Shown here one piece after another: positions 1 through 64,000 of a DNA stretch of 64,000 bases. A program made the translations under genes and the position numbers. The stretch comes from Sporosarcina ureae. GTDB taxonomy: Bacteria > Bacillota > Bacilli > Bacillales_A > Planococcaceae. How positions within the stretch are numbered: the stretch's first letter is position 1; the number at the start of each line of letters is the position of its first letter. The notes below the pieces were generated by a model, which worked only from the letters and a program-made list of their open reading frames with translations, searched no databases and was not told the origin of the DNA. The stretch covers positions 1,197,001 to 1,261,000 of the forward strand of contig NZ_CP015348.1 of NCBI RefSeq assembly GCF_002109325.1. The letters are read 5' to 3'.

Positions 1-140
1 GTGGTGGATGGCTTCCGCAATGAGCCAGTCAGGAAGTGCGCCTGGCTGGCTCATTGCTACGCCTACCACGTGCAGCCGCCTACGTTAGATTATGTGTAGG
101 GCAGTTCGAATACTTGTTTTGCAAGAATAGAAACTAGTAC
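1..140 (+). repeat. Structured intergenic repeat, type A (copy A1, cut by the window edge)
   Basis: This copy begins at the window edge inside a block that recurs at 47459 and 47726. It holds a long hairpin, GCAATGAGCCAG near 18-29 pairing with CTGGCTCATTGC near 47-58, enclosed by GTGGT (1-5) and ACCAC (65-69). It is followed by the shared CAGCCGCCTACGTTAGATT stretch. No open frame here has a ribosome binding site. The strong pairing and high conservation suggest a mobile intergenic element or structured RNA; its function is unknown. Confidence 0.75.
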
Positions 141-400
141 CACCCAGTTACTGGTTTTATCTACTATAAACCACAACCTGACTTGGTAAGTACTCAGTAG
201 CGCAGGCACAACTGCGGGGTCGGCCGTGGCCATGAGACAGCTAGCAGCCCCACCGCTAGTTGGCTCATGGCTGGAGGCAATCCCCCACGTGCCTGCGCGA
301 GTCCAAAGCATGACCCTCACTACTTTCAATGAACAAGCCAATGTCGAGCGATGATCCAATCTATCTGTTACGTACTTTTCCAACACCGAAGAAAGGTATC
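141..400 (+). repeat. Structured intergenic repeat, type B (copy B1)
   Basis: A unit of about 260 bp whose 99-bp core (200-298) is nearly identical in four places in the window. The core opens with GCGCAGGCAC and closes with the exact complement GTGCCTGCGC. It contains a second nested hairpin, CCATGAG/CTCATGG with GCTAGC/GCTAGT next to it. Flanks such as TATAAACCACAAC (before) and CTACTTTCAATG (after) are also shared between copies. No coding signal is seen. Confidence 0.85.
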
Positions 401-625
401 GCCGATTCACTGGTCTTCATCTACTATAAACCACAACATAACTTGGTAAATACTTAGTAGCGCAGGCACAACTGCGGGGTAGGCCGTGGTCATGAGACAG
501 CTAGCAGCCCCACCGCTAGTTGGCTCATGGCTGGAGGCAATCCCCCACGTGCCTGCGCGGCTTCAAAGCATGACCCTCACTACTTTCAACGACAAAGCCT
601 AACTCGAGCCACGATCCAATCCACT
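401..625 (+). repeat. Structured intergenic repeat, type B (copy B2)
   Basis: Second tandem copy, about 260 bp after B1, with core at 460-558. It differs from B1 at only a few core bases (for example AGGCCGTGGT for CGGCCGTGGC), and the outer 10-bp stem is intact. The remaining 626-803 stretch up to the next gene holds a TATAAT-like hexamer at 765-770 without a clear -35 box. Confidence 0.85.
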
Positions 626-803
626 CCTCCAATGCCTAAGCCCACTTCGAGCAACGCTCCCACCACCTAGGTCCATCGCCTATTTCTTAGGCACTTTCTA
701 TCACCGCCTTGAATTTGTAACTATTTATTCAGTTTACACACTATCCAAAACTACTATTTCTGAGTATAATTTAGGTAATTCACAGAAGGAGCTGGAGCTG
801 ACC

Positions 804-2537
804 TTGAAGCCTATTTCGAAATTAGCATCTAAAATTTTAGTCATAGTCCTCTTTATCACGGCGATCGCTGCAGGAGTCACTTGGAACTACTTACAACCAA
901 CTGGAGGAAAAGAGATAACCTTTGCCCAGATGGAAAAATTAATAGCAGAACAATCAGGTGGTAGTGTTTTATTGAATGAAACGGCTGACGGGAAGTTATC
1001 TGTTACTGTGGATAACACTACTTACAGCACAATGGTCCGTCCGCAAAGTACACTAGTAGACGACTTAGTACAAAAATATAATGTGTCTTATCAATACAAA
1101 GCAGCAAGTTCAGCTAGTGGCTGGATTTTCGGAGGGCTAGTATTAGCTGCCCTACTAACACTGTTTATCCTTCACAAAAAAGGGAAACTCAATATCGGTG
1201 CATCGGGTATGAAGCATCAAGCCTCAAAAGCTACTCCTCTTCCGGATATTACAATGAATGACATTGGCGGAATCCCTGAAGAAATGAAAGAGGAAATTCT
1301 CCAGACATTAGAAGTATTTAAAAATCCAGGAGTTGCGAAAGATATGGGCATTGCATTGCCTCAAGGGATTTTACTGTACGGACCTCCTGGAACAGGTAAA
1401 ACATTACTGGCCCAAGCTATCGCAAATGAAATAGGCGCACTTTTCTATTCTTCAAGTGGTGCAGCTTTCACCGAACTATTTGTCGGAGTCGGCGCTTCAC
1501 GTGTACGTACACTTTTTCAAAATGCCCGTAAACAAGGTCCTGCCGTTATCTTTATAGATGAAGTAGATGCGTTGGCTGGTAAACGAAAAGAGCACGGCGG
1601 TGAAGAATCTGAGAAGACATTGACGGAATTACTCGTTCAACTCGACGGCGGTAATGATAACGATGGGATCTTATTCATTGCGGCGACAAACAGAAAAGAT
1701 ATGTTGGATGATGCATTCTTGCGTCCTGGACGTATTGACTTCACATTTAACGTTCAACTACCAGATACTAAAGGACGTCGTGAAATTATCGACATTCATA
1801 CTAACGGCAAAGGGTTAGCTGCAAATGTAGCCGCCTCTCTCGACACCTTAGCGGAAAGCACATCCGGCTTCTCTGGGGCAGAAATCAGTGGCTTGTTTGA
1901 AACAGCTAGTCGCCGCGCTATGAGAGAAGGACGTAAACTCATTGAAAAGCATGATTTAGATTTTGCAATTGACCGGACAATACTTGGAAATACAGCTCGT
2001 ACGTTAAACGATCAGGAAACGAAACGTCGGGTAGCCATTCACGAGTCGGGGCACGCTATAATAGCCGCTATCACTAAGCCGGGTTCTGTGAGAAAAGCAA
2101 CCATCATTCCACGAGGGCAAGCTCTAGGCTATGTAGCCCCTATTCAGAAGGAACTGCATCTATCGACAGCTAGTGAATTGCTTGATCAAGTTAGTATGAT
2201 ATTAGCGGGCGGTATTGCAGAACGTCTCTATTTAGGTGAACACAGCATTGGTGTGGGTGGCGACGTCGAACAAGCCAAAGAAATTCTTGAGCGTATGGTG
2301 AATACCGGACTGTTCCAAGAAGGTTTTTCATTGATTTTCAATAAAGCGGAAAAAGAAGAAAAAATGCAGATGTTATTTAATCAGGCTGCAAAAAAAACCG
2401 AAACCCTTATTAAAGAAAATGCTTATCAATTTGAGGAACTGGTCAACGCGCTTTATAAAGAAGAAACACTTGAAGGTGACGAAGTACAGCGTATCGTTGA
2501 GTTGCCAACTCCAAAAGAAGCAGTAGTATTTATATAA
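804..2537 (+). CDS. FtsH-like membrane-bound ATP-dependent zinc metalloprotease
   Basis: Starts at TTG 804 behind AGAAGGAGCTGGAG. The 577-residue product has the FtsH plan: a transmembrane segment (about 10-30), a short external domain, a second transmembrane segment (about 107-124), then a AAA+ ATPase with Walker A GPPGTGKT (from residue 193), Walker B IFIDEVDAL and an arginine-rich second region of homology. The C-terminal peptidase has the HESGH zinc site at residue 413 and a later GDVEQAKE motif with the likely third ligand. FtsH proteins degrade misfolded membrane and some cytosolic regulatory proteins. It is shorter than typical Bacillus FtsH (about 640 residues) and not in the usual tilS-hprT neighbourhood, so it is probably a second paralogue. 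It is monocistronic, ending at the hairpin at 2549. Confidence 0.93.
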   Translation: MKPISKLASKILVIVLFITAIAAGVTWNYLQPTGGKEITFAQMEKLIAEQSGGSVLLNETADGKLSVTVDNTTYSTMVRPQSTLVDDLVQKYNVSYQYKAASSASGWIFGGLVLAALLTLFILHKKGKLNIGASGMKHQASKATPLPDITMNDIGGIPEEMKEEILQTLEVFKNPGVAKDMGIALPQGILLYGPPGTGKTLLAQAIANEIGALFYSSSGAAFTELFVGVGASRVRTLFQNARKQGPAVIFIDEVDALAGKRKEHGGEESEKTLTELLVQLDGGNDNDGILFIAATNRKDMLDDAFLRPGRIDFTFNVQLPDTKGRREIIDIHTNGKGLAANVAASLDTLAESTSGFSGAEISGLFETASRRAMREGRKLIEKHDLDFAIDRTILGNTARTLNDQETKRRVAIHESGHAIIAAITKPGSVRKATIIPRGQALGYVAPIQKELHLSTASELLDQVSMILAGGIAERLYLGEHSIGVGGDVEQAKEILERMVNTGLFQEGFSLIFNKAEKEEKMQMLFNQAAKKTETLIKENAYQFEELVNALYKEETLEGDEVQRIVELPTPKEAVVFI

Positions 2538-2548
2538 AAAACCGAAAA

Positions 2549-2587
2549 AGAGAGGCCCTTAAAGTCATAACGGGGCCTCTCTTTTTT
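2549..2587 (+). terminator. Bidirectional intrinsic terminator
   Basis: AGAGAGGCCC pairs with GGGCCTCTCT and is followed by TTTTTT. The other strand also ends in a T-rich run. It serves the FtsH-like gene and probably the convergent P450 gene. Confidence 0.9.
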
Positions 2588-2675
2588 GTATGAGATCAAA
2601 GAATAGCTTTACAGATTAGGGTAATGACTTCTTCGACAGCTCTGTTTTTTTGTCCACTATGTGAGCACGGCAGGA

Positions 2676-3995
2676 TCAATAACGACGTTTCTCTACTTCC
2701 ATTGGCCACCCATTCTTAATTCGCAAAGAAATCAAAGGTTCTGGAACGGGTCCATGGTGTCGAATATTGCGTAACGAGAAATTCTTATAAAGTACTTTCA
2801 AAATCAGTGTCGCTTCAAGCATCGCGAATCTCGAACCGATACAACTACGTGAACCGCCACCGAATGGGAAATAGCTAAATGGCGAATACTTGTTACCTAC
2901 CGCAAAACGATCAGGATCAAACATCTCAGGATTCGGGAACACTTTTTCATTACGGTGAACTGCATACGGACAGATCATAAAAGTGCTTCCTTTTTTAAAA
3001 GCCCTACCAAACATCTCAACAGGTTCGTCCAGTTCACGATAAATCAGCCAAGCGGGAGGATAAAGCCGCAAGCCCTCTTCAATAATTTGTTGTGTATACG
3101 GTAATTCCCGCATCCAATTGAACGGATTCCCTGTAAGTTTAGCTGTGGTCAGCTCTTCCAATAAACGTTTTTCCACTATTGGATGTCCTGCTATTTCTGC
3201 AATAATCCAACCTAATAAATTAGCCGTCGTCTCATGCCCAGCTAGTAACATCGTCATCATCTGATCGCGTACTTCCTTATCAGATAAACTATTTCCATCC
3301 TCGTCTGTTACCGCCATCATCATGCCGAGCAAGGAATCTTTGAACCACTCAGGATGCTCTTTTGCAGCAGCTAACACATCGTCAATCATAGCTTCAAGTG
3401 TTTGAATCGCTTCTTTATGCTTCAAATTCGCAGTAGTCGGAACAGAAGCAGGAATCATCACAGGACTAAATAAGATTTTGACACTTTGTTCTATCGTTGT
3501 CGTAACTGCATCCGCGAGCTTCTTCTCTTCTGCTGAAACATCTGTCGAAAACATTGTACGTGTAATGATCGATAGCGTCAGACGCATCATGACAGTATGT
3601 ATATCGACTTCTTGTTCATGCTCTAAACGTTCAACTACCTTTTCTGTTTCGTCGATGATTGCATAAGCATAGCGCTCCATTACATCTTTATAAAATGCAG
3701 GTTGAATATATTTTTTCTGCGTTGCATGACGCTCACTTTCCGTAGTCAGCAAACCTTCCCCCACTGTTCGTTGCAATACTGTCGTTGTTCTTCCTTTAAT
3801 AAATGACTGATCTTGGCGTACTAAAATTTCACGAATAGCTTCTGGGCTGTTAACAACAAAAGTCGGAGAAATTCCTGTCTTCAATGAAATCACATCACCG
3901 AGCGGTTGAACACGTGTAAAGAATCTGATTGGATCACGCACGAATTCCAAGTAATTTTGTAAACGTGGTGTCGCAATGTCTTGTACAGTAACCAT
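2676..3995 (-). CDS. Cytochrome P450
   Basis: A 439-residue soluble P450 with all the fold's signatures: the I-helix oxygen-activation motif AGHETT (about 252-257), the K-helix ExxR (EEGLR), and the heme loop FGGGSRSCIG with cysteine 385 as thiolate ligand. There is no N-terminal membrane anchor and no fused reductase, so it needs separate ferredoxin or flavodoxin partners, and none is adjacent. The ATG has GGAGGAG eight bases upstream. The substrate cannot be read from sequence; fatty acid or terpenoid oxidation is common in related bacterial families. It appears monocistronic and converges with the FtsH-like gene. Confidence 0.95.
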   Translation of the reverse strand: MVTVQDIATPRLQNYLEFVRDPIRFFTRVQPLGDVISLKTGISPTFVVNSPEAIREILVRQDQSFIKGRTTTVLQRTVGEGLLTTESERHATQKKYIQPAFYKDVMERYAYAIIDETEKVVERLEHEQEVDIHTVMMRLTLSIITRTMFSTDVSAEEKKLADAVTTTIEQSVKILFSPVMIPASVPTTANLKHKEAIQTLEAMIDDVLAAAKEHPEWFKDSLLGMMMAVTDEDGNSLSDKEVRDQMMTMLLAGHETTANLLGWIIAEIAGHPIVEKRLLEELTTAKLTGNPFNWMRELPYTQQIIEEGLRLYPPAWLIYRELDEPVEMFGRAFKKGSTFMICPYAVHRNEKVFPNPEMFDPDRFAVGNKYSPFSYFPFGGGSRSCIGSRFAMLEATLILKVLYKNFSLRNIRHHGPVPEPLISLRIKNGWPMEVEKRRY

Positions 3996-4090
3996 AAACT
4001 CTCCTCCAAAGTTAACATAATGTACTACTTCCCCATCCCCTGTATGTACGCAGTGTTTCTGGATATGCTAAGAAAAAGGAGGTGGATCAA

Positions 4091-4246
4091 TTGGCAAAAG
4101 ACGTATTATGTGAAGTAACGAACTGTCATTTTTGGGAATCAGGTAATCAATGTGGTGCAGATGAAATCAAAGTGGTCTCGCGAAAAGGTAGAAAAGCGAA
4201 AGATATTGCCGAAACAGATTGCGGTACGTTCATTCCAAAGGGATGA
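4091..4246 (+). CDS. DUF1540 domain mini-protein
   Basis: A 51-residue gene starting with TTG behind AAAGGAGGTGG. The product has the DUF1540 pattern CEVTNCxxWxxGNQC with a later ETDCGTF, giving four cysteines (residues 7, 12, 21, 44) that could bind a metal ion. DUF1540 proteins are common in spore-forming Firmicutes; no function is established. It is single, with its own terminator immediately downstream. Confidence 0.85.
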   Translation: MAKDVLCEVTNCHFWESGNQCGADEIKVVSRKGRKAKDIAETDCGTFIPKG

Positions 4247-4256
4247 TCCACCAAGT

Positions 4257-4289
4257 AGCAGCCTCGCTTTTTATGCTTGGCTGCTTTTT
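4257..4289 (+). terminator. Intrinsic terminator of the DUF1540 gene
   Basis: AGCAGCC (4257-4263) pairs with GGCTGCT (4279-4285) and runs into TTTTT. It touches the stop codon of the convergent EamA gene. Confidence 0.8.
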
Positions 4290-5179
4290 CATTGTAAAAC
4301 TGGACGTCTACGCATCGCTTCCCAGTTAACTGCAATAACACTTAGAACTGCAATCAACCCACCCAATGTAGATAATCCACTGGGTAGTTCTTGAAGCCAT
4401 ATCCAGGCAATGATAATGGCAACGACTGGTTCTATATAGAGTAAACTTGAAACCGCGCCCGCATCTGCAATCGACAGTGCAGTAGCCCAAGTCACATAAG
4501 CGATTGTTGCAGGAATAACTCCCATATAGATCGTTGATAATGTAGCTTCCAATGTAGCCCCTTGGATTTCATTGAAAAGACCGGGTGTGAAATAAAGAAA
4601 CGGCAATGTACCTGCCCATGTGAAGTAAGCTGTCAATTCGACAGGCGTGTACTGTTTAAATAAAGGTTTTTGGAAGACGAAAAATATAGACGTGGAAATA
4701 ACGGCTACTATTATAAACCATGCGCCTACTGAAACTTCTAGTGTGGCTTCTGAACTTCCTATCGTAATCAATGCCACACCCGACAAACCGATTGCCATGC
4801 CAATCCAGCCCAATCGACTGATTTTTTCACTTAAGAAAATTACCGCAATAATGGAAGTGAAAATTGGTACTGTTGCGATGAACAGACCGGCAGTACCGGC
4901 CGATACGGTTTGCTCTCCGTATGTTAGACCAAAGTGATAAATACTAATTCCTGCAAAGCCGAGCAACATAATCTTCCATATATCTTGTTTTGCGGGTATA
5001 CGAATTTTCGTTCCTGGCCATAGTGCATATAAAATAAATACTAGTGAAGCAACTAAAAACCGTGTCAACACCAAGTGCCCAGGAGAATAACCGCCTAGCA
5101 AGCTCACACGTATGGCCGCGAAACTTGAGCCCCATGCAATAACTGTAAACAAACCTAAGTAGAATGCTTTCTTATTCAT
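4289..5179 (-). CDS. EamA/DMT family transporter
   Basis: A 296-residue very hydrophobic protein with about ten transmembrane segments arranged as two repeated EamA halves, the architecture of the drug/metabolite transporter superfamily (RhaT/YdcZ-like permeases). These proteins export amino acids or metabolites; the substrate is not predictable. The ATG lies downstream of AGGGTAGG, a modest ribosome binding site. It sits 42 bp downstream of a thioesterase gene on the same strand and may share its transcript. Confidence 0.9.
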   Translation of the reverse strand: MNKKAFYLGLFTVIAWGSSFAAIRVSLLGGYSPGHLVLTRFLVASLVFILYALWPGTKIRIPAKQDIWKIMLLGFAGISIYHFGLTYGEQTVSAGTAGLFIATVPIFTSIIAVIFLSEKISRLGWIGMAIGLSGVALITIGSSEATLEVSVGAWFIIVAVISTSIFFVFQKPLFKQYTPVELTAYFTWAGTLPFLYFTPGLFNEIQGATLEATLSTIYMGVIPATIAYVTWATALSIADAGAVSSLLYIEPVVAIIIAWIWLQELPSGLSTLGGLIAVLSVIAVNWEAMRRRPVLQ

Positions 5180-5221
5180 ATATGAACCTACCCTGTGGAG
5201 AAATTACATAGCAAACATAAC

Positions 5222-5629
5222 TCATTTCAACTTGAACGTAGCAGTACAATGAGCTACTAATTCATCTTTCTCATTGAATAACGTTCCTTCAACCAAAGCA
5301 GTTGAACGTGTCCTGTTGATCACAGCTGCTTTTGAATGCACCGCTTCTTGAACGACTGGTTTTAGAAATTGTGTTGTCATCTGAATGGTCATGACATCAT
5401 TTGCACCCATCGAGCGGCAAAGCATTCCCATAGTCGTGTCAAGAATGGACATGTACATCCCACCATGAATAGTTCCGCGTACATTGTCATAGTGTTGACT
5501 ATAAGGTAAATATAATTCCACATGTCCTGCTTCTAATTTTTGCGTTTGCAGACCTGCAAATTTCCAAAAAGGACTTGTCTCGAAATCTTGTCGAACTTGT
5601 TCCAAGTATTCCACTGTCGTATCGTTCAT
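5222..5629 (-). CDS. PaaI-family hotdog thioesterase
   Basis: A 135-residue single hotdog-fold protein. The central GTIHGGMYMSILDTTMG stretch has the HGG motif of PaaI/YdiI acyl-CoA thioesterases, with an aspartate a few residues later as the likely catalytic or water-positioning residue. It probably hydrolyses acyl- or aryl-CoA esters. The ATG follows TGGAGGTAATGAA. The EamA gene follows closely, suggesting a two-gene transcript. Confidence 0.88.
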   Translation of the reverse strand: MNDTTVEYLEQVRQDFETSPFWKFAGLQTQKLEAGHVELYLPYSQHYDNVRGTIHGGMYMSILDTTMGMLCRSMGANDVMTIQMTTQFLKPVVQEAVHSKAAVINRTRSTALVEGTLFNEKDELVAHCTATFKLK

Positions 5630-5779
5630 TTCATTACCTCCAAAAATGTAGTCTTTGTTCTTTATACCATATCGTAAAGACGATCTATCGACAATTCAAA
5701 TCATTCTTCCTAACGATTTAAAGCAAATGTTTTTTTATTCTTTTCAATAAAAAGTATATATTTTTTATTCTTTTTCCTT

Positions 5780-5785
5780 TATAAT
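5780..5785 (+). promoter_or_regulatory. Probable -10 box of the polyamine operon
   Basis: A perfect TATAAT in an AT-rich tract, about 240 bp before speD. The -35 region is poorly matched. Transcription from about 5792 would include the uORF and terminator described below. Confidence 0.5.
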
Positions 5786-5826
5786 GAAATCAATTTCATA
5801 AGTTTTTTAATTTAGGAAGAGTACCT

Positions 5827-5862
5827 GTGAGCATTATGCCAACCCAATCACCTGTTATGTAA
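5827..5862 (+). CDS. Possible 11-residue leader peptide of the polyamine operon
   Basis: GTG at 5827 is preceded by AGGAAG with 7-bp spacing and opens an 11-codon frame (MSIMPTQSPVM) that ends with TAA at 5860-5862. Immediately after the stop lies GGAAGAGAGATCC (5864-5876), which is partly complementary to the 5' arm of the terminator at 5913. Small leader ORFs that stall ribosomes in response to polyamines or ornithine are known for other polyamine genes (E. coli speFL, mammalian AMD1 uORF). The assignment here is inference from position and spacing only. Confidence 0.4.
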   Translation: MSIMPTQSPVM

Positions 5863-5912
5863 TGGAAGAGAGATCCCTCTTTTCTTATATCAACAAGCGA
5901 AACAGAGTAAAG

Positions 5913-5971
5913 GTCCCTCTCCAATCTGTCATGTTTGTATTATTTCATGTGGATTGGAGAGGGACTTTTTT
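5913..5971 (+). terminator. Leader terminator / attenuator before speD
   Basis: A 14-bp arm GTCCCTCTCCAATC (5913-5926) is exactly complementary to GATTGGAGAGGGAC (5952-5965), with TTTTTT directly after. It lies between the promoter and speD and no gene ends just upstream, so it can only act on the operon's own leader. That makes regulated read-through likely. No known riboswitch class was recognised in the leader. Confidence 0.8.
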
Positions 5972-6021
5972 ATGTGAAAATGGTTTTTAAATATTTTATA
6001 TAGAAAGGACGGATGTTTCGG

Positions 6022-6837
6022 TTGGAAAATAAGCTGAAGCTCTACGGCTTTAACAACCTCACCAAAACTCTTAGCTTCAACATTTACGATGTAAGCTATG
6101 CAAAAAGTAGAAGAGAGCAAAGTGAGTATATCGCCTATATAGATGAGCAATACAATTCAGAACGTTTAACGAAAATTCTCTACGATGTCACCGAAATGAT
6201 TGGTGCACATGTTTTGAATGTCAGTAAACAAGATTACGATCCTCAAGGCGCAAGTGTAACGTTAATGATTTCAGAGGAAAAATTCCCTGCATCACAAATT
6301 GATCCTTCTTGTAATCAAGGCGCGATCCCCATCTTGCCAGATAAGGATTCCGTCGTCAGTCATTTAGATAAAAGTCACGTAACGGTTCATACGTATCCCG
6401 AGTATCATCCGGATAACTCTATTGCGACGTTTCGTGTAGATATAGATGTGTCAACGTGCGGAGAGATTTCTCCTTTGAACGCGCTTGACTACCTAATCGG
6501 AAGCTTTGACTCGGATATCATTACCGCTGATTATCGCGTGCGTGGATTTACACGTTCAGTCGACGGTAAGAAGTTATTTATGGATCATGCTATGACATCC
6601 ATTCAGGATTTTATTGATCAAAAGACGTTGGATAAATATGACGCAATCGACATCAATGTGTATCAAGCAAATATTTTCCACACGAAGCTACTCATTAAAG
6701 AAATCGATTTACAGGATTACCTATTTAACAAAGATGTTTCAGAATTACCGCCAAAAGAACGCCTTCAAATCTCTCATAACCTGCGCAAAGAGATGATTGA
6801 AATCTATAGCGGCTCGAATGTCTATGAAAATGAGTGA
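6022..6837 (+). CDS. speD: S-adenosylmethionine decarboxylase proenzyme (class 1A, E. coli type)
   Basis: Makes decarboxylated SAM, the aminopropyl donor for spermidine. I chose TTG 6022 because AAAGGA lies 12 bp before it but only 3 bp before the ATG at 6013, and because the product then starts like E. coli SpeD (LKLYGFNNLTK). It is 271 residues. LDKSHVTVHTYPE holds the self-cleavage site; serine 118 becomes the pyruvoyl cofactor. The downstream STCGxISPLxALDYLI and DYRVRGFTR motifs match the family. Bacillus subtilis uses a short class 1B enzyme of about 126 residues, so this long gammaproteobacterial-type form is notable. First gene of the operon, 10 bp before speA. Confidence 0.95.
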   Translation: MENKLKLYGFNNLTKTLSFNIYDVSYAKSRREQSEYIAYIDEQYNSERLTKILYDVTEMIGAHVLNVSKQDYDPQGASVTLMISEEKFPASQIDPSCNQGAIPILPDKDSVVSHLDKSHVTVHTYPEYHPDNSIATFRVDIDVSTCGEISPLNALDYLIGSFDSDIITADYRVRGFTRSVDGKKLFMDHAMTSIQDFIDQKTLDKYDAIDINVYQANIFHTKLLIKEIDLQDYLFNKDVSELPPKERLQISHNLRKEMIEIYSGSNVYENE

Positions 6838-6847
6838 GGAGAGACCA

Positions 6848-8302
6848 TTGAAATTATCACAACATCGCGTTCCAATTATGGAAGCATTGCAGCAATATCA
6901 AGAAGCACGTGTCGTTCCTTTTGATGTTCCCGGTCACAAACACGGTCGAGGCAATAAGGAACTTGCCAATTTCCTCGGGGAGACTTGCTTACATCATGAC
7001 GTGAATTCCATGAAACCTCTTGATAATTTATGTCACCCCGTTTCTGTCATACGTGAAGCAGAAGAACTGGCGGCAGACGCTTTTGGCGCGAAGCATGCCT
7101 TCTTGCTTGTGAATGGGACAACCTCTGCTGTCCAAGCAATGGTTATGACTGCTTGTAAAGCTGGAGAAAAAATCATTATGCCGCGAAATGTCCATCGTAG
7201 TGCAATTAATGCTTTGATTTTAAGTGGCGCTATTCCTATCTATGTAAATCCTGGAGTGCAAGAAGAACTTGGCATTCCACTTGGCATGGCCGTAGATGAA
7301 GTAAAAAAAGCAATTGTGGATCATCCGGATGCTAAAGCGATTCTCATTAATAATCCTACCTATTATGGGATCTGCTCCAATCTGCAAGCCATTACCGATT
7401 TGGCACATGCACACGGGATGCTTGTATTAGTAGATGAAGCCCATGGAACGCACTTTTATTTCAACGATAAACTGCCAGCTTCCGCCATGTCTGTCGGCGC
7501 GGATATGGCCTCTATCAGCATGCATAAGTCTGGTGGATCATTGACACAAAGCTCATTTCTATTGATAAATAATGAAGTAAGTGAAGGCTATACGCGACAG
7601 ATCATTAACCTCACGCAAACAACGAGTGGATCATACCTCTTGATGTCATCACTGGATATTTCACGTAAAAATCTTGCGCTACACGGTCAAGAAATCTTCG
7701 ATAAGGTGATCGAAATGGCGCAGTATACGCGTGATGAAGTCAATAAAATCGGCGGCTACTATGCTTATTCTAAAGAATTGATCAACGGCGATACCATTTA
7801 TGACTTCGATGAATCTAAACTATCTATCCATACGAGACAAATAGGTCTGGCTGGCATTGAAGTGTATGATATCTTGCGTGACGAATACGATATTCAAATT
7901 GAATTCGGAGATGTAGCGAATCTCCTAGCTTATATTTCTGTCGGTGATCGGACACTTGATCTGGAACGATTGGTTGCGGCTTTAGCAGAAATCAATCGAC
8001 GCTATAAGAAAGATCCAAGTTCATTATTCGATCATGAATATATCACTCCAGACATCGTCCAGTCGCCACAGCGTGCCTTTTATGCAGAGAAAGAATTGCT
8101 TTCATTAACTGAATCTTCAGGTCGCGTAGCAAGTGAATTCGTCATGTGCTATCCTCCAGGCATTCCGATCTTGGCACCTGGGGAACGCATCACTGATGAA
8201 ATCATCGACTATATAGACTACTGCAAGGATAAAGGTTGTTTCCTGACAGGTACCGAGGATTCTAAAGTTGATTATATTAATGTAGTGAAGGAGGACGTCT
8301 GA
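6848..8302 (+). CDS. speA: Arginine (Orn/Lys/Arg-type) decarboxylase, PLP-dependent
   Basis: 484 residues from TTG 6848, chosen for GAGGAGAG just upstream; an earlier in-frame ATG at 6797 lies inside speD and lacks a site. The fold-I PLP domain shows VNGTTSA, DEAHGTH and SMHKSGG with lysine 227 as the cofactor Schiff-base residue. This family contains arginine, lysine and ornithine decarboxylases. The agmatinase gene in the same operon makes arginine the likely substrate, giving agmatine and CO2. The stop overlaps the speE start (TGATG), so translation is coupled. Confidence 0.93.
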   Translation: MKLSQHRVPIMEALQQYQEARVVPFDVPGHKHGRGNKELANFLGETCLHHDVNSMKPLDNLCHPVSVIREAEELAADAFGAKHAFLLVNGTTSAVQAMVMTACKAGEKIIMPRNVHRSAINALILSGAIPIYVNPGVQEELGIPLGMAVDEVKKAIVDHPDAKAILINNPTYYGICSNLQAITDLAHAHGMLVLVDEAHGTHFYFNDKLPASAMSVGADMASISMHKSGGSLTQSSFLLINNEVSEGYTRQIINLTQTTSGSYLLMSSLDISRKNLALHGQEIFDKVIEMAQYTRDEVNKIGGYYAYSKELINGDTIYDFDESKLSIHTRQIGLAGIEVYDILRDEYDIQIEFGDVANLLAYISVGDRTLDLERLVAALAEINRRYKKDPSSLFDHEYITPDIVQSPQRAFYAEKELLSLTESSGRVASEFVMCYPPGIPILAPGERITDEIIDYIDYCKDKGCFLTGTEDSKVDYINVVKEDV

Positions 8303-9153
8303 TGAATTTATGGTTTACCGAAGATCACTCACCACACATTCGTTTATCCTTTCGCGTAGAAGAACATCTTTATACTGCGACAAGTGAATTTCAGAAAATT
8401 GATGTCTTCCAGACGACTGAGTTCGGTAGAATTTTGACACTTGATGGATATGTCATGGTGACGGAGAAAGACGAATTCATTTATCACGATATGATTGTTC
8501 ATGTCCCAATGGCTACAAATCCTACAATCGAAAAAGTGTTAGTTATCGGTGCTGGTGATGGGGGTACCGTGCGGGAACTGACGCGCTATCCGACAATCAA
8601 ACAAATTGATATGGTCGAAATAGATGAGCAAGTTGTACAAGTATGCCAGAAGTTTTTACCGCAAACCGCAGCACAACTTACGGATCCACGCGTTACACTG
8701 TATTTTGAAGACGGATTAAAATTCGTCCGCCAGCAAGAGAATGCGTACGATCTGATCATTGTTGATTCCACCGATCCATTCGGTCCCGGAGAAGGTCTTT
8801 TCACGAAGGAGTTTTATGGCAATTGCTATAAAGCACTAAACGAACAAGGTATTCTTGTGAATCAACATGAAAGTCCTTTCTATGCGGAAGACGCGCGCGG
8901 TATGCAACGTGCACATAAAAGCATTACAGGGTTCTTCCCCGTTTCAAAAGTCTATCAAGCACATATTCCCACGTATCCGTCTGGACATTGGTTATTCGGA
9001 TTTGCTTCAAAGAAATATGATCCAATAGAAGACTTGGATGCAGATGCTTGGAATACAATTGGTTTACAAACAAAGTATTATAATCCCAAACTACATGTCG
9101 GCTCATTCGCCTTGCCGAACTATGTAAAGGAGTTACTGATTCATGCTGAATAA
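8302..9153 (+). CDS. speE: Polyamine aminopropyltransferase (spermidine synthase)
   Basis: 283 residues with the SpeE plan: an N-terminal beta domain, then a Rossmann fold with VLVIGAGDGGTVRELTRYP, the MVEIDEQVV motif and DSTDPFGPGEGLF. It transfers the aminopropyl group from decarboxylated SAM to putrescine or, in some bacteria, to agmatine. The acceptor cannot be settled here; with speA and speB alongside, either order is possible. The ATG overlaps the speA stop, with GGAGGACG upstream. Its end overlaps speB by 11 bp. Confidence 0.95.
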   Translation: MNLWFTEDHSPHIRLSFRVEEHLYTATSEFQKIDVFQTTEFGRILTLDGYVMVTEKDEFIYHDMIVHVPMATNPTIEKVLVIGAGDGGTVRELTRYPTIKQIDMVEIDEQVVQVCQKFLPQTAAQLTDPRVTLYFEDGLKFVRQQENAYDLIIVDSTDPFGPGEGLFTKEFYGNCYKALNEQGILVNQHESPFYAEDARGMQRAHKSITGFFPVSKVYQAHIPTYPSGHWLFGFASKKYDPIEDLDADAWNTIGLQTKYYNPKLHVGSFALPNYVKELLIHAE

Positions 9154-10003
9154 AAACATAGAAACATTTTTAGGTTTCGAAGGAGACTATGAAGATTCTT
9201 CATTCGTAATTTTCGGTGCTCCTTTTGATTCCACTACTTCTTTCCGTCCCGGGACGCGCTTTGCCAGTAAAGTGATGCGCAGTGAGTCTTTCGGTCTCGA
9301 AACGTATAGCCCCTATCAAGACGCAGATCTAACAGATTATGCATTGTTTGACGGAGGCGATCTAGAACTGAGTTTCGGGAATACGGAACGTGCACTGGAG
9401 CAAATTGAAGAATTCACTTCACTTGTTCTACATGACGGAAAAACGCCTTGCATGATCGGCGGCGAACATTTAGTTACTTTGGGTGCCGTACTTGCTGCAG
9501 CGAAAATGTATCCTGATCTGCATGTCATCCAATTCGATGCACACACTGACTTGCGCGATGATTATTTGGATCAACGCCTGTCTCACGCAACGGTTATTCG
9601 TAGAATCTGGGACTTGCTTGGAGACGATAAGATCTTCCAATATGGTATTCGTTCGGGAGACCGTCCTGAATTCGAGTGGGCGGCTAAGCAGCATGTGTTC
9701 ATGAATAAATTTAATTTCGACGGCCTCGAAGACACAGTTAAGAAACTGCAAGGTAAACCCGTCTATTTGACGATTGACTTGGACGTACTGGATCCTTCCG
9801 TGTTTCCCGGAACCGGTACACCCGAAGCTGGCGGCGTAAGCTTTGTTGAACTGCTAAAAGCTATTTTGACAGTCAGCGGTTTGAATATCGTTGCTTGTGA
9901 TATCAATGAATTGTCCCCTGTTTACGATCAAAGCGGCGCCTCAACTGCCGTAGCTTGTAAAGTGTTACGTGAATTAACGATTGCTATAAATAAAAATAAC
10001 TAA
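9143..10003 (+). CDS. speB: Agmatinase-family ureohydrolase
   Basis: 286 residues. It carries the binuclear Mn2+ motifs of the arginase superfamily: GGEHLVT, DAHTDLRDDY and DLDVLDPSVFPGTGTPE. It releases urea from agmatine to give putrescine. Because the operon also encodes aminopropyl- and carboxyaminopropyl-forming enzymes, it could act on N1-aminopropylagmatine to give spermidine directly. The ATG is within the last codons of speE behind AAAGGAG, so the two are coupled. Confidence 0.95.
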   Translation: MLNKNIETFLGFEGDYEDSSFVIFGAPFDSTTSFRPGTRFASKVMRSESFGLETYSPYQDADLTDYALFDGGDLELSFGNTERALEQIEEFTSLVLHDGKTPCMIGGEHLVTLGAVLAAAKMYPDLHVIQFDAHTDLRDDYLDQRLSHATVIRRIWDLLGDDKIFQYGIRSGDRPEFEWAAKQHVFMNKFNFDGLEDTVKKLQGKPVYLTIDLDVLDPSVFPGTGTPEAGGVSFVELLKAILTVSGLNIVACDINELSPVYDQSGASTAVACKVLRELTIAINKNN

Positions 10004-10019
10004 TTTGGTGGTGTCTTTA

Positions 10020-11219
10020 ATGGGAAGAGCATTAATTATTGGAGCAGGCGGCGTAGCAAGTGTCGTCGTGCATAAGTGTTGTCAAGTACCAGATGTATTT
10101 GAAGAAATCTGTATTGCAAGCCGTACAAAGTCAAAATGTGATGCATTGAAAGAAAAGCTCGATGGTGGACGTACGAAAATTCAAACTGCACAAGTAGATG
10201 CAGATAATGTGCCTGAACTTGTTGCATTAATTAATGAATTCAAACCTGATATCGTCATCAACGTCGCACTACCTTATCAGGACTTGACGATCATGGATGC
10301 ATGTCTTGAAACAAAAGTCGACTATCTAGATACAGCAAATTACGAGCCGCTTGATACAGCCAAGTTCGAATATAAATGGCAGTGGGCTTATAAAGAGAAG
10401 TTTGAAAAAGCAGGTATTACAGCACTGCTTGGTAGTGGTTTCGACCCTGGCGTAACTGGCGTATTCTCAGCTTACGCACTGAAGCATTATTTCGATGAAA
10501 TCCATACAATCGATATCGTCGATGCAAACGCTGGCGATCACGGATATCCATTCGCAACTAACTTCAATCCAGAAATCAATATTCGTGAAATCACTGCAAA
10601 CGGGCGTTACTACGAAAAGGGCGAGTTCATCGAAACAAAGCCTCTTGAAGTAAAACGCGTCTATGACTTACCTGAAATCGGTCCGAAAGACGTTTACTTG
10701 TTATACCATGAGGAACTGGAATCTTTGGCGAAAAACATTACAGGTGTCGAGAAAATCCGTTTCTGGATGACTTTCTCTGAAAAGTATTTGACGCATTTAC
10801 GTGTATTAGAAAACGTTGGCATGACATCTATCGAACCTATTGAATTTAACGGTCAGCAAATAGTTCCACTTCAATTCCTAAAAGCTATATTACCGGATCC
10901 TGCTTCTCTTGGTCCGCGCACGAAAGGTAAAACGAACATCGGCTGTATTTATCAAGGTATAAAAGACGGCGAGCCGAAAACTTATTACGTCTACAATATT
11001 TGCGATCACCAGGAATGCTATCGAGAAGTAGGATCACAAGCAATTTCCTATACAACAGGTGTTCCAGCAATGATTGGCGCCATGATGATGTTAACAGGTA
11101 AATGGAAAAAGCCAGGTGTCTTCAATATTGAAGAATTCGACCCAGATCCATTCATGGAAGCATTGAATGAATATGGTTTGCCGTGGCATGAAGATTTCAA
11201 TCCAACTCTGATTGACTGA
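10020..11219 (+). CDS. Saccharopine-dehydrogenase-like carboxynorspermidine/carboxyspermidine synthase
   Basis: 399 residues from ATG 10020; the earlier in-frame start 10005 is too close to the speB stop. The N-terminus ALIIGAGGVASVV is a Rossmann NAD(P)H-binding loop, followed by the saccharopine dehydrogenase fold. Homologues (CANSDH/CASDH, Lys1-like) reductively condense aspartate semialdehyde with a diamine or agmatine. Followed directly by nspC, its pathway partner, with overlapping translation signals. The assignment rests on family resemblance and on the operon. The amine acceptor is unknown. Confidence 0.9.
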   Translation: MGRALIIGAGGVASVVVHKCCQVPDVFEEICIASRTKSKCDALKEKLDGGRTKIQTAQVDADNVPELVALINEFKPDIVINVALPYQDLTIMDACLETKVDYLDTANYEPLDTAKFEYKWQWAYKEKFEKAGITALLGSGFDPGVTGVFSAYALKHYFDEIHTIDIVDANAGDHGYPFATNFNPEINIREITANGRYYEKGEFIETKPLEVKRVYDLPEIGPKDVYLLYHEELESLAKNITGVEKIRFWMTFSEKYLTHLRVLENVGMTSIEPIEFNGQQIVPLQFLKAILPDPASLGPRTKGKTNIGCIYQGIKDGEPKTYYVYNICDHQECYREVGSQAISYTTGVPAMIGAMMMLTGKWKKPGVFNIEEFDPDPFMEALNEYGLPWHEDFNPTLID

Positions 11220-11229
11220 GGTGAATATT

Positions 11230-12366
11230 ATGAACTTTGATGTACATGCTGTCCCTTCGCCTAGTTATGTTGTGGAGGAAAAATTGCTTATCTCTAACTT
11301 AGAAAAGATGAAATCCATTATCGATCAAACAGGATGCAAGATCTTACTTGCACAAAAAGGATTTTCGATGTTTAACGTCTATCCTTTACTGGGGCAGTAT
11401 TTGCATGGGGTGACTTCAAGTGGTTTGTTTGAAGCACGTCTCGGTTATGAAGAAATGGGGAAAGAAGTGCACACGTATGCCCCTGCCTTCCAAGAAGACG
11501 AATTTGATGAAATCCTTAGCTATTCCGATCATTTAGTATTTAATTCATTTGCGCAGTGGAAGAAGTTTAAGGATCGTGTTCAGAAGCACGACAAATCGAT
11601 TGCATGTGGTATCCGAATCAATCCTGAGTACTCGGAAATTGAAGTCGACATGTATAACCCATGCTTCGATTACTCACGATTTGGTGTAACTTTAGAAAAC
11701 TTTGAACCTGACGAACTTGATGGTATTAGTGGCCTACACTTCCATACGATGTGTGAACAAAACTCGGATACATTATGGCGGACAATCCAAATTATCGATG
11801 AAGAATTTGGTCCTTATTTAGAGAAGATGAAATGGATCAATTTCGGTGGCGGTCACCACATAACGCGTGCTGATTATGACATTGACGCATTGATTCGTAG
11901 CATTCGTTTCATGCAGGACAAGTATGGTCTTGAAGTGTACTTGGAGCCAGGCGAAGCTGTCGCATTGAACACAGGCTTCCTTGTCGCCACAGTACTTGAT
12001 ACCATGCAAAATGGTATGGACATTGCCATTCTCGATACATCAGCGGCTTGCCATATGCCAGACGTACTGGAGATGCCTTATCGACCAGAGATTATTGGAG
12101 CAGGCACGGCAAATGAAAAAGCCTATACATATCGATTAGGTGGCCCAACTTGTCTGGCTGGTGATGTAATTGGTGATTATTCATTCGATCAGCCGCTGAA
12201 GCCAGGCGATCGACTTGTATTCTGTGACATGGCACACTATTCCATGGTGAAGAACAATACGTTCAACGGAGTTAATCTTCCGTCCATCGTTCTTCATACG
12301 GTGGATAATGAAATTAATGTCGTGAAGCAATTTGGTTATGAGGATTTTAGGCAGCGCTTGTCTTAA
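11230..12366 (+). CDS. nspC: Carboxynorspermidine/carboxyspermidine decarboxylase
   Basis: 378 residues from ATG 11230 behind GAGGTGAA. It is a fold-III (alanine-racemase-like) PLP decarboxylase; lysine 43 in LAQKGFSMF is the Schiff-base residue. GLHFHTMCEQ, NFGGGHHITR and LEPGEAV are typical of NspC/LysA-type enzymes. It removes the carboxyl group made by the preceding synthase, giving (nor)spermidine or aminopropylagmatine without SAM. Last gene of the operon, terminated at 12466. Confidence 0.93.
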   Translation: MNFDVHAVPSPSYVVEEKLLISNLEKMKSIIDQTGCKILLAQKGFSMFNVYPLLGQYLHGVTSSGLFEARLGYEEMGKEVHTYAPAFQEDEFDEILSYSDHLVFNSFAQWKKFKDRVQKHDKSIACGIRINPEYSEIEVDMYNPCFDYSRFGVTLENFEPDELDGISGLHFHTMCEQNSDTLWRTIQIIDEEFGPYLEKMKWINFGGGHHITRADYDIDALIRSIRFMQDKYGLEVYLEPGEAVALNTGFLVATVLDTMQNGMDIAILDTSAACHMPDVLEMPYRPEIIGAGTANEKAYTYRLGGPTCLAGDVIGDYSFDQPLKPGDRLVFCDMAHYSMVKNNTFNGVNLPSIVLHTVDNEINVVKQFGYEDFRQRLS

Positions 12367-12465
12367 AAGCAATGAGTGGGAAAAGCGAGAACAAGTTCCT
12401 AACTACTAATCAAAATTACATCATTTTCTATACTCCATTAAACTATTTCTTTTAAGACATAAAAA

Positions 12466-12498
12466 CCCGATTCGCTGAAAAATGCGAATCGGGCTTTT
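12466..12498 (+). terminator. Terminator of the polyamine operon
   Basis: CCCGATTCGC (12466-12475) pairs perfectly with GCGAATCGGG (12484-12493), followed by CTTTT. The rest of 12367-12658 is AT-rich and shows no other feature. Confidence 0.88.
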
Positions 12499-12658
12499 AC
12501 ACTTTGATACAAATAAGTAATGCGTAAAAGTCTATATTACATCAAGATCTTATTAAGATTATTATTCAACTAAATGATACTTTTTATATTCCGCTCAAGT
12601 TAGAATAGTAAAGATGCTTGCCTTCCCCTATCCCGCTCTTAAAACTACTACTCACCAC

Positions 12659-13714
12659 TCACAGTAAGAAGAATCCAATACCCATGATTAGATAAGCTGA
12701 GAACAGCACGAGCCCTTCAAACCAGTTCGACTCGCCATCTTGACATATATTGACGACTAGCAAGGTGGCGGTAATCATGGCGATTAACTCTGGCCAAGTG
12801 AATACGAGCGGCATTGCAGTTGGCATCATCAAGGAAATCAGTACAAGAACCGGCGCTACAAACATTGCCACTTGCAATGTAGAACCAATCGCGATTTCAA
12901 CTGAAATATCCATTTTATTCTTCATCGCCATCGTGATCGCTGATGAATGCTCTGCCGCATTTCCAACGATAGCAACAATGATGACACCGATAAATAACTC
13001 CGTCCAGCCAAACTTCTCACCTAACGTACCAAACGTATGCACTAGCTTCTCTGAAACAAATGCGACCGCTACTGTCGAAATCATCAATACTAATATAGCT
13101 TTCTTTTTCGTCCACTCTGGAACTTCATCCGTTTCGTGATCTTCAGAACCGTAAACACCACGGTGAGTAAATAATTTAAATACTAGGCCAGCTAAATAAA
13201 TCAGAATAAGTATGATCGAAATACCAATACTTAGATGTAGTTCAGTTTTCGTATCCATCGTCATCGAAAATACTTCCGGAATCACGAATGCAACAACTAT
13301 TGCAAACACTAGTAGCGCAGAGTTGAACCGTGCATCATAAATACTGAAATTCTGTCTTTTATGTTTCAGACCACCCGCGAAAAATGATAGCCCGAGAACT
13401 AATAATAAGTTTCCTAAAACAGAACCTGTCAACGATGCCAGTACGATTGCAATCAATCCGGCTTTTAACGTAAATATAGAAATGATAAGTTCTACCGCGT
13501 TACCGAATGTGGCATTTAACAAACCACCAATTCTTGGACCACTAACAATTGCCAAGCTTTCTGTAGCTCTTCCTATGAATGCAGCCAGAGCAACAATACT
13601 ATAACAACATAGCGCAAACATCCATAAATCGGACCAATTCAAAAAAGACGCTAAAAACACTAAAGGTACACCAGTGAACGCCATTACAGTAAATACTTTA
13701 TTCAGTGTCTCCAC
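12659..13714 (-). CDS. cax: Calcium/proton exchanger (Cax/ChaA, YfkE type)
   Basis: About 350 residues and 10-11 transmembrane segments. Both alpha-repeat signatures of the CaCA superfamily are present: GNAVELIISIFTL in the first half and GNAAEHSSAITMA in the second. Closely resembles B. subtilis YfkE, a Ca2+/H+ antiporter of the membrane. The start is uncertain: the GTG at 13714 has a poor site, while a CTG three codons later is well spaced from GAGGTGGAG and matches the YfkE N-terminus. Monocistronic. Confidence 0.93.
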   Translation of the reverse strand: METLNKVFTVMAFTGVPLVFLASFLNWSDLWMFALCCYSIVALAAFIGRATESLAIVSGPRIGGLLNATFGNAVELIISIFTLKAGLIAIVLASLTGSVLGNLLLVLGLSFFAGGLKHKRQNFSIYDARFNSALLVFAIVVAFVIPEVFSMTMDTKTELHLSIGISIILILIYLAGLVFKLFTHRGVYGSEDHETDEVPEWTKKKAILVLMISTVAVAFVSEKLVHTFGTLGEKFGWTELFIGVIIVAIVGNAAEHSSAITMAMKNKMDISVEIAIGSTLQVAMFVAPVLVLISLMMPTAMPLVFTWPELIAMITATLLVVNICQDGESNWFEGLVLFSAYLIMGIGFFLL

Positions 13715-13850
13715 CTCGTTTCAAAATCAATTTGTTATCATCTTTCCCTTTTACTAGCGTAAATAAACTGGTTAAAAAATGGTTGATCATCGGAATGAAG
13801 ATCAACCAAATAACTCGTACATAAATTACCGCTTATTCGTATTCAAAAAA

Positions 13851-13887
13851 GATGGAGGAGAGTCTGTAAATAAGACTCTCCTCCATC
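13851..13887 (-). terminator. Terminator of the peptide ABC importer operon
   Basis: GATGGAGGAGAGTCT pairs with AGACTCTCCTCCATC. Read on the minus strand it is followed by TTTTTT. It is 40 bp past the last gene of the importer operon. Confidence 0.9.
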
Positions 13888-13928
13888 CACTATCATGATC
13901 TAGATTATATCCGTCAAAAAAATATAGC

Positions 13929-14825
13929 TTAACTTTTCATTTTGGGATCCAATGCATCACGTAAACCGTCACCCATGAGGTTAAATCCTAAAACTGTGAG
14001 CATTATGGCAACCCCAGGGAAAATCATTGTCCATGGAGCATTTTGCAGATAATCCTTAGAGTCAGCTAACATCTTCCCCCACTCTGGATAAGGGGCTTCC
14101 GCTCCTAGTCCTAGGAATCCAAGTGCTGCTGCTTCTAAGATAGCTGTAGCAACCGCCAATGTACCTTGAACGATAACAGGTGCCATTGAGTTAGGTAAAA
14201 TATGCGAAAATAGGATTCTGAAATCTTTCATTCCAATTGCCTTTGCAGCTGTAATATACTCATCTTCTTTAATACTCAATACTTTAGACCGTATCAATCG
14301 TCCAAAGTTCGGTACGTTAATGATCGCAATTGCAATTAACGCGTTACGTAAACTCGGTCCTAGTACGGATACAATCGCAATTGCCAATAAAATAGAAGGG
14401 AATGCGAGCATAATATCGAATATCCTCGAAATAATGGTATCAATCCAGCGACCATAATAACCCGCGATAATTCCTAGGAAACTACCTACTACAATCGAAC
14501 CTACTACCGAGAAAAATCCAACAGTTAGAGAAATTCGTGCACCGTGAATAATACGTGAGAAAATATCACGGCCGAAATCATCCGTACCGAACCAGTATTC
14601 TGACGAAGGAGGTTGCAGTCGATCTGTCATTAATTGTTCGTTGATGCCTTCTTTCGTGACAAGGGGTCCGAAGAGTGCGAGCAGTATAAAGAATATGACA
14701 ATGACTGCGCCCACAACCGCCACTTTACTTTTACGAAAACCTACCCAAGCTTCCCGCCAAGGTCCTGTTGTTTTTTCTAATTCTGCTTCTACTACTCCAT
14801 CTACCTTAGGCGTAAATTCTGACAT
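13929..14825 (-). CDS. Di/oligopeptide ABC transporter permease, DppC/OppC type
   Basis: 298 residues from ATG 14825, preceded by GGAAGGAGGAAC. An N-terminal cytoplasmic stretch is followed by six transmembrane segments, with the EAA-loop region (AAKAIGMKDFRILFSHILPN) that contacts the ATPases. It pairs with the DppB-type permease encoded just upstream to form the membrane channel for peptides or nickel-chelates. Last gene of a five-gene operon. Confidence 0.93.
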   Translation of the reverse strand: MSEFTPKVDGVVEAELEKTTGPWREAWVGFRKSKVAVVGAVIVIFFILLALFGPLVTKEGINEQLMTDRLQPPSSEYWFGTDDFGRDIFSRIIHGARISLTVGFFSVVGSIVVGSFLGIIAGYYGRWIDTIISRIFDIMLAFPSILLAIAIVSVLGPSLRNALIAIAIINVPNFGRLIRSKVLSIKEDEYITAAKAIGMKDFRILFSHILPNSMAPVIVQGTLAVATAILEAAALGFLGLGAEAPYPEWGKMLADSKDYLQNAPWTMIFPGVAIMLTVLGFNLMGDGLRDALDPKMKS

Positions 14826-14842
14826 GAACTGTTCCTCCTTCC

Positions 14843-15847
14843 TCAATCATACTTAATCCTCGGATCGATCAGTCCATACAATAGGTCGACGATGAGATTG
14901 ATCATGACAAAGATAAATGCAACGATGAGTATACCTGATTGAATAACAGGATAATCTCTAAAGTTGATTGCGTCATAGATATAGCGTCCGATTCCAGGCC
15001 AAGCGAAGATTGTTTCCGTCAGAATAGCTCCACCGAGCAATAAACCTATCTGCAAACCAATAACTGTCAACACAGGAATGATCGCATTTTTCAACGCGTG
15101 CTTATATACTACCCAGAACATTTTCTGACCTTTTGCTCGCGCTGTACGAATATAGTCCGAACGCATAACTTCCAACATGCTCGAACGTGTCATTCGGGCG
15201 ATAATCGCCATTGGAATGGTTGCGAGCGCTAGTCCAGGTAAGATCAAATGTTTAATAACTTCCCATAATTGATCAAACCTGCCCTGGATGAGCGTATCAA
15301 TTATGTATAAATTGGTTATGGCGGATATAGGGTCCCGGACATTCTCACGTCCAGTTGTTGGCAACCATTGTAATTCGATCGCAAATGCCCACTGTCCCAT
15401 TAATCCTAACCAGAAGATCGGCATGGATACTCCAACTAGCGCTAGTACCATTGCTGAATAATCAAACCATGAGTTTTGGAACCAAGCAGAAATAATACCC
15501 GCGTTAATTCCTACAACGACCGCGATAATCATCGCAAATAATGCTAACTCTAATGTAGCTGCTAAATAAGGCCAAATTTCATCCGCCACAGGAAGGCGCG
15601 TACGCATGGATTCTCCTAAATCACCTTTAAAAATACCACCTAAATAACTGAAGTATTGTGTATACCACGGTTGATCAAGACCTAGCTTGATCGTCAAAGC
15701 TTCTACCGCTTCTTTAGTCGCTTGTTGTCCTAATATTACTTGTGCTGGATTACCAGGTATTGCACGAATCAACATAAAAACTAAAAATGTCATACCAAGC
15801 AGGACAGGAATCAGCTGTAAAAGCCTCTTAATCGTATAGTTGAACAA
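14843..15847 (-). CDS. Di/oligopeptide ABC transporter permease, DppB/OppB type
   Basis: 334 residues if started at TTG 15847, which is well spaced from GGAGGGG and gives the usual DppB start (FNYTIKRLL). An ATG at 15874 is in frame but has no site. Six transmembrane segments and the EAA loop (TARAKGQKMFWVVYKHALKN) are visible. It forms a heterodimeric channel with the following permease. Confidence 0.93.
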   Translation of the reverse strand: MFNYTIKRLLQLIPVLLGMTFLVFMLIRAIPGNPAQVILGQQATKEAVEALTIKLGLDQPWYTQYFSYLGGIFKGDLGESMRTRLPVADEIWPYLAATLELALFAMIIAVVVGINAGIISAWFQNSWFDYSAMVLALVGVSMPIFWLGLMGQWAFAIELQWLPTTGRENVRDPISAITNLYIIDTLIQGRFDQLWEVIKHLILPGLALATIPMAIIARMTRSSMLEVMRSDYIRTARAKGQKMFWVVYKHALKNAIIPVLTVIGLQIGLLLGGAILTETIFAWPGIGRYIYDAINFRDYPVIQSGILIVAFIFVMINLIVDLLYGLIDPRIKYD

Positions 15848-15941
15848 CTCTTTCACCCCTCCGGCTCTTATCATTTATTAATCAAAGAAAGGGAGAATGC
15901 TAGCTTCTCCCTCTTCTTGAATCATACAATTTACTTGTAAC

Positions 15942-17570
15942 TTATTTGAATTCTACGTTTGACAACAAATCAGAACCCGTAGGATGTGGAACGAAACCAG
16001 TAAGTTCCTTCTTACCGCCTAACAAAGGAATGGAGTGTGCAAGTGGTACCCAAGGCGCTTCTTCATGAAGAATTTCTTGAGCTTGCTTATACAACTCGAT
16101 ACGCTTGTCCTCATCTACTTCTGTTTGTGCTTCAATGAATAGCTTATGTGTTTCGTCGTTCTTGAAGTACGTGTAGTTATTGCTTCCGATATTATCTTCA
16201 TCTAACAATACATACAGGAAGTTGTCCGCGTCACCGTTATCGCCAGTCCAACCTAGCATGAATGCATCTGCTTCTCCCTTGCTTGCTTTATCAAGGTAAG
16301 TTGCCCACTCATAAGAAACGATTTTCGCTTTAATACCAACGTCAGCTAAGTTGCTTTGGATCGCTTCCGCTACTTTCTTGCCGTCTGGCATATATGGACG
16401 TGGAACCGGCATAGCCCATAGTTCCATTTCGAATCCATCTTCAAGACCTGCTTCTTTCAATAATTCTTTTGCTTTTTCAGGATCATATGCATAATCTTCT
16501 ACATCATCGTTATAACCTGAAATGGATGAAGGCATAGCATTTTTCGCTACTTCTGCGCGTCCTTCAAAGAATGAATCGACGATTGATTGTTTATCGATAG
16601 CATAGTTCATTGCTTGACGAACTTCTTTTTTATCAAATGGCTCACGCGTTACTGTTAATCCAAGGTATCCTACGTTCATGGAAGGACGCTCGAACAACTG
16701 CAATGTATCATTGTCTTCAATCTTTAACCCATCAGCAGGATTGATTCCATCTGCCAAATCAATTTCACCAGATAGTAATGCGTTCAGGCGAGCAGAGTTA
16801 TCCGGAATTGCTTGGAAAATGATGCGATCCAATTTCGGTAATCCTTCTTGCCAATATTCTTCGTTCTTTTCAATTGTAATTGTCTCATTTGGCTTCCACT
16901 CGACAAACTTGAATGGACCTGTTCCTACTGGATTACGCTCATACTCATCATTGCCCTTTTCGAAAGCTTCTGGACTAGAGATAGCGAACATACTCATCGC
17001 AAGGTTTTTCAAGAATGGTGCTTGCGGGCGCTTCAAAGTAATAATCACTGTGGATTCTCCATCTGCTTTAACAGATTCAATTACGTGATCTTCATCGTCT
17101 TTAAACCCACCGAACATAGAGTTATAGTATGGGAATGTATCTGAATCTCCATTAGCCCAACGCTCAAAGTTCTTCACAACAGCTTCTGCATTAAAGTCTG
17201 TGCCATCATGAAACTTTACGCCTTCTTCTAATTGGAATGTATACGTTAATCCATCTTCACTTGTATCATATTCTTTTGCAAGACCGGGTTGAACCGTTGT
17301 ATCTTGCTCCCCAAAGTTTAATAACGTTTCGAATAAATTCACTGTAACTTTAAAAGTTTCCCCTTCTGTTACACGGGACGGGTCAAGAGATGTTGAATCT
17401 CCACCTCGTCCAAATACTAACGTCTTGTTTTCACTGCCGCCTTTATCTGCAGTGTCTTTGTCTTTGTCCCCACTACCTTCTTTGTCATCACCGCCTGAAC
17501 AAGCTGCCAGTGCAGTCGATAAGACAAGAAGCATGATCAACGCAAACGACCACAATTTCCCTTTTCTCAT
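15942..17570 (-). CDS. Peptide ABC transporter substrate-binding lipoprotein (SBP family 5)
   Basis: 542 residues. The signal peptide ends in the lipobox LAAC with cysteine 24 as the lipidation site, then a Gly/Asp/Lys-rich linker. The body is a family-5 solute-binding protein (OppA/DppA/NikA), with the [14 protein letters not shown] and [13 protein letters not shown] family motifs. It captures peptides outside the membrane for the two permeases. The ATG overlaps the upstream ATPase stop (ATGA) and has GGAGGG before it. Confidence 0.94.
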
Positions 17571-18592
17571 ACAGATCCCTCCAATTGTTTTTTTCTTTCT
17601 ATATCATCGTTACCTTCATCCGTATACAGATGGCAAGCAACAGAATGACCAGTATTCTCCTCTGCTAACACAGGGGTTACTTTCGTACACACATCCATTT
17701 TGAACGGACAGCGAGTGTGAAATGCACAACCACTTGGAGGATTCGCCGGGCTAGGCATGTCCCCTTCAATAATGATTTGCTCCTTTTTGTAATTTGGATC
17801 TGGTACAGGAACCGCAGACAACAAAGCTTGTGTGTAGGGATGGAGTGGGTTTGCATAGAGCTCTTCACTTTTCGTAATCTCTACGATTTTCCCTAAGTAC
17901 ATAACTGCTACACGATCACTAATGTGACGTACAACACCGAGATCATGTGCAATAAAGATATACGTTAAGTTAAATTCTTTTTGTAAGTCTTGCATTAAGT
18001 TCAGAACTTGCGCCTGAATCGATACGTCAAGCGCAGATACCGGCTCATCTGCAATAATCAATTTAGGATTCGTCATTAATGCTCGAGCAATTCCGATACG
18101 CTGACGTTGCCCTCCACTAAATTGATGAGGGTAGCGCTTAGCATGATATTCACTTAAACCAACAATCTTTAAGAACTCCACAACCTTTTTACGACGTTCT
18201 TTTGCATTGTGACCTCCATGGACAATCAATGGCTCTTCCAAAATCTTTCCGATTGTATGCCGTGGATTCAATGAAGCGTAAGGATCTTGAAAGACCATTT
18301 GGATATCTCTACGAATCTTACGTACTTCATTAGCAGGTAGTTTAGCTAGATCTCTGCCCTGAAATTCCACTATTCCCTCTGTAGGTTCAAGTAACTGCAT
18401 AATCGTTCGACCAGTCGTCGATTTACCGCAACCACTTTCCCCTACAATTCCAAGCGTCTCGCCTTCATTGACATAAAAGGAAATATCATCAATCGCCTTG
18501 ACGTGACCAACTGTTTTACCAATTAATCCTTTACGAATGGGAAAGTACTTTTTTAACCCTTCAACTTTTAGCAGCGGTTTGCTCATTTGCAC
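17567..18592 (-). CDS. Peptide ABC transporter ATP-binding protein, DppF/OppF type
   Basis: About 341 residues. Walker [10 protein letters not shown], signature LSGGQ variant [15 protein letters not shown], Walker [13 protein letters not shown] and a C-terminal oligopeptide-transporter extension with a cysteine-rich motif ([14 protein letters not shown]). The start may be GTG 18592 or ATG 18586; GGAG favours the GTG by spacing. It overlaps the DppD-type ATPase gene by about 30 bp. Confidence 0.94.
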
Positions 18593-19586
18593 TCGTCACT
18601 CCTTCTTGCTCGTCATATAAGAAGCATCTAGTTTGATGATTTTCAGAGTTTCGGTACAATTCCGGCGTTTCTACCCAGCATCTTGAGAAAGCGCTTTCAC
18701 ATCTTGCTGCGAATCTACAACCCGTCTCAATGGATCCGGGTTTCGGCACATTGCCTGGAATGGAATAAAGACGGTCTCTTTTATCCCGCATATCTGGAAC
18801 AGATTGAATCAATCCGCGAGTATATGGATGACAAGGATTTTCAAAAATCGCATGAGTTGGTGCTTCCTCAATAACTTGCCCTGCATACATAACTACGACG
18901 CGTTCACAAGTCTCAGCCACTACCCCCAAATCATGCGTAATAAGTAGGATCGCTGTATTCATACGTTCATTTAGATCCCGCATTAATTTCAGGATTTGCG
19001 CTTGGATGGTTACATCAAGTGCTGTTGTAGGCTCATCTGCAATAAGAACTTTTGGATCGCAGACAAGTGCCATAGCAATCATGACACGCTGTCGCATACC
19101 ACCTGATAGCTGATGAGGATATTCTTTCATAATTTCTTCAGAGCGAGGCAATCCGACTAATTTTAACATTTCAACTGCCCGTTCCTTGATTTGCTTTTTT
19201 GACCACTTTTTCTGATGAAGGGAAATTGCTTCAGACATCTGATTACCTATTGTGAAAAGAGGGTTAAGTGAAGTCATAGGCTCCTGAAAAATCATCGCGA
19301 CATCGTTTCCGCGAATCCCTCTCATTTCCTTCTCCGATTTTTTTAGGAGGTCCTGACCTTCAAATAAGATTTCTCCTCCAGTGATTTTCCCGGGCGGACT
19401 TGGCACCAACTGCATGATAGATAAAGAGGTTACACTCTTCCCACAGCCAGATTCCCCAACAATCCCTAAGACCTCTCCTTCTCTCACATAAAAGTCCACA
19501 TGATCTACTGCTGGAATTTCTCCCGAATCCGTGAAAAAGGTCGTTTGCAAATCTTTAACTTCAAGTAATTTCTTTCTTTCGTTCAT
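18561..19586 (-). CDS. Peptide ABC transporter ATP-binding protein, DppD/OppD type
   Basis: 341 residues from ATG 19586, preceded by AGGTGAG; an upstream ATG at 19628 is less well placed. Walker [10 protein letters not shown], signature [15 protein letters not shown], Walker [13 protein letters not shown], and the C-terminal [14 protein letters not shown] motif typical of the oligopeptide branch. First gene of the operon (D-F-A-B-C order). Confidence 0.94.
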
Positions 19587-19629
19587 TTGCTCACCTATTT
19601 CCTTTTTCTGAAATAACTCATTAATCATT

Positions 19630-19657
19630 ATTATACTTTTATTCTGATTAAACGCAA
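19630..19657 (-). promoter_or_regulatory. Sigma-A promoter of the peptide importer operon
   Basis: On the minus strand TTGCGT (19652-19657) and a perfect TATAAT (19630-19635) are separated by 16 bp, about 45 bp before the first gene. Confidence 0.65.
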
Positions 19658-19705
19658 GAAACTTTTTTTATAAAATAATATATTAAGAGAATGTAGTAAT
19701 AAAAA

Positions 19706-19744
19706 AAGAAGTACGTTAGGAAAGTTGATACCTACGCACTTCTT
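19706..19744 (-). terminator. Terminator of the alkaline-phosphatase-family gene
   Basis: AAGAAGTACGTTAGG pairs with CCTACGCACTTCTT (one mismatch region), followed on the minus strand by a run of T. Confidence 0.75.
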
Positions 19745-19802
19745 AAAAAAATTCAGTTTTTCTAATGCTATGCTTACTCTTTTAACAGCATAATTATTTC
19801 CC

Positions 19803-21725
19803 TTACCAAATAGCTTGACCGTCTACAAATTCTGGCGCTTCTAAATCTAGAAGTTTGTATAGACTTGGTGCAATATCAGTCATCGTTATTCTTTCACTAA
19901 TTTCCCCACTGGTAATCTTAGGACCTGTTGCAAATAGAATAGGACGTAATGGCATACGCTCAGGATTACCACCATGACTCCCCAATTCTTGGGTTGGTTC
20001 GACAGCAATTTTCGCGTCTTTTCCCATCAAGTATCCTGGAGCAGCAGACAGGAATACATCACCACTATTATCATTATTAAATGTTACATACTCTTCTTGT
20101 TCTTCTGTCCAAACTGCTTCATACGGCGAAGTTTCGATTTCTTTCTGTTTAGATAAGACTGAAGGTGCCGGGTAAGTATAGGCTAGGTCCGCTTTACCAG
20201 TGAGCCAACGCAAAATAGGATGAGCCACTTTTTCAGGATCTTGTGACAGGGTAGAAAAAACAGTCTTACCGGTAAAGACGGATACAATATCATTCTTTAC
20301 TCGTTCGTATTCCTCTTCTTTTACAATTCCTTTTTTCTCTCTACCTTTTAGATTTACATACACATGCGCAATCGTTCCACTCGCTTCCGCATACGCTTTT
20401 GTCTTAGATGTATCCACATTTCCTTTTTCATCTTTTACAAGCAGTCCGGCTTTCTCAAGCTCTTTATTCGGTGAAAGCCTCGTATGAATTGGTTCTAAGC
20501 CATGATCCGAAACAATCAACAAGTGATCTTCAGGGTTAAGATTATTTTTGATTCGCCCAATGGCTCGGTCCGCTTCCCCAAATGCCCAGCTAACATATTT
20601 CTCTTTTTCAAACACATTCGATAATTCATATCCTGGTTGGGCAGGTTCTCTCAATAAAAAGTTATGCAGTTCAGTATCTACGACTGGATAATAATAAAAT
20701 AATAAGTCTGGTTGATAGTGATCTTTAATATATAAGCTGACATCCGTCACCCAATTTGCGAAACGTTCGCCTACTTGCTCATATTCTTCTCTTGTAATAT
20801 CTCCATTTTTGAAAGCGTCTATCTCATCAGCCGCGGGATAAAATCCGAATTCTGATTTAATCTCGTTCGTGAATTGGTCTGGCCCTTTGTAAAGCCCTCC
20901 CATTACGGTACCCTGAAATAACTGTAACTTCTCTTTATCTTCAGGATCCCCTTTTAGTTTTATATAAAATCCTGCACTATCGAAGTCTGGTAGGTCTAGC
21001 ACGACACTGATCCAGTCATTTGCTGATACTTTTTCTCCTATTTCTTTAGGGTCCATTGAAATATAAAGCTCCGTTTTTTCCTCATCTGTTCGCAACACAT
21101 ATAATTGTTGGGATGGTGAGTTTTTTATATCTAATGTAATCACCGCTTCTTCCACTTCTGTTGTCGTGGTTGCAGTTAATTGTTTAACACGTTGATCTTC
21201 TATAGATGAAAATTTTAAATTATGAAGTTTCGAATCCGCTAAGGTCCCTCCTGAATACACAGCGTACGTAGCAGCAGAAGCATTTTCAGGATTTGAATCC
21301 GGGAAAGAGACCGTCGCTGTTACTTTCCCTTGATTTTTCGCTTCTTTCCATATAGGTGTAACGCCTAACGTTTGTGCAAATCCGCTTTGATCATCTTTTA
21401 CTGTTTCACCTGACGAGTGGAACTGATTACTCACAATACCGGTCTTGGATGGTGCTGCACCACTTGCCATTGTGGCATGTGATGGCGCGGTTAGTGATGG
21501 TGTAACTGTTATGAAATCCGTCGCATAAGCAGCCTCGTTTTGAAATCCCTCTAAATTCACCATGATTCCTTTATCTATATATCTCTGTGCGTCTTGATAA
21601 CCCAATCCATCAAATGACACAACACTAATTGTGCCGGTTGATTGTGCTGCTTGAACAGACGAAGAGGTAGTAGTAGTCATGCTACATAAAATTATAGTTA
21701 CAAAAATAAACAGTGGCTTAAACAT
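19803..21725 (-). CDS. Secreted alkaline phosphatase superfamily enzyme (nucleotide pyrophosphatase/phosphodiesterase-like)
   Basis: 640 residues with a signal peptide (cleavage near VQA-A). The mature part begins SFDGLG, giving the first metal-binding aspartate. TPSLTAPSHATMASG supplies the threonine nucleophile. Later DTELHNF and VSDHGLEP give more metal ligands, as in the type I phosphodiesterase/nucleotide pyrophosphatase family. It would hydrolyse phosphate mono- or diesters outside the cell; the exact substrate is not predictable. The ATG follows GCGAGGGATGAC. Monocistronic. Confidence 0.88.
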   Translation of the reverse strand: MFKPLFIFVTIILCSMTTTTSSSVQAAQSTGTISVVSFDGLGYQDAQRYIDKGIMVNLEGFQNEAAYATDFITVTPSLTAPSHATMASGAAPSKTGIVSNQFHSSGETVKDDQSGFAQTLGVTPIWKEAKNQGKVTATVSFPDSNPENASAATYAVYSGGTLADSKLHNLKFSSIEDQRVKQLTATTTTEVEEAVITLDIKNSPSQQLYVLRTDEEKTELYISMDPKEIGEKVSANDWISVVLDLPDFDSAGFYIKLKGDPEDKEKLQLFQGTVMGGLYKGPDQFTNEIKSEFGFYPAADEIDAFKNGDITREEYEQVGERFANWVTDVSLYIKDHYQPDLLFYYYPVVDTELHNFLLREPAQPGYELSNVFEKEKYVSWAFGEADRAIGRIKNNLNPEDHLLIVSDHGLEPIHTRLSPNKELEKAGLLVKDEKGNVDTSKTKAYAEASGTIAHVYVNLKGREKKGIVKEEEYERVKNDIVSVFTGKTVFSTLSQDPEKVAHPILRWLTGKADLAYTYPAPSVLSKQKEIETSPYEAVWTEEQEEYVTFNNDNSGDVFLSAAPGYLMGKDAKIAVEPTQELGSHGGNPERMPLRPILFATGPKITSGEISERITMTDIAPSLYKLLDLEAPEFVDGQAIW

Positions 21726-21915
21726 TTGTCATCCCTCGCTTTGTAGAACTATTCCCTTCCTAAAATCATGTAAACTTGCTAACTAAAAATATGTGCAAAA
21801 AGTCTATTAGCATTAATTAATTAGGGCTTTAAATTTAAATTCACGGCAGTTCTTTCGGCTCATTTACTAGTTCATAAACAGAAAAGCCTTGCAAAACTTT
21901 CATTTTTTTATTAAT

Positions 21916-21950
21916 GTTGCCTTAAGGAAACATTATTTCCTTAGGGAAAC
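21916..21950 (+). promoter_or_regulatory. Tandem DtxR/MntR-like operator before sodA
   Basis: Two near-identical imperfect palindromes, GTTGCCTTAAGGAAAC (21916-21931) and ATTTCCTTAGGGAAAC (21935-21950), lie 19 bp apart (about two helical turns) and 37 bp before the sodA start. They resemble the manganese regulator MntR operator as I remember it from Bacillus. The regulator is inferred. Confidence 0.55.
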
Positions 21951-21986
21951 TTTTAACGTTTCCATAATTTCTTTGGAGGTGAAAAT

Positions 21987-22613
21987 TTGAAGCCATTTGT
22001 TCTTCCTGCTTTGCCTTATGCAGTAGACGCTCTGGAACCGTATATCGATGCATGTACATTGGAGATTCACCATGGCAAACATCATCAGACGTATGTCAAT
22101 AACTTGAATGCGGCACTAGAAAATCAAGAAGAGTTGCAATCTCAATCTCTTGAAACCATATTGACTGATCTCAGTCAGGTACCTGAAGAGATACGCACTG
22201 CTGTTCAAAACAACGGTGGTGGACATTACTGTCACAGCTTATTCTGGGAATCTATGACGCCAAAAAGCAAAGGTGAACCTTCAGCAGATATTAAGAGAGA
22301 AATCGATAAGTATTTTACTACATTTGATAACTTTCAAGATATCTTGTCTAAAGCGGCAATCAGTCGCTTCGGCAGTGGATATGGCTGGTTAGTGCTAAAT
22401 GACGGAGAGCTAGAAGTCATGAGCACGCCAAACCAAGATACGCCATTGAAGGATGGTAAAACTCCATTACTCGTCATCGATGTTTGGGAACATGCTTATT
22501 ATTTAGCGTATCAGAACCGCCGCCCCGAATTTGTACAAAATTGGTGGCATACTGTGGACTGGGACGTTGTCAATGAGCGTTTCATCCAAGCTGGTAAAAC
22601 AGCGGCAAAGTAA
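21987..22613 (+). CDS. sodA: Superoxide dismutase, Fe/Mn family
   Basis: 208 residues from TTG 21987 behind TGGAGGTG. It converts superoxide to hydrogen peroxide and oxygen in the cytosol. The metal ligands are visible: a His near residue 28 (EIHHGKHHQTYV), a His in GGGHYCHSLFW, and Asp and His in DVWEHAYY. The active-site GGGHYCH and the SGYGWLV segment are family hallmarks. Fe versus Mn preference cannot be fixed from sequence, but the MntR-like boxes upstream suggest manganese control. Monocistronic. Confidence 0.93.
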   Translation: MKPFVLPALPYAVDALEPYIDACTLEIHHGKHHQTYVNNLNAALENQEELQSQSLETILTDLSQVPEEIRTAVQNNGGGHYCHSLFWESMTPKSKGEPSADIKREIDKYFTTFDNFQDILSKAAISRFGSGYGWLVLNDGELEVMSTPNQDTPLKDGKTPLLVIDVWEHAYYLAYQNRRPEFVQNWWHTVDWDVVNERFIQAGKTAAK

Positions 22614-22660
22614 ATTTTTCTTCTTTCCTTATCTCCAGTTTTATCCTACATTCCAATTTA

Positions 22661-22701
22661 GGGCTGCTTATCCGCGGAAACGGGTAAGCAGCCCGCCTTT
22701 T
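22661..22701 (+). terminator. Terminator of sodA
   Basis: GGGCTGCTTATCCG pairs with CGGGTAAGCAGCCC and runs into CGCCTTTTAT. Confidence 0.85.
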
Positions 22702-22711
22702 ATTCATTAAA

Positions 22712-22746
22712 AACACCTCCCGCAATTCTCTTAAGCGGGAGGTGTT
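22712..22746 (-). terminator. Terminator of the alpha/beta hydrolase gene
   Basis: AACACCTCCCGC and GCGGGAGGTGTT form a perfect 12-bp stem; on the minus strand TTTTTAATG follows. Confidence 0.85.
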
Positions 22747-22759
22747 TATCAATTTATAG

Positions 22760-23557
22760 TTACAATGCAAGCTGCTTTACTCTATTTCTTTCAAGCCACG
22801 TCAAGCTTTTATCAAACAATTCATTTTCAAAAGAATAGCTTGAAAATGTATGATCAGCCTGTTCAATATATTGTTCTATTACACGCTCTCCGTTCAAGCG
22901 CTTATTGAGTGAGTTGACGTATCGTCTCGTATGTTCTTTTGATATTTGTTCATCTTCTTTTGCATGAACAATATGCACAGGTCCCATAAATGAACGAATC
23001 GCTTCGATAGGTTGATGTCTTTTCAAATCTTTAAGGAAAGTTTGGCTGATCATAAATCCGTGATAGTCATGACTGCCTTGCCTTGAAATTTCATGAACTG
23101 CTTTCGGTCCAAGAATTCCCGTTATATCTTCGTATGGTGTACCTACCGGTGACCAGAGAATCAGTTGTTTAATCCGTGAATCACTCGCTGCCGTCAGCGA
23201 CGCAACTGCCCCTCCCATACTGTGCCCTACTAATGAAATTTGTTGTTTATCTATACCGCGAATCGAACTTAAATAATCTACGACATCCTGTACTTCTTTT
23301 AATTGATTGGTCAATGTTACATCTGCATAATCTCCGTCACTTTCGCCACACCCGCTAAAGTCAAAGCGGAATACCCCATATCCACGCTCAATGAAATAAC
23401 GGGCGGCTTTAACAAATAGACGATGTTCCCCTACTTTACTACCTACAAACCCATGGATAAATATAAGCAACGGTATAGCTTCTTCTCTATATTCAGGCAG
23501 ATGCAACGCACCCGACAAATTGTTTTCCCCAGAACGAATCGTAATATTCTTTTGCAT
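22760..23557 (-). CDS. Alpha/beta hydrolase (serine esterase/acyl hydrolase type)
   Basis: 265 residues from ATG 23557, preceded by GTGTGGAAGAA; an in-frame ATG at 23635 would add 26 residues without a binding site. IFIHGFVGSK forms the oxyanion region, GHSMGG holds the nucleophile serine, VHAKEDEQIS the acid and QADHTFSSY the histidine. FRFDFSGCGESDGDY is typical of the feruloyl-esterase-like cytosolic hydrolases. Substrate unknown. Monocistronic, convergent with sodA. Confidence 0.9.
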   Translation of the reverse strand: MQKNITIRSGENNLSGALHLPEYREEAIPLLIFIHGFVGSKVGEHRLFVKAARYFIERGYGVFRFDFSGCGESDGDYADVTLTNQLKEVQDVVDYLSSIRGIDKQQISLVGHSMGGAVASLTAASDSRIKQLILWSPVGTPYEDITGILGPKAVHEISRQGSHDYHGFMISQTFLKDLKRHQPIEAIRSFMGPVHIVHAKEDEQISKEHTRRYVNSLNKRLNGERVIEQYIEQADHTFSSYSFENELFDKSLTWLERNRVKQLAL

Positions 23558-23669
23558 TTCTTCCACACTCCAGTCAAAATATATTATTCCAACATGTTTA
23601 ATAGGTATTATACAATTAAGATACCTATTAGTCAAATCAATCCATTGGAAACTCTCATTCTTACACAGA

Positions 23670-23698
23670 AAGAGACTCCCCTAGTAGGAAGTCTCTAT
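23670..23698 (-). terminator. Weak terminator of the NSS transporter gene
   Basis: AGAGACT and AGTCTCT form a 7-bp stem about 100 bp past the transporter stop. The trailing minus-strand sequence is only moderately T-rich. Confidence 0.4.
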
Positions 23699-23796
23699 AG
23701 TATATTAAAATGAGTAATTAGTGAGTGGATGGGGATTTCCGTTTTAGAGCAAACACATCTGCCTGGAACGCAGATCAACGGAGCCTTAACATTCAC

Positions 23797-25143
23797 TTAC
23801 TTCACAATCCCAAGCGTATTCAAGAACACCACAATAATCGTCAACGGCACTATCCACTTCATCAAAAAGTGCCAGAGCGGATAAAGACCTTTAGACTGCG
23901 TATGGTACTGTGTAAACTCATCACGGACCAACAACTGGTCCATCTTGCGAACAATAAATAACGCAATCAACAAACAACCTGCCGGAAGTAAAATATTACT
24001 GACCAAATAATCTGTCGCATCAAAAATACTCTTATCAAATATCAGGAAACCTGACAATGTACTGGACGATAAGGCAGAAGGAATAGCTGCGATGAATACA
24101 ACTGCACCAATCAACCATGTCACGGATTTACGCGACCGCTTGCCACTCGCCGTCATCGCCGCCACAATAATCTCATACAAACTAAATGATGACGTCAATG
24201 TAGCAAAAAGGAATAAAATTAAAAACAATGCTAAAAATACTTGACCGAGCGGTAACTGAGAGAACACTGCTGGCAACACCATAAACAATAATTCAGGTCC
24301 TGCAGCTGGTTCTTGACCAAATGCAAATACTGCTGGAAAAATGGCCAGACCCGCAAGCAAAGAAACAAATAAATTCATGCCGACAACAGAAGTTGCAGAT
24401 GAAGTCAGGCTAACGTCTTTTTTCAAATAGGAACTATACGTTACCATACATGAAAATCCTACTGCCAATGAGAAGAAGGACTGTCCAAGTGCATACAATA
24501 CAGAATCTCTAGTAATACCGGAGAAGTCAGGCTTTAGGAAGAAAGAAACACCTTCCATTGCACCCGGCAACGTCAACGATCGAATAACTAAAATAATAAA
24601 AAATACAAATAATAAAGGCATCATATACTTGTTCGCTTTTTCAATACCGTTTTGTACGCCTGAAGATACGACCAATATATTAATAATCGTAAAGAGAAGC
24701 AAGCCAATCAAAGTCGTTAGTGGTGAACCGACGATCGAGCCAAATTGTTCTGAGTAGGAAGCACCTTCACTAATAATTTTACCACCAATAGATAATCCGC
24801 TATACACGAACACCCAACCACCGACTACACTATAGAAGGATAATAAAAGAAAACACCCTGCCACACCGAGCTTACCTATCCAGGACCACGCACCAGTCGG
24901 CGCTAGTTTTTTATACGCACTAATTGCTTCTTTACCCGAACCGCGTCCAATAATGAATTCAGAGATCAACATAGGTAAACCGATCAAAATTGTAAACACG
25001 ACGAATAACAGGAAGAATGCTCCGCCACCACTCATACCTGTAACATAGGGGAACTTCCAAATTGCCCCTAGGCCAATTGCTGCACCTGCTGAAGACATAA
25101 TAAACCCAAGCTTAGAAGACCATTGTTCTTTTCGTTGTTCCAT
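23797..25143 (-). CDS. Sodium-dependent neurotransmitter:sodium symporter (NSS) family transporter
   Basis: 448 residues from ATG 25143 behind GGGGGAGA; an earlier ATG at 25155 has too short a spacing. About 11-12 transmembrane segments. The first helix carries the NSS signature SSAGAAIGLGAIWKFPYV, with the unwound sodium/substrate region. NSS members in bacteria import amino acids with Na+ (LeuT, MhsT, TnaT); the substrate is unknown. Monocistronic. Confidence 0.93.
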   Translation of the reverse strand: MEQRKEQWSSKLGFIMSSAGAAIGLGAIWKFPYVTGMSGGGAFFLLFVVFTILIGLPMLISEFIIGRGSGKEAISAYKKLAPTGAWSWIGKLGVAGCFLLLSFYSVVGGWVFVYSGLSIGGKIISEGASYSEQFGSIVGSPLTTLIGLLLFTIINILVVSSGVQNGIEKANKYMMPLLFVFFIILVIRSLTLPGAMEGVSFFLKPDFSGITRDSVLYALGQSFFSLAVGFSCMVTYSSYLKKDVSLTSSATSVVGMNLFVSLLAGLAIFPAVFAFGQEPAAGPELLFMVLPAVFSQLPLGQVFLALFLILFLFATLTSSFSLYEIIVAAMTASGKRSRKSVTWLIGAVVFIAAIPSALSSSTLSGFLIFDKSIFDATDYLVSNILLPAGCLLIALFIVRKMDQLLVRDEFTQYHTQSKGLYPLWHFLMKWIVPLTIIVVFLNTLGIVK

Positions 25144-25250
25144 ATTCTCCCCCATTTCCTTTACTTCTGCATATAACAGTTATACTGTACTGCATCATTA
25201 GAAACAAGAGTAGATTTATATAGTTGATAGTTATACACAATAAAAATAGA

Positions 25251-25290
25251 CATACCCGAATCGAAATGACCGCTTCGGATATGCCTTTTT
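25251..25290 (-). terminator. Terminator of the KGG stress-protein gene
   Basis: CATACCCGAA pairs with TTCGGATATG (one G-T pair); T-rich tails are present on both strands. Confidence 0.75.
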
Positions 25291-25317
25291 TTATTGAAAA
25301 TCTTCCTGCTCATTTAT

Positions 25318-25602
25318 TTAACTCATACTTTTATTTTGCTGGGCTCTCGCTTCTCCGCCCTTACGCCCAATTTTTTCATAGAAATTTTTATCGTGTTTCT
25401 CTGAAGTTGCTTTTCCACCTTTACGTCCAATTTCTTTGTAAAACTCACTACTATGTTTCTGGGCTGTGGCTTCCCCGCCTTTACGTCCAATCTGTTCATA
25501 GAATTCTTTATCGTGTTTTTTAGAGGTTGCTTGACCTCCTTTACGTCCTGCCTCTTCCAAAGACATTTTCTTTTCTTGATCGGTGTTATGTTGGTTAGCC
25601 AT
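25318..25602 (-). CDS. KGG-repeat general stress protein (GsiB-like)
   Basis: 94 residues, made almost wholly of four copies of a roughly 20-residue hydrophilic unit centred on GRKGG(E/Q/K)A. This is the KGG stress motif seen in B. subtilis GsiB and in LEA-like proteins of plants. No hydrophobic core; probably disordered and protective during desiccation or stress. The ATG follows CTAGGAGGAATAC. A sigma-B-type promoter lies at 25656-25680, fitting the GsiB parallel. Confidence 0.92.
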   Translation of the reverse strand: MANQHNTDQEKKMSLEEAGRKGGQATSKKHDKEFYEQIGRKGGEATAQKHSSEFYKEIGRKGGKATSEKHDKNFYEKIGRKGGEARAQQNKSMS

Positions 25603-25655
25603 ATATAGTATTCCTCCTAGTATTCGTTTTACGAACCGTAATGCTTAATGCATAT

Positions 25656-25680
25656 ATTCCCAATCCGCTACGTACTAAAC
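25656..25680 (-). promoter_or_regulatory. Sigma-B-type promoter of the KGG gene
   Basis: On the minus strand GTTTAG (25675-25680), a 13-bp spacer and GGGAAT (25656-25661). This matches the Bacillus sigma-B pattern GTTTAA-N12-14-GGGWAW. It lies 54 bp before the start codon. Confidence 0.7.
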
Positions 25681-25840
25681 ACTAGACGACTAAATAAGCC
25701 TTTTTTCGATAGAAAGGCTTATGGAATGGAATTCATCATTTTTTAAGGTTATCGACTAAATTGATCTTCAACTATGCGTATAACTTTTCAATTTTGATCC
25801 AACTTACTTAAGAAGGTATCAACAGAAGGGAGAATCAGAT

Positions 25841-25999
25841 ATGGGAAGAGATGAACACAAAAAAGGAAGTAATTCTGCCGGTTCATTACCACAAACGCCA
25901 AAGAACCAGACGATCACCCCGAAAGACATGAAAGAAGAAATGTCAAAAGAACTTGCTGAATTACGTAAAGCTCCTACTCAACAGAAAAAACGTAAATGA
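25841..25999 (+). CDS. Small hydrophilic protein, YfhD-like (tentative)
   Basis: A 52-residue gene, ATG 25841 behind AGAAGGGAGAATC and ending just before a strong terminator. The product is very polar, with an N-terminal GRDEHKKG, a central SLPQTPKN and a C-terminal helix ending QQKKRK. The LPQxPKN and SKELAEL stretches recall the small YfhD-type proteins of Bacillus, but that is from memory. It is rich in Lys, Gln and Glu and could be a spore or stress protein. Confidence 0.65.
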   Translation: MGRDEHKKGSNSAGSLPQTPKNQTITPKDMKEEMSKELAELRKAPTQQKKRK

Positions 26000-26007
26000 T
26001 AACAGCA

Positions 26008-26038
26008 AAAAGACCGGGGAAATTTCCCCGGTCTTTTT
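26008..26038 (+). terminator. Bidirectional terminator
   Basis: AAAGACCGGGGAAA and TTTCCCCGGTCTTT form a perfect stem with T runs on both sides, shared by the small gene and the convergent helicase operon. Confidence 0.92.
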
Positions 26039-26772
26039 CATTTTCGAAGAGGAGCTTGTTCATCGATGATCTGCTCCAAACATTCGTCCCACTCTTCCGT
26101 TAATGTATTCCACACCCTAGTAAAGTACTTCTTTTCCGAACGATCATAAAGATAAAATTCTATACAAGGGATCAATTGACTATCTAAAATTTGTGGTATC
26201 TCTATCTTATCAATAACCTTCTGAAGCGTGCCCTCGGCTGTTTCAGCATCGGCCGCGAGAAGTGCTATGCGCAACTGATCATCAGTTAACGCTTGCGCTT
26301 TGCTTGAATACTTCTTCGCTAATCGAAATTCTTTAACTTTTGCTGTAAAGATCTTTTCAGGTTGCTGACATAAAATCGAATTATGATACGCACTATAGTA
26401 AAACTTGTTTTCTTCCTTTTTAGGTGGATGTTCGTAAACACCTGCTTGCAATTGTTTTACACCGATACTCGTCAGCTCAACATTTTCTTTTCGCCATTCG
26501 ATCATCCGGGAAGCTTCCATTTTGCTAAATAAATTCTCGACGAATAGCGGCTCGACCGCAAGAAATTCTGCGATTTTCTTTGATTCAGACACTTCTAGTC
26601 GTTGAATCGTCAGCAATATCATTTTCATTAATATATCCATAGTTGTACGTTTACTCGTTGTGTAGGGTATATTGATGAGCTCAACCGGCAATCCCCAGCT
26701 GTCTGATTGTTGTATTTGGATATCGGGCTGTCGTTGCAATTCTTGCTGCAACTTTTTTCGAATCGAATCCAT
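26038..26772 (-). CDS. Hypothetical partner of the long SF1 helicase
   Basis: 244 residues, not recognised. The N-terminus is Gln-rich. Residues about 45-110 are helical with a segment (SKKIAEFLAVEPLFVENLFSKM, then RMIEWRKENVELTSIG) that reads like a winged helix: helix-turn-helix plus a beta wing. The C-terminal half is mixed and acidic. It starts 19 bp after the helicase stop behind GGAGGGTGAG, so the two are cotranscribed and probably work together. A DNA-contacting accessory of the helicase is my inference. Confidence 0.75.
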   Translation of the reverse strand: MDSIRKKLQQELQRQPDIQIQQSDSWGLPVELINIPYTTSKRTTMDILMKMILLTIQRLEVSESKKIAEFLAVEPLFVENLFSKMEASRMIEWRKENVELTSIGVKQLQAGVYEHPPKKEENKFYYSAYHNSILCQQPEKIFTAKVKEFRLAKKYSSKAQALTDDQLRIALLAADAETAEGTLQKVIDKIEIPQILDSQLIPCIEFYLYDRSEKKYFTRVWNTLTEEWDECLEQIIDEQAPLRK

Positions 26773-26791
26773 CTACTCACCCTCCTTGCAT

Positions 26792-29700
26792 CTATTCTAT
26801 TTTACGCAATCCACCTTGACGTTCTACTACTTCCCTCAACTGTTTATACATATCTCGCGTCGTGGAATTCTTTGTTCTGACGGTGAACATCTCGGAACTA
26901 CCGACAATAATCAGCAACTCTCGCGCTCGCGATAATGCCACATTCAATCGTCGATAGTCTTTGGCGAATCCAATATCTCCACTTTTTTCTCCATGATTTC
27001 TGACGAAGCTCAATATAATAATGTCCATTTCCATACCTTGAAATTTATCTACCGAACCGGTGCGACAATGCAATTGTTTCGGACGAATCTCTTGCTGAAT
27101 AAGTCGGTCAATCCGCTTCACTTGTTCTCCATAAAAACTAATTACACCTACACTTTTCTTTTCATCAGGTTTCATCAAGCCATCTTTTTTAGCATTTTCC
27201 GTAGCCTGTTCAATATCGAGCAATGTATCTTGAATGATAGTGAGTTCCGCTTCATTGAAACGACTTGTTCCGCCTTTGACTTGCGCTTCGAAAAATGACG
27301 GTGTATTAGGTGTATCCAACCATAGTAAATGATCTTTTCTTGTGATGTTATTGCTGTCTAGAAGGTGATCTCGTAATTCATCTGAGTTGGGAAGTCCACA
27401 TTGTAATTGATAGTTACCTTCTTTATAGAACGGTGCGATTGTAGCCATAATCTTTTCATGCATACGATACTGAATACTGAGCATCGTTTTATTTTGTTTT
27501 GGCAACGTTCGGAATAGGCGTTCAAATAATGATTCATTGAGTAACTTTTTCATTTCTCGTTGCACTTCTGGATCTTTTTGCTGATCCACTAGTTCATCCA
27601 TCGTTTCTTGCCCTACTAGTGGCGGCAACTGGTGATGGTCGCCTACCAAAATAACTTTCTTACCTTTTAACATCGGCAATAGTAATTCTGGCGGTGTTGC
27701 TTTTGATACTTCATCAATAATGACTACATCGAAGACCGGGTATTCATCCATAAACTTCTTGGAAGCCGATGCGACACATGTGGTACCAATTACATTTGCA
27801 TGATCGATATAAAGCTTACGGATTTCATCTAGATCATAGTCATTGGCCTCTTGTAGTAATTCTTCCCACTGCTCTTGCAATTCCTGAAGGATGGGTAGTT
27901 GTTGTTGTTCTTTCGCTACTTCTGCTTGCTGCGGTTCGGCTTGCGTTAGCACTTTTTCTACATTTTCAAGTTGCTCTTTTATATCCGGTTTTAATTGAAC
28001 CGCAAGCTCTTCTATCTCCTGCTGTCGTTGATGTTGTTCATCTGTCAATTGCTGTGTTTTTCGCTCTACTACTAGGACTTCTTCCATTTCTGCTTCTAAC
28101 TTTTGTTTTGCTTGGGAACATTTTAGTTCTGATGTAGTGATAGTTGCAGTTAATTGTGTTACTTTTTTTATTTGTTGCCTGCATTCAACTATCATCGTCT
28201 CCAACTGATTAATTTCCTCTGTCAATTGACTTTCTTCCCACTGCTTTTCAGGCAGCTCATTTTTTTGCAACCATTCTTTGATTCGTCCTTCTACTTCTGT
28301 TTGCTTAGAATGTAGTGCTTGTTTATGTTCGTCTTTTCGCTGTATCTCCAGTTGTGTTTTTTGAAGTTCATGCTGCAAAAACCGTAGAATTTCATGCTTC
28401 ACCTCTGCAAAAACTTCCTTTACGGAGTGGACTTTCTGTTGCTGAAGTTCTATTCCTTTTGCCCGAACAATTTCTTCTTTACCGTAAAACAGTGACATGC
28501 CTTGTGCAATCTTTTGCAGTACTTCTGTTTTAGCAGATGAAATTTCTTTATTTTGTAGCACCTTTTTCGTCGTAGGATTGATTAAAAACTTACCTAAACG
28601 ATCAATCATGTCATGCATTTCCTGAATGGTTTTGAAGTTTTCGGTTGACCGCTTATCAATAGTCTCTACTGGGTAACGATGCGTTTGTAAAAGAGACTGT
28701 GTTTTATTGATAGCTGTCTGAAAACGCTCATGAAGTTCTTTCCATTCTTGAAATTCATAGGAATACTCTCCACTTTCGATCGATTTGATAATTTTCTGTA
28801 AGTCGTTATTTCGTAACGTAATATGAATAGGTAAATCAATATGATTTACAGATAGTACCGTTTGAATATCTTTCATTTTCGTTTGTGACAGCACTTCACT
28901 ATAAGTTTCTTCTAGCATTTGTTTCCTACTAGGTAGTTCTTGTTTCTCTTCCTTACTTTTTTGTATGGCTTCAGTATTATTTTGTAATTCGGACTGCAAT
29001 TTGATATATGTTTGTGCTTGTATTAGTAGTTGCTGTTGATTAGACCATTTTTCTACTTGAGCTAATAATTCCACTTTACTTGGCTCAGATTGCAATTGTT
29101 CTCGCAATAGTTGTATTTCTTCTGTACGTCGTGCTAGATCACTTTCTATTTGTTCGACTATCTGTTGTTTTTGAGATAGCCGACGAATGGCTTGATCGAG
29201 CAGTGATTTTCGAGAGAAGTATTCAGATTTCAGCTTTTTTAACTTCTCTTGTACTATACTTTGTACTTTTAGTTGTTCGGTCAATGAAAGTTTTAATTCA
29301 GTGTTTTGTATGATCAGTTCTGATAATTGATCTGCTCGCTTTTGTAATTCTATATCTTTTGTTCGATAAACTGCACGTGTCGCCTGTACCGTTTCAATCG
29401 TTTCATTTCTCCAATGTAACGCAACATTTTCTTCCATGAAGCGTTTTCCCTCTTCTTCAATACTTTCTGATCGTCCATAGCGTAAAATGCGTGTCGCTGG
29501 ATCTGTCAGTAATCTCCCGAGTGCATTATCCACTGCGAGATTTGATTGGGAAGCGACAAGTGTCCGCAAGCCGGCTTTGACATTCTGATAGCAAATCTCG
29601 GAAATTACTGTCGTTTTCCCTGTGCCTGGTGGACCTTGGATCACAAATAGATCATGTGCTTTCATCGCACCCGAAACGGCTTCTTGCTGGAACTCATTTA

Positions 29701-30625
29701 AATTATTATGGAATTCCAGTTGTGGCTGTTTATTAGTAATCTGCACGACAGGCCGTTCTTCAAATAAAACCCTCTCTAGATTCGCATTGGCTGCAAGTCC
29801 ATCCTGCAAATCCTTGAAACCTTTACGTAACCGACGAATCTGACTCAATTCAGCAAAGTTCGTCAGCACTATACTTTTATTACGCGTGGGCAACCATTGT
29901 TCAGATCTAGCTTTCTTTTGAAACCGCTGATTCAATTCCACTACAATGATTTTTTGACCCTTTTGCGCATCAACGACTTGTCCAATATCCGTAGATAGCT
30001 CGTTCATTTTCACACTAAATCCGCGAAGTTGCTTCCAGTTTTTCGTTTGCAAATCATTGCATTGAAGACGTAACTTTGTGAAATCACTAGTGAAACTAGC
30101 TTGGGTAAATGTACAATTGATATCTTCTACATCCGCATTTTTCTCCGCTATTTGCAGATATCCTTCCCAGCTTTCAATTCGCTTTTTAACATATTCTGAG
30201 CGTTCTTCTGCAACGGGTAATTGGCGCAATTTCGTATAGAATTCGATTGGAATTGCTACTCCAGATCGATTTAATCGGAACTTAATTGCCGTATGTAGTC
30301 GACGATTCGTCTGAACTGGCTCTCTTGCACCCCTGACATGAAATCCGGTTGCTAGCAGACCATCCGGTTTCAGTACACATTCCATGACTGCTACACGTTG
30401 TTGTACTTCTTTGGCAAATCTTTTATTTGTTTTCGGATCAAAAAACAACGCATAGGATTGGTTCCCCATACGATTCTCAGGCTTCTTCTCAATATGTATA
30501 TCAAAAGTAGACTCTGAAGAAACAAAAGCCTCCTCACTTAAAAACCACTGTTCTAAACCTTTTCGTGCATTTTTTGTTATTTCAAGACTGCAAGGTATCA
30601 TTTCTATATTTTGTACTGGACTCAT
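26792..30625 (-). CDS. Large SF1B (UPF1/DNA2-like) helicase with a long coiled-coil insert
   Basis: 1277 residues. The N-terminal 300 residues are of unknown fold. Motif I is GPPGTGKT (from residue 331), motif Ia ASQSNLAVDNALGRL, motif II VVIIDEVSK (Asp971-Glu972), motif III VGDHHQLPPL, and near the end DKFQGMEMDIIILSF (V) and RRLNVALSRAR (VI). Some 550 residues separate motifs Ia and II. They are very rich in Gln, Glu, Lys and Leu in heptad-like runs, so a long antiparallel coiled coil is likely, as in SMC/Rad50 arms. Family members unwind DNA or RNA; the role here is unknown. The start has a weak site but overlaps the stop of a mini-ORF (ATGA). Confidence 0.88.
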   Translation of the reverse strand: MSPVQNIEMIPCSLEITKNARKGLEQWFLSEEAFVSSESTFDIHIEKKPENRMGNQSYALFFDPKTNKRFAKEVQQRVAVMECVLKPDGLLATGFHVRGAREPVQTNRRLHTAIKFRLNRSGVAIPIEFYTKLRQLPVAEERSEYVKKRIESWEGYLQIAEKNADVEDINCTFTQASFTSDFTKLRLQCNDLQTKNWKQLRGFSVKMNELSTDIGQVVDAQKGQKIIVVELNQRFQKKARSEQWLPTRNKSIVLTNFAELSQIRRLRKGFKDLQDGLAANANLERVLFEERPVVQITNKQPQLEFHNNLNEFQQEAVSGAMKAHDLFVIQGPPGTGKTTVISEICYQNVKAGLRTLVASQSNLAVDNALGRLLTDPATRILRYGRSESIEEEGKRFMEENVALHWRNETIETVQATRAVYRTKDIELQKRADQLSELIIQNTELKLSLTEQLKVQSIVQEKLKKLKSEYFSRKSLLDQAIRRLSQKQQIVEQIESDLARRTEEIQLLREQLQSEPSKVELLAQVEKWSNQQQLLIQAQTYIKLQSELQNNTEAIQKSKEEKQELPSRKQMLEETYSEVLSQTKMKDIQTVLSVNHIDLPIHITLRNNDLQKIIKSIESGEYSYEFQEWKELHERFQTAINKTQSLLQTHRYPVETIDKRSTENFKTIQEMHDMIDRLGKFLINPTTKKVLQNKEISSAKTEVLQKIAQGMSLFYGKEEIVRAKGIELQQQKVHSVKEVFAEVKHEILRFLQHELQKTQLEIQRKDEHKQALHSKQTEVEGRIKEWLQKNELPEKQWEESQLTEEINQLETMIVECRQQIKKVTQLTATITTSELKCSQAKQKLEAEMEEVLVVERKTQQLTDEQHQRQQEIEELAVQLKPDIKEQLENVEKVLTQAEPQQAEVAKEQQQLPILQELQEQWEELLQEANDYDLDEIRKLYIDHANVIGTTCVASASKKFMDEYPVFDVVIIDEVSKATPPELLLPMLKGKKVILVGDHHQLPPLVGQETMDELVDQQKDPEVQREMKKLLNESLFERLFRTLPKQNKTMLSIQYRMHEKIMATIAPFYKEGNYQLQCGLPNSDELRDHLLDSNNITRKDHLLWLDTPNTPSFFEAQVKGGTSRFNEAELTIIQDTLLDIEQATENAKKDGLMKPDEKKSVGVISFYGEQVKRIDRLIQQEIRPKQLHCRTGSVDKFQGMEMDIIILSFVRNHGEKSGDIGFAKDYRRLNVALSRARELLIIVGSSEMFTVRTKNSTTRDMYKQLREVVERQGGLRKIE

Positions 30626-30675
30626 AATAGTAAATTCTCTTTTACATAGGGCTTTACTTCAGCAAGATCATTCAT
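30622..30675 (-). CDS. Mini-ORF translationally coupled to the helicase
   Basis: ATG 30675 behind CAGGGAGAAG opens a 17-codon frame whose TGA overlaps the helicase ATG (ATGA). A TTG at 30705 behind GAGGTGAGAG could extend it in frame to 27 residues. The helicase itself has only a poor site, so coupling through this frame would explain its translation. The peptide (ending VKENLLL) may have no role of its own. Confidence 0.5.
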   Translation of the reverse strand: MNDLAEVKPYVKENLLL

Positions 30676-30800
30676 CGTGCTTCTCCCTGTTAATCCCTTG
30701 TTCAAAGCTCTCACCTCAGTCCTCTATTATAGATCATAAGTACATTAACCGCGAGTTATAAAAAACTTTAAAAAGATTTTAAATTAATTTTAAAAAAAAT

Positions 30801-30825
30801 GTTTAGGAATGGTTTACCTGGGTAT
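30801..30825 (+). promoter_or_regulatory. Sigma-B-type promoter upstream of a short transcript
   Basis: GTTTAG (30801-30806), 13-bp spacer, GGGTAT (30820-30825), an almost exact sigma-B promoter. The predicted transcript starts near 30832 and ends at the hairpin at 31140-31187, about 355 nt. Confidence 0.72.
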
Positions 30826-30899
30826 ACTATATATACAAGGCAAACTGAAGGAACTAGTTAGAGAAGTTAAGCTACTAGATCTGGAAGAGATGCACAGCC

Positions 30900-31013
30900 T
30901 TGGCGGAAAATTTTTCTTTACTGGCAATTGGTACACTCGGTTTGGGAATCTGTTTTTAAGGTTCCAACAGAAGGACAGGTTTACCAGGCAATGCGAAAGA
31001 AGTTTTTTGTGTA
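30900..31013 (+). pseudogene. Possible frameshifted small stress-protein gene
   Basis: TTG 30900 is 10 bp after GGAAGAG and encodes MAENFSLLAIGTLGLGICF before TAA at 30957. Removing one T from the five-T run at 30953-30957 would extend it through KVPTEGQVYQAMRKKFFV to the TAA at 31011-31013, about 37 residues. That product (short hydrophobic stretch plus basic helix) resembles the next gene's product (ALTAIGLGAAYLMRNKD...). So this may be a decayed paralogue, a programmed frameshift or a sequencing slip. The sigma-B promoter upstream supports a once-real gene. Confidence 0.4.
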
Positions 31014-31139
31014 AGTGCACGTGAAATACCTGCTTCAAAGAAGTTAAGCAGTGTAAGATGCAACATGCATACGACGAGCGTACAATGTTATTTCGTCAGT
31101 ATGGAGTAATCGCAACATAAAATTTTCCGCATAGTAAGA

Positions 31140-31187
31140 AAAGAACAGTCAGCAGTCGAGAGTTTTCGATTGCTGGCTGTTCTTTGT
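31140..31187 (+). terminator. Terminator of the sigma-B transcript
   Basis: AAGAACAGTCAGCAGTCG pairs with CGATTGCTGGCTGTTCTT (two mismatches), then TGTTTCTT. No intact gene ends just before it, which supports a short RNA or broken gene between 30832 and here. Confidence 0.75.
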
Positions 31188-31208
31188 TTCTTCGCCTTTA
31201 CGTTATTT

Positions 31209-31234
31209 GTTTAGCATGAATGGAAACTGGGAAA
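31209..31234 (+). promoter_or_regulatory. Sigma-B-type promoter of the YtxH-like gene
   Basis: GTTTAG (31209-31214), 14-bp spacer, GGGAAA (31229-31234), 38 bp before the start codon. Confidence 0.65.
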
Positions 31235-31272
31235 ACAAATCAATAAGAAACAATAACGAGGAGGAGCACTTT

Positions 31273-31461
31273 ATGAAAAAGAGAATGGCTTTAACAGCAA
31301 TCGGTTTAGGTGCAGCCTATTTGATGCGTAACAAAGACGCACGCGACAAATTATCACGCCAATTCGATGAATTTAATGACACACCTATGCGTGGTGAACG
31401 TAAAGACCACAATCAAAAACCTGCACCGAATAAAGGATTATTAGGTCGATTTTTAGATTAA
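31273..31461 (+). CDS. Small YtxH-like stress protein
   Basis: 62 residues from ATG 31273 behind GAGGAGGAGC; an in-frame ATG at 31207 precedes the promoter and is rejected. A short hydrophobic N-terminal stretch (ALTAIGLGAAYLM) is followed by a basic helix RNKDARDKLSRQF and a polar tail. It resembles YtxH-type small membrane-associated stress proteins, though it is shorter. With the sigma-B promoter this suggests a general stress role. It likely shares a transcript with the next gene. Confidence 0.7.
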   Translation: MKKRMALTAIGLGAAYLMRNKDARDKLSRQFDEFNDTPMRGERKDHNQKPAPNKGLLGRFLD

Positions 31462-31491
31462 CTTAACTAGACAGCAAAGGAGCGGATCGTC

Positions 31492-31728
31492 ATGAGTAAA
31501 GAGAAAAAAGTATTTACAGAAAAAGACCGCCAAGATGCAAAAGGCGGCTATATGGACAATCCTGAAAATTTAAAGACTGATAAAGAAAGTATTTACGATA
31601 TGCATGAGGATATGCAGACTGTAGATGCTATTCCATTAGAAGATGTGCGTATGGAAGAGGAAGAAGAAAGAAATCATCGTGAGACGAAAGACAATTCATC
31701 TAGCGAAGAGAAATACGATAATAAATAA
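31492..31728 (+). CDS. Hypothetical acidic small protein
   Basis: 78 residues from ATG 31492 behind AAAGGAGCGG, 30 bp after the YtxH-like gene and before a strong terminator. Highly charged (Glu, Asp, Lys), no hydrophobic segment, likely disordered. No family recognised. Cotranscription from the sigma-B-type promoter suggests a stress role. Confidence 0.75.
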   Translation: MSKEKKVFTEKDRQDAKGGYMDNPENLKTDKESIYDMHEDMQTVDAIPLEDVRMEEEEERNHRETKDNSSSEEKYDNK

Positions 31729-31765
31729 CTGTCTTGTGTATGAGCAATACTTTAATTGTATAAAG

Positions 31766-31800
31766 AAAAATGGCGCCCTAATTAATTAGGCGCCATTTTT
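31766..31800 (+). terminator. Bidirectional terminator
   Basis: AAAAATGGCGCC and GGCGCCATTTTT flank CTAATTAATTA, an almost perfect palindrome. It serves the convergent stress operon and yunC. Confidence 0.92.
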
Positions 31801-32102
31801 CATGTCATTTTCAATAAGGCTTCTGAACCGATCATACCTGCAGAAATACCATATTGTTCAGCTTCAAGTGTTACCGATTCTAAAGGTGCAGCGAGCAACT
31901 GTTCAATCGTCTTCACTCCTACCGCGCGTCCTGCAATAATTTTACGATCCGCCAACACACTGTTTAGCAAACCTACATCTAGGGCACCGCACATAATATA
32001 CCCTTTGTCATTTGAAACTGTAAGTAGCGTAGTTTTAGGCAACTTCACTGTGACTGCTTGAAATGACTGTCCATCAATAGATATACTTTGGTGTTCAATC
32101 AA
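31800..32102 (-). CDS. yunC: YunC family protein (DUF1805)
   Basis: 100 residues from TTG 32102, well spaced from AAAGGGGTGGG; the ATG at 32129 has no site and adds residues absent from B. subtilis YunC. The conserved core AVTVKLPKTTLLTVSNDKGYIMCGALD and AGRAVGVKTIEQLL matches YunC closely. The function of DUF1805 is not established. Separate from the cyclase gene upstream by about 65 bp. Confidence 0.88.
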   Translation of the reverse strand: MIEHQSISIDGQSFQAVTVKLPKTTLLTVSNDKGYIMCGALDVGLLNSVLADRKIIAGRAVGVKTIEQLLAAPLESVTLEAEQYGISAGMIGSEALLKMT

Positions 32103-32168
32103 GACACCCACCCCTTTCTTTATCAGCATATGTAGAATCGTTCAAAATGTGAAAGTAAAAAAGACACC

Positions 32169-33980
32169 TTACGCACTAAGCACGTCTGGTGTCTTTCCGT
32201 CTATAATAAATCGCACAAGCTGTATTTCTTCTTCAAAGCCATTTAGTTTTGCTGTAAAGAATTCACTTTTCAGTTCAGCAATTCCAGGTCGCTCATTAAT
32301 TAGCCTTTCATATACATCATGATGAATGAGTAAATCGCCACCCGTGCTCTTGTCTTGAATGCGAGCTGCTTTATTAACAGTACCTCCAAAGTAATCCAAT
32401 AAATCATTCGCGTTTACTGCAATAACAGAGCCTGTATGGAAACCAACTTTGATTTGGACTGGCTGTGATAACTTTTCATTTAAATTGTGTATGCCTTGTT
32501 GTATAGCGAACGCTGCCTTAAACGAGTCGAATTCATTCGTAAATGCGCCCATTACTGAATCCCCTATAGTTTTGACGATCGTTCCTTTGTGTTCCCTTAT
32601 ACACTTCATCAAGTATTCAAAATGCTTTTGAACATCAGAGTAAGCTTTTGCATCTCCAATCTGTTCATATAGCTTAGTAGAGTCCTTTAAGTCGGTGAAT
32701 AGAATAGACATATGTCCAACGCCAATTTGAAGACCTGGGGCCAATACTTCTGTTCCAAGTAAATCACGGAACAACTGAAGAGAAGTAGCTTCCCGTGCAG
32801 TTAGTGCATCATCATTCCAGTTCCGTTTTTCGAAGACGACTACAATTTCTTTATCGGTTTCATTCTGAATTGTAAATTGCTTTGCATAGGAAACTGATTC
32901 TTGAATAAATCCTTCTGATGTATAGGTAATGTCCGCGGATTCAGACATTCCATCTGTTATCTCTAAACTGTCATTATATTTCAGTACCCGACATCTAAGT
33001 TTTTCATCGAATTCCGGCCAATGGATTGTTTTATTGGTATGGGGAGAAATTCTGAATTGACCCAGTACATGAGGCGTTTTGATAGGACCATTAATACAAT
33101 AAATCGTATGATCAACTTTTCGAATAGCTGCATTCACATGGAATTTCATTTCGACATAGCGATCAAAGTCCAATTCATAATCGACACCACATAATTCACA
33201 GTGAACCGTGTTTGTCATTTGCTTTAACGCAGCAGCTTTTCCTTTGGGCACACGGCAATTCGGGCACATTAGACTCCAGTCATAATCCAGCAGCCCCGCC
33301 GCATTTGCTAATAAAAACAGCTCAACTGATGCAAAACGGTCAAAATGATGAATTCTCGCCCAATGATATGGTTGCATTTCGGTCACCAATTCATCCGAAC
33401 CATTGCGAATTGTTTTTTCCAATGCATCAATCATTTCTTTAGTAGAAAACGAGTCTCTTAATAATGAAATCGCATGATCTAAGCGTGTAGATTCAAGATC
33501 AATCTTCATTTTCCCAAGTGGCTTTTCTTTCCCTTTATATTTTTCAAACTCCATAGCGTACGTAATCATATTTCGCAGTTGCGGATAGACTATGGCTCCC
33601 AGTGCTATTGGACCGAGAATATTTCGACAAACGAAATCTCCATGTAAAATGATTTTCGTCTTCTCTTCAGGTAACGGCTCGAGTCGAATACTCCAAAAAA
33701 CGGTATCAAAAGGCCCTTTTATATATTTACGCTCTACCGAGTAGTGTGAATATCTAACCCATTCAAAAACGTATTCTTTCCATTTCAACGGTATCATATT
33801 AAAAACAGAGGCATCCGCATAACGAATGAGTTGTTGATCTTCTTCAATAAACTGATTGAAGTTAACTGGAAACATACCTGCATACTTATTTAACTCATTT
33901 GTGTTAGCTAACAACTCCCATACCACGCTAGGCGACAAATCCACTACTTGCTCATCACGAAAATGCATAGTTTTTCTCAT
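32169..33980 (-). CDS. Class III adenylate/guanylate cyclase with N-terminal SRPBCC and DUF5939-like region
   Basis: 603 residues. Residues 1-150 look like an SRPBCC (START-like) ligand pocket. A zinc ribbon (CPNC...CELC) lies near 240-270. The C-terminus is a class III cyclase domain: SILFTDLKDSTKLYE gives the first metal Asp, GTIVKTIGDSVMGAF the second plus a Lys at the purine-selecting position (favouring ATP), and TVNKAARIQ the transition-state Asn/Arg pair. It likely makes cAMP. It overlaps the upstream HD-GYP gene by ATGA, so both are made together. Confidence 0.85.
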   Translation of the reverse strand: MRKTMHFRDEQVVDLSPSVVWELLANTNELNKYAGMFPVNFNQFIEEDQQLIRYADASVFNMIPLKWKEYVFEWVRYSHYSVERKYIKGPFDTVFWSIRLEPLPEEKTKIILHGDFVCRNILGPIALGAIVYPQLRNMITYAMEFEKYKGKEKPLGKMKIDLESTRLDHAISLLRDSFSTKEMIDALEKTIRNGSDELVTEMQPYHWARIHHFDRFASVELFLLANAAGLLDYDWSLMCPNCRVPKGKAAALKQMTNTVHCELCGVDYELDFDRYVEMKFHVNAAIRKVDHTIYCINGPIKTPHVLGQFRISPHTNKTIHWPEFDEKLRCRVLKYNDSLEITDGMSESADITYTSEGFIQESVSYAKQFTIQNETDKEIVVVFEKRNWNDDALTAREATSLQLFRDLLGTEVLAPGLQIGVGHMSILFTDLKDSTKLYEQIGDAKAYSDVQKHFEYLMKCIREHKGTIVKTIGDSVMGAFTNEFDSFKAAFAIQQGIHNLNEKLSQPVQIKVGFHTGSVIAVNANDLLDYFGGTVNKAARIQDKSTGGDLLIHHDVYERLINERPGIAELKSEFFTAKLNGFEEEIQLVRFIIDGKTPDVLSA

Positions 33981-35134
33981 AGTAACTCTTCACTTCCATC
34001 TACAAATTCATCACGTATGGCGATGAATTGATCTAAATTCTCTAAGAATATATCAACGAGTCGCCCATCAAATTGTTTATACCGCTCTTCTTTCATATAC
34101 GCGATAATTTTTTCAAGTGGCCAGGCCTTTTTGTACACTCGGTCACTTCCCAATGCATCAAATACATCTGCCACCGCAGTAATACGACCATATATATGAA
34201 TGTCATCCGCTTGTTTACCAGCAGGATAGCCTTTGCCATCCCATCGTTCATGATGTTCATTCGCAATAATCGCAGCGATTTTCAGTAATTCACGCTTTGA
34301 CTTCTTGAAAACATTATGACCAATTGTCGTATGCTGTTTCATCATTTCAAATTCTTGTTCGGTTAATTTCCCAGGTTTCAATAAAATACTGTCAGGAATT
34401 GCGACTTTCCCAATATCATGCATCGGGGAAGCGTATTTAAATTTTAATGCTTCCGTTTCCGAAATTCCTGAAAGACAAGCCAATAAATATGAATATTTGG
34501 CTACCCTCTTCACATGAAAACCTGTTTCCTGTGAACGACTTTCTCCAATTTCCCCCATGCGAACAATAATTTCTTTTTGCGTTTCGACTAATTCGTTTCG
34601 CAAGATGAAGGCTTCAAGTGATTTTCCTGTGAAATTCGAAGCAATCTTTAACACTTCTAAGTCTTCGTTGGAAAAAATTTGTGTTTCTGTTTGTTTATTG
34701 ATGGCTTGAAACGCACCAATAATTTCCCCTTCCGCATTATGAAAAGGAATACAGAGAATAGAAGTCGTATGATATCCTGTTTCTAAATCAACTGTGCGAT
34801 TAAATCGATGATCTGAGTATGCATCTTCAATTATGAGTGCTTCCCCAGTCTTCACACAATGGCCAACAAATCCACTATCGTCTGGGATACTAATCGTTTT
34901 AACGCCATGACCGCCGACAGTCCATAGTGTTTTTTCGTTGGCTTCATGTAACCATACAGAACAGCGATCTGCTGCTACAAGTTCCTTGCCTAAATCCGCT
35001 AGATTCATAACCATCTTTTTTATATCCGTTTCAACTGATATTTTTGTCATATATTCAAAAATGACCGCTAATAAGCGATCTGAATTTGATCCATTTATTT
35101 TATTATTCGTAAATGCATTGGATGAAGCTGGCAA
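33977..35134 (-). CDS. GAF-HD-GYP protein (probable c-di-GMP phosphodiesterase)
   Basis: About 385 residues. TTG 35134 fits AAAGGGGGC better than GTG 35140. Residues about 25-175 form a GAF sensor domain (DRCSVWLHE, GFVGHCVKTGEAL). A linker helix leads to an HD-GYP domain with HDIGKVAIPDSILLKPGKL and HHERWDGKGYP. HD-GYP domains hydrolyse c-di-GMP to pGpG or GMP using two or three metals. The GAF ligand is unknown. It is translationally coupled to a class III cyclase, so one operon handles two cyclic nucleotides. Confidence 0.9.
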   Translation of the reverse strand: MPASSNAFTNNKINGSNSDRLLAVIFEYMTKISVETDIKKMVMNLADLGKELVAADRCSVWLHEANEKTLWTVGGHGVKTISIPDDSGFVGHCVKTGEALIIEDAYSDHRFNRTVDLETGYHTTSILCIPFHNAEGEIIGAFQAINKQTETQIFSNEDLEVLKIASNFTGKSLEAFILRNELVETQKEIIVRMGEIGESRSQETGFHVKRVAKYSYLLACLSGISETEALKFKYASPMHDIGKVAIPDSILLKPGKLTEQEFEMMKQHTTIGHNVFKKSKRELLKIAAIIANEHHERWDGKGYPAGKQADDIHIYGRITAVADVFDALGSDRVYKKAWPLEKIIAYMKEERYKQFDGRLVDIFLENLDQFIAIRDEFVDGSEELL

Positions 35135-35255
35135 ATTCACTGCCCCCTTTAGAAAAATAATTGATTTATCTTTCCCTTATATATGTTAATATTATCATGA
35201 TATAGACATAAAACATAGTTACTTCGTTTCATATTTAGTATTGGAGGTCCACCAA

Positions 35256-35606
35256 ATGAATCTATTTACTTACTTACTACTTGGTCATCTAGTCGGAGAT
35301 TATTTATTGCAGAATACTTGGATGGCCATGAATAAAGCGAATAAGTGGATTCCTTTATTAACGCATTGTGTACTTTACACACTTTCATTGGTGGCGGCCA
35401 TGGTCGTTGGCGGGTTCTCCTTAAGCTATTTAGCTATAGCCGTGATCTTTGTCAGTCATGTTTTTTTGGACAAACGTACTTTTGTCTTATGGTGGGTCAG
35501 AATCATTATGGGGGTCCATAAACCAGAAGGAAACTGGCTGACGATTGTAGTCGACCAGGTTTTCCATTTACTAGTTATAGGTGCAATTATCCATATTCTA
35601 TATTAG
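35256..35606 (+). CDS. DUF3307 membrane protein
   Basis: 116 residues from ATG 35256 behind TTGGAGGTCC. About four transmembrane segments with polar motifs LLLGHLVGDYLLQ, LLTHCVLYT, VSHVFLDKRT and DQVFHLLV. The repeated His/Asp pattern is the hallmark of DUF3307. Function not established. Monocistronic with its own terminator. Confidence 0.85.
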   Translation: MNLFTYLLLGHLVGDYLLQNTWMAMNKANKWIPLLTHCVLYTLSLVAAMVVGGFSLSYLAIAVIFVSHVFLDKRTFVLWWVRIIMGVHKPEGNWLTIVVDQVFHLLVIGAIIHILY

Positions 35607-35623
35607 GAAAATAGTATTTATTT

Positions 35624-35654
35624 ACAAGCTCCCAAATTGAGGGCTTGTTTTTTT
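35624..35654 (+). terminator. Terminator of the DUF3307 gene
   Basis: ACAAGCTC pairs with GAGGGCTTGT (one bulge), then TTTTTTT. Confidence 0.82.
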
Positions 35655-35791
35655 GTCTAAAACAAGAACTTAAGTCTTATATTTATTTCAAAATCTAGTT
35701 AATAACTCTTGTAATCTGTCTTCCTGCGCATTATTATAGAAAAATGTTACGAAGAAGATTCGTTTCAAACAATCATAAGGAGTGTGGCCAG

Positions 35792-37126
35792 ATGGGAAGC
35801 ATTACAAGAGAAGACGTTTATCGATTCGTGAAAGAAAAGAATGTGAATTTCATCCGTCTTCAGTTTACTGATATTTTTGGCATGATTAAGAATGTAGAGA
35901 TTCCAATCAGCCAGCTCGAAAAGGCTCTGGATAATAAAATGATGTTTGACGGGTCTTCTATCGAAGGTTTTGTACGGATTGAAGAATCTGATATGTATTT
36001 AGTGCCTGACTTAGATACATGGATGGTATTCCCATGGCCCTCTGGTACGGGTCGTGTAGCCCGCTTAATTTGCGACGTCCATTTAGCGAACGGCGAGCCC
36101 TTTTCTGGAGACCCCCGTGGGAATTTAAAGCGAATTATAGCAGAAATGAAAGAACTCGGCTTCACTGATTTCAATCTAGGACCCGAACCTGAATTTTTCC
36201 TTTTCAAATTGGACGCTAATAAACAACCAACGATGGAGCTCAATGATCATGGTGACTATTTTGATTTGGCACCCATGGACTTAGGTGAAAACTGCCGACG
36301 TGATATTGTGTTAGAACTTGAGGAATTAGGATTTGAAGTGGAAGCTTCCCATCATGAAGCAGCACCAGGACAACATGAAATTGATTTTAAATATGCAGAT
36401 GTATTAACAGCTTGCGATAATATACAAACCTTTAAACTGGTTGTCAAAACGATAGCACGTAAACATGGTCTACACGCTACGTTCATGCCTAAGCCTTTAT
36501 ACGGTGTTAGCGGTTCTGGAATGCATTGTAATGTTTCCCTATTTAAAGATGGAGAAAATGTCTTTTTTGATGAAGGAGGCGAGCGTAAATTAAGTGAAAC
36601 GGCTTATCAGTTCATGTCTGGTGTTCTAGATCATGTCCGCGGTTTCACTGCTATTACAAATCCGACTGTTAACTCTTATAAACGCTTAGTTCCTGGCTAC
36701 GAAGCGCCTTGCTATGTTGCCTGGTCTGCACAAAACCGCAGCCCTTTAATACGTATCCCTGCATCACGTGGAATGAGCACACGTGTGGAAGTCCGTTCTG
36801 TTGATTCGTCCGCTAACCCCTACTTAGCGTTAGCCGTTATTTTAAAAGCAGGACTCGATGGTATTAAGCGAAAACTTACTCCACCAGCTCCTGTTGATCG
36901 CAACATTTATGAAATGAAGTCTGAAGAGCTTAAAGAACATGGCATCGACACATTGCCTACCGATCTCGATCATGCCCTCATCGCGTTATCTGAAGATCCA
37001 ATTATTCAAGATGCACTGGGTTCCCATATCTACGCGAACTTTAGTGAGGCTAAGCTTCAAGAATGGGAGAGCTATCGTATTACGGTACACCCTTGGGAAC
37101 TCGAACGATATATGAAGATGTATTAA
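35792..37126 (+). CDS. glnA: Type I glutamine synthetase
   Basis: 444 residues from ATG 35792 behind TAAGGAGTG; an upstream in-frame ATG at 35744 is rejected. Same length as B. subtilis GlnA. It condenses glutamate and ammonium using ATP. Landmarks: [17 protein letters not shown] with the feedback-related arginine, [11 protein letters not shown] (metal), [14 protein letters not shown], and [17 protein letters not shown]. No glnR precedes it (in B. subtilis glnR-glnA is an operon), and I see no clear GlnR/TnrA box, so its control may differ or it may be a second glnA. Confidence 0.96.
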
Positions 37127-37161
37127 GTTAGTAGCACGATACTAGAATATGAACTAAAGTA

Positions 37162-37187
37162 AACGGCTGTATGTACAGCCGTTTTTT
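37162..37187 (+). terminator. Terminator of glnA
   Basis: AACGGCTGT pairs with ACAGCCGTT around a short loop, followed by TTTTT. Confidence 0.88.
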
Positions 37188-37268
37188 AATTGCATAAACT
37201 AGTTAAAATCAGTTCTATTGTTCATTCATCCTAATCGGTTTACTATAGAAAGAAAAGGAGATTTCTAT

Positions 37269-38843
37269 ATGACAACAATTTGGTTTAATGCACTCTTTTA
37301 TACGATGCAAAATGAAGGACATACAATAGATGCTTTACTAACGAAAGACGGAAAAATCATAGCAACTGGTTCCTATGATGAACTGAAAGGTCAAGCCGAC
37401 AAACAAATAGATTTGAACGGTGCATTTGTTTATCCGGGATTTATCGATAACCATATGCACATTATTGGGCAAGGTGAGAAGTTGTTACGCCTAGATCTAT
37501 CCGATACGACTTCTTCAGAAGATATGATGGAGCGACTTTTGAATGCCTATAAAGGATTGCCTGAGAATGAATGGTTCATCGGAGAAGGCTGGGATGAAAA
37601 TGTTTTTCCTGATAAGAAGATTTTTACTCGCTATGAGTTAGATGCTGTAACGAATTCACCTATGCTATTGAAACGTACTTGTTGGCACGCAGCTATTGTG
37701 AACTCCAAGGCGCTTGAACTAGCTGGTATCACCAAAAACACACCCGATCCTGATGATGGCGTTATTGAACGAGATGAAAATGGTGAGCCCACTGGATTGC
37801 TAAAGGAAGGCGCGATGCAACGGGTACTCCAGTTATTGCCGAATCCTACAGTGGACTATGTAACGAAAGCGTTGGAAACTTCCGTGGATCACTTACTATC
37901 TGTTGGTTTGACAGGTGTTGTAACGGATGACCTAGGATATTACGGACAGTATCAAACACCTTTAAAAGCTTTTAATACCGTACTCGGTGGTGATCGTAAA
38001 TTCCGTGCTCACTTACTGCGTCACTTTAGCGTGTTTGCAGAGTTAATGGATGATCAAGCTTTCTATAATGCACCATGGATCGAACCGGGTGAGATGAAGT
38101 TCTTTATTGACGGTGCTTTTGGTGGCAGTACTGCGCTGTTGAGTGAACCGTATGCCGATCAACCGGATAATGTCGGTACAGCCGTCCTAACCGATGAAGA
38201 GCTAGAGAACCACGTTAAAATGGCACGACATTACGGAGAAGCTGTTGCGATACATATGATTGGGGATCTAGCAGTTGAAAAGGCATTGGATGTCATTGAA
38301 AAGTATCCCGCACCTGTAGGTAAAAAAGATCGATTTATACATGTCATCTTGTTACGTGATGATTTAGTAGAGAGAATGCAAAAGCTTCCAATCGTTTTGG
38401 ATATACAGCCTGCTTTCGTTCCTTCCGACTTCCCGTGGATTGGAGATCGACTTGGCATGGATCGTCTAGAATGGGCATATGCTTGGAAAAAACTTCTCGC
38501 CAAAGGGTTTATTTGCGGCGGAGGATCAGACGCACCTATTGAAGACCCCAATCCTTTACTAGGCATACATGCAGCCATCACAAGAAGATTGCCGATTGAA
38601 CAGCACGAAGGTTATTTACCTGATGAAAAACTTACTCGTTTTGAAGCAGTACAATTATTTACTTCAGGCGCTGCAGCTACAATAGATAAAGCTGATTCTC
38701 GTGGACTTCTTTCGATTGGATTTGACGCGGATTTCACTGTACTGAAAGAAGATATTTTCACCGTGGCTGTTGACCGTATTACTGAAGTGAAAGTAGCGAA
38801 AACTATAGTTGCAGGCGAAGTGATGTATTCAGCGAATATGTAA
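37269..38843 (+). CDS. Amidohydrolase (YtcJ-like)
   Basis: 524 residues from ATG 37269 behind AAAAGGAG. An amidohydrolase-3 TIM-barrel enzyme: GFIDNHMHIIGQGE carries the metal-binding His pair, and later AIHMIGDLAVEKAL and GGGSDAPIEDPNPL supply the remaining His and Asp. It probably cleaves amide or related C-N bonds; substrates of YtcJ-type enzymes are mostly unknown. Followed 54 bp later by tspO; a shared transcript is possible. Confidence 0.9.
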   Translation: MTTIWFNALFYTMQNEGHTIDALLTKDGKIIATGSYDELKGQADKQIDLNGAFVYPGFIDNHMHIIGQGEKLLRLDLSDTTSSEDMMERLLNAYKGLPENEWFIGEGWDENVFPDKKIFTRYELDAVTNSPMLLKRTCWHAAIVNSKALELAGITKNTPDPDDGVIERDENGEPTGLLKEGAMQRVLQLLPNPTVDYVTKALETSVDHLLSVGLTGVVTDDLGYYGQYQTPLKAFNTVLGGDRKFRAHLLRHFSVFAELMDDQAFYNAPWIEPGEMKFFIDGAFGGSTALLSEPYADQPDNVGTAVLTDEELENHVKMARHYGEAVAIHMIGDLAVEKALDVIEKYPAPVGKKDRFIHVILLRDDLVERMQKLPIVLDIQPAFVPSDFPWIGDRLGMDRLEWAYAWKKLLAKGFICGGGSDAPIEDPNPLLGIHAAITRRLPIEQHEGYLPDEKLTRFEAVQLFTSGAAATIDKADSRGLLSIGFDADFTVLKEDIFTVAVDRITEVKVAKTIVAGEVMYSANM

Positions 38844-38897
38844 TAACGGTTTAGTAAGTAATGAAAGGGGGAAACTTTCTGAAAAGGAGGTTTTATT

Positions 38898-39392
38898 TTG
38901 GAATTACTTAAAGTACAAGGGCAACTAGATTGGAAGAAACTTACGCGCAATGTGTTGATTCCCGTATTGGGTGGCTCACTCATTGGATACTTTGCAAACC
39001 GCAATACACAGGAGCAGTATGCAAAGTTGGAGAAACCTTCATTCTCTCCTCCTGGTGCCGCTTTTCCGATTGCTTGGACCGCACTCTATACGATGATGGG
39101 GGTAGCGAACTACCGCGTAGAAATGAAGCAACAAACGCAGCTGAAGGATGTTGCCGAGCCATTATATGATGTTCAATTGGGACTGAACTTCCTGTGGTCT
39201 TTCCTGTTCTTTAAATGGAATTTACGAGGCACAGCTTTGGTAGAGATGACGATTATGTTAGGTGCAATCGCCATGACGGCTTATGAATTCAATAAGATCG
39301 ACCGTACAGCAGGCGCTTTGATGGTTCCTTATATTGGATGGGTCATGTTCGCATTGACGCTTAATTACTCTACTTGGAAATTAAATAAGTAA
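38898..39392 (+). CDS. tspO: TspO/MBR family protein
   Basis: 164 residues from TTG 38898 behind AAAAGGAGG. Five transmembrane segments, with the KPSFSPPGAAFPIAWTALYTMMG region and later NFLWSFLFF typical of TspO. Bacterial TspO proteins bind porphyrins and help in stress or light responses. The Trp content is lower than in classical TspO but the Pro-rich first loop is intact. Confidence 0.92.
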   Translation: MELLKVQGQLDWKKLTRNVLIPVLGGSLIGYFANRNTQEQYAKLEKPSFSPPGAAFPIAWTALYTMMGVANYRVEMKQQTQLKDVAEPLYDVQLGLNFLWSFLFFKWNLRGTALVEMTIMLGAIAMTAYEFNKIDRTAGALMVPYIGWVMFALTLNYSTWKLNK

Positions 39393-39400
39393 ACAAAAAC

Positions 39401-39431
39401 GTCCCCGCCACTAACGGCGAGGACATTTTTT
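39401..39431 (+). terminator. Terminator of tspO
   Basis: GTCCCCGCC pairs with GGCGAGGAC, then ATTTTTT. Confidence 0.85.
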
Positions 39432-39672
39432 ATCGTTGATTATAGTGATTTTGATTGTAGTTCATACGTTCAGCAGTCTTATATGCATCGAACATTCCCC
39501 AAATCCATACAATTGGATACGTAATGAAACCGATACCTACAAACATAAGTAAACCGTTGATTCCTTGTAGGATAATAAGTAAAATCCCTTTTAGAATTTG
39601 TCCATTATAGATTTGACCAACGCCAGTCCAGAAAAAACTTAGCACGGCGGCAATACCTGGTTGCTTAAACAT
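39430..39672 (-). CDS. TM2-domain-like small membrane protein
   Basis: 80 residues with two hydrophobic segments separated by a short loop. IAAVLSFFWTGVGQIYNGQILKG resembles the start of TM2/DUF5683-type proteins, and GMFDAYKTAERMN ends the second helix. The ATG follows AGGAAGGGGAG. Function unknown. Confidence 0.82.
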   Translation of the reverse strand: MFKQPGIAAVLSFFWTGVGQIYNGQILKGILLIILQGINGLLMFVGIGFITYPIVWIWGMFDAYKTAERMNYNQNHYNQR

Positions 39673-39752
39673 GTCATCTCCCCTTCCTGGCTATTACTTC
39701 TATCTTACATTATGCAGAAAGGGAATGACAAGGCGTTTGCTATCCATCTATT

Positions 39753-40733
39753 TTAGAAACGGTCTTTGTCCAACTGGTCACCTTGAATATCTACTTCGCC
39801 TTCTTTTTCGAAGTGTACTTCTTCACGTTTCACAGTTTCATGGATTGTTTCATTTTCTACAACTTCTCGCTTCTTAAGAATAATCTCTTCCGTGACAACT
39901 GGTTTCTTCGTTACTTCTACGCGTTCCTCAGTAATCGGAATACGGATCGTTTCATCATCTTCTCTAAATGCTGTCGCATCGTTAACGTATTGGCTTTCAT
40001 GACCTATTTCACCATCTACAACAGGTCTGCGTTCAATCGTTACTTCGTCATGTGAAACACTGACATCTACTGATCTAGGTTCTTCTACTACTTCTTTTTC
40101 AACACGAATCTCTCCACGCTGTGTTTCATGCTTATCTACTTGAAGACGTTCTTCATGCAAACGTAAACTCTCTTCTTCTGTGTTCTCACCGGATAAAGCA
40201 TGTTCATTCGTATGAATTGCAGGGTCTACTTCATGATTTTGATGATTAAGTGTTTGATCAGGAAGTGTCTGGCTTAATCTGAAAGCAGGATCTCCGCCGT
40301 TCAATTCTTGGTCTGTTACGCTTAAACCGTTCGCTCCAAGATTCACATCTGTACTTTTTCCATCTCTACCGTAGAAGTCTGTGTTGTCCATATAGTGACG
40401 GTTTGCTTCGCCGGAATCAACATAGAGCAACATGCCGCCCTGTTCAATTTCCTGATAATACTTCACTGTATCTTCTGTACCGAACTCTAGGCTATCTACC
40501 ATACGACGTACATGATCTTCTCCGGATACGAATCCCATGAAACGATCCCACCATGAATCGTCGGCTGATTTAATTTCTGCATCTGTACGACTTCTCACCA
40601 TAGTTAACTGATCTTCATTTTTCACAACTACATAAATATCATCTTCAGGCCATCCTTCTCTTTTCAGCTCGTCCACGCGGTTCATCAATTCTGTTTCATT
40701 AAAGTACATTCCAATATATCTATTCTTACCCAT
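39753..40733 (-). CDS. YsnF-like stress protein (YflT-like domain plus DUF2382)
   Basis: 326 residues. The N-terminus (IGMYFNETELMNRVDELKREGWPEDDIYVVV) is the heat-induced 17 kDa/YflT-type domain. The C-terminus has three DUF2382 repeats (LHEERLQVDKHETQRGEIRV, VTIERRPV, IRIPITEERVEVTKKPV), very charged. In B. subtilis such proteins (YsnF, YflT) are sigma-B-dependent general stress proteins. The ATG follows CTAGGAGGAG, and a sigma-B-type promoter lies at 40800-40825. Confidence 0.92.
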   Translation of the reverse strand: MGKNRYIGMYFNETELMNRVDELKREGWPEDDIYVVVKNEDQLTMVRSRTDAEIKSADDSWWDRFMGFVSGEDHVRRMVDSLEFGTEDTVKYYQEIEQGGMLLYVDSGEANRHYMDNTDFYGRDGKSTDVNLGANGLSVTDQELNGGDPAFRLSQTLPDQTLNHQNHEVDPAIHTNEHALSGENTEEESLRLHEERLQVDKHETQRGEIRVEKEVVEEPRSVDVSVSHDEVTIERRPVVDGEIGHESQYVNDATAFREDDETIRIPITEERVEVTKKPVVTEEIILKKREVVENETIHETVKREEVHFEKEGEVDIQGDQLDKDRF

Positions 40734-40799
40734 TTAAATCTCCTCCTAGTATTTTAGTTAGTTATTTGTAAAATTCGTTTCATCGTCGTGTTGATACTT

Positions 40800-40825
40800 T
40801 TACCCCGGTTGTCGAAATTAAAAAC
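40800..40825 (-). promoter_or_regulatory. Sigma-B-type promoter of the YsnF-like gene
   Basis: On the minus strand GTTTTT (40820-40825), 14-bp spacer, GGGTAA (40800-40805), 67 bp before the start codon. The -35 is degenerate but the -10 is good. Confidence 0.55.
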
Positions 40826-40896
40826 ATTTCCGTGTTTTTTTTATGCGATGTATAAATAATTGCTAGTAAGGAATGCTTATAAAAAGGAGTGATTTC

Positions 40897-41304
40897 ATGC
40901 TGGAATTAAATACGTCAATCGAAGGCAAACTAGCGTGCTTTGGGACTTTACGGGATAAAGTAGATCAGCACGGTTATCATTTTGGCGGTGGCTGGGATTA
41001 TGACAAAGGTAGTTTTGATTCCATTCTTCATAGAGAAGGTGGCGAAACGATTTATTTACGTGTTCCGTTCGAAGCACATGACGGTGAATTGGATGATTTT
41101 AATACTTCGATCAAGTTCAAAAAACCATATGTGATCAAACATGTGGTCAACTTGGGACTAGAACACGATGATAGTTCTTTGATAAGTGGTTCATTCAATC
41201 AGTTCCAAACGCCATTAGATAAAGATGCAGAAATCCGTGATAAGAGTCGCTGGGAAACCGCTGGCGAACTTGCGATTGAAGAAATATTACAGTACTTGGA
41301 GTAA
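40897..41304 (+). CDS. YugN-like family protein
   Basis: 135 residues from ATG 40897 behind AAAAAGGAGTG. The stretch GGGWDYDKGSFDSIL and the IYLRVPFEA motif match the YugN-like family of Bacillales, whose function is not established. No membrane segments. Convergent with the next gene over a shared terminator. Confidence 0.85.
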   Translation: MLELNTSIEGKLACFGTLRDKVDQHGYHFGGGWDYDKGSFDSILHREGGETIYLRVPFEAHDGELDDFNTSIKFKKPYVIKHVVNLGLEHDDSSLISGSFNQFQTPLDKDAEIRDKSRWETAGELAIEEILQYLE

Positions 41305-41307
41305 AAA

Positions 41308-41346
41308 ATGAGGATCTTCTTGCCGATATTGGCTGAAGATCCTCAT
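41308..41346 (+). terminator. Bidirectional terminator
   Basis: ATGAGGATCTTC and GAAGATCCTCAT form a perfect 12-bp stem shared by two convergent genes. Confidence 0.85.
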
Positions 41347-41349
41347 TTC

Positions 41350-41676
41350 TTATTTGATAGTATTTTGTGCTTTTTGATCCATTTCATCTGAACTTAGCAC
41401 TTTTTTAGGGAATTTTTCGAAGAGCGGTTCGAGTTCACTCATTAACTCTTCTAGTTCCGCGCCTGTATAGAAAAGCGATTCAAAATACTTTGTTTGCCCT
41501 TCTGTTTCTGCGATTATTCGAAGTTGTTGCAGAGGTTCTCTGCCTGCTAGGTCCTCGTCTGACATGATGTCTTCTTCTCCAACATAGTCTGTTTGATTGA
41601 TCCATGATGTTCCTGTTTGGCTAGCCCCGTCAGCAAATGACAGGAGTTCTTCTACGTCTGCCGTTTGTTTTTTCAT
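41350..41676 (-). CDS. Hypothetical acidic protein
   Basis: 108 residues, strongly acidic, mostly helical by composition (LEELMSELEPLFEKF). No family recognised. The ATG follows GTGAGGGGTTT. It is alone between two terminators. The next 230 bp (41677-41908) hold only a short TCGTGA/TCACGA hairpin. Confidence 0.75.
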   Translation of the reverse strand: MKKQTADVEELLSFADGASQTGTSWINQTDYVGEEDIMSDEDLAGREPLQQLRIIAETEGQTKYFESLFYTGAELEELMSELEPLFEKFPKKVLSSDEMDQKAQNTIK

Positions 41677-41908
41677 AGAAACCCCTCACTTTACTCGTTT
41701 CCTTTAGTGTTCCCTGTTGATTATTCTTAAAACCCTCTTGCTTGAGACAGAATGTGTTGCGGTGGTTAGTTAGTGCAAAGATGTGCTCCTAACGCTTCGC
41801 TTTTACTCACAAATTCACTCACTATTCCTACGCACTCTAACTTGAACTAAACCATTTTTAAAAAAGCCCCTGCAATCGTGAGTTCACGACTACAAAGACA
41901 GTCTGTTT

Positions 41909-42640
41909 TTACATATCTTTATGCGTAAATGGGCACTTCCCTGTTAGCGGCACGCAATCGTCGCCGATGAAGGACTGTTTCCATTCATTATGCGTTGGAT
42001 CTCCGAAGTGGCTAATGTCCGGATGCTTCGGAAGATCATCCCATTCCTCGACACGCTCACGAACCTTTTCACGCGAGTTGATCCCACCCTTTTCTGTGCC
42101 TGTTAGACCTTTAAAAATCTTACGTGGCTGAAAACCGATGACCATTGCATTGCCTAGATCACGCGTCTTCCTCTGTTTATAAGCAGGCGCATTGCCAAAA
42201 GCAAAAATCGGCTCGCCTTGGAAATGGAAGTCCCATAGGTAGTGATCAGGGTCACGTGGTGCTTCAGCTGGCCATTCTTTCGGATCTTCTATATGCACAT
42301 ACTGCAGAATATCCCAAAACTGCTGACGATATTCTTCTATTGAACCTTCTTCTTCAAAAGGCTCAACAAAGACAAATAATCCATGACGTTTATGCTTAGG
42401 ATTTTCGAATAGCTTTAAAAATGCTGACAACGCTTGAGGTAAGTTTGACCAGTCCTTTTGAGAAACATATGCATAGCGTAACTCACCTTTATTTTCACCA
42501 GCCATTCCAAAATAGCATGGAAACGTTTTGTCCGTCACAATAGCATGGAACGTCTGATATTCTCTAAGTAACCATTCTGGTAAATCATTACGTTCTGTAA
42601 AGTCTTCCTTTTTCAATAACGGGTTTGATGTTTGAATCAA
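41909..42640 (-). CDS. YqcI/YcgG family protein
   Basis: 243 residues. The conserved pattern FPCYFGMAGENKGELRYAYV, FVEPFEEE, PRDPDHYLWDFHFQGEPIFAFGNAPAYKQRKTRDLG and a final GKCPFTHKDM is that of the YqcI/YcgG family, found in many Bacilli with no known function. The start is TTG with a rather distant AGAGGGGG. The region 42641-42850 shows no convincing gene. Confidence 0.88.
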   Translation of the reverse strand: MIQTSNPLLKKEDFTERNDLPEWLLREYQTFHAIVTDKTFPCYFGMAGENKGELRYAYVSQKDWSNLPQALSAFLKLFENPKHKRHGLFVFVEPFEEEGSIEEYRQQFWDILQYVHIEDPKEWPAEAPRDPDHYLWDFHFQGEPIFAFGNAPAYKQRKTRDLGNAMVIGFQPRKIFKGLTGTEKGGINSREKVRERVEEWDDLPKHPDISHFGDPTHNEWKQSFIGDDCVPLTGKCPFTHKDM

Positions 42641-42850
42641 TGTTTTATATTCCCCCTCTAACTAACTATGCTGTATATGCGTTACCCTCACCTTAACGGA
42701 ATGAAACATATGGAGGAAATGGTTCTCACTTACTATTTACACTCCTCGAGAGCAACTTATACAAGATACGGAATACGATGGGGACCTAGAACACACTACG
42801 ATTTTATACAAAGAGAACACCTCATCGATTTCATTCGACAAGGCGTTCTT

Positions 42851-43219
42851 TTATTGTATAGGTTTCGGATTTTCCTGTAATTCATCGATCGTTTGCATAA
42901 CCAACGTGACTGCTTGGCTCAAAGCACTTCCTCCGCCAAGTGCGGCTGCTACTCCGACCGATTCCAGCACTTCTGAAACTGTACAACCTGCATCCATACA
43001 GGCTTTTGTATGGAAAATAATGCAGTATTCACTATGAGCGTACACACTAACTGCAAGTGCAATGAGCTGCTTATATTTTTGACTGATATCTCCTTCTTCA
43101 AAACTTACTTCCGTAAATGCATGGAATGATTTCATTAACTTCGGCAATTGTTCGCTCATTGCGCCCATACCGGTTTTGTAATCTGCCAGTACGGCATCTG
43201 TAAATGTATAGTCTTCCAT
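42851..43219 (-). CDS. Carboxymuconolactone decarboxylase / AhpD-like family protein (YurZ type)
   Basis: 122 residues, all helical. The EYCIIFHTKACMDAGC motif carries the Cys...His/Cys arrangement of the CMD/AhpD fold. Members are peroxidase-cycle proteins or gamma-carboxymuconolactone decarboxylases; small ones like this are mostly unassigned. The ATG follows ACGGGAGGCG. Confidence 0.88.
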   Translation of the reverse strand: MEDYTFTDAVLADYKTGMGAMSEQLPKLMKSFHAFTEVSFEEGDISQKYKQLIALAVSVYAHSEYCIIFHTKACMDAGCTVSEVLESVGVAAALGGGSALSQAVTLVMQTIDELQENPKPIQ

Positions 43220-43320
43220 ATAGATCGCCTCCCGTTATAGCAACAGTATGTCCGATTCTTTGTTTGCTATGCAGCGATTAAGGAAATGTTATAAGCAATT
43301 ACAAATCAAGGAGGTTCATC

Positions 43321-43818
43321 ATGAAAATTGTCATTACAGGTGATACACATATTCCTGGTAGAGGAAAAGTTCTGCCTTCACGGTTACTTAAAGATTGTGC
43401 TACGGCTGATTTGATCGTACATACAGGTGATTGGAAATCCATCGAAGTTGTGCAGATGCTTTCTGAATTCGCAGAGGTAAAAGGAGTTTCAGGAAATGTA
43501 GATGAAGAGGATATTACACAACAGTTTCCATTGCAACAAGTGATTCAAGTAGGACACGTTAAAATCGGCTTGGTACATGGTCATGGAGATAAAAAGACTA
43601 CAGAAAAACGTGCAATTGAAGCATTTGAAGGAGTGCCACTAGACGTTATTATCTTCGGGCACTCCCACATTCCGATGCTTCGTTACATCAATAAAACCTT
43701 GCTGCTAAATCCTGGTTCCCCGACAGATAAGCGGAAACTCCCACATTATTCATTCGCTATCTTACATATCGAGGAAGAGATTCGTGCAGAGTTAATTTTC
43801 TTTGATGATAAAACATAA
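43321..43818 (+). CDS. Metallophosphoesterase (YfcE/MJ0936 type)
   Basis: 165 residues. Metal ligands stand out: GDTHIPG, HTGDW, SGNVDEED, HGHGD and FGHSHIP, the order of the YfcE family. Probably a Mn2+-dependent phosphodiesterase acting on cyclic or nucleic phosphodiesters. The ATG follows CAAGGAGG. Convergent with namA by 12 bp, with no terminator visible between them. Confidence 0.92.
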   Translation: MKIVITGDTHIPGRGKVLPSRLLKDCATADLIVHTGDWKSIEVVQMLSEFAEVKGVSGNVDEEDITQQFPLQQVIQVGHVKIGLVHGHGDKKTTEKRAIEAFEGVPLDVIIFGHSHIPMLRYINKTLLLNPGSPTDKRKLPHYSFAILHIEEEIRAELIFFDDKT

Positions 43819-43830
43819 ACTACAAAGTGA

Positions 43831-44850
43831 TTAGAACGTCCAGCCGCGTTTATATTGAACAGGTGATTCAATTTCGACACCAAGTTCTTTAGCCGCTGTA
43901 TACGCCCAATACGGATCACGTAATAATTCGCGAGCAAGCAATACGATATCCGCACGATCATTTTGAAGTATTTCTTCTGCTTGCAGCGCCGATGTTATCA
44001 ACCCTACTGCACCTGTTGCAATATTCGCTTGCTGACGAATTATATCCGCATGAGGCACTTGATACCCTGGGAACGGATGAATTGCTGCAGGTACTACACC
44101 GCCTGTGCTCACATCAACCAAATCGACACCTTGCTCTTTCATCCAGCGAGCCATTTCTGCATATTGTGAAGCATCCATGCCACCCTCTTGATAATCTTCG
44201 GCTGAGATTCTGACAAATAACGGACCTTCCCAAACGGATCGTATGGCATCAATCACTTGCCCGAGTAAACGGTAACGATTTTCTGCTGATCCACCATACT
44301 CATCTTCTCGATGATTACATAATGGTGTTAAGAATTCATTAAGTAAATAACCATGAGCACCGTGGATTTCAATGACATCAAAACCAGCTTCCTTGGAACG
44401 GATTGCGCCTTGTTTGAATGCTTCAATCGTTTCTTCAATATCCGCAATTGTCATCTCTGCCGGTGTCTTATATTCTTCATTGAACGCGATGGGACTTGGA
44501 GCATAAATCGTTCCTTCCACTGTCGCTTTTCTTCCCGCATGTGCCAGTTGGATACCCGTACGAGACCCGTGTTGCTTCATCAAACGCACGATTTCTGTTA
44601 ATCCTTCGACGTGATCATCCGACCAGATTCCCAAATCTTCACTCGAAATTCTCCCTTGCGCTTGAACAGCTGTTGCTTCTATGATAATGAGACCGACTTG
44701 GCCGACTGCACGTGTTGCATAGTGAGTTTTATGCCAATCCTCCACTTTTCCATCTTGATTATGTGAAGAGTACATGCACATTGGTGCCATTGCAATCCGA
44801 TTTTTAAATTCTACGTTACGTATAGTATAAGGGCTAAATAATTTTGTCAT
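43831..44850 (-). CDS. namA: NADPH dehydrogenase NamA (Old Yellow Enzyme, YqjM type)
   Basis: 339 residues, very close to B. subtilis YqjM. FMN- and substrate-binding motifs: MAPMCMYSS (with the redox-modulating cysteine), [40 protein letters not shown] and the C-terminal YKRGWTF supplying an arginine finger. It reduces activated C=C bonds such as enones and nitroesters and responds to oxidative stress. Monocistronic. Confidence 0.95.
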
Positions 44851-44961
44851 GAAAATTCCTCCTTGAATAGTAGCTAGTGAAAGTATAGCAAATCTATAGT
44901 GGTTTTTAAGGAATCAGGATTTCACTAAGATGATTCATCATTATTCTTGGTTACTAAAAAA

Positions 44962-44995
44962 CTGAAGACAACTCCATTTTTAGAGTTGTCTTCAG
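44962..44995 (-). terminator. Terminator of the DJ-1/PfpI gene
   Basis: CTGAAGACAACTC pairs perfectly with GAGTTGTCTTCAG; on the minus strand TTTTTTA follows. Confidence 0.88.
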
Positions 44996-45028
44996 TATGA
45001 TGCGAAGCTTATTGTGATTTGTGTTTTA

Positions 45029-45583
45029 TTATTTATTGACCATTTTCATAAATTCTCTCATTAATCCTGGAAGATCGGGCCAAGCATGTCCTGACACGAG
45101 GTTTCCTTCTGTATGAAGATCTTTTTCGATATACGTAGCGCCTGTTGCAGTAACATCAGGTTTACATGCAATATACGCCGTGTATTCTCTGCCCTTCATA
45201 AGGTCTGGAATAATGGATAATACTTGAGCCGCATGACAAACAGCCGCCACAGGCTTATCTTCTTCAAAGAAATGACGGACAATTGCTGGTAACGATTCAT
45301 CAAGACGAATGTATTCTGGCGCGCGTCCACCTGGAATAATGAGTGCATCATAGTCTGCAGGATTGACATCTTTGAATGCAATATGCGAATCCAAGCCATA
45401 AGCAGGTTTTTCTACATACGTTTCCATTCCGTCGATGAAGTCATGCGTAACAGTATATAACTTTTTTACGGACGGTGAAGCAATAGTCGTGTCAAATCCT
45501 TCTTCCAAACAGCGATAATACGGATAGAAAATTTCCAGCGCTTCTACAGCATCTCCGCCTAGAATTAATACTTTTTTACTCAT
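45029..45583 (-). CDS. DJ-1/PfpI family protein
   Basis: 184 residues. The nucleophile-elbow cysteine lies in AAVCHAAQ and the conserved glutamate near GGDAVEALE. DJ-1 superfamily members are cysteine-dependent deglycases, chaperones or amidases. The substrate is not predictable. Monocistronic, starting next to AGGATCTGC. Confidence 0.9.
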   Translation of the reverse strand: MSKKVLILGGDAVEALEIFYPYYRCLEEGFDTTIASPSVKKLYTVTHDFIDGMETYVEKPAYGLDSHIAFKDVNPADYDALIIPGGRAPEYIRLDESLPAIVRHFFEEDKPVAAVCHAAQVLSIIPDLMKGREYTAYIACKPDVTATGATYIEKDLHTEGNLVSGHAWPDLPGLMREFMKMVNK

Positions 45584-45729
45584 GTGCAGATCCTCTCCCT
45601 ATTCTGAATTGTGTTACTCCTTTACTTCTTTCGACAGTTTACGAATGAATCCTCTTTCTTTTAATGAAATTGGCTTCATTACGTATAGTTATCTCGAATC
45701 GCAACATATTATGGCGAGGAGGGATTTCT

Positions 45730-45906
45730 ATGGACAGAGATATACGTCACCTGTTTCACAAAGGAACCATCAACGAAGAAATGGGAATGGAGTTTGAAGA
45801 CATTGCGGAAGCAGCTTCAAAAGCTCGGGAAAATTCGAGTGGTAAAGAATATCGTGACGCATTGAAAGAAGTTTATCGTGAAACAGAAGATAAAAGAAAT
45901 AAGTAA
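45730..45906 (+). CDS. Hypothetical small protein
   Basis: 58 residues from ATG 45730 behind GGCGAGGAGGG; an in-frame ATG at 45664 is not well placed. Charged and helical (DIAEAASKAREN, RDALKEVYRETED). No family recognised. Has its own terminator. Confidence 0.75.
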   Translation: MDRDIRHLFHKGTINEEMGMEFEDIAEAASKARENSSGKEYRDALKEVYRETEDKRNK

Positions 45907-45914
45907 TGAAAAAA

Positions 45915-45941
45915 CCAGACAGCTTATACTGTCTGGCTTTT
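45915..45941 (+). terminator. Terminator of the small gene at 45730
   Basis: CCAGACAG pairs with CTGTCTGG, then CTTTT. Confidence 0.82.
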
Positions 45942-47242
45942 CATATCTTATTGTATGTGATCCTTTTACTTCTGCGTATCATATATTGCTCAATAATTAT
46001 GGCGAGAATCGTTCCTGTAATCAATCCGTTAGATAACGTAGAAGCTACAACGGCAGGAAGTTCAGACAAGCTTTCTGCGGGTACGAACATAGTACCCACA
46101 CCCACCATCAACCCAAATGCTACAGCTTGACGCGCGCGTTCTTTTTCCGGATCGGCATCTAGTTCATTGAATGCCATCGATACCATCTTCGTAAAGATCG
46201 CGAAGGTTACAGCGTATGCAACGGGAGCAGGTAATGCCGCAAATATGGCCATGATGCTTGGAAACAGTGTAATCAACACCAATAACGAACTACCGATAAT
46301 GAACGGTTTAATAGATGGCATTCGTGTTGTGCCAACGAACCCTGCAGATCCTGAGATGGGTACGGAACCAATAGCGGAAAAAGCGCCTGCGATTAGATGT
46401 ATAAACCCTGAAGCAAATGCTCCTTGGCGCAAGCGATCTGGTGGATGGATATGAAAAGATTCCTTCAGTAAATGCTCCATGACTCGAATAGAAGCAAGCA
46501 TATTCGCTACCAGTAATAAAGTAATGAATACTGCCGTAACGAGTACTCCACTATCCCAGACAGGTTTCCCATAAACAAACATTTTCGGCAGCTGGATCAG
46601 TTGATCGGACACCCGCGCTACCGCTGGTGTTTTCCCTAGTGCCAGGAAGATTCCCCAACCAAGTGCAATCGAAATCAATACAGCGTATTTAGATATCGAC
46701 GGACGTTTATTAGCCATCGTAATGAATGTAATCAACAAGACAATAAAACTTCCAAGCAAAATGATGGGGTCGAGATGATCTCCTACTTCTTCTATGCCCA
46801 TCATACCTTTAATGAATGTTCCACTTAGTTGTAAGATCAACAACATTAAATAAGTGAACGTAATGGCTGGTGTAAAAAGTGCTTTCATTTTTGTAATGAT
46901 TCCAGTAGCCGCTAGGATAATGAATAGCACACCACTGTATAACATACCGCTTTGCAAGGCTTGCAAGACGTCTGTTGATGTTGTATAAAAGATGCCAATC
47001 ATTCCAGCATAGACTACATAGATTCCCCACCATAATCCCGCAGGTCCTTCGTTGATGGGCATACGGTGTCCGAAGAATGCTTGAATCAGACAGGCGATAC
47101 CGAGTACGAATATAGTTCGTTGCATGAACAGTGAGGTAGCGATTGGGTCCATGTCGAAGACGTGTGCGATGGCGATGGGTGCTGCGATGGATGAGGCGAT
47201 GAGAAAGACGGTCCATTGTATACCGCCTGCTAGATGTTTCAT
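45941..47242 (-). CDS. NCS2 family xanthine/uracil-type permease
   Basis: 433 residues from ATG 47242 behind GGAGGAATTG. Open frame extends upstream into repeat DNA, which I reject. Twelve-odd transmembrane segments and a family core GSAGFVGTTRMPSIKPFIIG. NCS2 members take up purines, pyrimidines or ascorbate with protons; the substrate is uncertain. Monocistronic, directly downstream of the second repeat cluster. Confidence 0.9.
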   Translation of the reverse strand: MKHLAGGIQWTVFLIASSIAAPIAIAHVFDMDPIATSLFMQRTIFVLGIACLIQAFFGHRMPINEGPAGLWWGIYVVYAGMIGIFYTTSTDVLQALQSGMLYSGVLFIILAATGIITKMKALFTPAITFTYLMLLILQLSGTFIKGMMGIEEVGDHLDPIILLGSFIVLLITFITMANKRPSISKYAVLISIALGWGIFLALGKTPAVARVSDQLIQLPKMFVYGKPVWDSGVLVTAVFITLLLVANMLASIRVMEHLLKESFHIHPPDRLRQGAFASGFIHLIAGAFSAIGSVPISGSAGFVGTTRMPSIKPFIIGSSLLVLITLFPSIMAIFAALPAPVAYAVTFAIFTKMVSMAFNELDADPEKERARQAVAFGLMVGVGTMFVPAESLSELPAVVASTLSNGLITGTILAIIIEQYMIRRSKRITYNKI

Positions 47243-47338
47243 TGGACAATTCCTCCGATAAGTGTTGCGTTGTTTAGAATCTTTATAGTATATCATGGGA
47301 AGTTGTTGTTTTTCGAACCTATGGATAATTTGTTTGAA

Positions 47339-47605
47339 AAGTAAGTAGGATACGATGTTAAGTTGTGTTTTTGCGAACCCTTTTCTCTTCCTTGTTTTTG
47401 CATAGGTAGTGGTTTGACTAGCAAAGTAAGTGGGGCGGTCATTGCCCCCACTTCGGCGGTGGTGGATGGCTTCCGCAATGAGCCAGTCAGGAAGAGCGCC
47501 TGGCTGTCTCATTACTACGCCTACCACTGTCAGCCGCCTACGTTAGATTGGGGGTAGGACAGTTCAAGTACTTGTTTTTCGAGTACATAGAGAAGGTGTT
47601 CGTAC
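47339..47605 (+). repeat. Structured intergenic repeat, type A (copy A2)
   Basis: Unit of 267 bp starting AAGTAAGTAGGATACGATG. Includes GTGGGGCGGTCATTGCCCCCAC and the long hairpin GCAATGAGCCAG...CTGGCTGTCTCATTAC. Same block as at 1-140 but with weaker pairing in the hairpin. Confidence 0.85.
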
Positions 47606-47825
47606 AAGTAAGTAGGATACGATGTTAGGTAGTGGTTTTGCGAACCGTTTTATCTTCCTTGCTTTGTGCAGAGGTAGTAGTTTGACTGGCAGTGTACGTG
47701 GGGCGGTCATTGGCCCCACTTCGGCGGTGGTGGATGGCTTCCGTAATGAGCCTACCACTGTCAGCCGCCTACGTTAAATTGTGTGTAAGTCAGATCAGAT
47801 ACTTGTTTTGCAAGAATAGGAACTA
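47606..47825 (+). repeat. Structured intergenic repeat, type A (copy A3, hairpin deleted)
   Basis: Second tandem copy, exactly 267 bp after A2 at its start. The hairpin arm has been removed: GAGCC joins directly to TACCACTGTC with 37 bp lost between GCC microhomologies. The rest aligns well with A2. Confidence 0.8.
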
Positions 47826-48085
47826 GTACTACCCGGTCACTGGTTTTATCTCCTATAAACCACAAACAAACTTGCTAACCACTTAGTAGCGCAGGCACAA
47901 CTGCGGGGTCGGCCGTGGCCATGAGACAGCTAGCAAAGCTCCACCGCTAGTTGGCTCATGGCTGGAGGCAATCCCCCACGTGCCTGCGCGAGTCCAAACC
48001 ATGACACTTACTACTTTCCATGCACAAGCCAATGTCGAGCAACGACCTAAACCAAACGTTACGTACTTTTAAACACCGAAGAATA
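47826..48085 (+). repeat. Structured intergenic repeat, type B (copy B3)
   Basis: Core at 47889-47989 with the outer GCGCAGGCAC/GTGCCTGCGC stem intact. Two bases longer than the other copies because AGCAGCCCC is replaced by AGCAAAGCTCC. Confidence 0.85.
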
Positions 48086-48312
48086 ATCCTACCCAGTCAC
48101 TGGTTTTCATCCTTTATAAACCACAACTGAACTTGTCAACCACTCAGTAGCGCAGGCACAACTGCGGGGTCGGCCGTGGCCATGAGACAGCTAGCAGCCC
48201 CACCGCTAGTTGGCTCATGGCTGGAGGCAATCCCCCACGTGCCTGCGCGGGTCCAAAGCATGACCCTCACTACTTTCAATGACCAAGCCAAACTCGAGCA
48301 ACGACCACAACA
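48086..48312 (+). repeat. Structured intergenic repeat, type B (copy B4)
   Basis: Core at 48150-48248, identical to B1 over almost the whole core. About 260 bp after B3. No gene is seen between 47243 and 48378 beyond the repeats. Confidence 0.85.
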
Positions 48313-48378
48313 CAAAAAAGAACTATCACAAGAAGCAGTAACATCACCGCTCTTTGGATAGTCATTTTGAAATTCCGA

Positions 48379-50742
48379 TTACTTTCCTTTCGGCTGCAGC
48401 GTAAGCACACGACCGTCCGGTATGTCTTCGCTCATCAACGTTTCATGATAGTTCCCAAGCGCCCAGTCCTCCGCCTGGTCGTGGAACCATTTGGACTTCA
48501 AGTGTCCACTTTGCCCTGGCCCGACGACGTGGTATGTTTTTGTTAAATCGTCTAAGTCTGCAACGAAACGCCAAGATGCGCCGTGATTGACGGAGCCATC
48601 GTCTTTAAACGCGGCCGCTTGTACGGTGATATTAGATCCACCGATTGGTTGTTTTTCGGGATTTAACAATTTTGCAAATAGAGGTGAAGCACTCGCCAAT
48701 GGATGGGGGAATGTTAGTTTGTGATAATCTCCCCATGCCCATTTTTTCTGTTTGTCGCCGAAGTCATTGGCAATGTTTTTCATTGCCTTGCTGAATGCAT
48801 CGTATACCCATTGATCAATACCTTGTTTTTCTTCAAGCCAGACGCTTTCTTCTCCGTTATAACCTTTGCGTAGAAGTTCATCTGTAATCTGATTTTTGCC
48901 CGGCATGAGTTCATAGACATCTGACGGCATTTCATCGCGGAACATATCGATTTGTAGTTGCTTCATCCACTTATGGAAAATCAGTGGGGCGCTGCTGTCT
49001 TTCGAATCAATTTGATCCCAGTTTTGCAACATTTCCAACGTGTCTTTATAGTCGCCTGACTGGTCTTTATTCTTTACTGATCCAATCATGGAATCAAGAA
49101 ATTCTGCTGCATAGAGATTTTTTTGATCCATTTGGAGTTTCATCATATCGTCTGTAGTGAAGTTATCTCCTTCACGTAACACTTCCGCTATCCGTTCGAA
49201 ACGGTATGGTTGTGCCCAAAACTTCGTAATGTGGTATGGATAACTTTCATTCACCACTTCATTGTTGGCTGTTGCGATAAAGCCTTCATCTGGATTCACA
49301 ACACGTGGCAGTTCATCGTATGGTATATACCCTTCCCACCCATAGTCTGATGAATCTCCAGGCACTGCCAATTGTGCGTCTCCTTGTTTTCGAATCGGTA
49401 TCCGACCGTTCGCTTTATACGCGATTGTGCCGTCCGTTGAAGCAAAGACAAAATTCTGTGCAGGAGCATGGAATTTTTCCAATGCTTTCTCGAAACTCTG
49501 CCAATCCGATGATTTATTCATCTCCATGATCGCTTCGAGTTCAAGCGTTGGTTCCAGTGCTGTCCACTGCATCGAAAATAATGCATCTGGATCTTCTTCT
49601 TTGTACATGACATCTGAAATGATTGGACCATGTTTCGTGACGATTACTTCATATGGAATATCTTTACCATCTTTAACTTTGATCGTCTCATCACGCACTT
49701 CTGCCTGTTCCCATTTTCCGTCGTAGCGGAACTGACCTTTTTCAGTTGGATGCGGAACTTCAATATACAGATCTTGCACATCCGGTCCGACGTTAGTAAC
49801 TCCCCAGGCAATGTCTTCATTATTGCCTAAAATGATTCCTGGAATCCCAGCAAAGATTACTCCTTCCACATTTTGCTCAGGCGATTGCAGATGCATTTGA
49901 TACCAAATAGATGGAGTGCTCAGTCCTAAATGCGGATCATCGGCTAGTAGTGGTTTACCCGAAGCTGTCTTTTCTCCAGATACTACCCAGTTATTACTGC
50001 CATTGAATTCAGGTGGCGATAGCTCTGGTAGAAAACGTCCCGCCACTTCCACGTTATATTCTTTATTTGCTGTCATGATAGATTCTGCGTTTTCCGGATA
50101 CGTAAGGAATAAATCCTTCACTTTCTCTTCTGGGAATGCATTAATTGCCCAGTGGCGGAATGCTTGCGGTTGCCACCTCCCGCCGAGATCATACGCCATA
50201 TACTTCCCAATTGTTAATGAATCGACAGGAGTCCACTCTTCAGGTTCATATCCAAGAAGTGCAAATTCATAGGATAATTTCTTTTCAGCCTTAGACTCCT
50301 CAATGAATGCGTTGACTCCTTCTGCATACCAACCGAGTACCTCTTTTGCGTGATCGCCATAGCCTTGATATGAAGCTTCCGCGGCATTTCTCAAACTGAA
50401 TGTGCGGAAAAGCTTATCCGTATCGACCGCCTTGTCGCCGATGACTTCCGCTAGGCGACCACTTGCCTGCCTGCGTGCTAAATCCATTTGGAATAGACGA
50501 TCTTGCGCTTGGACATAACCTTGTGTGCGATATAGGTCTTCATCCGAAGCGGCATTGATATGCGGTACCCCATTCTTATCTCGTGTAACAACTACTTCTT
50601 GTTCAATGAATGTGACTTCATGCTCTCCCGCTTCAAGTGGTTTTGATTTAAGAATGTAAGCGTTTGCAAATATAGCGATTAGTACTGCTACGATTGACAG
50701 TATACTAAGCGCCCAAAGCGTTATTTTTTTACCTCTTCCCAT
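48379..50742 (-). CDS. Penicillin acylase family protein (Ntn hydrolase)
   Basis: 787 residues. An N-terminal membrane anchor (about 5-28) replaces a cleaved signal. Gly-Ser-Asn-Asn-Trp near serine 249 is the self-cleavage site and N-terminal nucleophile of the mature beta chain. The upstream DRLFQMDLARRQASGRLAEVIG is the alpha-chain signature. Homologues hydrolyse penicillins, acyl-homoserine lactones or other N-acyl amides; the natural role here is uncertain. The ATG follows AGAGGGGGG. Monocistronic. Confidence 0.93.
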   Translation of the reverse strand: MGRGKKITLWALSILSIVAVLIAIFANAYILKSKPLEAGEHEVTFIEQEVVVTRDKNGVPHINAASDEDLYRTQGYVQAQDRLFQMDLARRQASGRLAEVIGDKAVDTDKLFRTFSLRNAAEASYQGYGDHAKEVLGWYAEGVNAFIEESKAEKKLSYEFALLGYEPEEWTPVDSLTIGKYMAYDLGGRWQPQAFRHWAINAFPEEKVKDLFLTYPENAESIMTANKEYNVEVAGRFLPELSPPEFNGSNNWVVSGEKTASGKPLLADDPHLGLSTPSIWYQMHLQSPEQNVEGVIFAGIPGIILGNNEDIAWGVTNVGPDVQDLYIEVPHPTEKGQFRYDGKWEQAEVRDETIKVKDGKDIPYEVIVTKHGPIISDVMYKEEDPDALFSMQWTALEPTLELEAIMEMNKSSDWQSFEKALEKFHAPAQNFVFASTDGTIAYKANGRIPIRKQGDAQLAVPGDSSDYGWEGYIPYDELPRVVNPDEGFIATANNEVVNESYPYHITKFWAQPYRFERIAEVLREGDNFTTDDMMKLQMDQKNLYAAEFLDSMIGSVKNKDQSGDYKDTLEMLQNWDQIDSKDSSAPLIFHKWMKQLQIDMFRDEMPSDVYELMPGKNQITDELLRKGYNGEESVWLEEKQGIDQWVYDAFSKAMKNIANDFGDKQKKWAWGDYHKLTFPHPLASASPLFAKLLNPEKQPIGGSNITVQAAAFKDDGSVNHGASWRFVADLDDLTKTYHVVGPGQSGHLKSKWFHDQAEDWALGNYHETLMSEDIPDGRVLTLQPKGK

Positions 50743-50883
50743 GCCATTACCCCCCTCTGTATAGCTTAGTATACTATTAATATATTGAAATTACTTTAGT
50801 TATTATTGCTTAGAGGGAAGGATTAAAAGCAGTTTTGAGATTTGATTGGATAGAATCGAACAATTCGCTTCTAAAACCGCGCA

Positions 50884-50934
50884 AAAAAGAATGCCCTTTA
50901 ATGAAGTAGCTTCATTTTAAGGACATTCTTTTTT
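50884..50934 (-). terminator. Bidirectional terminator
   Basis: AAAGAATGCCCTTTAATGAA pairs with TTCATTTTAAGGACATTCTT (two mismatches); T runs on both sides. It lies just past the VLRF1 gene. Confidence 0.85.
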
Positions 50935-50942
50935 GTTTTTCA

Positions 50943-51737
50943 TTATCGGGATTCGAAGATTTTTTGGATGACGTGATTGTTATTTGCTTTACCGAAGTTT
51001 TTATGAATACAGCTTTGTGGCTTTTCACTCAAAATAGACGCGAAGCTTTTGGCCAATTCCGCTTCCCCTGCCACATGCACTTCTTTCCAGCCGCGCTTCT
51101 TTTTCATATTCCCTACCACAGAGCCCATATCCTTATAAAAACGATCTAAGTTCTCTTTCAATCGATGGTCAAAACCGTCTGTATGTCCTCCTACTCCCCG
51201 CTGTATGGAAGACTTAACCCCTTTTTGTTCTTTCCAGACATCAAGACCCGAATCGAATTCATAGACCTTTTCATCATGGACTCTCCCCATTGCCGTATCT
51301 AAAATCCGAACATCGCTGTAACTTGGGAGTATAATTCCCGCTTCTGGATATGCTTTTAACATATACTCCAATTCATCAGTCATTGCTCGTTCTTCCCAGT
51401 GAAAGCTTGTTTTCACCGCTACTTGGACATAATGTACTGACCAAATTTCAGGATTTGCAGCAGCGAAAATGATTGCCCCTTTTGCCAAATCATTTTGTTT
51501 ATCTTCAATTTCCTTCATGACTTTATCTTTCAATGAACGAAATGAAGATAATTCCTTTTCATTTCCTGACGCCACGAGGTATTCATCAAGCCTCTTTAAT
51601 CCGGACTTCAAATGAATTCTCCATGCAGCTTGCTGTTGTTCAGGATCTGCAGGATTCGTGTTCAAGTATACTGATAGCACACAACGGTCATCACAGCGAA
51701 ACGCCTTCAACTTTTTTAACTCTTCGCTAATGTTCAT
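50943..51737 (-). CDS. VLRF1 family release-factor-like protein
   Basis: 264 residues. The stretch RCVLSVYLNTNPADPEQ and the later RGVGGHTDGFDHRLKENLDRFYKDM fit the bacterial eRF1-like VLRF1 family. RGVGGHTDG stands where eRF1 has its peptide-releasing loop. Possibly acts on stalled ribosomes; untested. The ATG follows ATAAGGAGG. Confidence 0.8.
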   Translation of the reverse strand: MNISEELKKLKAFRCDDRCVLSVYLNTNPADPEQQQAAWRIHLKSGLKRLDEYLVASGNEKELSSFRSLKDKVMKEIEDKQNDLAKGAIIFAAANPEIWSVHYVQVAVKTSFHWEERAMTDELEYMLKAYPEAGIILPSYSDVRILDTAMGRVHDEKVYEFDSGLDVWKEQKGVKSSIQRGVGGHTDGFDHRLKENLDRFYKDMGSVVGNMKKKRGWKEVHVAGEAELAKSFASILSEKPQSCIHKNFGKANNNHVIQKIFESR

Positions 51738-51824
51738 CCATTCATCCTCCTTATTCCCTCAGCCATAGCATGCCCGACAAAGTGAATATTACAAGGGGAG
51801 AAGCATTGTGAATTTTTTCAAAAA

Positions 51825-51866
51825 AAAAGCAGTGCGCTTTCGAATGAAAGAAACACCGCTTTTACA
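51825..51866 (-). terminator. Terminator of the NhaC gene
   Basis: AGCAGTGCGCTTTC pairs imperfectly with GAAAGAAACACCGCT; on the minus strand TTTTTTTT follows. Confidence 0.7.
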
Positions 51867-51867
51867 C

Positions 51868-53379
51868 TTAGTTAGTTATGCTTTTGGCTTGTCTTTTGGA
51901 TAGTACGAGAGCCACAACAATAATGATTGCGATAGACAAGAATATCGTATATACACTGCCTGTTATGCCCGCTACTATAAATCCGATGAATGCAGCAACT
52001 GCATTTAATAATGCATAAGGAAATTGCGTTTTTACGTGATCAATATGATCCGCGCCAGCACCTGTGGAGGATAAAATGGTCGTATCGGAAATCGGTGAAC
52101 AATGATCTCCAAAAATCCCACCTGACAACACAGCTCCAATACAAACAAGCATATGCGCATCCAGTGCTACTGCCATTGGGATAGCAATCGGAAGCATAAT
52201 AGCGAACGTTCCCCAAGACGTACCAGATGCTATCGCCATGATTGCACCTACAACAAATAATATGGCCGGTATGATGAATGCTGGAACGTTTCCTTGCATC
52301 ACTTCTACGATATAATTCGCAGTTCCCATTTCACCGATGACTTGACCAAGCGCCCACGCTAACACAAGTGTTGTCGCTACATACACCATTTTCTGCATGC
52401 CCATCGTGTAAATATCAACAGTTTCACCAAACTTCTTAATTTTGAAAATCAGCATCAGTACTACAATGGTGATTGCTGCAAATAAGTAGGCCGTGCTAAG
52501 TGATACTCGGAAATCTCCCCCTGGAACCGGCTCAAAAGGAAATCCGAAAGAAACAAGTAAACCAAATAATGTTACAAACAATACAAGCAATGGTAACCAT
52601 ACTAAGATGGCACGGCTTTCAGTTGTATATTCATCTGTAATTTCGGGTTTACGTAACGGCTTAGATTCTGGCCAGTATAGCTGACCTGTCTCACGTACAC
52701 GACGCTCAGCTTTCCCCATTGGCCCAAAATCTAGTTTCGTCAACGCAATGACTGGAACTAAAAGAACGGCTAATATAGCATAAAATTGAAACGGAATTAC
52801 TGCAACTAGCGTACTGAACTCAGAATCTGCAATATTTAAATTATCAAATTCCGCACGGATTAATCCCATAATATACACGCCCCACCCAATGAACGGAATT
52901 AATACCGCAACTGGTGAAGAAGTAGAATCGATAATCCATGCAAGTTTTTCACGAGATATCTTTGCTTTATCAAAGATCTTTTCAAAAACCGGCCCAACAA
53001 TTAATGGAGTTCCTAAGTCCGAAAAGAAAATAATTATTCCACCGAACCAAGCGCCAAGTTGTGCTCTAGCCCTAGTAGTAAAAAACTTTGCCGAAGAAGT
53101 TGCAAGTGCTGCACCGCCACCTGACTTTTCCATCAGGGCGACAAATCCGCCGATAAAGAACAGAAGAACTAGTACGGCTGCATTATAACCGTCTGTAAGT
53201 TGCGGGAATAAGTAATCTCCTATTGTAGATGTAGTAGCAGTTAGCGGATTACCCCCAACTAGAAGAAGCACACCAATAAAGACCCCTGAGAATAAAGCAA
53301 TGATGACGTTCTTCGAGATGATCGCTAAGATGACCGCGACTAGTGGCGGTAAAAGCGAGAGTATTCCCATATGATCCAT
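51868..53379 (-). CDS. Na+/H+ antiporter NhaC family protein
   Basis: 503 residues with about 11-12 transmembrane segments. Family signature motifs: LLFFIGGFVALMEKSGGGAALA, FFSDLGTPLIVGPVFEKIFD and SGGIFGDHCSPISDTTILSS. Exchanges Na+ (or malate/lactate in some relatives such as MleN) for protons. The ATG follows GAAGGAG. Monocistronic. Confidence 0.92.
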   Translation of the reverse strand: MDHMGILSLLPPLVAVILAIISKNVIIALFSGVFIGVLLLVGGNPLTATTSTIGDYLFPQLTDGYNAAVLVLLFFIGGFVALMEKSGGGAALATSSAKFFTTRARAQLGAWFGGIIIFFSDLGTPLIVGPVFEKIFDKAKISREKLAWIIDSTSSPVAVLIPFIGWGVYIMGLIRAEFDNLNIADSEFSTLVAVIPFQFYAILAVLLVPVIALTKLDFGPMGKAERRVRETGQLYWPESKPLRKPEITDEYTTESRAILVWLPLLVLFVTLFGLLVSFGFPFEPVPGGDFRVSLSTAYLFAAITIVVLMLIFKIKKFGETVDIYTMGMQKMVYVATTLVLAWALGQVIGEMGTANYIVEVMQGNVPAFIIPAILFVVGAIMAIASGTSWGTFAIMLPIAIPMAVALDAHMLVCIGAVLSGGIFGDHCSPISDTTILSSTGAGADHIDHVKTQFPYALLNAVAAFIGFIVAGITGSVYTIFLSIAIIIVVALVLSKRQAKSITN

Positions 53380-53476
53380 AGTTATTTACTCCTTCGTTTA
53401 TGTAATTACTTGCATATACATGCAGTTTGCAGACTACTTTAGTATAAATAGTTACGCGAAGGATAGCAATGAATTA

Positions 53477-54109
53477 TCAAAATTGACCAATTTTTAAAAA
53501 ACGTGCCGTCAATTCAGCAACTTCTTTCTGATGATGGATTTCTTTATGACCATAAGGCAACGTAATGAAATCAGATAACCCTGGATAATGTACTGAATTC
53601 AGCTCTATTCTTCCGTCATTTTCACCTGACAGTAATTTTCCGAGCCATAAATGATTTCGGTTTCCTGCGATTGCACCAATCGAAACAGGACTGATATCTG
53701 GTAGGTTCATCTGCTCAATATACACTGCATTTAGGGACTGCAGCGTCTTATAGTATTCGGTATAGCCATTGATTTTACTCGCAACGTGTGCAAGCTGACT
53801 TCCTCGGTTCGGCGTAGCAATTTGTACACAGCGACCAATTGAATCAATCCAATCGGTTTCCTGCAATACTTTTCGAATTAGTAAACCACCCGTACTATGT
53901 CCAACCAGATGAATAGGCGATTCTCTCTGTAAAGCCATATCGAATAAAGTTTTTTCCACAAGAAAAAAAGAATGATCGAATTCATGACGGGTTAACGGTA
54001 AATCGAGTGACCGACAATGAAAGCCATAGTGTTCCAAATGGCTGGACAACGTCTGCATGTCCCGGGAAGTTTTATTAAAACCATGAAGTAAAAGAACTTG
54101 TTCTTCCAT
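53477..54109 (-). CDS. Lipase-like alpha/beta hydrolase (PGAP1/triacylglycerol lipase type)
   Basis: 210 residues. LLLHGFNKTSRDM marks the oxyanion region, GHSTGG the nucleophile serine, ENDGRIE the acid and GHKEIHH the histidine. The TPNRGSQLA segment is typical of bacterial PGAP1-like lipases. Intracellular (no signal). Starts 18 bp after the nagZ stop, hence probably in one transcript with it. Confidence 0.88.
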   Translation of the reverse strand: MEEQVLLLHGFNKTSRDMQTLSSHLEHYGFHCRSLDLPLTRHEFDHSFFLVEKTLFDMALQRESPIHLVGHSTGGLLIRKVLQETDWIDSIGRCVQIATPNRGSQLAHVASKINGYTEYYKTLQSLNAVYIEQMNLPDISPVSIGAIAGNRNHLWLGKLLSGENDGRIELNSVHYPGLSDFITLPYGHKEIHHQKEVAELTARFLKIGQF

Positions 54110-54127
54110 GCGATCACCCCTTACTGA

Positions 54128-55774
54128 TTAATTTCTCGCTTCAATCTTTTTTATAAGCTCCATCGTTTGTCGATTCAACTTCTCTACATCTACTTTGTCC
54201 TTTTGAACATCATTTATTTGATATTGTTGCTTTAGCAGTAATATCCTTTCAACACTTTCATTGATTCGTTTTTCCGTTAGTGTTCCTTCATCAATTGCTC
54301 TTTGTAATGCGGTTAGTATTTCGTTTACTGGCGTATAGTTATGCCCAACAAGCAATATGTCTCCTCCGGCTTGAATGGATCGAACTGCTGCTTCTCCAAT
54401 CGCATAGTTCTTACCAACGGCCCCCATGACCAAATCATCGGTAATGACTACACCATCAAACTGTAATTCATCACGCAATAAGTCTTGAATGATCTTTTGG
54501 GAAAATGAAGCAGGTATTTTTGGATCATAGGCTTCTACAATTAAATGGCCGACCATTACTGCTTTTACTCCACCATCAATAGCTCGCTTAAAAGGAGGCA
54601 ATTCTACTTTCTGCAGTCGCTCCTTATTATGTTTGATCACTGGCAAATCAATATGTGAGTCTACACTCGTATCACCGTGTCCCGGAAAATGCTTCACGAC
54701 AGGAATGACATGTTGCGACATCATTCCATTCGCTTGCTGAATTCCTGCCTTACTCACTAACTGCACATCAGCACCATACGAGCGATCACCAATCACTGGA
54801 TTATTCGGATTGCTGTCAACATCAAGTACAGGTGCAAAATCCATATTCAAGCCAAACGCACTCATTTTACGTCCGATTAACTCACCGACATCATAAGCAT
54901 ATTTCCCATTTTCAACATGTCCGATTTTGCGATTGGAAGGTGTTTTCACAAGCGCCTTCGGTAATCGGGTAACCCGTCCACCTTCCTCATCTGCACTAAT
55001 GAACAATGGCGTATCGGCGTTTGTATTGGCTTGTTTCAAATCATTGATCAAATCTAACGACTGTGACACCGATTCGAAATTCCGTTTAAATAAAATAATG
55101 CCACCCACATGTTTATCCTGAATCAATGTCTTGGCTACCGAATCCAGCTGTGGTCCTTGCACGCCTATCAATAGTAACTGACCAAGTTTTTCATCTAGCA
55201 TCATCTTCTGCAATACATTCTGAACTTCCACACTTGGCTTATGAACAACAGCAACTTCTTCGATTATTCCACTCTTCTCTGAAGTGGAAAATATAATGGT
55301 TAACTGATATTCGTCATTCAGTTCATACACAAAAGCCGGTTTACCTTCTTCAACCACTAGTTCATCTGCTGTTCCCAACACTTCCTCGGTTTGAGAAAGT
55401 GTTATGTCATCAACTGTTGAATCCAATGAACGTAATGTATATACCTGATTATTCTCAGTCAAACGAAGTTTCAGCTGTTGTTTTTCATACATCGCATATA
55501 TCCCATTACTATCGCGTTCAATTTTATCCGCTTCGCCCAACTGCTCTTGAACGGTTCTAAAGGGTGTTTCCCCTACTTCCCACTGTTGATTCGGAAGCTG
55601 TCCTTTTTCAGCAGCGTCGCGGATGGCAATCAGCGCCTGCTTGTTCTGTTCTTTTTGTTTATTTTCTTGCTTAAGTTCTTCATTCTTAACGCTTTCTTCA
55701 TTGGAACATCCTGTTATGACGATAAAGAGTGCACTGATAACGAGTAACTTTAAAAATCTACATAGTTTCCGCAT
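54128..55774 (-). CDS. nagZ: Beta-N-acetylhexosaminidase lipoprotein with N-terminal DUF4309-like domain
   Basis: 548 residues. Lipobox VITGC with cysteine 23. Residues about 55-180 form a DUF4309-like domain (EVGETPFRTVQEQLGEADKIE...). The rest is a GH3 hydrolase: GGIILFKRNF, DEEGGRVTRLP, KHFPGHGDTSVDSH (catalytic His-Asp dyad) and a VITDDLVMGA nucleophile segment. B. subtilis NagZ removes terminal GlcNAc from muropeptides during wall recycling. The added N-terminal domain is unusual. Followed closely by a lipase-like gene. Confidence 0.9.
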   Translation of the reverse strand: MRKLCRFLKLLVISALFIVITGCSNEESVKNEELKQENKQKEQNKQALIAIRDAAEKGQLPNQQWEVGETPFRTVQEQLGEADKIERDSNGIYAMYEKQQLKLRLTENNQVYTLRSLDSTVDDITLSQTEEVLGTADELVVEEGKPAFVYELNDEYQLTIIFSTSEKSGIIEEVAVVHKPSVEVQNVLQKMMLDEKLGQLLLIGVQGPQLDSVAKTLIQDKHVGGIILFKRNFESVSQSLDLINDLKQANTNADTPLFISADEEGGRVTRLPKALVKTPSNRKIGHVENGKYAYDVGELIGRKMSAFGLNMDFAPVLDVDSNPNNPVIGDRSYGADVQLVSKAGIQQANGMMSQHVIPVVKHFPGHGDTSVDSHIDLPVIKHNKERLQKVELPPFKRAIDGGVKAVMVGHLIVEAYDPKIPASFSQKIIQDLLRDELQFDGVVITDDLVMGAVGKNYAIGEAAVRSIQAGGDILLVGHNYTPVNEILTALQRAIDEGTLTEKRINESVERILLLKQQYQINDVQKDKVDVEKLNRQTMELIKKIEARN

Positions 55775-55887
55775 AGTTCACCTCTTCTTTTAGTCATGAT
55801 ACCATTTTTCAGACAGTTATTGATATCGCAAGCTGTTGCATAAAACCTCGACTTTTGTTCATCCTAGTCGATAGGAGGTGGACGAAT

Positions 55888-56064
55888 ATGTCGAATAAAA
55901 ATAGTAAGAAAACGATGAATGAACGGACGCACAATCCGCTGAGTACGTATGAAAACAAAAACAAAGAAGCTAGCAATAGTAATAATCAACATCCAGAAGG
56001 CCACTCACCAGAAGAGTTTTCTGCAGAGTTTGGATCTAGGCCAAGAAATAAGAAGAAAAAATAA
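55888..56064 (+). CDS. Hypothetical small hydrophilic protein
   Basis: 58 residues from ATG 55888 behind GATAGGAGGTGG. Extremely polar: Asn-, Lys-, Glu- and Ser-rich, ending RPRNKKKK. No hydrophobic core, likely disordered; perhaps a spore-associated small protein. No family recognised. Confidence 0.7.
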   Translation: MSNKNSKKTMNERTHNPLSTYENKNKEASNSNNQHPEGHSPEEFSAEFGSRPRNKKKK

Positions 56065-56067
56065 AAC

Positions 56068-56108
56068 AACTGCTGTATTCTGAAAACAGAATACAGCAGT
56101 TGTTTTAT
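56068..56108 (+). terminator. Bidirectional terminator
   Basis: AACTGCTGTATTCTG and CAGAATACAGCAGTT form a perfect 15-bp stem, followed by GTTTTATTTT. Confidence 0.92.
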
Positions 56109-56109
56109 T

Positions 56110-57069
56110 TTACCCTATTTCATTTAGCCTACTATGACGTCTTCCATACCAGTCTCCCACTTTATTGTATAAAGAGGCAAGTACTTGCTGGAATAGCATA
56201 CCGAAAACGACTGGCATTGCCACTTTAGCTGGGAAGAACGTCGTGGCGATAACTACACCTGTTGCGATATTACGCATTCCGCCAACAAACATGAATGTCG
56301 TGACAATGACAGGATCCCTCCAAAGTAAATGTGCCAGCAATAACGCTGAGGCATAGCCGGTTAGCGCAATGAAAAGTACCATAGCAATAATACCAACAAG
56401 TTCTAGCGTAATCTTCTGTACATAAGGTGCTACCGCACTACCATTAATCGCAACAATCGCAAACAGACTCAATTTAGAAAACGGTGCTAAGCGAGGTCCC
56501 CATTTTTTTTGGACGTTGCCTTTCGATAATTCATTTAACGCAATACCTACTATCGTAGGTAATACAATCATCCATAGTAAATTTAAAATCAATGACATAT
56601 TATCGATTGTGATACGTTCTCCAACGACAATGTGAATAATCGTTGGTAAGACGATGGGTGCTAATAGCGTATCAATTAAAATAATGGACAAACATAATGG
56701 TAAATTCCCTTTTGAAATGGTTACCCAGATTACACTTGTAACACCTGTAGGTATAGCAACTGCCAATACGAAGCCGACTGTAAGTAAATGATCATCAAAA
56801 AAGATGGTAGATAAAAAGTAAGCCCAAGCAGGCATGATCATATGCAAAAATGCGATGCTCATTAACACAACTCCTGGATGCTTGCCTACCATACGCACTT
56901 CTTTCACATTCATACCTAGACTACCCACGAATGTCATGAATGCAAACAACCACGTGACGATAAATAACAGCTGTTCTCCTACTTGATGAAACAGTACACC
57001 CACTACTAAGCTGAGTGGTGTTAAAATGGCGATCCATCGTTGTAAAAATGTATTCAAATCACTTAACAT
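56110..57069 (-). CDS. Bile acid:sodium symporter (BASS) family transporter
   Basis: 319 residues from ATG 57069 behind AAGAAGGGAA; an ATG at 57096 is in frame but has no site. About nine to ten transmembrane segments, with GSLGMNVKEVRMV and FMFVGGMRNIATG typical of BASS proteins. Bacterial members import pantoate, pyruvate or organic acids with Na+. Substrate unknown. Confidence 0.88.
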   Translation of the reverse strand: MLSDLNTFLQRWIAILTPLSLVVGVLFHQVGEQLLFIVTWLFAFMTFVGSLGMNVKEVRMVGKHPGVVLMSIAFLHMIMPAWAYFLSTIFFDDHLLTVGFVLAVAIPTGVTSVIWVTISKGNLPLCLSIILIDTLLAPIVLPTIIHIVVGERITIDNMSLILNLLWMIVLPTIVGIALNELSKGNVQKKWGPRLAPFSKLSLFAIVAINGSAVAPYVQKITLELVGIIAMVLFIALTGYASALLLAHLLWRDPVIVTTFMFVGGMRNIATGVVIATTFFPAKVAMPVVFGMLFQQVLASLYNKVGDWYGRRHSRLNEIG

Positions 57070-57176
57070 ACAATTCCCTTCTTTAAAGCCCGACATCAGT
57101 GTTGATATAGTCGTATTCTAGCATAGTCGTTTGCCTGAGAGTAAATACTCTTCCCTAATGAACAAAATACATGCAT

Positions 57177-57206
57177 AAAAAACCCGTAGCGCTGAATCGC
57201 TACGGG
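57177..57206 (-). terminator. Terminator of the small-gene operon copies 3-2-1
   Basis: CCCGTAGCG pairs with CGCTACGGG; on the minus strand TTTTTT follows. Closely similar to the hairpin at 58013-58040. Confidence 0.88.
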
Positions 57207-57220
57207 ATGTTGTTTTGAAT

Positions 57221-57343
57221 TTATTTTGTGTATGAAAGAACTGCGTAATTACTGAAGTTCTTCATTGCGTCAGTTGCTTCTGCTTTCTCAGCGTATTCAA
57301 AAATCCGTACGTTTTCTTGACCAAATAATGTAATTACCCACAT
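57221..57343 (-). CDS. 40-residue small protein (array copy 1)
   Basis: Encodes 40 residues starting MWVITLFGQENVRIFEYAEK and ending AVLSYTK. One of five paralogues in a row. AAAAGGAGACTG precedes the ATG. Last gene of the 3-2-1 operon, with a terminator 15 bp after. The core MWVITLF...VRIFEYAEK.EA..AMKNFS.YAVLSYT is shared by all copies, and the pattern (Trp-2, a beta strand, a helix, a final strand) suggests a small folded alpha-beta protein. Function unknown. Confidence 0.8.
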   Translation of the reverse strand: MWVITLFGQENVRIFEYAEKAEATDAMKNFSNYAVLSYTK

Positions 57344-57397
57344 GTTTTCCAGTCTCCTTTTAATCTGTATGGTTATTCTTGCCATAAAATCTGAAGT

Positions 57398-57520
57398 TTA
57401 GTACGTGTATGAAAGAACTGCGTATTTGCTGAAGTTTTTCATGGCATCAGTTGCTTCTGCCTTCTCAGCATATTCAAAAATCCGTACGTTTTCTTGACCA
57501 AATAATGTAATTACCCACAT
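57398..57520 (-). CDS. 40-residue small protein (array copy 2)
   Basis: Differs from copy 1 at only two positions (N/K and K/Y near the end). Behind AAAAGGAGACTG, 54 bp before copy 1. Sequence identity to copies 1 and 4 at DNA level in the 5' half suggests a recent tandem duplication. Confidence 0.8.
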   Translation of the reverse strand: MWVITLFGQENVRIFEYAEKAEATDAMKNFSKYAVLSYTY

Positions 57521-57574
57521 GTTTGTCAGTCTCCTTTTAATTCGTATTGGTATTCTATTGTTAAAAATTGATAC

Positions 57575-57697
57575 TTAGTATGTGTATGTTAGTACTGCGT
57601 ATTTGCTAAAGTTTTTCATTGCACTTTTCGCTTCTGCTTTTTCAGCGTATTCAAAGATCCTTACGTTTGCTTCATCAAACAATGTGATAACCCACAT
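57575..57697 (-). CDS. 40-residue small protein (array copy 3)
   Basis: First gene of the 3-2-1 operon, behind AAAAGGGAGACTA. Starts MWVITLFDEANVRIFEYAEK and ends AVLTYTY. Its DNA (GTTATCACATTGTT) is closer to copy 5 than to copies 1, 2 and 4, as expected if a two-gene operon was duplicated. A promoter with a Rex/Fnr-like palindrome lies upstream. Confidence 0.8.
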   Translation of the reverse strand: MWVITLFDEANVRIFEYAEKAEAKSAMKNFSKYAVLTYTY

Positions 57698-57773
57698 ATT
57701 GTGTAGTCTCCCTTTTTGTTTGGCTGCTTTTTTCCGAAGAGGAATTGGCTAACCAATTTCTTTTGTTACTCTT

Positions 57774-57865
57774 ATCATACTCTGTTCTACAACAAAAGAA
57801 AGCGGTATGTGAAGCATTTCACAATTCATTCAAAATCAAAACGCTTACATATGTCATACTTGTGA
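57774..57865 (-). promoter_or_regulatory. Promoter of copies 3-2-1 with Rex/Fnr-like operator
   Basis: On the minus strand: TATGAT -10 (57774-57779), no good -35, palindrome TGTGAAATGCTTCACA (57808-57823), then CATATGTAAGCG (57842-57853) and a TCACA half-site (57861-57865). All four elements recur at the same relative spacing upstream of copy 5. TGTGA-N6-TCACA is the Fnr/CRP pattern and (T)TGTGAANNNNTTCACA the Rex pattern. The 57698-58055 gap contains nothing else but this and a terminator. Confidence 0.65.
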
Positions 57866-58012
57866 CTGCAAACGTTTTCTTATTACTATTATTCATTTTA
57901 TGCATATTTTTTATAATTAATTTTATTTTTTCATCAACATGAAATTACATCCTTCGACAGTGGATACGAACTGACACCCTTAATCAGATATGCTTTAATT
58001 CAATTTATATGT

Positions 58013-58040
58013 AAAAAACCGCAGCGAGTTACGCTACGGT
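58013..58040 (-). terminator. Terminator of the small-gene operon copies 5-4
   Basis: ACCGCAGCG pairs with CGCTACGGT; on the minus strand TTTTTT follows. It is like the terminator at 57177, again pointing to an operon duplication. Confidence 0.85.
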
Positions 58041-58055
58041 CAAAGTAATAACTAC

Positions 58056-58178
58056 TTATTTTGTGTAAGAAAGAACAGCATATTTACTGAAATTCTTCAT
58101 TGCATTCATGGCTTCTATCTTCTCAGTATATTCAAATATTCGTACGTTCGCTTGATCAAATAATGTAATTACCCACAT
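58056..58178 (-). CDS. 40-residue small protein (array copy 4)
   Basis: Starts MWVITLFDQANVRIFEYTEK, ends AVLSYTK. Behind AAAGGGAGACTG. Second gene of the 5-4 operon. Has TEKIEAMNAM where others have AEKAEATDAM, the most divergent middle of the five. Confidence 0.8.
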   Translation of the reverse strand: MWVITLFDQANVRIFEYTEKIEAMNAMKNFSKYAVLSYTK

Positions 58179-58249
58179 GTTTGTCAGTCTCCCTTTAATT
58201 TCGCTTTTTATCATTCATTAATATTAACTATGCGTATGTTCAGTGATTT

Positions 58250-58372
58250 TTATTTTGTATAGGATAAAACAGCGTACTCATTGAGCTTCTCCATGGCAGT
58301 CGTAGCTTCTGCTTTCTCTGCGTATTCAAAGATCCGTACTTTTTCTGTTTCGAACAATGTGATAACCCACAT
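58250..58372 (-). CDS. 40-residue small protein (array copy 5)
   Basis: First gene of the 5-4 operon, behind AAAAAGGAGACTG. Starts MWVITLFETEKVRIFEYAEK, ends AVLSYTK, with MEKLNEY where others have MKNFSKY. It is 71 bp before copy 4. Confidence 0.8.
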   Translation of the reverse strand: MWVITLFETEKVRIFEYAEKAEATTAMEKLNEYAVLSYTK

Positions 58373-58447
58373 ATTGTTCAGTCTCCTTTTTGGTTGTATT
58401 TAGATTCACAAGGCGAGAATCTATGACCAACTTTTCTTATTAACCTT

Positions 58448-58539
58448 AGTATACTATCTTTAGTATGCGTTTTGGTCACATTGTGAAGGTTTTCACAAAT
58501 CATACAAAGTTGAACCGCTTACATATGACTACTTTGTGA
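58448..58539 (-). promoter_or_regulatory. Promoter of copies 5-4 with Rex/Fnr-like operator
   Basis: On the minus strand: TATACT -10 (58448-58453), perfect palindrome TTGTGAAAACCTTCACAA (58481-58498), CATATGTAAGCG (58516-58527) and a TCACA half-site (58535-58539). The palindrome exactly fits the Rex pattern TTGTGAA-N4-TTCACAA. Its centre is 39 bp from the -10 centre, as in the other promoter. Confidence 0.7.
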
Positions 58540-58634
58540 ATATTAGTCATTACAGGTTTAGCTGCTCACTACTATTTCTATTGAACACAAATAGAATTTT
58601 AAGACATATACTATGATGAAAACGTAAAGAAAGG

Positions 58635-59210
58635 ATGAGTTCAATCAATCAACCTATGCCAAATTTCATATTTACATGTTGGTATCAGCCACTATATGTA
58701 TTTCCTTGTTTCCATACGTTCCCTTTACGGCAATTGAATCAAGCTGATATCCCACCTGTACTAACACACCGTAATCCAACAGATTTTGGTCCTATGCCCT
58801 TCACGATTAATATAGAAGAGGCCACAAAAAGAAACCAAACATTCCGCACTGTATTATGGACGGGTGACCATTTGCAACTCACACTCATGAGTATTGCGCC
58901 TGGAGAGGATATTGGTTTGGAAATCCATCCCCACGTCGATCAATTTATTCGACTCGAGGAGGGGCATGGAATTGTTCAGATGGGGCGTAGAAAGGATCAA
59001 GTAGATTTGGAGAGGCACGTTCAGGATGATGATAGTATTATTATTCCAGCTGGAACTTGGCATAATTTAACGAACACAGGTACTGTACCCATCAAATTAT
59101 ATACTATTTATGCACCGCCAAATCATCCGCACGGTACGGTACATGAAACGAAAGCTATTGCGGAGGAAATGGAGTCCACACATACAACTCACAGTACAGA
59201 TATGAAATAA
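58635..59210 (+). CDS. Cupin-domain protein
   Basis: 191 residues. The C-terminal two-thirds is a cupin: PGEDIGLEIHPHVDQFIRLEEGHGIV supplies the G(X)5HXH...E metal site and IPAGTWHNLTNTG the second histidine motif. The N-terminal 40 residues are Cys-, Trp- and Phe-rich and unusual. The start may be ATG 58635 (very close to AAAGG) or ATG 58656. Enzymatic role unknown. Has its own terminator. Confidence 0.85.
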   Translation: MSSINQPMPNFIFTCWYQPLYVFPCFHTFPLRQLNQADIPPVLTHRNPTDFGPMPFTINIEEATKRNQTFRTVLWTGDHLQLTLMSIAPGEDIGLEIHPHVDQFIRLEEGHGIVQMGRRKDQVDLERHVQDDDSIIIPAGTWHNLTNTGTVPIKLYTIYAPPNHPHGTVHETKAIAEEMESTHTTHSTDMK

Positions 59211-59243
59211 TCAAAAGTAACTTTACTACGGTAGAAAAAGTGA

Positions 59244-59284
59244 AAAAGACAAGACACCTATTTACATGGCGTCTTGTCTCTTTC
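59244..59284 (+). terminator. Terminator of the cupin gene
   Basis: AAGACAAGACACC pairs with GGCGTCTTGTCTC, followed by TTTCATT. Confidence 0.75.
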
Positions 59285-59309
59285 ATTACTATTCATAGTA
59301 TAAAATTTC

Positions 59310-59624
59310 TTATAACAATAATAACGCTAAGCTAACTACGATAGAAATTGAGAGGGCAATTTTACTTAATAACACAAGCTCTTCAGTTCTGAACTTTATT
59401 ACAACTGCCAATATAGCTACAATGCCCATTGCGGTAGCTAGTGCTCTCTGCATGGCAAAATCTGTAGGAAAAGCTGTAAATGCTAGGTAGGATAAAAGCA
59501 GGCCAAATAACATATTAATTATAATGATACTGTTATTGGATTTACTTTTATATAATACGGTTTGAATTCCTATTGCGATGACTACTAAAATTATATATAT
59601 GATCCCCAATACGCCTAATGCCAT
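59310..59624 (-). CDS. Small membrane protein, unknown
   Basis: 104 residues with four hydrophobic segments (about 4-24, 32-52, 60-80, 85-104) and short basic loops. No family recognised. The ATG follows AGAAGGGAGG. The 299 bp upstream (59625-59923) contain only a terminator. Confidence 0.78.
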   Translation of the reverse strand: MALGVLGIIYIILVVIAIGIQTVLYKSKSNNSIIIINMLFGLLLSYLAFTAFPTDFAMQRALATAMGIVAILAVVIKFRTEELVLLSKIALSISIVVSLALLLL

Positions 59625-59800
59625 TTGAGTATCCTCCCTTCTACTATAAGATTTACTAATTCAGTAATTGTAACATGAAGTCGATTATTACGATATTTCT
59701 ACATTCGTTGTTTCTTTAATTCTTCAAATTCAGCAACAGATCTGCAAAACATAAGGATTCAGGTATCATTTATACGCAATAGTAAGATTCCCTTGTACGC

Positions 59801-59831
59801 AAAAATCCCCTCGGACTATTCGCCAGAGGGA
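59801..59831 (-). terminator. Terminator of the PLP enzyme/lactone oxidase operon
   Basis: TCCCCTCGG pairs with CCAGAGGGA; on the minus strand TTTTT follows. A similar element is at 62764-62792. Confidence 0.78.
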
Positions 59832-59923
59832 AGTTGAAATATACATCCGTTAGATATATTCCATGCTAACAGAAGGCCGATATCTTCTCATTACATCAAT
59901 AGTGTTTTATCGAACTAAACAAT

Positions 59924-61255
59924 TTAAATTGGCTGGTGACTGGCCTTTTCAACCTTAAACAATTCATTCAAATAATGATTTATAAATATCCTCTCAGGAT
60001 CGAGCTTCTCTCTAACCGCAAGGAAATCTGATAGCTTAGGATAAAGTGTTAACAAATCTTCCTTTGTTCGAGTATGCATTTTCGCCCAATGGGGTCTGCC
60101 GTCAAATTCTTGCATAATTGATTCCATATCATGAAAGTATTCTTCGTAGGGCATTCCTTTGTACATATGGAAAGCGATATAGGCAGAGTCTCTCTGATAG
60201 GAGGGGCTTATCCATATATCATCTGCCTTCACTGTCCTACATTCGATAGGAAAATGAACTTCGTGCTTTTTTGTTACGATACACTCTCGAACTTTCTCCA
60301 TGGCAGGCTTTAAATTTTCTAGTGGTATGCAGTATTCCATCTCCCTAAATCGAACTAATCTTGGCGTTGCAAATAATTGATAACTATTAGCTCTTTTAGT
60401 CGAGGTGCCCACTCCTTTTGCAGACATTCTGCTGAAAAACCGACTACTCTTTGGATATATTCTACATGTTTCTGAGAAGATAAAGAACAAATAGTTTTCT
60501 AGTAATAGATTTTTAAAATGATGAAGTGCCATTCTCTGAGGTTTTTGTTCAATGATATTCATTGTCTTCACTTGAACAAGATCTGAATATGGAAACAAAT
60601 AAAATTCAAAATGGCGGTTCGACTTTATGAGTTGTTCAAGTTGCTGTGCCAGTTGACTAAATTCAATTTTCCGACTCTTGTATTCGTAGATTGGACAGGG
60701 AATAATTTTTATGGTGACTTTTACGATAATGCCAAGGAGCCCCAGTGATACAAGACACGCCTTAAAATATGTAGGGTTGCTTTCTTCTGAGATTGTTAGA
60801 ATTTCACCCGCCCCAGTTACTAATACAACCTCTACTACTTGGGTTGAAATATTTCCAAATGCTACCCCTGTGCCATGAGTGCCTGTAGAAATAGCCCCTG
60901 CTATGCTTTGTACATTCACATCCCCTAAATTCTCCTGCGCATACCCTAGCTTACCTAATTCTTCACCTATTTGAAACAAACGGGTCCCACCAAGTACTGT
61001 GGCGTAACATTCCTCTTCATTTATGGACTCGATCCCGCTTAACTGATCAAGAGAAACTAGCCACTCACTGGTCTGAACTAAACTTGTAAATGAATGTCCA
61101 GCACCTACTACTCTTATTCTCTTATTTTGTTTTGAGGCTTCTTTTACGAGCTTGCAAATATCTTCAATTGAGGTGGGGTAAAATATATTCTCAGGAGTAC
61201 TTTCACTTGTATGTGCCCAATTCTTCCATGTCTTTCTCTCATCCTTTTTCATCAT
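59924..61255 (-). CDS. FAD-dependent aldonolactone oxidase (D-arabinono-1,4-lactone oxidase family)
   Basis: 443 residues from ATG 61255, whose codon overlaps the upstream stop (ATGA); ATG 61264 is a possible alternative. VVGAGHSFTSL is the FAD site with the likely covalent His; NLGDVNVQSIAGAISTGTHGTG and the C-terminal PHWAKMHTRTKEDL define the ALO/gulonolactone oxidase family. It oxidises an aldonolactone or polyol, passing electrons to oxygen or another acceptor. The substrate is unknown. Operon partner of the DSD1-like enzyme. Confidence 0.9.
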   Translation of the reverse strand: MMKKDERKTWKNWAHTSESTPENIFYPTSIEDICKLVKEASKQNKRIRVVGAGHSFTSLVQTSEWLVSLDQLSGIESINEEECYATVLGGTRLFQIGEELGKLGYAQENLGDVNVQSIAGAISTGTHGTGVAFGNISTQVVEVVLVTGAGEILTISEESNPTYFKACLVSLGLLGIIVKVTIKIIPCPIYEYKSRKIEFSQLAQQLEQLIKSNRHFEFYLFPYSDLVQVKTMNIIEQKPQRMALHHFKNLLLENYLFFIFSETCRIYPKSSRFFSRMSAKGVGTSTKRANSYQLFATPRLVRFREMEYCIPLENLKPAMEKVRECIVTKKHEVHFPIECRTVKADDIWISPSYQRDSAYIAFHMYKGMPYEEYFHDMESIMQEFDGRPHWAKMHTRTKEDLLTLYPKLSDFLAVREKLDPERIFINHYLNELFKVEKASHQPI

Positions 61256-62424
61256 ATAAAACATACTCCCTCTCCCCGATATGTTTTATGCCGCCCAACT
61301 ATTTGTTGGTCAGATATACATACAATCTCTTGAAAGCGTTCACAAACTTCTCCCGCTTTTGCAGCGCGAAAAATAACGGCATCTCCAATTTCCAGAGTTG
61401 CATTTTCATAATGTACCGGTGTTTGAACCTCGCCCGCTCCTTCTAAATCAAGCAACTTCCCGCCTACCGGATATACTGGCTGCGGTTCCTTATCCTTACC
61501 GGGTGGACCCGATGATACATATCCTCCACCGTGACAGGTGTATATATTGGGCGCAGGTTTCCGAACAATAGGTAAAGCGTAAAACAATGCCGGCTTGTAT
61601 AAAAAGCCATTATAATAATCAAATAGCTTTGGTGAATAAAAACCAGACCCTACTGCAACCTCTGTAACAACATCTTCTTTAGTCGTTGAATCGAGACTTC
61701 CAGTACCGCCTCCATTAACTAATGGCAGTGAAAATCCCTCTTGTCTTAGTGCATGAACTACTTTGTTTCTTCGCTCTTCTACTTCCTTAATTGATTTCTT
61801 TTTCAAAAATTCTATAACACTATTTTTCAACCGTTGAGAAGGGACTTTATCTCCTACCCCTGCAATTTGAGCTTCATAGCCCATTATTCCAATGAGCTCT
61901 AGGTTCTGAAATTGTTTAATTTTTCTAGCAAGCTCTAATACTGCTGTAGAATCTTTCAGTGGCGATCTTCTTACACCAAAATGAAGATTAAAAAAGGTTG
62001 TGCTCATGTCAACATCAATACAAAGATAAAAACTCCCCTTTGTTTCCTTAGCAATATGATTGAGATGGTCAACATGCTCAGCTGCATCTACCATACAAAT
62101 AATATTTTTCCCTTTAGAGTTTAGAATTGAAATATCAGATAAGGCTTTTTTGTCCCAGCAAGGATATGCTATTAAAATATCGTCCAATCCTTTTTCAACA
62201 AGAAAAACGGCTTCCTCTGGGCTGTAGCACATTACCCCTTGGAACACAGAACTGGAATTTAAAATTTTCTTAATAACCTCTACAGAACGAATAGATTTTG
62301 TAGCGATCCTTATCTTTTTTCCATTACCATAACTTGCAATTTGTCTACAGTTCTCCTCAAAAGCAGGCAGATCCAACAGCAAAGCTGGAAGTGAAATTTC
62401 TTCTGGAATTTTGTTTGAATGCAT
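61252..62424 (-). CDS. DSD1-like PLP enzyme (amino acid deaminase/aldolase)
   Basis: 390 residues from ATG 62424 behind AGAGAGGTGAA; a further ATG lies 30 bp upstream without a good site. Fold-III PLP barrel: lysine 43 in IATKSIRS is the Schiff base. The C-terminal domain resembles D-serine dehydratase/D-threonine aldolase, with CHGGGYV and GEVCERF as likely zinc-site residues. Translationally coupled (ATGA) to an ALO-type oxidase; a shared pathway converting an amino acid and a sugar lactone is possible but unproven. Confidence 0.85.
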   Translation of the reverse strand: MHSNKIPEEISLPALLLDLPAFEENCRQIASYGNGKKIRIATKSIRSVEVIKKILNSSSVFQGVMCYSPEEAVFLVEKGLDDILIAYPCWDKKALSDISILNSKGKNIICMVDAAEHVDHLNHIAKETKGSFYLCIDVDMSTTFFNLHFGVRRSPLKDSTAVLELARKIKQFQNLELIGIMGYEAQIAGVGDKVPSQRLKNSVIEFLKKKSIKEVEERRNKVVHALRQEGFSLPLVNGGGTGSLDSTTKEDVVTEVAVGSGFYSPKLFDYYNGFLYKPALFYALPIVRKPAPNIYTCHGGGYVSSGPPGKDKEPQPVYPVGGKLLDLEGAGEVQTPVHYENATLEIGDAVIFRAAKAGEVCERFQEIVCISDQQIVGRHKTYRGEGVCFI

Positions 62425-63055
62425 ATACTTCACCTCTCTTTCATTACTCATCATTCTATTCTTTTAGTATAATATTAATACCATACCACGTAAATAACTT
62501 TCTATTGTGATTTATTTGACAAGTAGATCGATTTTCCTTTAGTACAATTAAAAAGACTTCGCAAGCACCGCCCTAAGTCGTCCTTTAACGAAGAAAAAAA
62601 TGAATGATGAGCAATATAGTTAATAGTGTTTTCATCAGATTTTTTAACGTCTACTTTTTATTAAAAGATGAAATTATAAAGGCAATAAATTTTATTGACA
62701 TAGGTTCCATTCTGTTAAAAAAGTAACTATATTTGTGTTAAATAAACTCGGTTCCAGTACGTCAAAAATCCCTCGAACATTCGTCCGAGGGAACATACAA
62801 TATACTTCCTGTTTAAGTAAAATCTCCAAATATCATTACTACCAACTTATTTCAGCTCTATCAACGCCACGCACTCGACATGTGAGGAGTGCTGACGGTA
62901 GACAAATAATGAGATGTGCGTGTATTCACCTAACTTTAATAATCGCATCAATCATCAAAATGAGTATTCCTATTAAATAATTTTTCGTTATTTTTTACAT
63001 CTTTTCAAAAGTCGATATAGAATCTAACACCTTAAATATAGCAACTCCAAAATCA
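62425..63055. other. AT-rich gap of about 630 bp without a supported gene
   Basis: No open frame here has both a good start site and plausible protein. Contains a minus-strand -10-like TATACT near 62466 that may start the PLP enzyme/oxidase operon, and the hairpin at 62764. From about 62455 onward the DNA becomes clearly more AT-rich. Confidence 0.6.
62764..62792 (-). terminator. Terminator-like hairpin
   Basis: TCCCTCG pairs with CGAGGGA; on the minus strand TTTTT follows. Similar in sequence to 59801-59831, so the two flank the PLP enzyme/oxidase operon. Confidence 0.65.
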
Positions 63056-64000
63056 TTATTCATTACTTTCAATAATATACTCTTCTCCATCTATTTCTCC
63101 AAAAACTTCAAGTCGTTCACTTATTAATGAATCCATATAGTCATTAATGTTAACACTTATAGATTCAATTTCTTTGAGAAGAGGAATGCCTAACTCTATA
63201 TTGCTTTTATAAAAATTCATATAACTATTTTTCTGTCTGTCTTTTCCAGCATACGTTGGTATTAAGTAATTACTAACGCTGTCTTCCAAATCATTTATTA
63301 AGTCACTATATAATATTAAATGATAGTTTTGAAACCAGTAACGTTCATCCATTTTTGATTTCAATTTTAATATATGTTCTGCATTAAATAGATTATCTTT
63401 TAAATAGTATGACACCAGTAACTGATTATTGCTTTCAACAACCATATTAACTGTTTCTGCCAATAAATAATCAAATCCCAATAATTTAATCGCATAATAA
63501 TAATATAATTGCTCCTCATTAAATGGCTCAGACAATGCCTCATTGTATCTTACTTCTAAAAACTTTTTAAATTCTACTCCCAAAAATTGATCCACATCTT
63601 TAAAATGATTTATAGAATACAACATAGTTTCGGGTGAAAATCTAAATATATAACATAACTGGTGAAAATTAAATGTTTCAACTTTATACTTATTAAGATC
63701 GAGTTGTTGGAAATAAGTTGATTTAAAAAATGTATTCAAAAACGTCTTTTGGAGCTTCGGATCTTTAAGATTTGACATCCGATATATTAATTGATTAGTA
63801 AAATAAATTTTATTATTTTCTCTATCTTCTTGGTATCTACTTTTACAATCTGAAATTATCTTCTTCCAATACTTCTCAGATAAATGATAGTCATTATACC
63901 TTAAATAAGTCCATACCTCTATTTTTCCTTCGTTTCTCTCAAAATTATATTTTTCCAATACAAGATCAAATATTTTTATTATGTTTCCTTTATCATTTTT
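63056..64000 (-). CDS. Unknown protein, partial at the window edge, low-GC
   Basis: The frame stays open from 63056 to the right edge; a TTG at 63958 is possible but has no ribosome site, so the gene probably begins outside. At least 300 residues, mostly helical, rich in Asn, Tyr, Leu, Lys and Phe (many YYY, NDY, LLEI runs), no membrane segments or catalytic motif that I recognise. The base composition is much lower in GC than the rest of the window, suggesting horizontal origin. Confidence 0.7.
   Translation of the reverse strand, partial: KNDKGNIIKIFDLVLEKYNFERNEGKIEVWTYLRYNDYHLSEKYWKKIISDCKSRYQEDRENNKIYFTNQLIYRMSNLKDPKLQKTFLNTFFKSTYFQQLDLNKYKVETFNFHQLCYIFRFSPETMLYSINHFKDVDQFLGVEFKKFLEVRYNEALSEPFNEEQLYYYYAIKLLGFDYLLAETVNMVVESNNQLLVSYYLKDNLFNAEHILKLKSKMDERYWFQNYHLILYSDLINDLEDSVSNYLIPTYAGKDRQKNSYMNFYKSNIELGIPLLKEIESISVNINDYMDSLISERLEVFGEIDGEEYIIESNE

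Follow-up and report, generated by a model that had tools for sequence, protein, structure and literature searches.

What are five nearly identical genes of 40 codons doing side by side in the genome of the soil bacterium Sporosarcina ureae, and what controls them? Within the window, by which we mean the whole 64,000-nt stretch of DNA analyzed here (NZ_CP015348.1, positions 1,197,001 to 1,261,000), five 123-bp open reading frames (ORFs) with ATG starts lie on the minus strand between 57221 and 58372, and their near-identical products are all 40 residues long (Table 1), as a sequence-only reading of this DNA had described. The ORF listing also contains longer versions of copies 1 and 4 that start further upstream. 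Directly 5′ of each copy (5/5) stands a Shine-Dalgarno region, AAAGGAGACT or AAAGGGAGACT, of the AAAGG(A/G)AGACT type noted in that reading. Counted over both strands, the region holds five terminator-like sites (shuffled mean 1.0), and the minus strand accounts for two of these. Based on these two terminators and on the promoter modules that precede copies 5 and 3, copies 5-4 (operon A) and copies 3-2-1 (operon B) form two apparent transcription units, in agreement with the two operons with paired terminators proposed earlier.

Table 1. Features of the five-gene array, in window coordinates
Feature	Position	Strand	Remarks
Cre-like site TGTAAGCGGTTCAA, operon A	58510..58523	-	2 mismatches to TGWAANCGNTNWCA
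Direct-repeat unit 1 TTTGTAT, operon A	58502..58508	-	one mismatch to TTTGAA
Rex-type palindrome TTGTGAAAACCTTCACAA, operon A	58481..58498	-	left half is direct-repeat unit 2
-10 element TATACT, operon A	58448..58453	-	
Copy 5	58250..58372	-	40-aa family gene; operon A gene 1
Copy 4	58056..58178	-	40-aa family gene; operon A gene 2
Putative intrinsic terminator, operon A	58017..58041	-	after copy 4; 10-bp stem, T tail
Cre-like site TGTAAGCGTTTTGA, operon B	57836..57849	-	1 mismatch to TGWAANCGNTNWCA
Direct-repeat unit 1 TTTGAAT, operon B	57828..57834	-	
Rex-type palindrome TTGTGAAATGCTTCACAT, operon B	57807..57824	-	left half is direct-repeat unit 2
-10 element TATGAT, operon B	57774..57779	-	
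Ribosome-binding region AAAGGGAGACT of copy 3	57705..57715	-	counterparts 5′ of the other four copies
Copy 3	57575..57697	-	40-aa family gene; operon B gene 1
Copy 2	57398..57520	-	40-aa family gene; operon B gene 2; AF2-modelled
Copy 1	57221..57343	-	40-aa family gene; operon B gene 3
Putative intrinsic terminator, operon B	57183..57206	-	after copy 1; 9-bp stem, T tail

The substitution pattern of these ORFs carries the unmistakable sign of real protein-coding genes. For 10/10 pairs of copies, pN/pS falls within 0.11-0.23, and pooled over 54 Sporosarcina sequences (loci L006-L019 and L057, which are related and so do not amount to 54 independent tests) it is 0.14 (0.141), whereas the two shifted reading frames give 2.35 and 2.26. 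This is one of the checks on which the earlier claims of coding and of selection on residues had been staked, and they hold. The small size of the ORFs, together with the lack of any Pfam or NCBIfam match to the five copies at E ≤ 5, could be taken to mean that they are untranslated and represent repeats or leader RNA instead. We regard this as very improbable, given the strong synonymous bias, the intact starts and stops, the ribosome-binding sites and the relatives found across genera. Furthermore, no Rfam family reached gathering level (best E 0.64, to a microRNA model, at 22 bits versus a gathering value of 98). Across 76 leaders we did not find a conserved structured RNA (mean z -0.7, with 29 below -1 and strong structure in some only). 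Some mRNA leaders from one genus (g52; L079, L080 and L081) form a long hairpin with z of about -4, unlike most leaders.

We found relatives well beyond the host. A single-sequence search returned family members in 36/101 genomes, and profile searches in 135 and then 137 of 261 genomes of the host family and order (host included in each case; 13/19 genera), the outcome of the consensus or HMM search of Bacillales that the sequence-only reading had suggested. In a class-wide sample, 22/398 genomes gave matches: 17 belong to the host family and three, at E values of about 1e-8 to 1e-9, to a single other family, while the last two are weak matches (E 0.005 and 0.04) that are perhaps due to chance. 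In this other family, of Bacillaceae type, 22/80 genomes have matches, with up to nine per genome. This Bacillaceae branch is longer, at 45-52 residues, and includes Peribacillus, Neobacillus, Metabacillus and Priestia among the matches listed (best 120 of 701). Residues M1, W2, T5, E16, E22 and A23 are invariant in 34 aligned sequences from both branches, with one start residue read as M.

Protein searches at E ≤ 1 gave 23, 194 and 701 matches, of which the best 120 were listed for the latter two. Where a record is named, ‘hypothetical protein’ predominates, besides a few automatic names of doubtful value, and the closest named records are from Sporosarcina, S. ureae first. The expectation that gene finders would miss such genes is contradicted by the NCBI ‘hypothetical protein’ records of several relatives. 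No Pfam family scored above its curated cut-off against ten relatives, and the library of papers searched contains none that prints the strings MWVITVF, MWVITLF or MWVITVY, nor does any of the titles listed by further literature searches bear on the family. The five genes belong to a family of small proteins that is real and widespread but has no name, several members of which are already annotated.

PHROG 4939, a group of phage proteins of unknown function, resembles the Bacillaceae relative P0205 (E 1.4e-4 over 39 residues), and three more of the ten proteins tried match it at 0.014-0.16; it differs from the window copies, two of which were tried without a match. With one Bacillaceae relative as query, phage records gave no match and plasmid records gave nine, eight from Priestia and one from Cytobacillus. 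Longer-branch relatives are carried on Priestia plasmids (e.g. NZ_CP073299.1:15393-15527).

In the host genome, single-sequence and profile searches found five family matches, which are the five array copies, and no other member. The sequence-only reading had derived this array from duplication of a two-gene operon followed by a further duplication of one gene, pairing copy 5 with copy 3 and placing copy 4 nearest copies 2 and 1. At the DNA level the placement of copy 4 holds, its highest identities being to copies 1 (0.837) and 2 (0.821), but copy 5 has its highest identity to copy 1 (0.772), compared with 0.748 to copy 3. The same five-copy, two-promoter array is common to nine genomes, host included. 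In a FastTree tree of the 120-bp coding sequences, read without branch support values, the copy-5 equivalents of these nine genomes form one clade near the stand-alone copies of other Sporosarcina, the copy-4 equivalents mostly cluster together, and most equivalents of copies 3, 2 and 1 fall into a single mixed group, in which gene conversion has likely occurred. The host's copies 1 and 2 share one clade with copies 1 and 2 of its nearest relative. The proposed history thus holds in part, but copy 5 does not pair with copy 3 by either identity or tree; duplication of a promoter plus one gene, followed by tandem growth, appears to fit better than duplication of a two-gene operon.

Selection for dose is a plausible reason for keeping several copies. 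Alternatively, the array could be a neutral tandem expansion in which one copy is enough and dose is irrelevant. Sporosarcina genomes with a match carry anywhere from 1 to 5 copies, some genomes of the genus have none, and one array copy in G001 (L008 near 694-790) is interrupted by a stop codon, indicating that copies can be lost. We nevertheless hold neutral expansion to be unlikely, if the most serious of the alternatives weighed here, as the low pN/pS extends to every copy pair and the five-copy, two-promoter array has been retained in nine genomes. Moreover, in another genus (g42), most genomes have three matches, dispersed where we read them, and the promoter module described below is present in 21/21 promoters read from that genus.

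The sequence-only reading had also assigned matched redox-type promoters to the two operons, and each unit is indeed preceded by a cre-like site, a direct repeat and a Rex-type palindrome. Aligning first-gene promoters (71/77 kept, reduced to 31 non-redundant) gave a common order: cre-like TG(T/A)AAGCGTTTTGA, TTTGAA, TTGTGAA-N4-TTCACA(A/T), a spacing that is usually 27 bp, and the -10 element. The direct repeat, TTTGAA-N4-TTGTGAA, overlaps the Rex-type palindrome, and the start of its second unit is placed 45 bp before the -10 element. Counting back from the first -10 base, the centre of the palindrome is reached after 36 bp in both window promoters. By eye, the aligned promoters have no good -35 hexamer at the expected place, and a consensus-promoter scan of the region found three candidates, none of them at the modules (shuffled mean 7.8). 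The 14 bases of the operon A cre-like site also occur in L009 and L011, where they likewise score 2 mismatches.

This composite is specific to the family. At 0-1 mismatch it has 36 matches in 101 genomes, and 36/36 precede a family gene and share its strand, at a distance of 86-140 bp in 35/36 and of 1409 bp in one (G055). At two mismatches, 3/13 precede a family gene, while a reversed control pattern allowed up to two mismatches has 2 matches in the same 101 genomes. In the G055 case (G055:C1:397746-399155; L126), the promoter-to-gene distance of about 1.4 kb compares with 140 bp in G035 before the same protein, and an insertion is possible.

We then scored each element separately in 81 first-gene promoters, taken from 131 distinct coding sequences at loci that represent the best-scoring members rather than every member; we dropped distant relatives and fragments, as well as rows whose upstream sequence was short or had a family gene close by. 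The least variable part of the module is the direct repeat, which is present with ≤ 1 mismatch in 73 promoters and with ≤ 2 in 78. TTCACA, the right half of the palindrome, occurs with ≤ 1 mismatch in 72/81, and the cre-like site with ≤ 4 mismatches to TGTAAGCGTTTTGA in 57/81. Five promoters of one genus (g45) keep the direct repeat but have lost both palindrome and cre-like site. Among the 47 promoters of another (g1), judged at the same limits, the direct repeat has more than one mismatch in 5, the right half is absent from 3 and the cre-like site from 11. The module thus appears to be a dedicated promoter of this family, conserved across genera. In Bacillaceae relatives, the best palindrome matches have 3-6 mismatches at 30/30 loci, and we did not find the family promoter there; the role of the protein would therefore not depend on this promoter everywhere.

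Which regulators might read this promoter? The Rex consensus is given as TTGTGAAnnnnTTCACAA in an excerpt of PMC4162614 and as TTGTGAAW4TTCACAA in an excerpt of PMC2883068. Compared with the Rex regulon operator TTGTGAAN4TTCACAA, operon A matches 14/14 specified positions and operon B 13/14. In contrast to Rex operators in general, the palindrome here overlaps a direct repeat and keeps a constant spacing to a cre-like site. The host has one rex gene, with PF06971 and PF02629 in a single protein. Exact TTGTGAAN4TTCACA occurs three times in the host genome, twice as the window promoters; with one mismatch, the Rex-type pattern has 25 matches versus 13 for a control, many palindromes being counted on both strands. 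Located just upstream of the -35 region, the box could mediate repression or could bind another dimeric regulator.

Similar boxes stand elsewhere in the host genome. Several GTGAA-N4-TTCAC palindromes follow one another before a malic enzyme gene (by eye; host 2011040-2011081, L145 ~1440-1600), and one-mismatch Rex-type boxes precede an atpI gene (ATP synthase; host 2474166, L149) and a pyridine-nucleotide-disulphide oxidoreductase gene (863272, L136).

A Crp/Fnr-type activator, rather than Rex and ResD, might instead read the palindrome: TGTGA-N6-TCACA is contained in TTGTGAAN4TTCACAA, and one host protein of the Crp/Fnr type scores above the Pfam cut-off. Several lines of evidence make this rather improbable. 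First, the inner AA/TT of the box is conserved nearly as well as the rest and the outer T/A less so, albeit in promoters chosen by the box, and Rex would fit this profile better than Crp/Fnr. Second, the host protein has only two cysteines and its gene adjoins an apparent metal P-type ATPase gene, features unlike those of Bacillus Fnr that make a canonical Fnr less likely. Third, class II Crp/Fnr sites lie nearer the -10 element than the 36 bp seen here, so the box is placed beyond such a site. Finally, the five g45 promoters do without the right half altogether.

Given how constant the direct repeat is, and that g45 retains it alone, the best fit appears to be an activator that binds this repeat, with a Rex operator overlapping it in most genera. 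Our candidate for this activator is a response regulator of the ResD/SrrA type. The ResD consensus is a tandem of half-sites that resemble TTTGTGAAT and lie before the promoter, although no paper listed in our literature searches states it, and similar repeats occur in the host at ctaA (one mismatch, 186 bp before the start) and ~280 bp upstream of a cytochrome-oxidase subunit II gene (one mismatch, within a small ORF from a simple ORF caller). A host-wide scan for the repeat gave 25 matches versus 18 for a control; 8/25 are intergenic by the simple caller, including the two window promoters, and the oxidase-upstream repeat is outside these 8. Because the scan is barely above control, the ctaA and oxidase sites, which were picked after the fact, serve as a lead only. 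For CcpA, the cre consensus is TGWAANCGNTNWCA, and this regulator probably acts at the cre-like site; a loose cre pattern also matches part of the operon A palindrome, with one mismatch.

No neighbor gene common to all 20 stretches examined was seen. Genes for a CBS-domain protein and a DoxX-like protein recur beside family genes in some of them. The CBS-domain protein, of 234 residues, neighbors family genes in two genera (L112:8386-9090 and L123:9293-9997), and a gene for a DoxX/DoxD-like membrane protein adjoins a family gene in four Sporosarcina loci (L122, L123, L124 and L125), a call that was Pfam-tested in L122 and made by similar protein start in L123-L125. In the host, a DoxX gene (L274) is preceded by a similar direct repeat at a distance of 48 bp.

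Together, these observations lead us to propose, as a reading about as likely to be right as wrong, that the array encodes a presumably soluble ββαβ protein made in quantity under limited respiration, under a switch composed of a ResD-type activator, Rex and probably CcpA. Limitation of oxygen or another acceptor would raise NADH and activate the respiration two-component system. Rex would occupy the palindrome while NAD+ is plentiful and be released as NADH rises, a ResD/SrrA-type regulator would activate from the TTTGAA-N4-TTGTGAA direct repeat, and CcpA at the cre-like site would couple output to carbon supply. Up to five copies per genome would raise the dose of a small binding protein, which most likely acts by stoichiometric binding to a larger partner, as 40 residues are too few for a typical enzyme. 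We infer the regulators, the direction of control, the dose and the function alike from sequence. The promoter nonetheless tells more than the protein does, as one pattern, which at 0-1 mismatch precedes family genes only in the 101 genomes scanned, joins candidate sites for three regulators that act globally on respiration and carbon use. It may offer a testable handle on small-protein function in Bacillales, as well as a search motif for missed members.

The predicted fold offers a lead on the larger partner. An AF2 model of copy 2 has a ββαβ layout, with a mean pLDDT of 92.4 but a pTM of only 0.65 for 40 residues. A PDB sequence search returned nothing below E 0.2; RRM-type proteins appeared at E 0.7-1.6, which we read as a common strand-helix pattern. 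Fold searches of PDB and viral structures gave no match at E ≤ 0.001, and a Bacillus phage protein, A0A516KN02, appeared with a TMq of 0.90 but E 1.4.

T7 Gp2, a phage inhibitor of E. coli RNA polymerase, was the best among the weak structural matches to the family, with no sequence similarity shown. RNA polymerase epsilon (RpoY/YkzG, PF07288) shares the short ββαβ layout and gave a weak structural match (4njc), but is about 70 residues long versus 40, and the host also has its own RpoY. Kinship of the family with RpoY was rejected at the sequence level (hhalign probability 0.4%; no match to PF07288 at E ≤ 5). The similarity in fold to Gp2 and epsilon is weak and we treat it as a lead only. 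On this lead, the protein might bind RNA polymerase as these two do and retune transcription under limited respiration, which we consider a long shot. Fainter still is the prospect that this unnamed ββαβ family is a respiration-state modulator that works by dose to retune RNA polymerase, as a host-made counterpart of phage Gp2.

For the proposed switch itself, a known parallel is the cydABCD promoter of B. subtilis, at which Rex is one of the regulators. Control of this operon is positive by ResD and negative by CcpA, according to the title of a paper cited in PMC2883068. The cydABCD promoter accordingly combines the same three kinds of site that we propose for the family module, but it controls an oxidase, whereas the family module controls a small protein.
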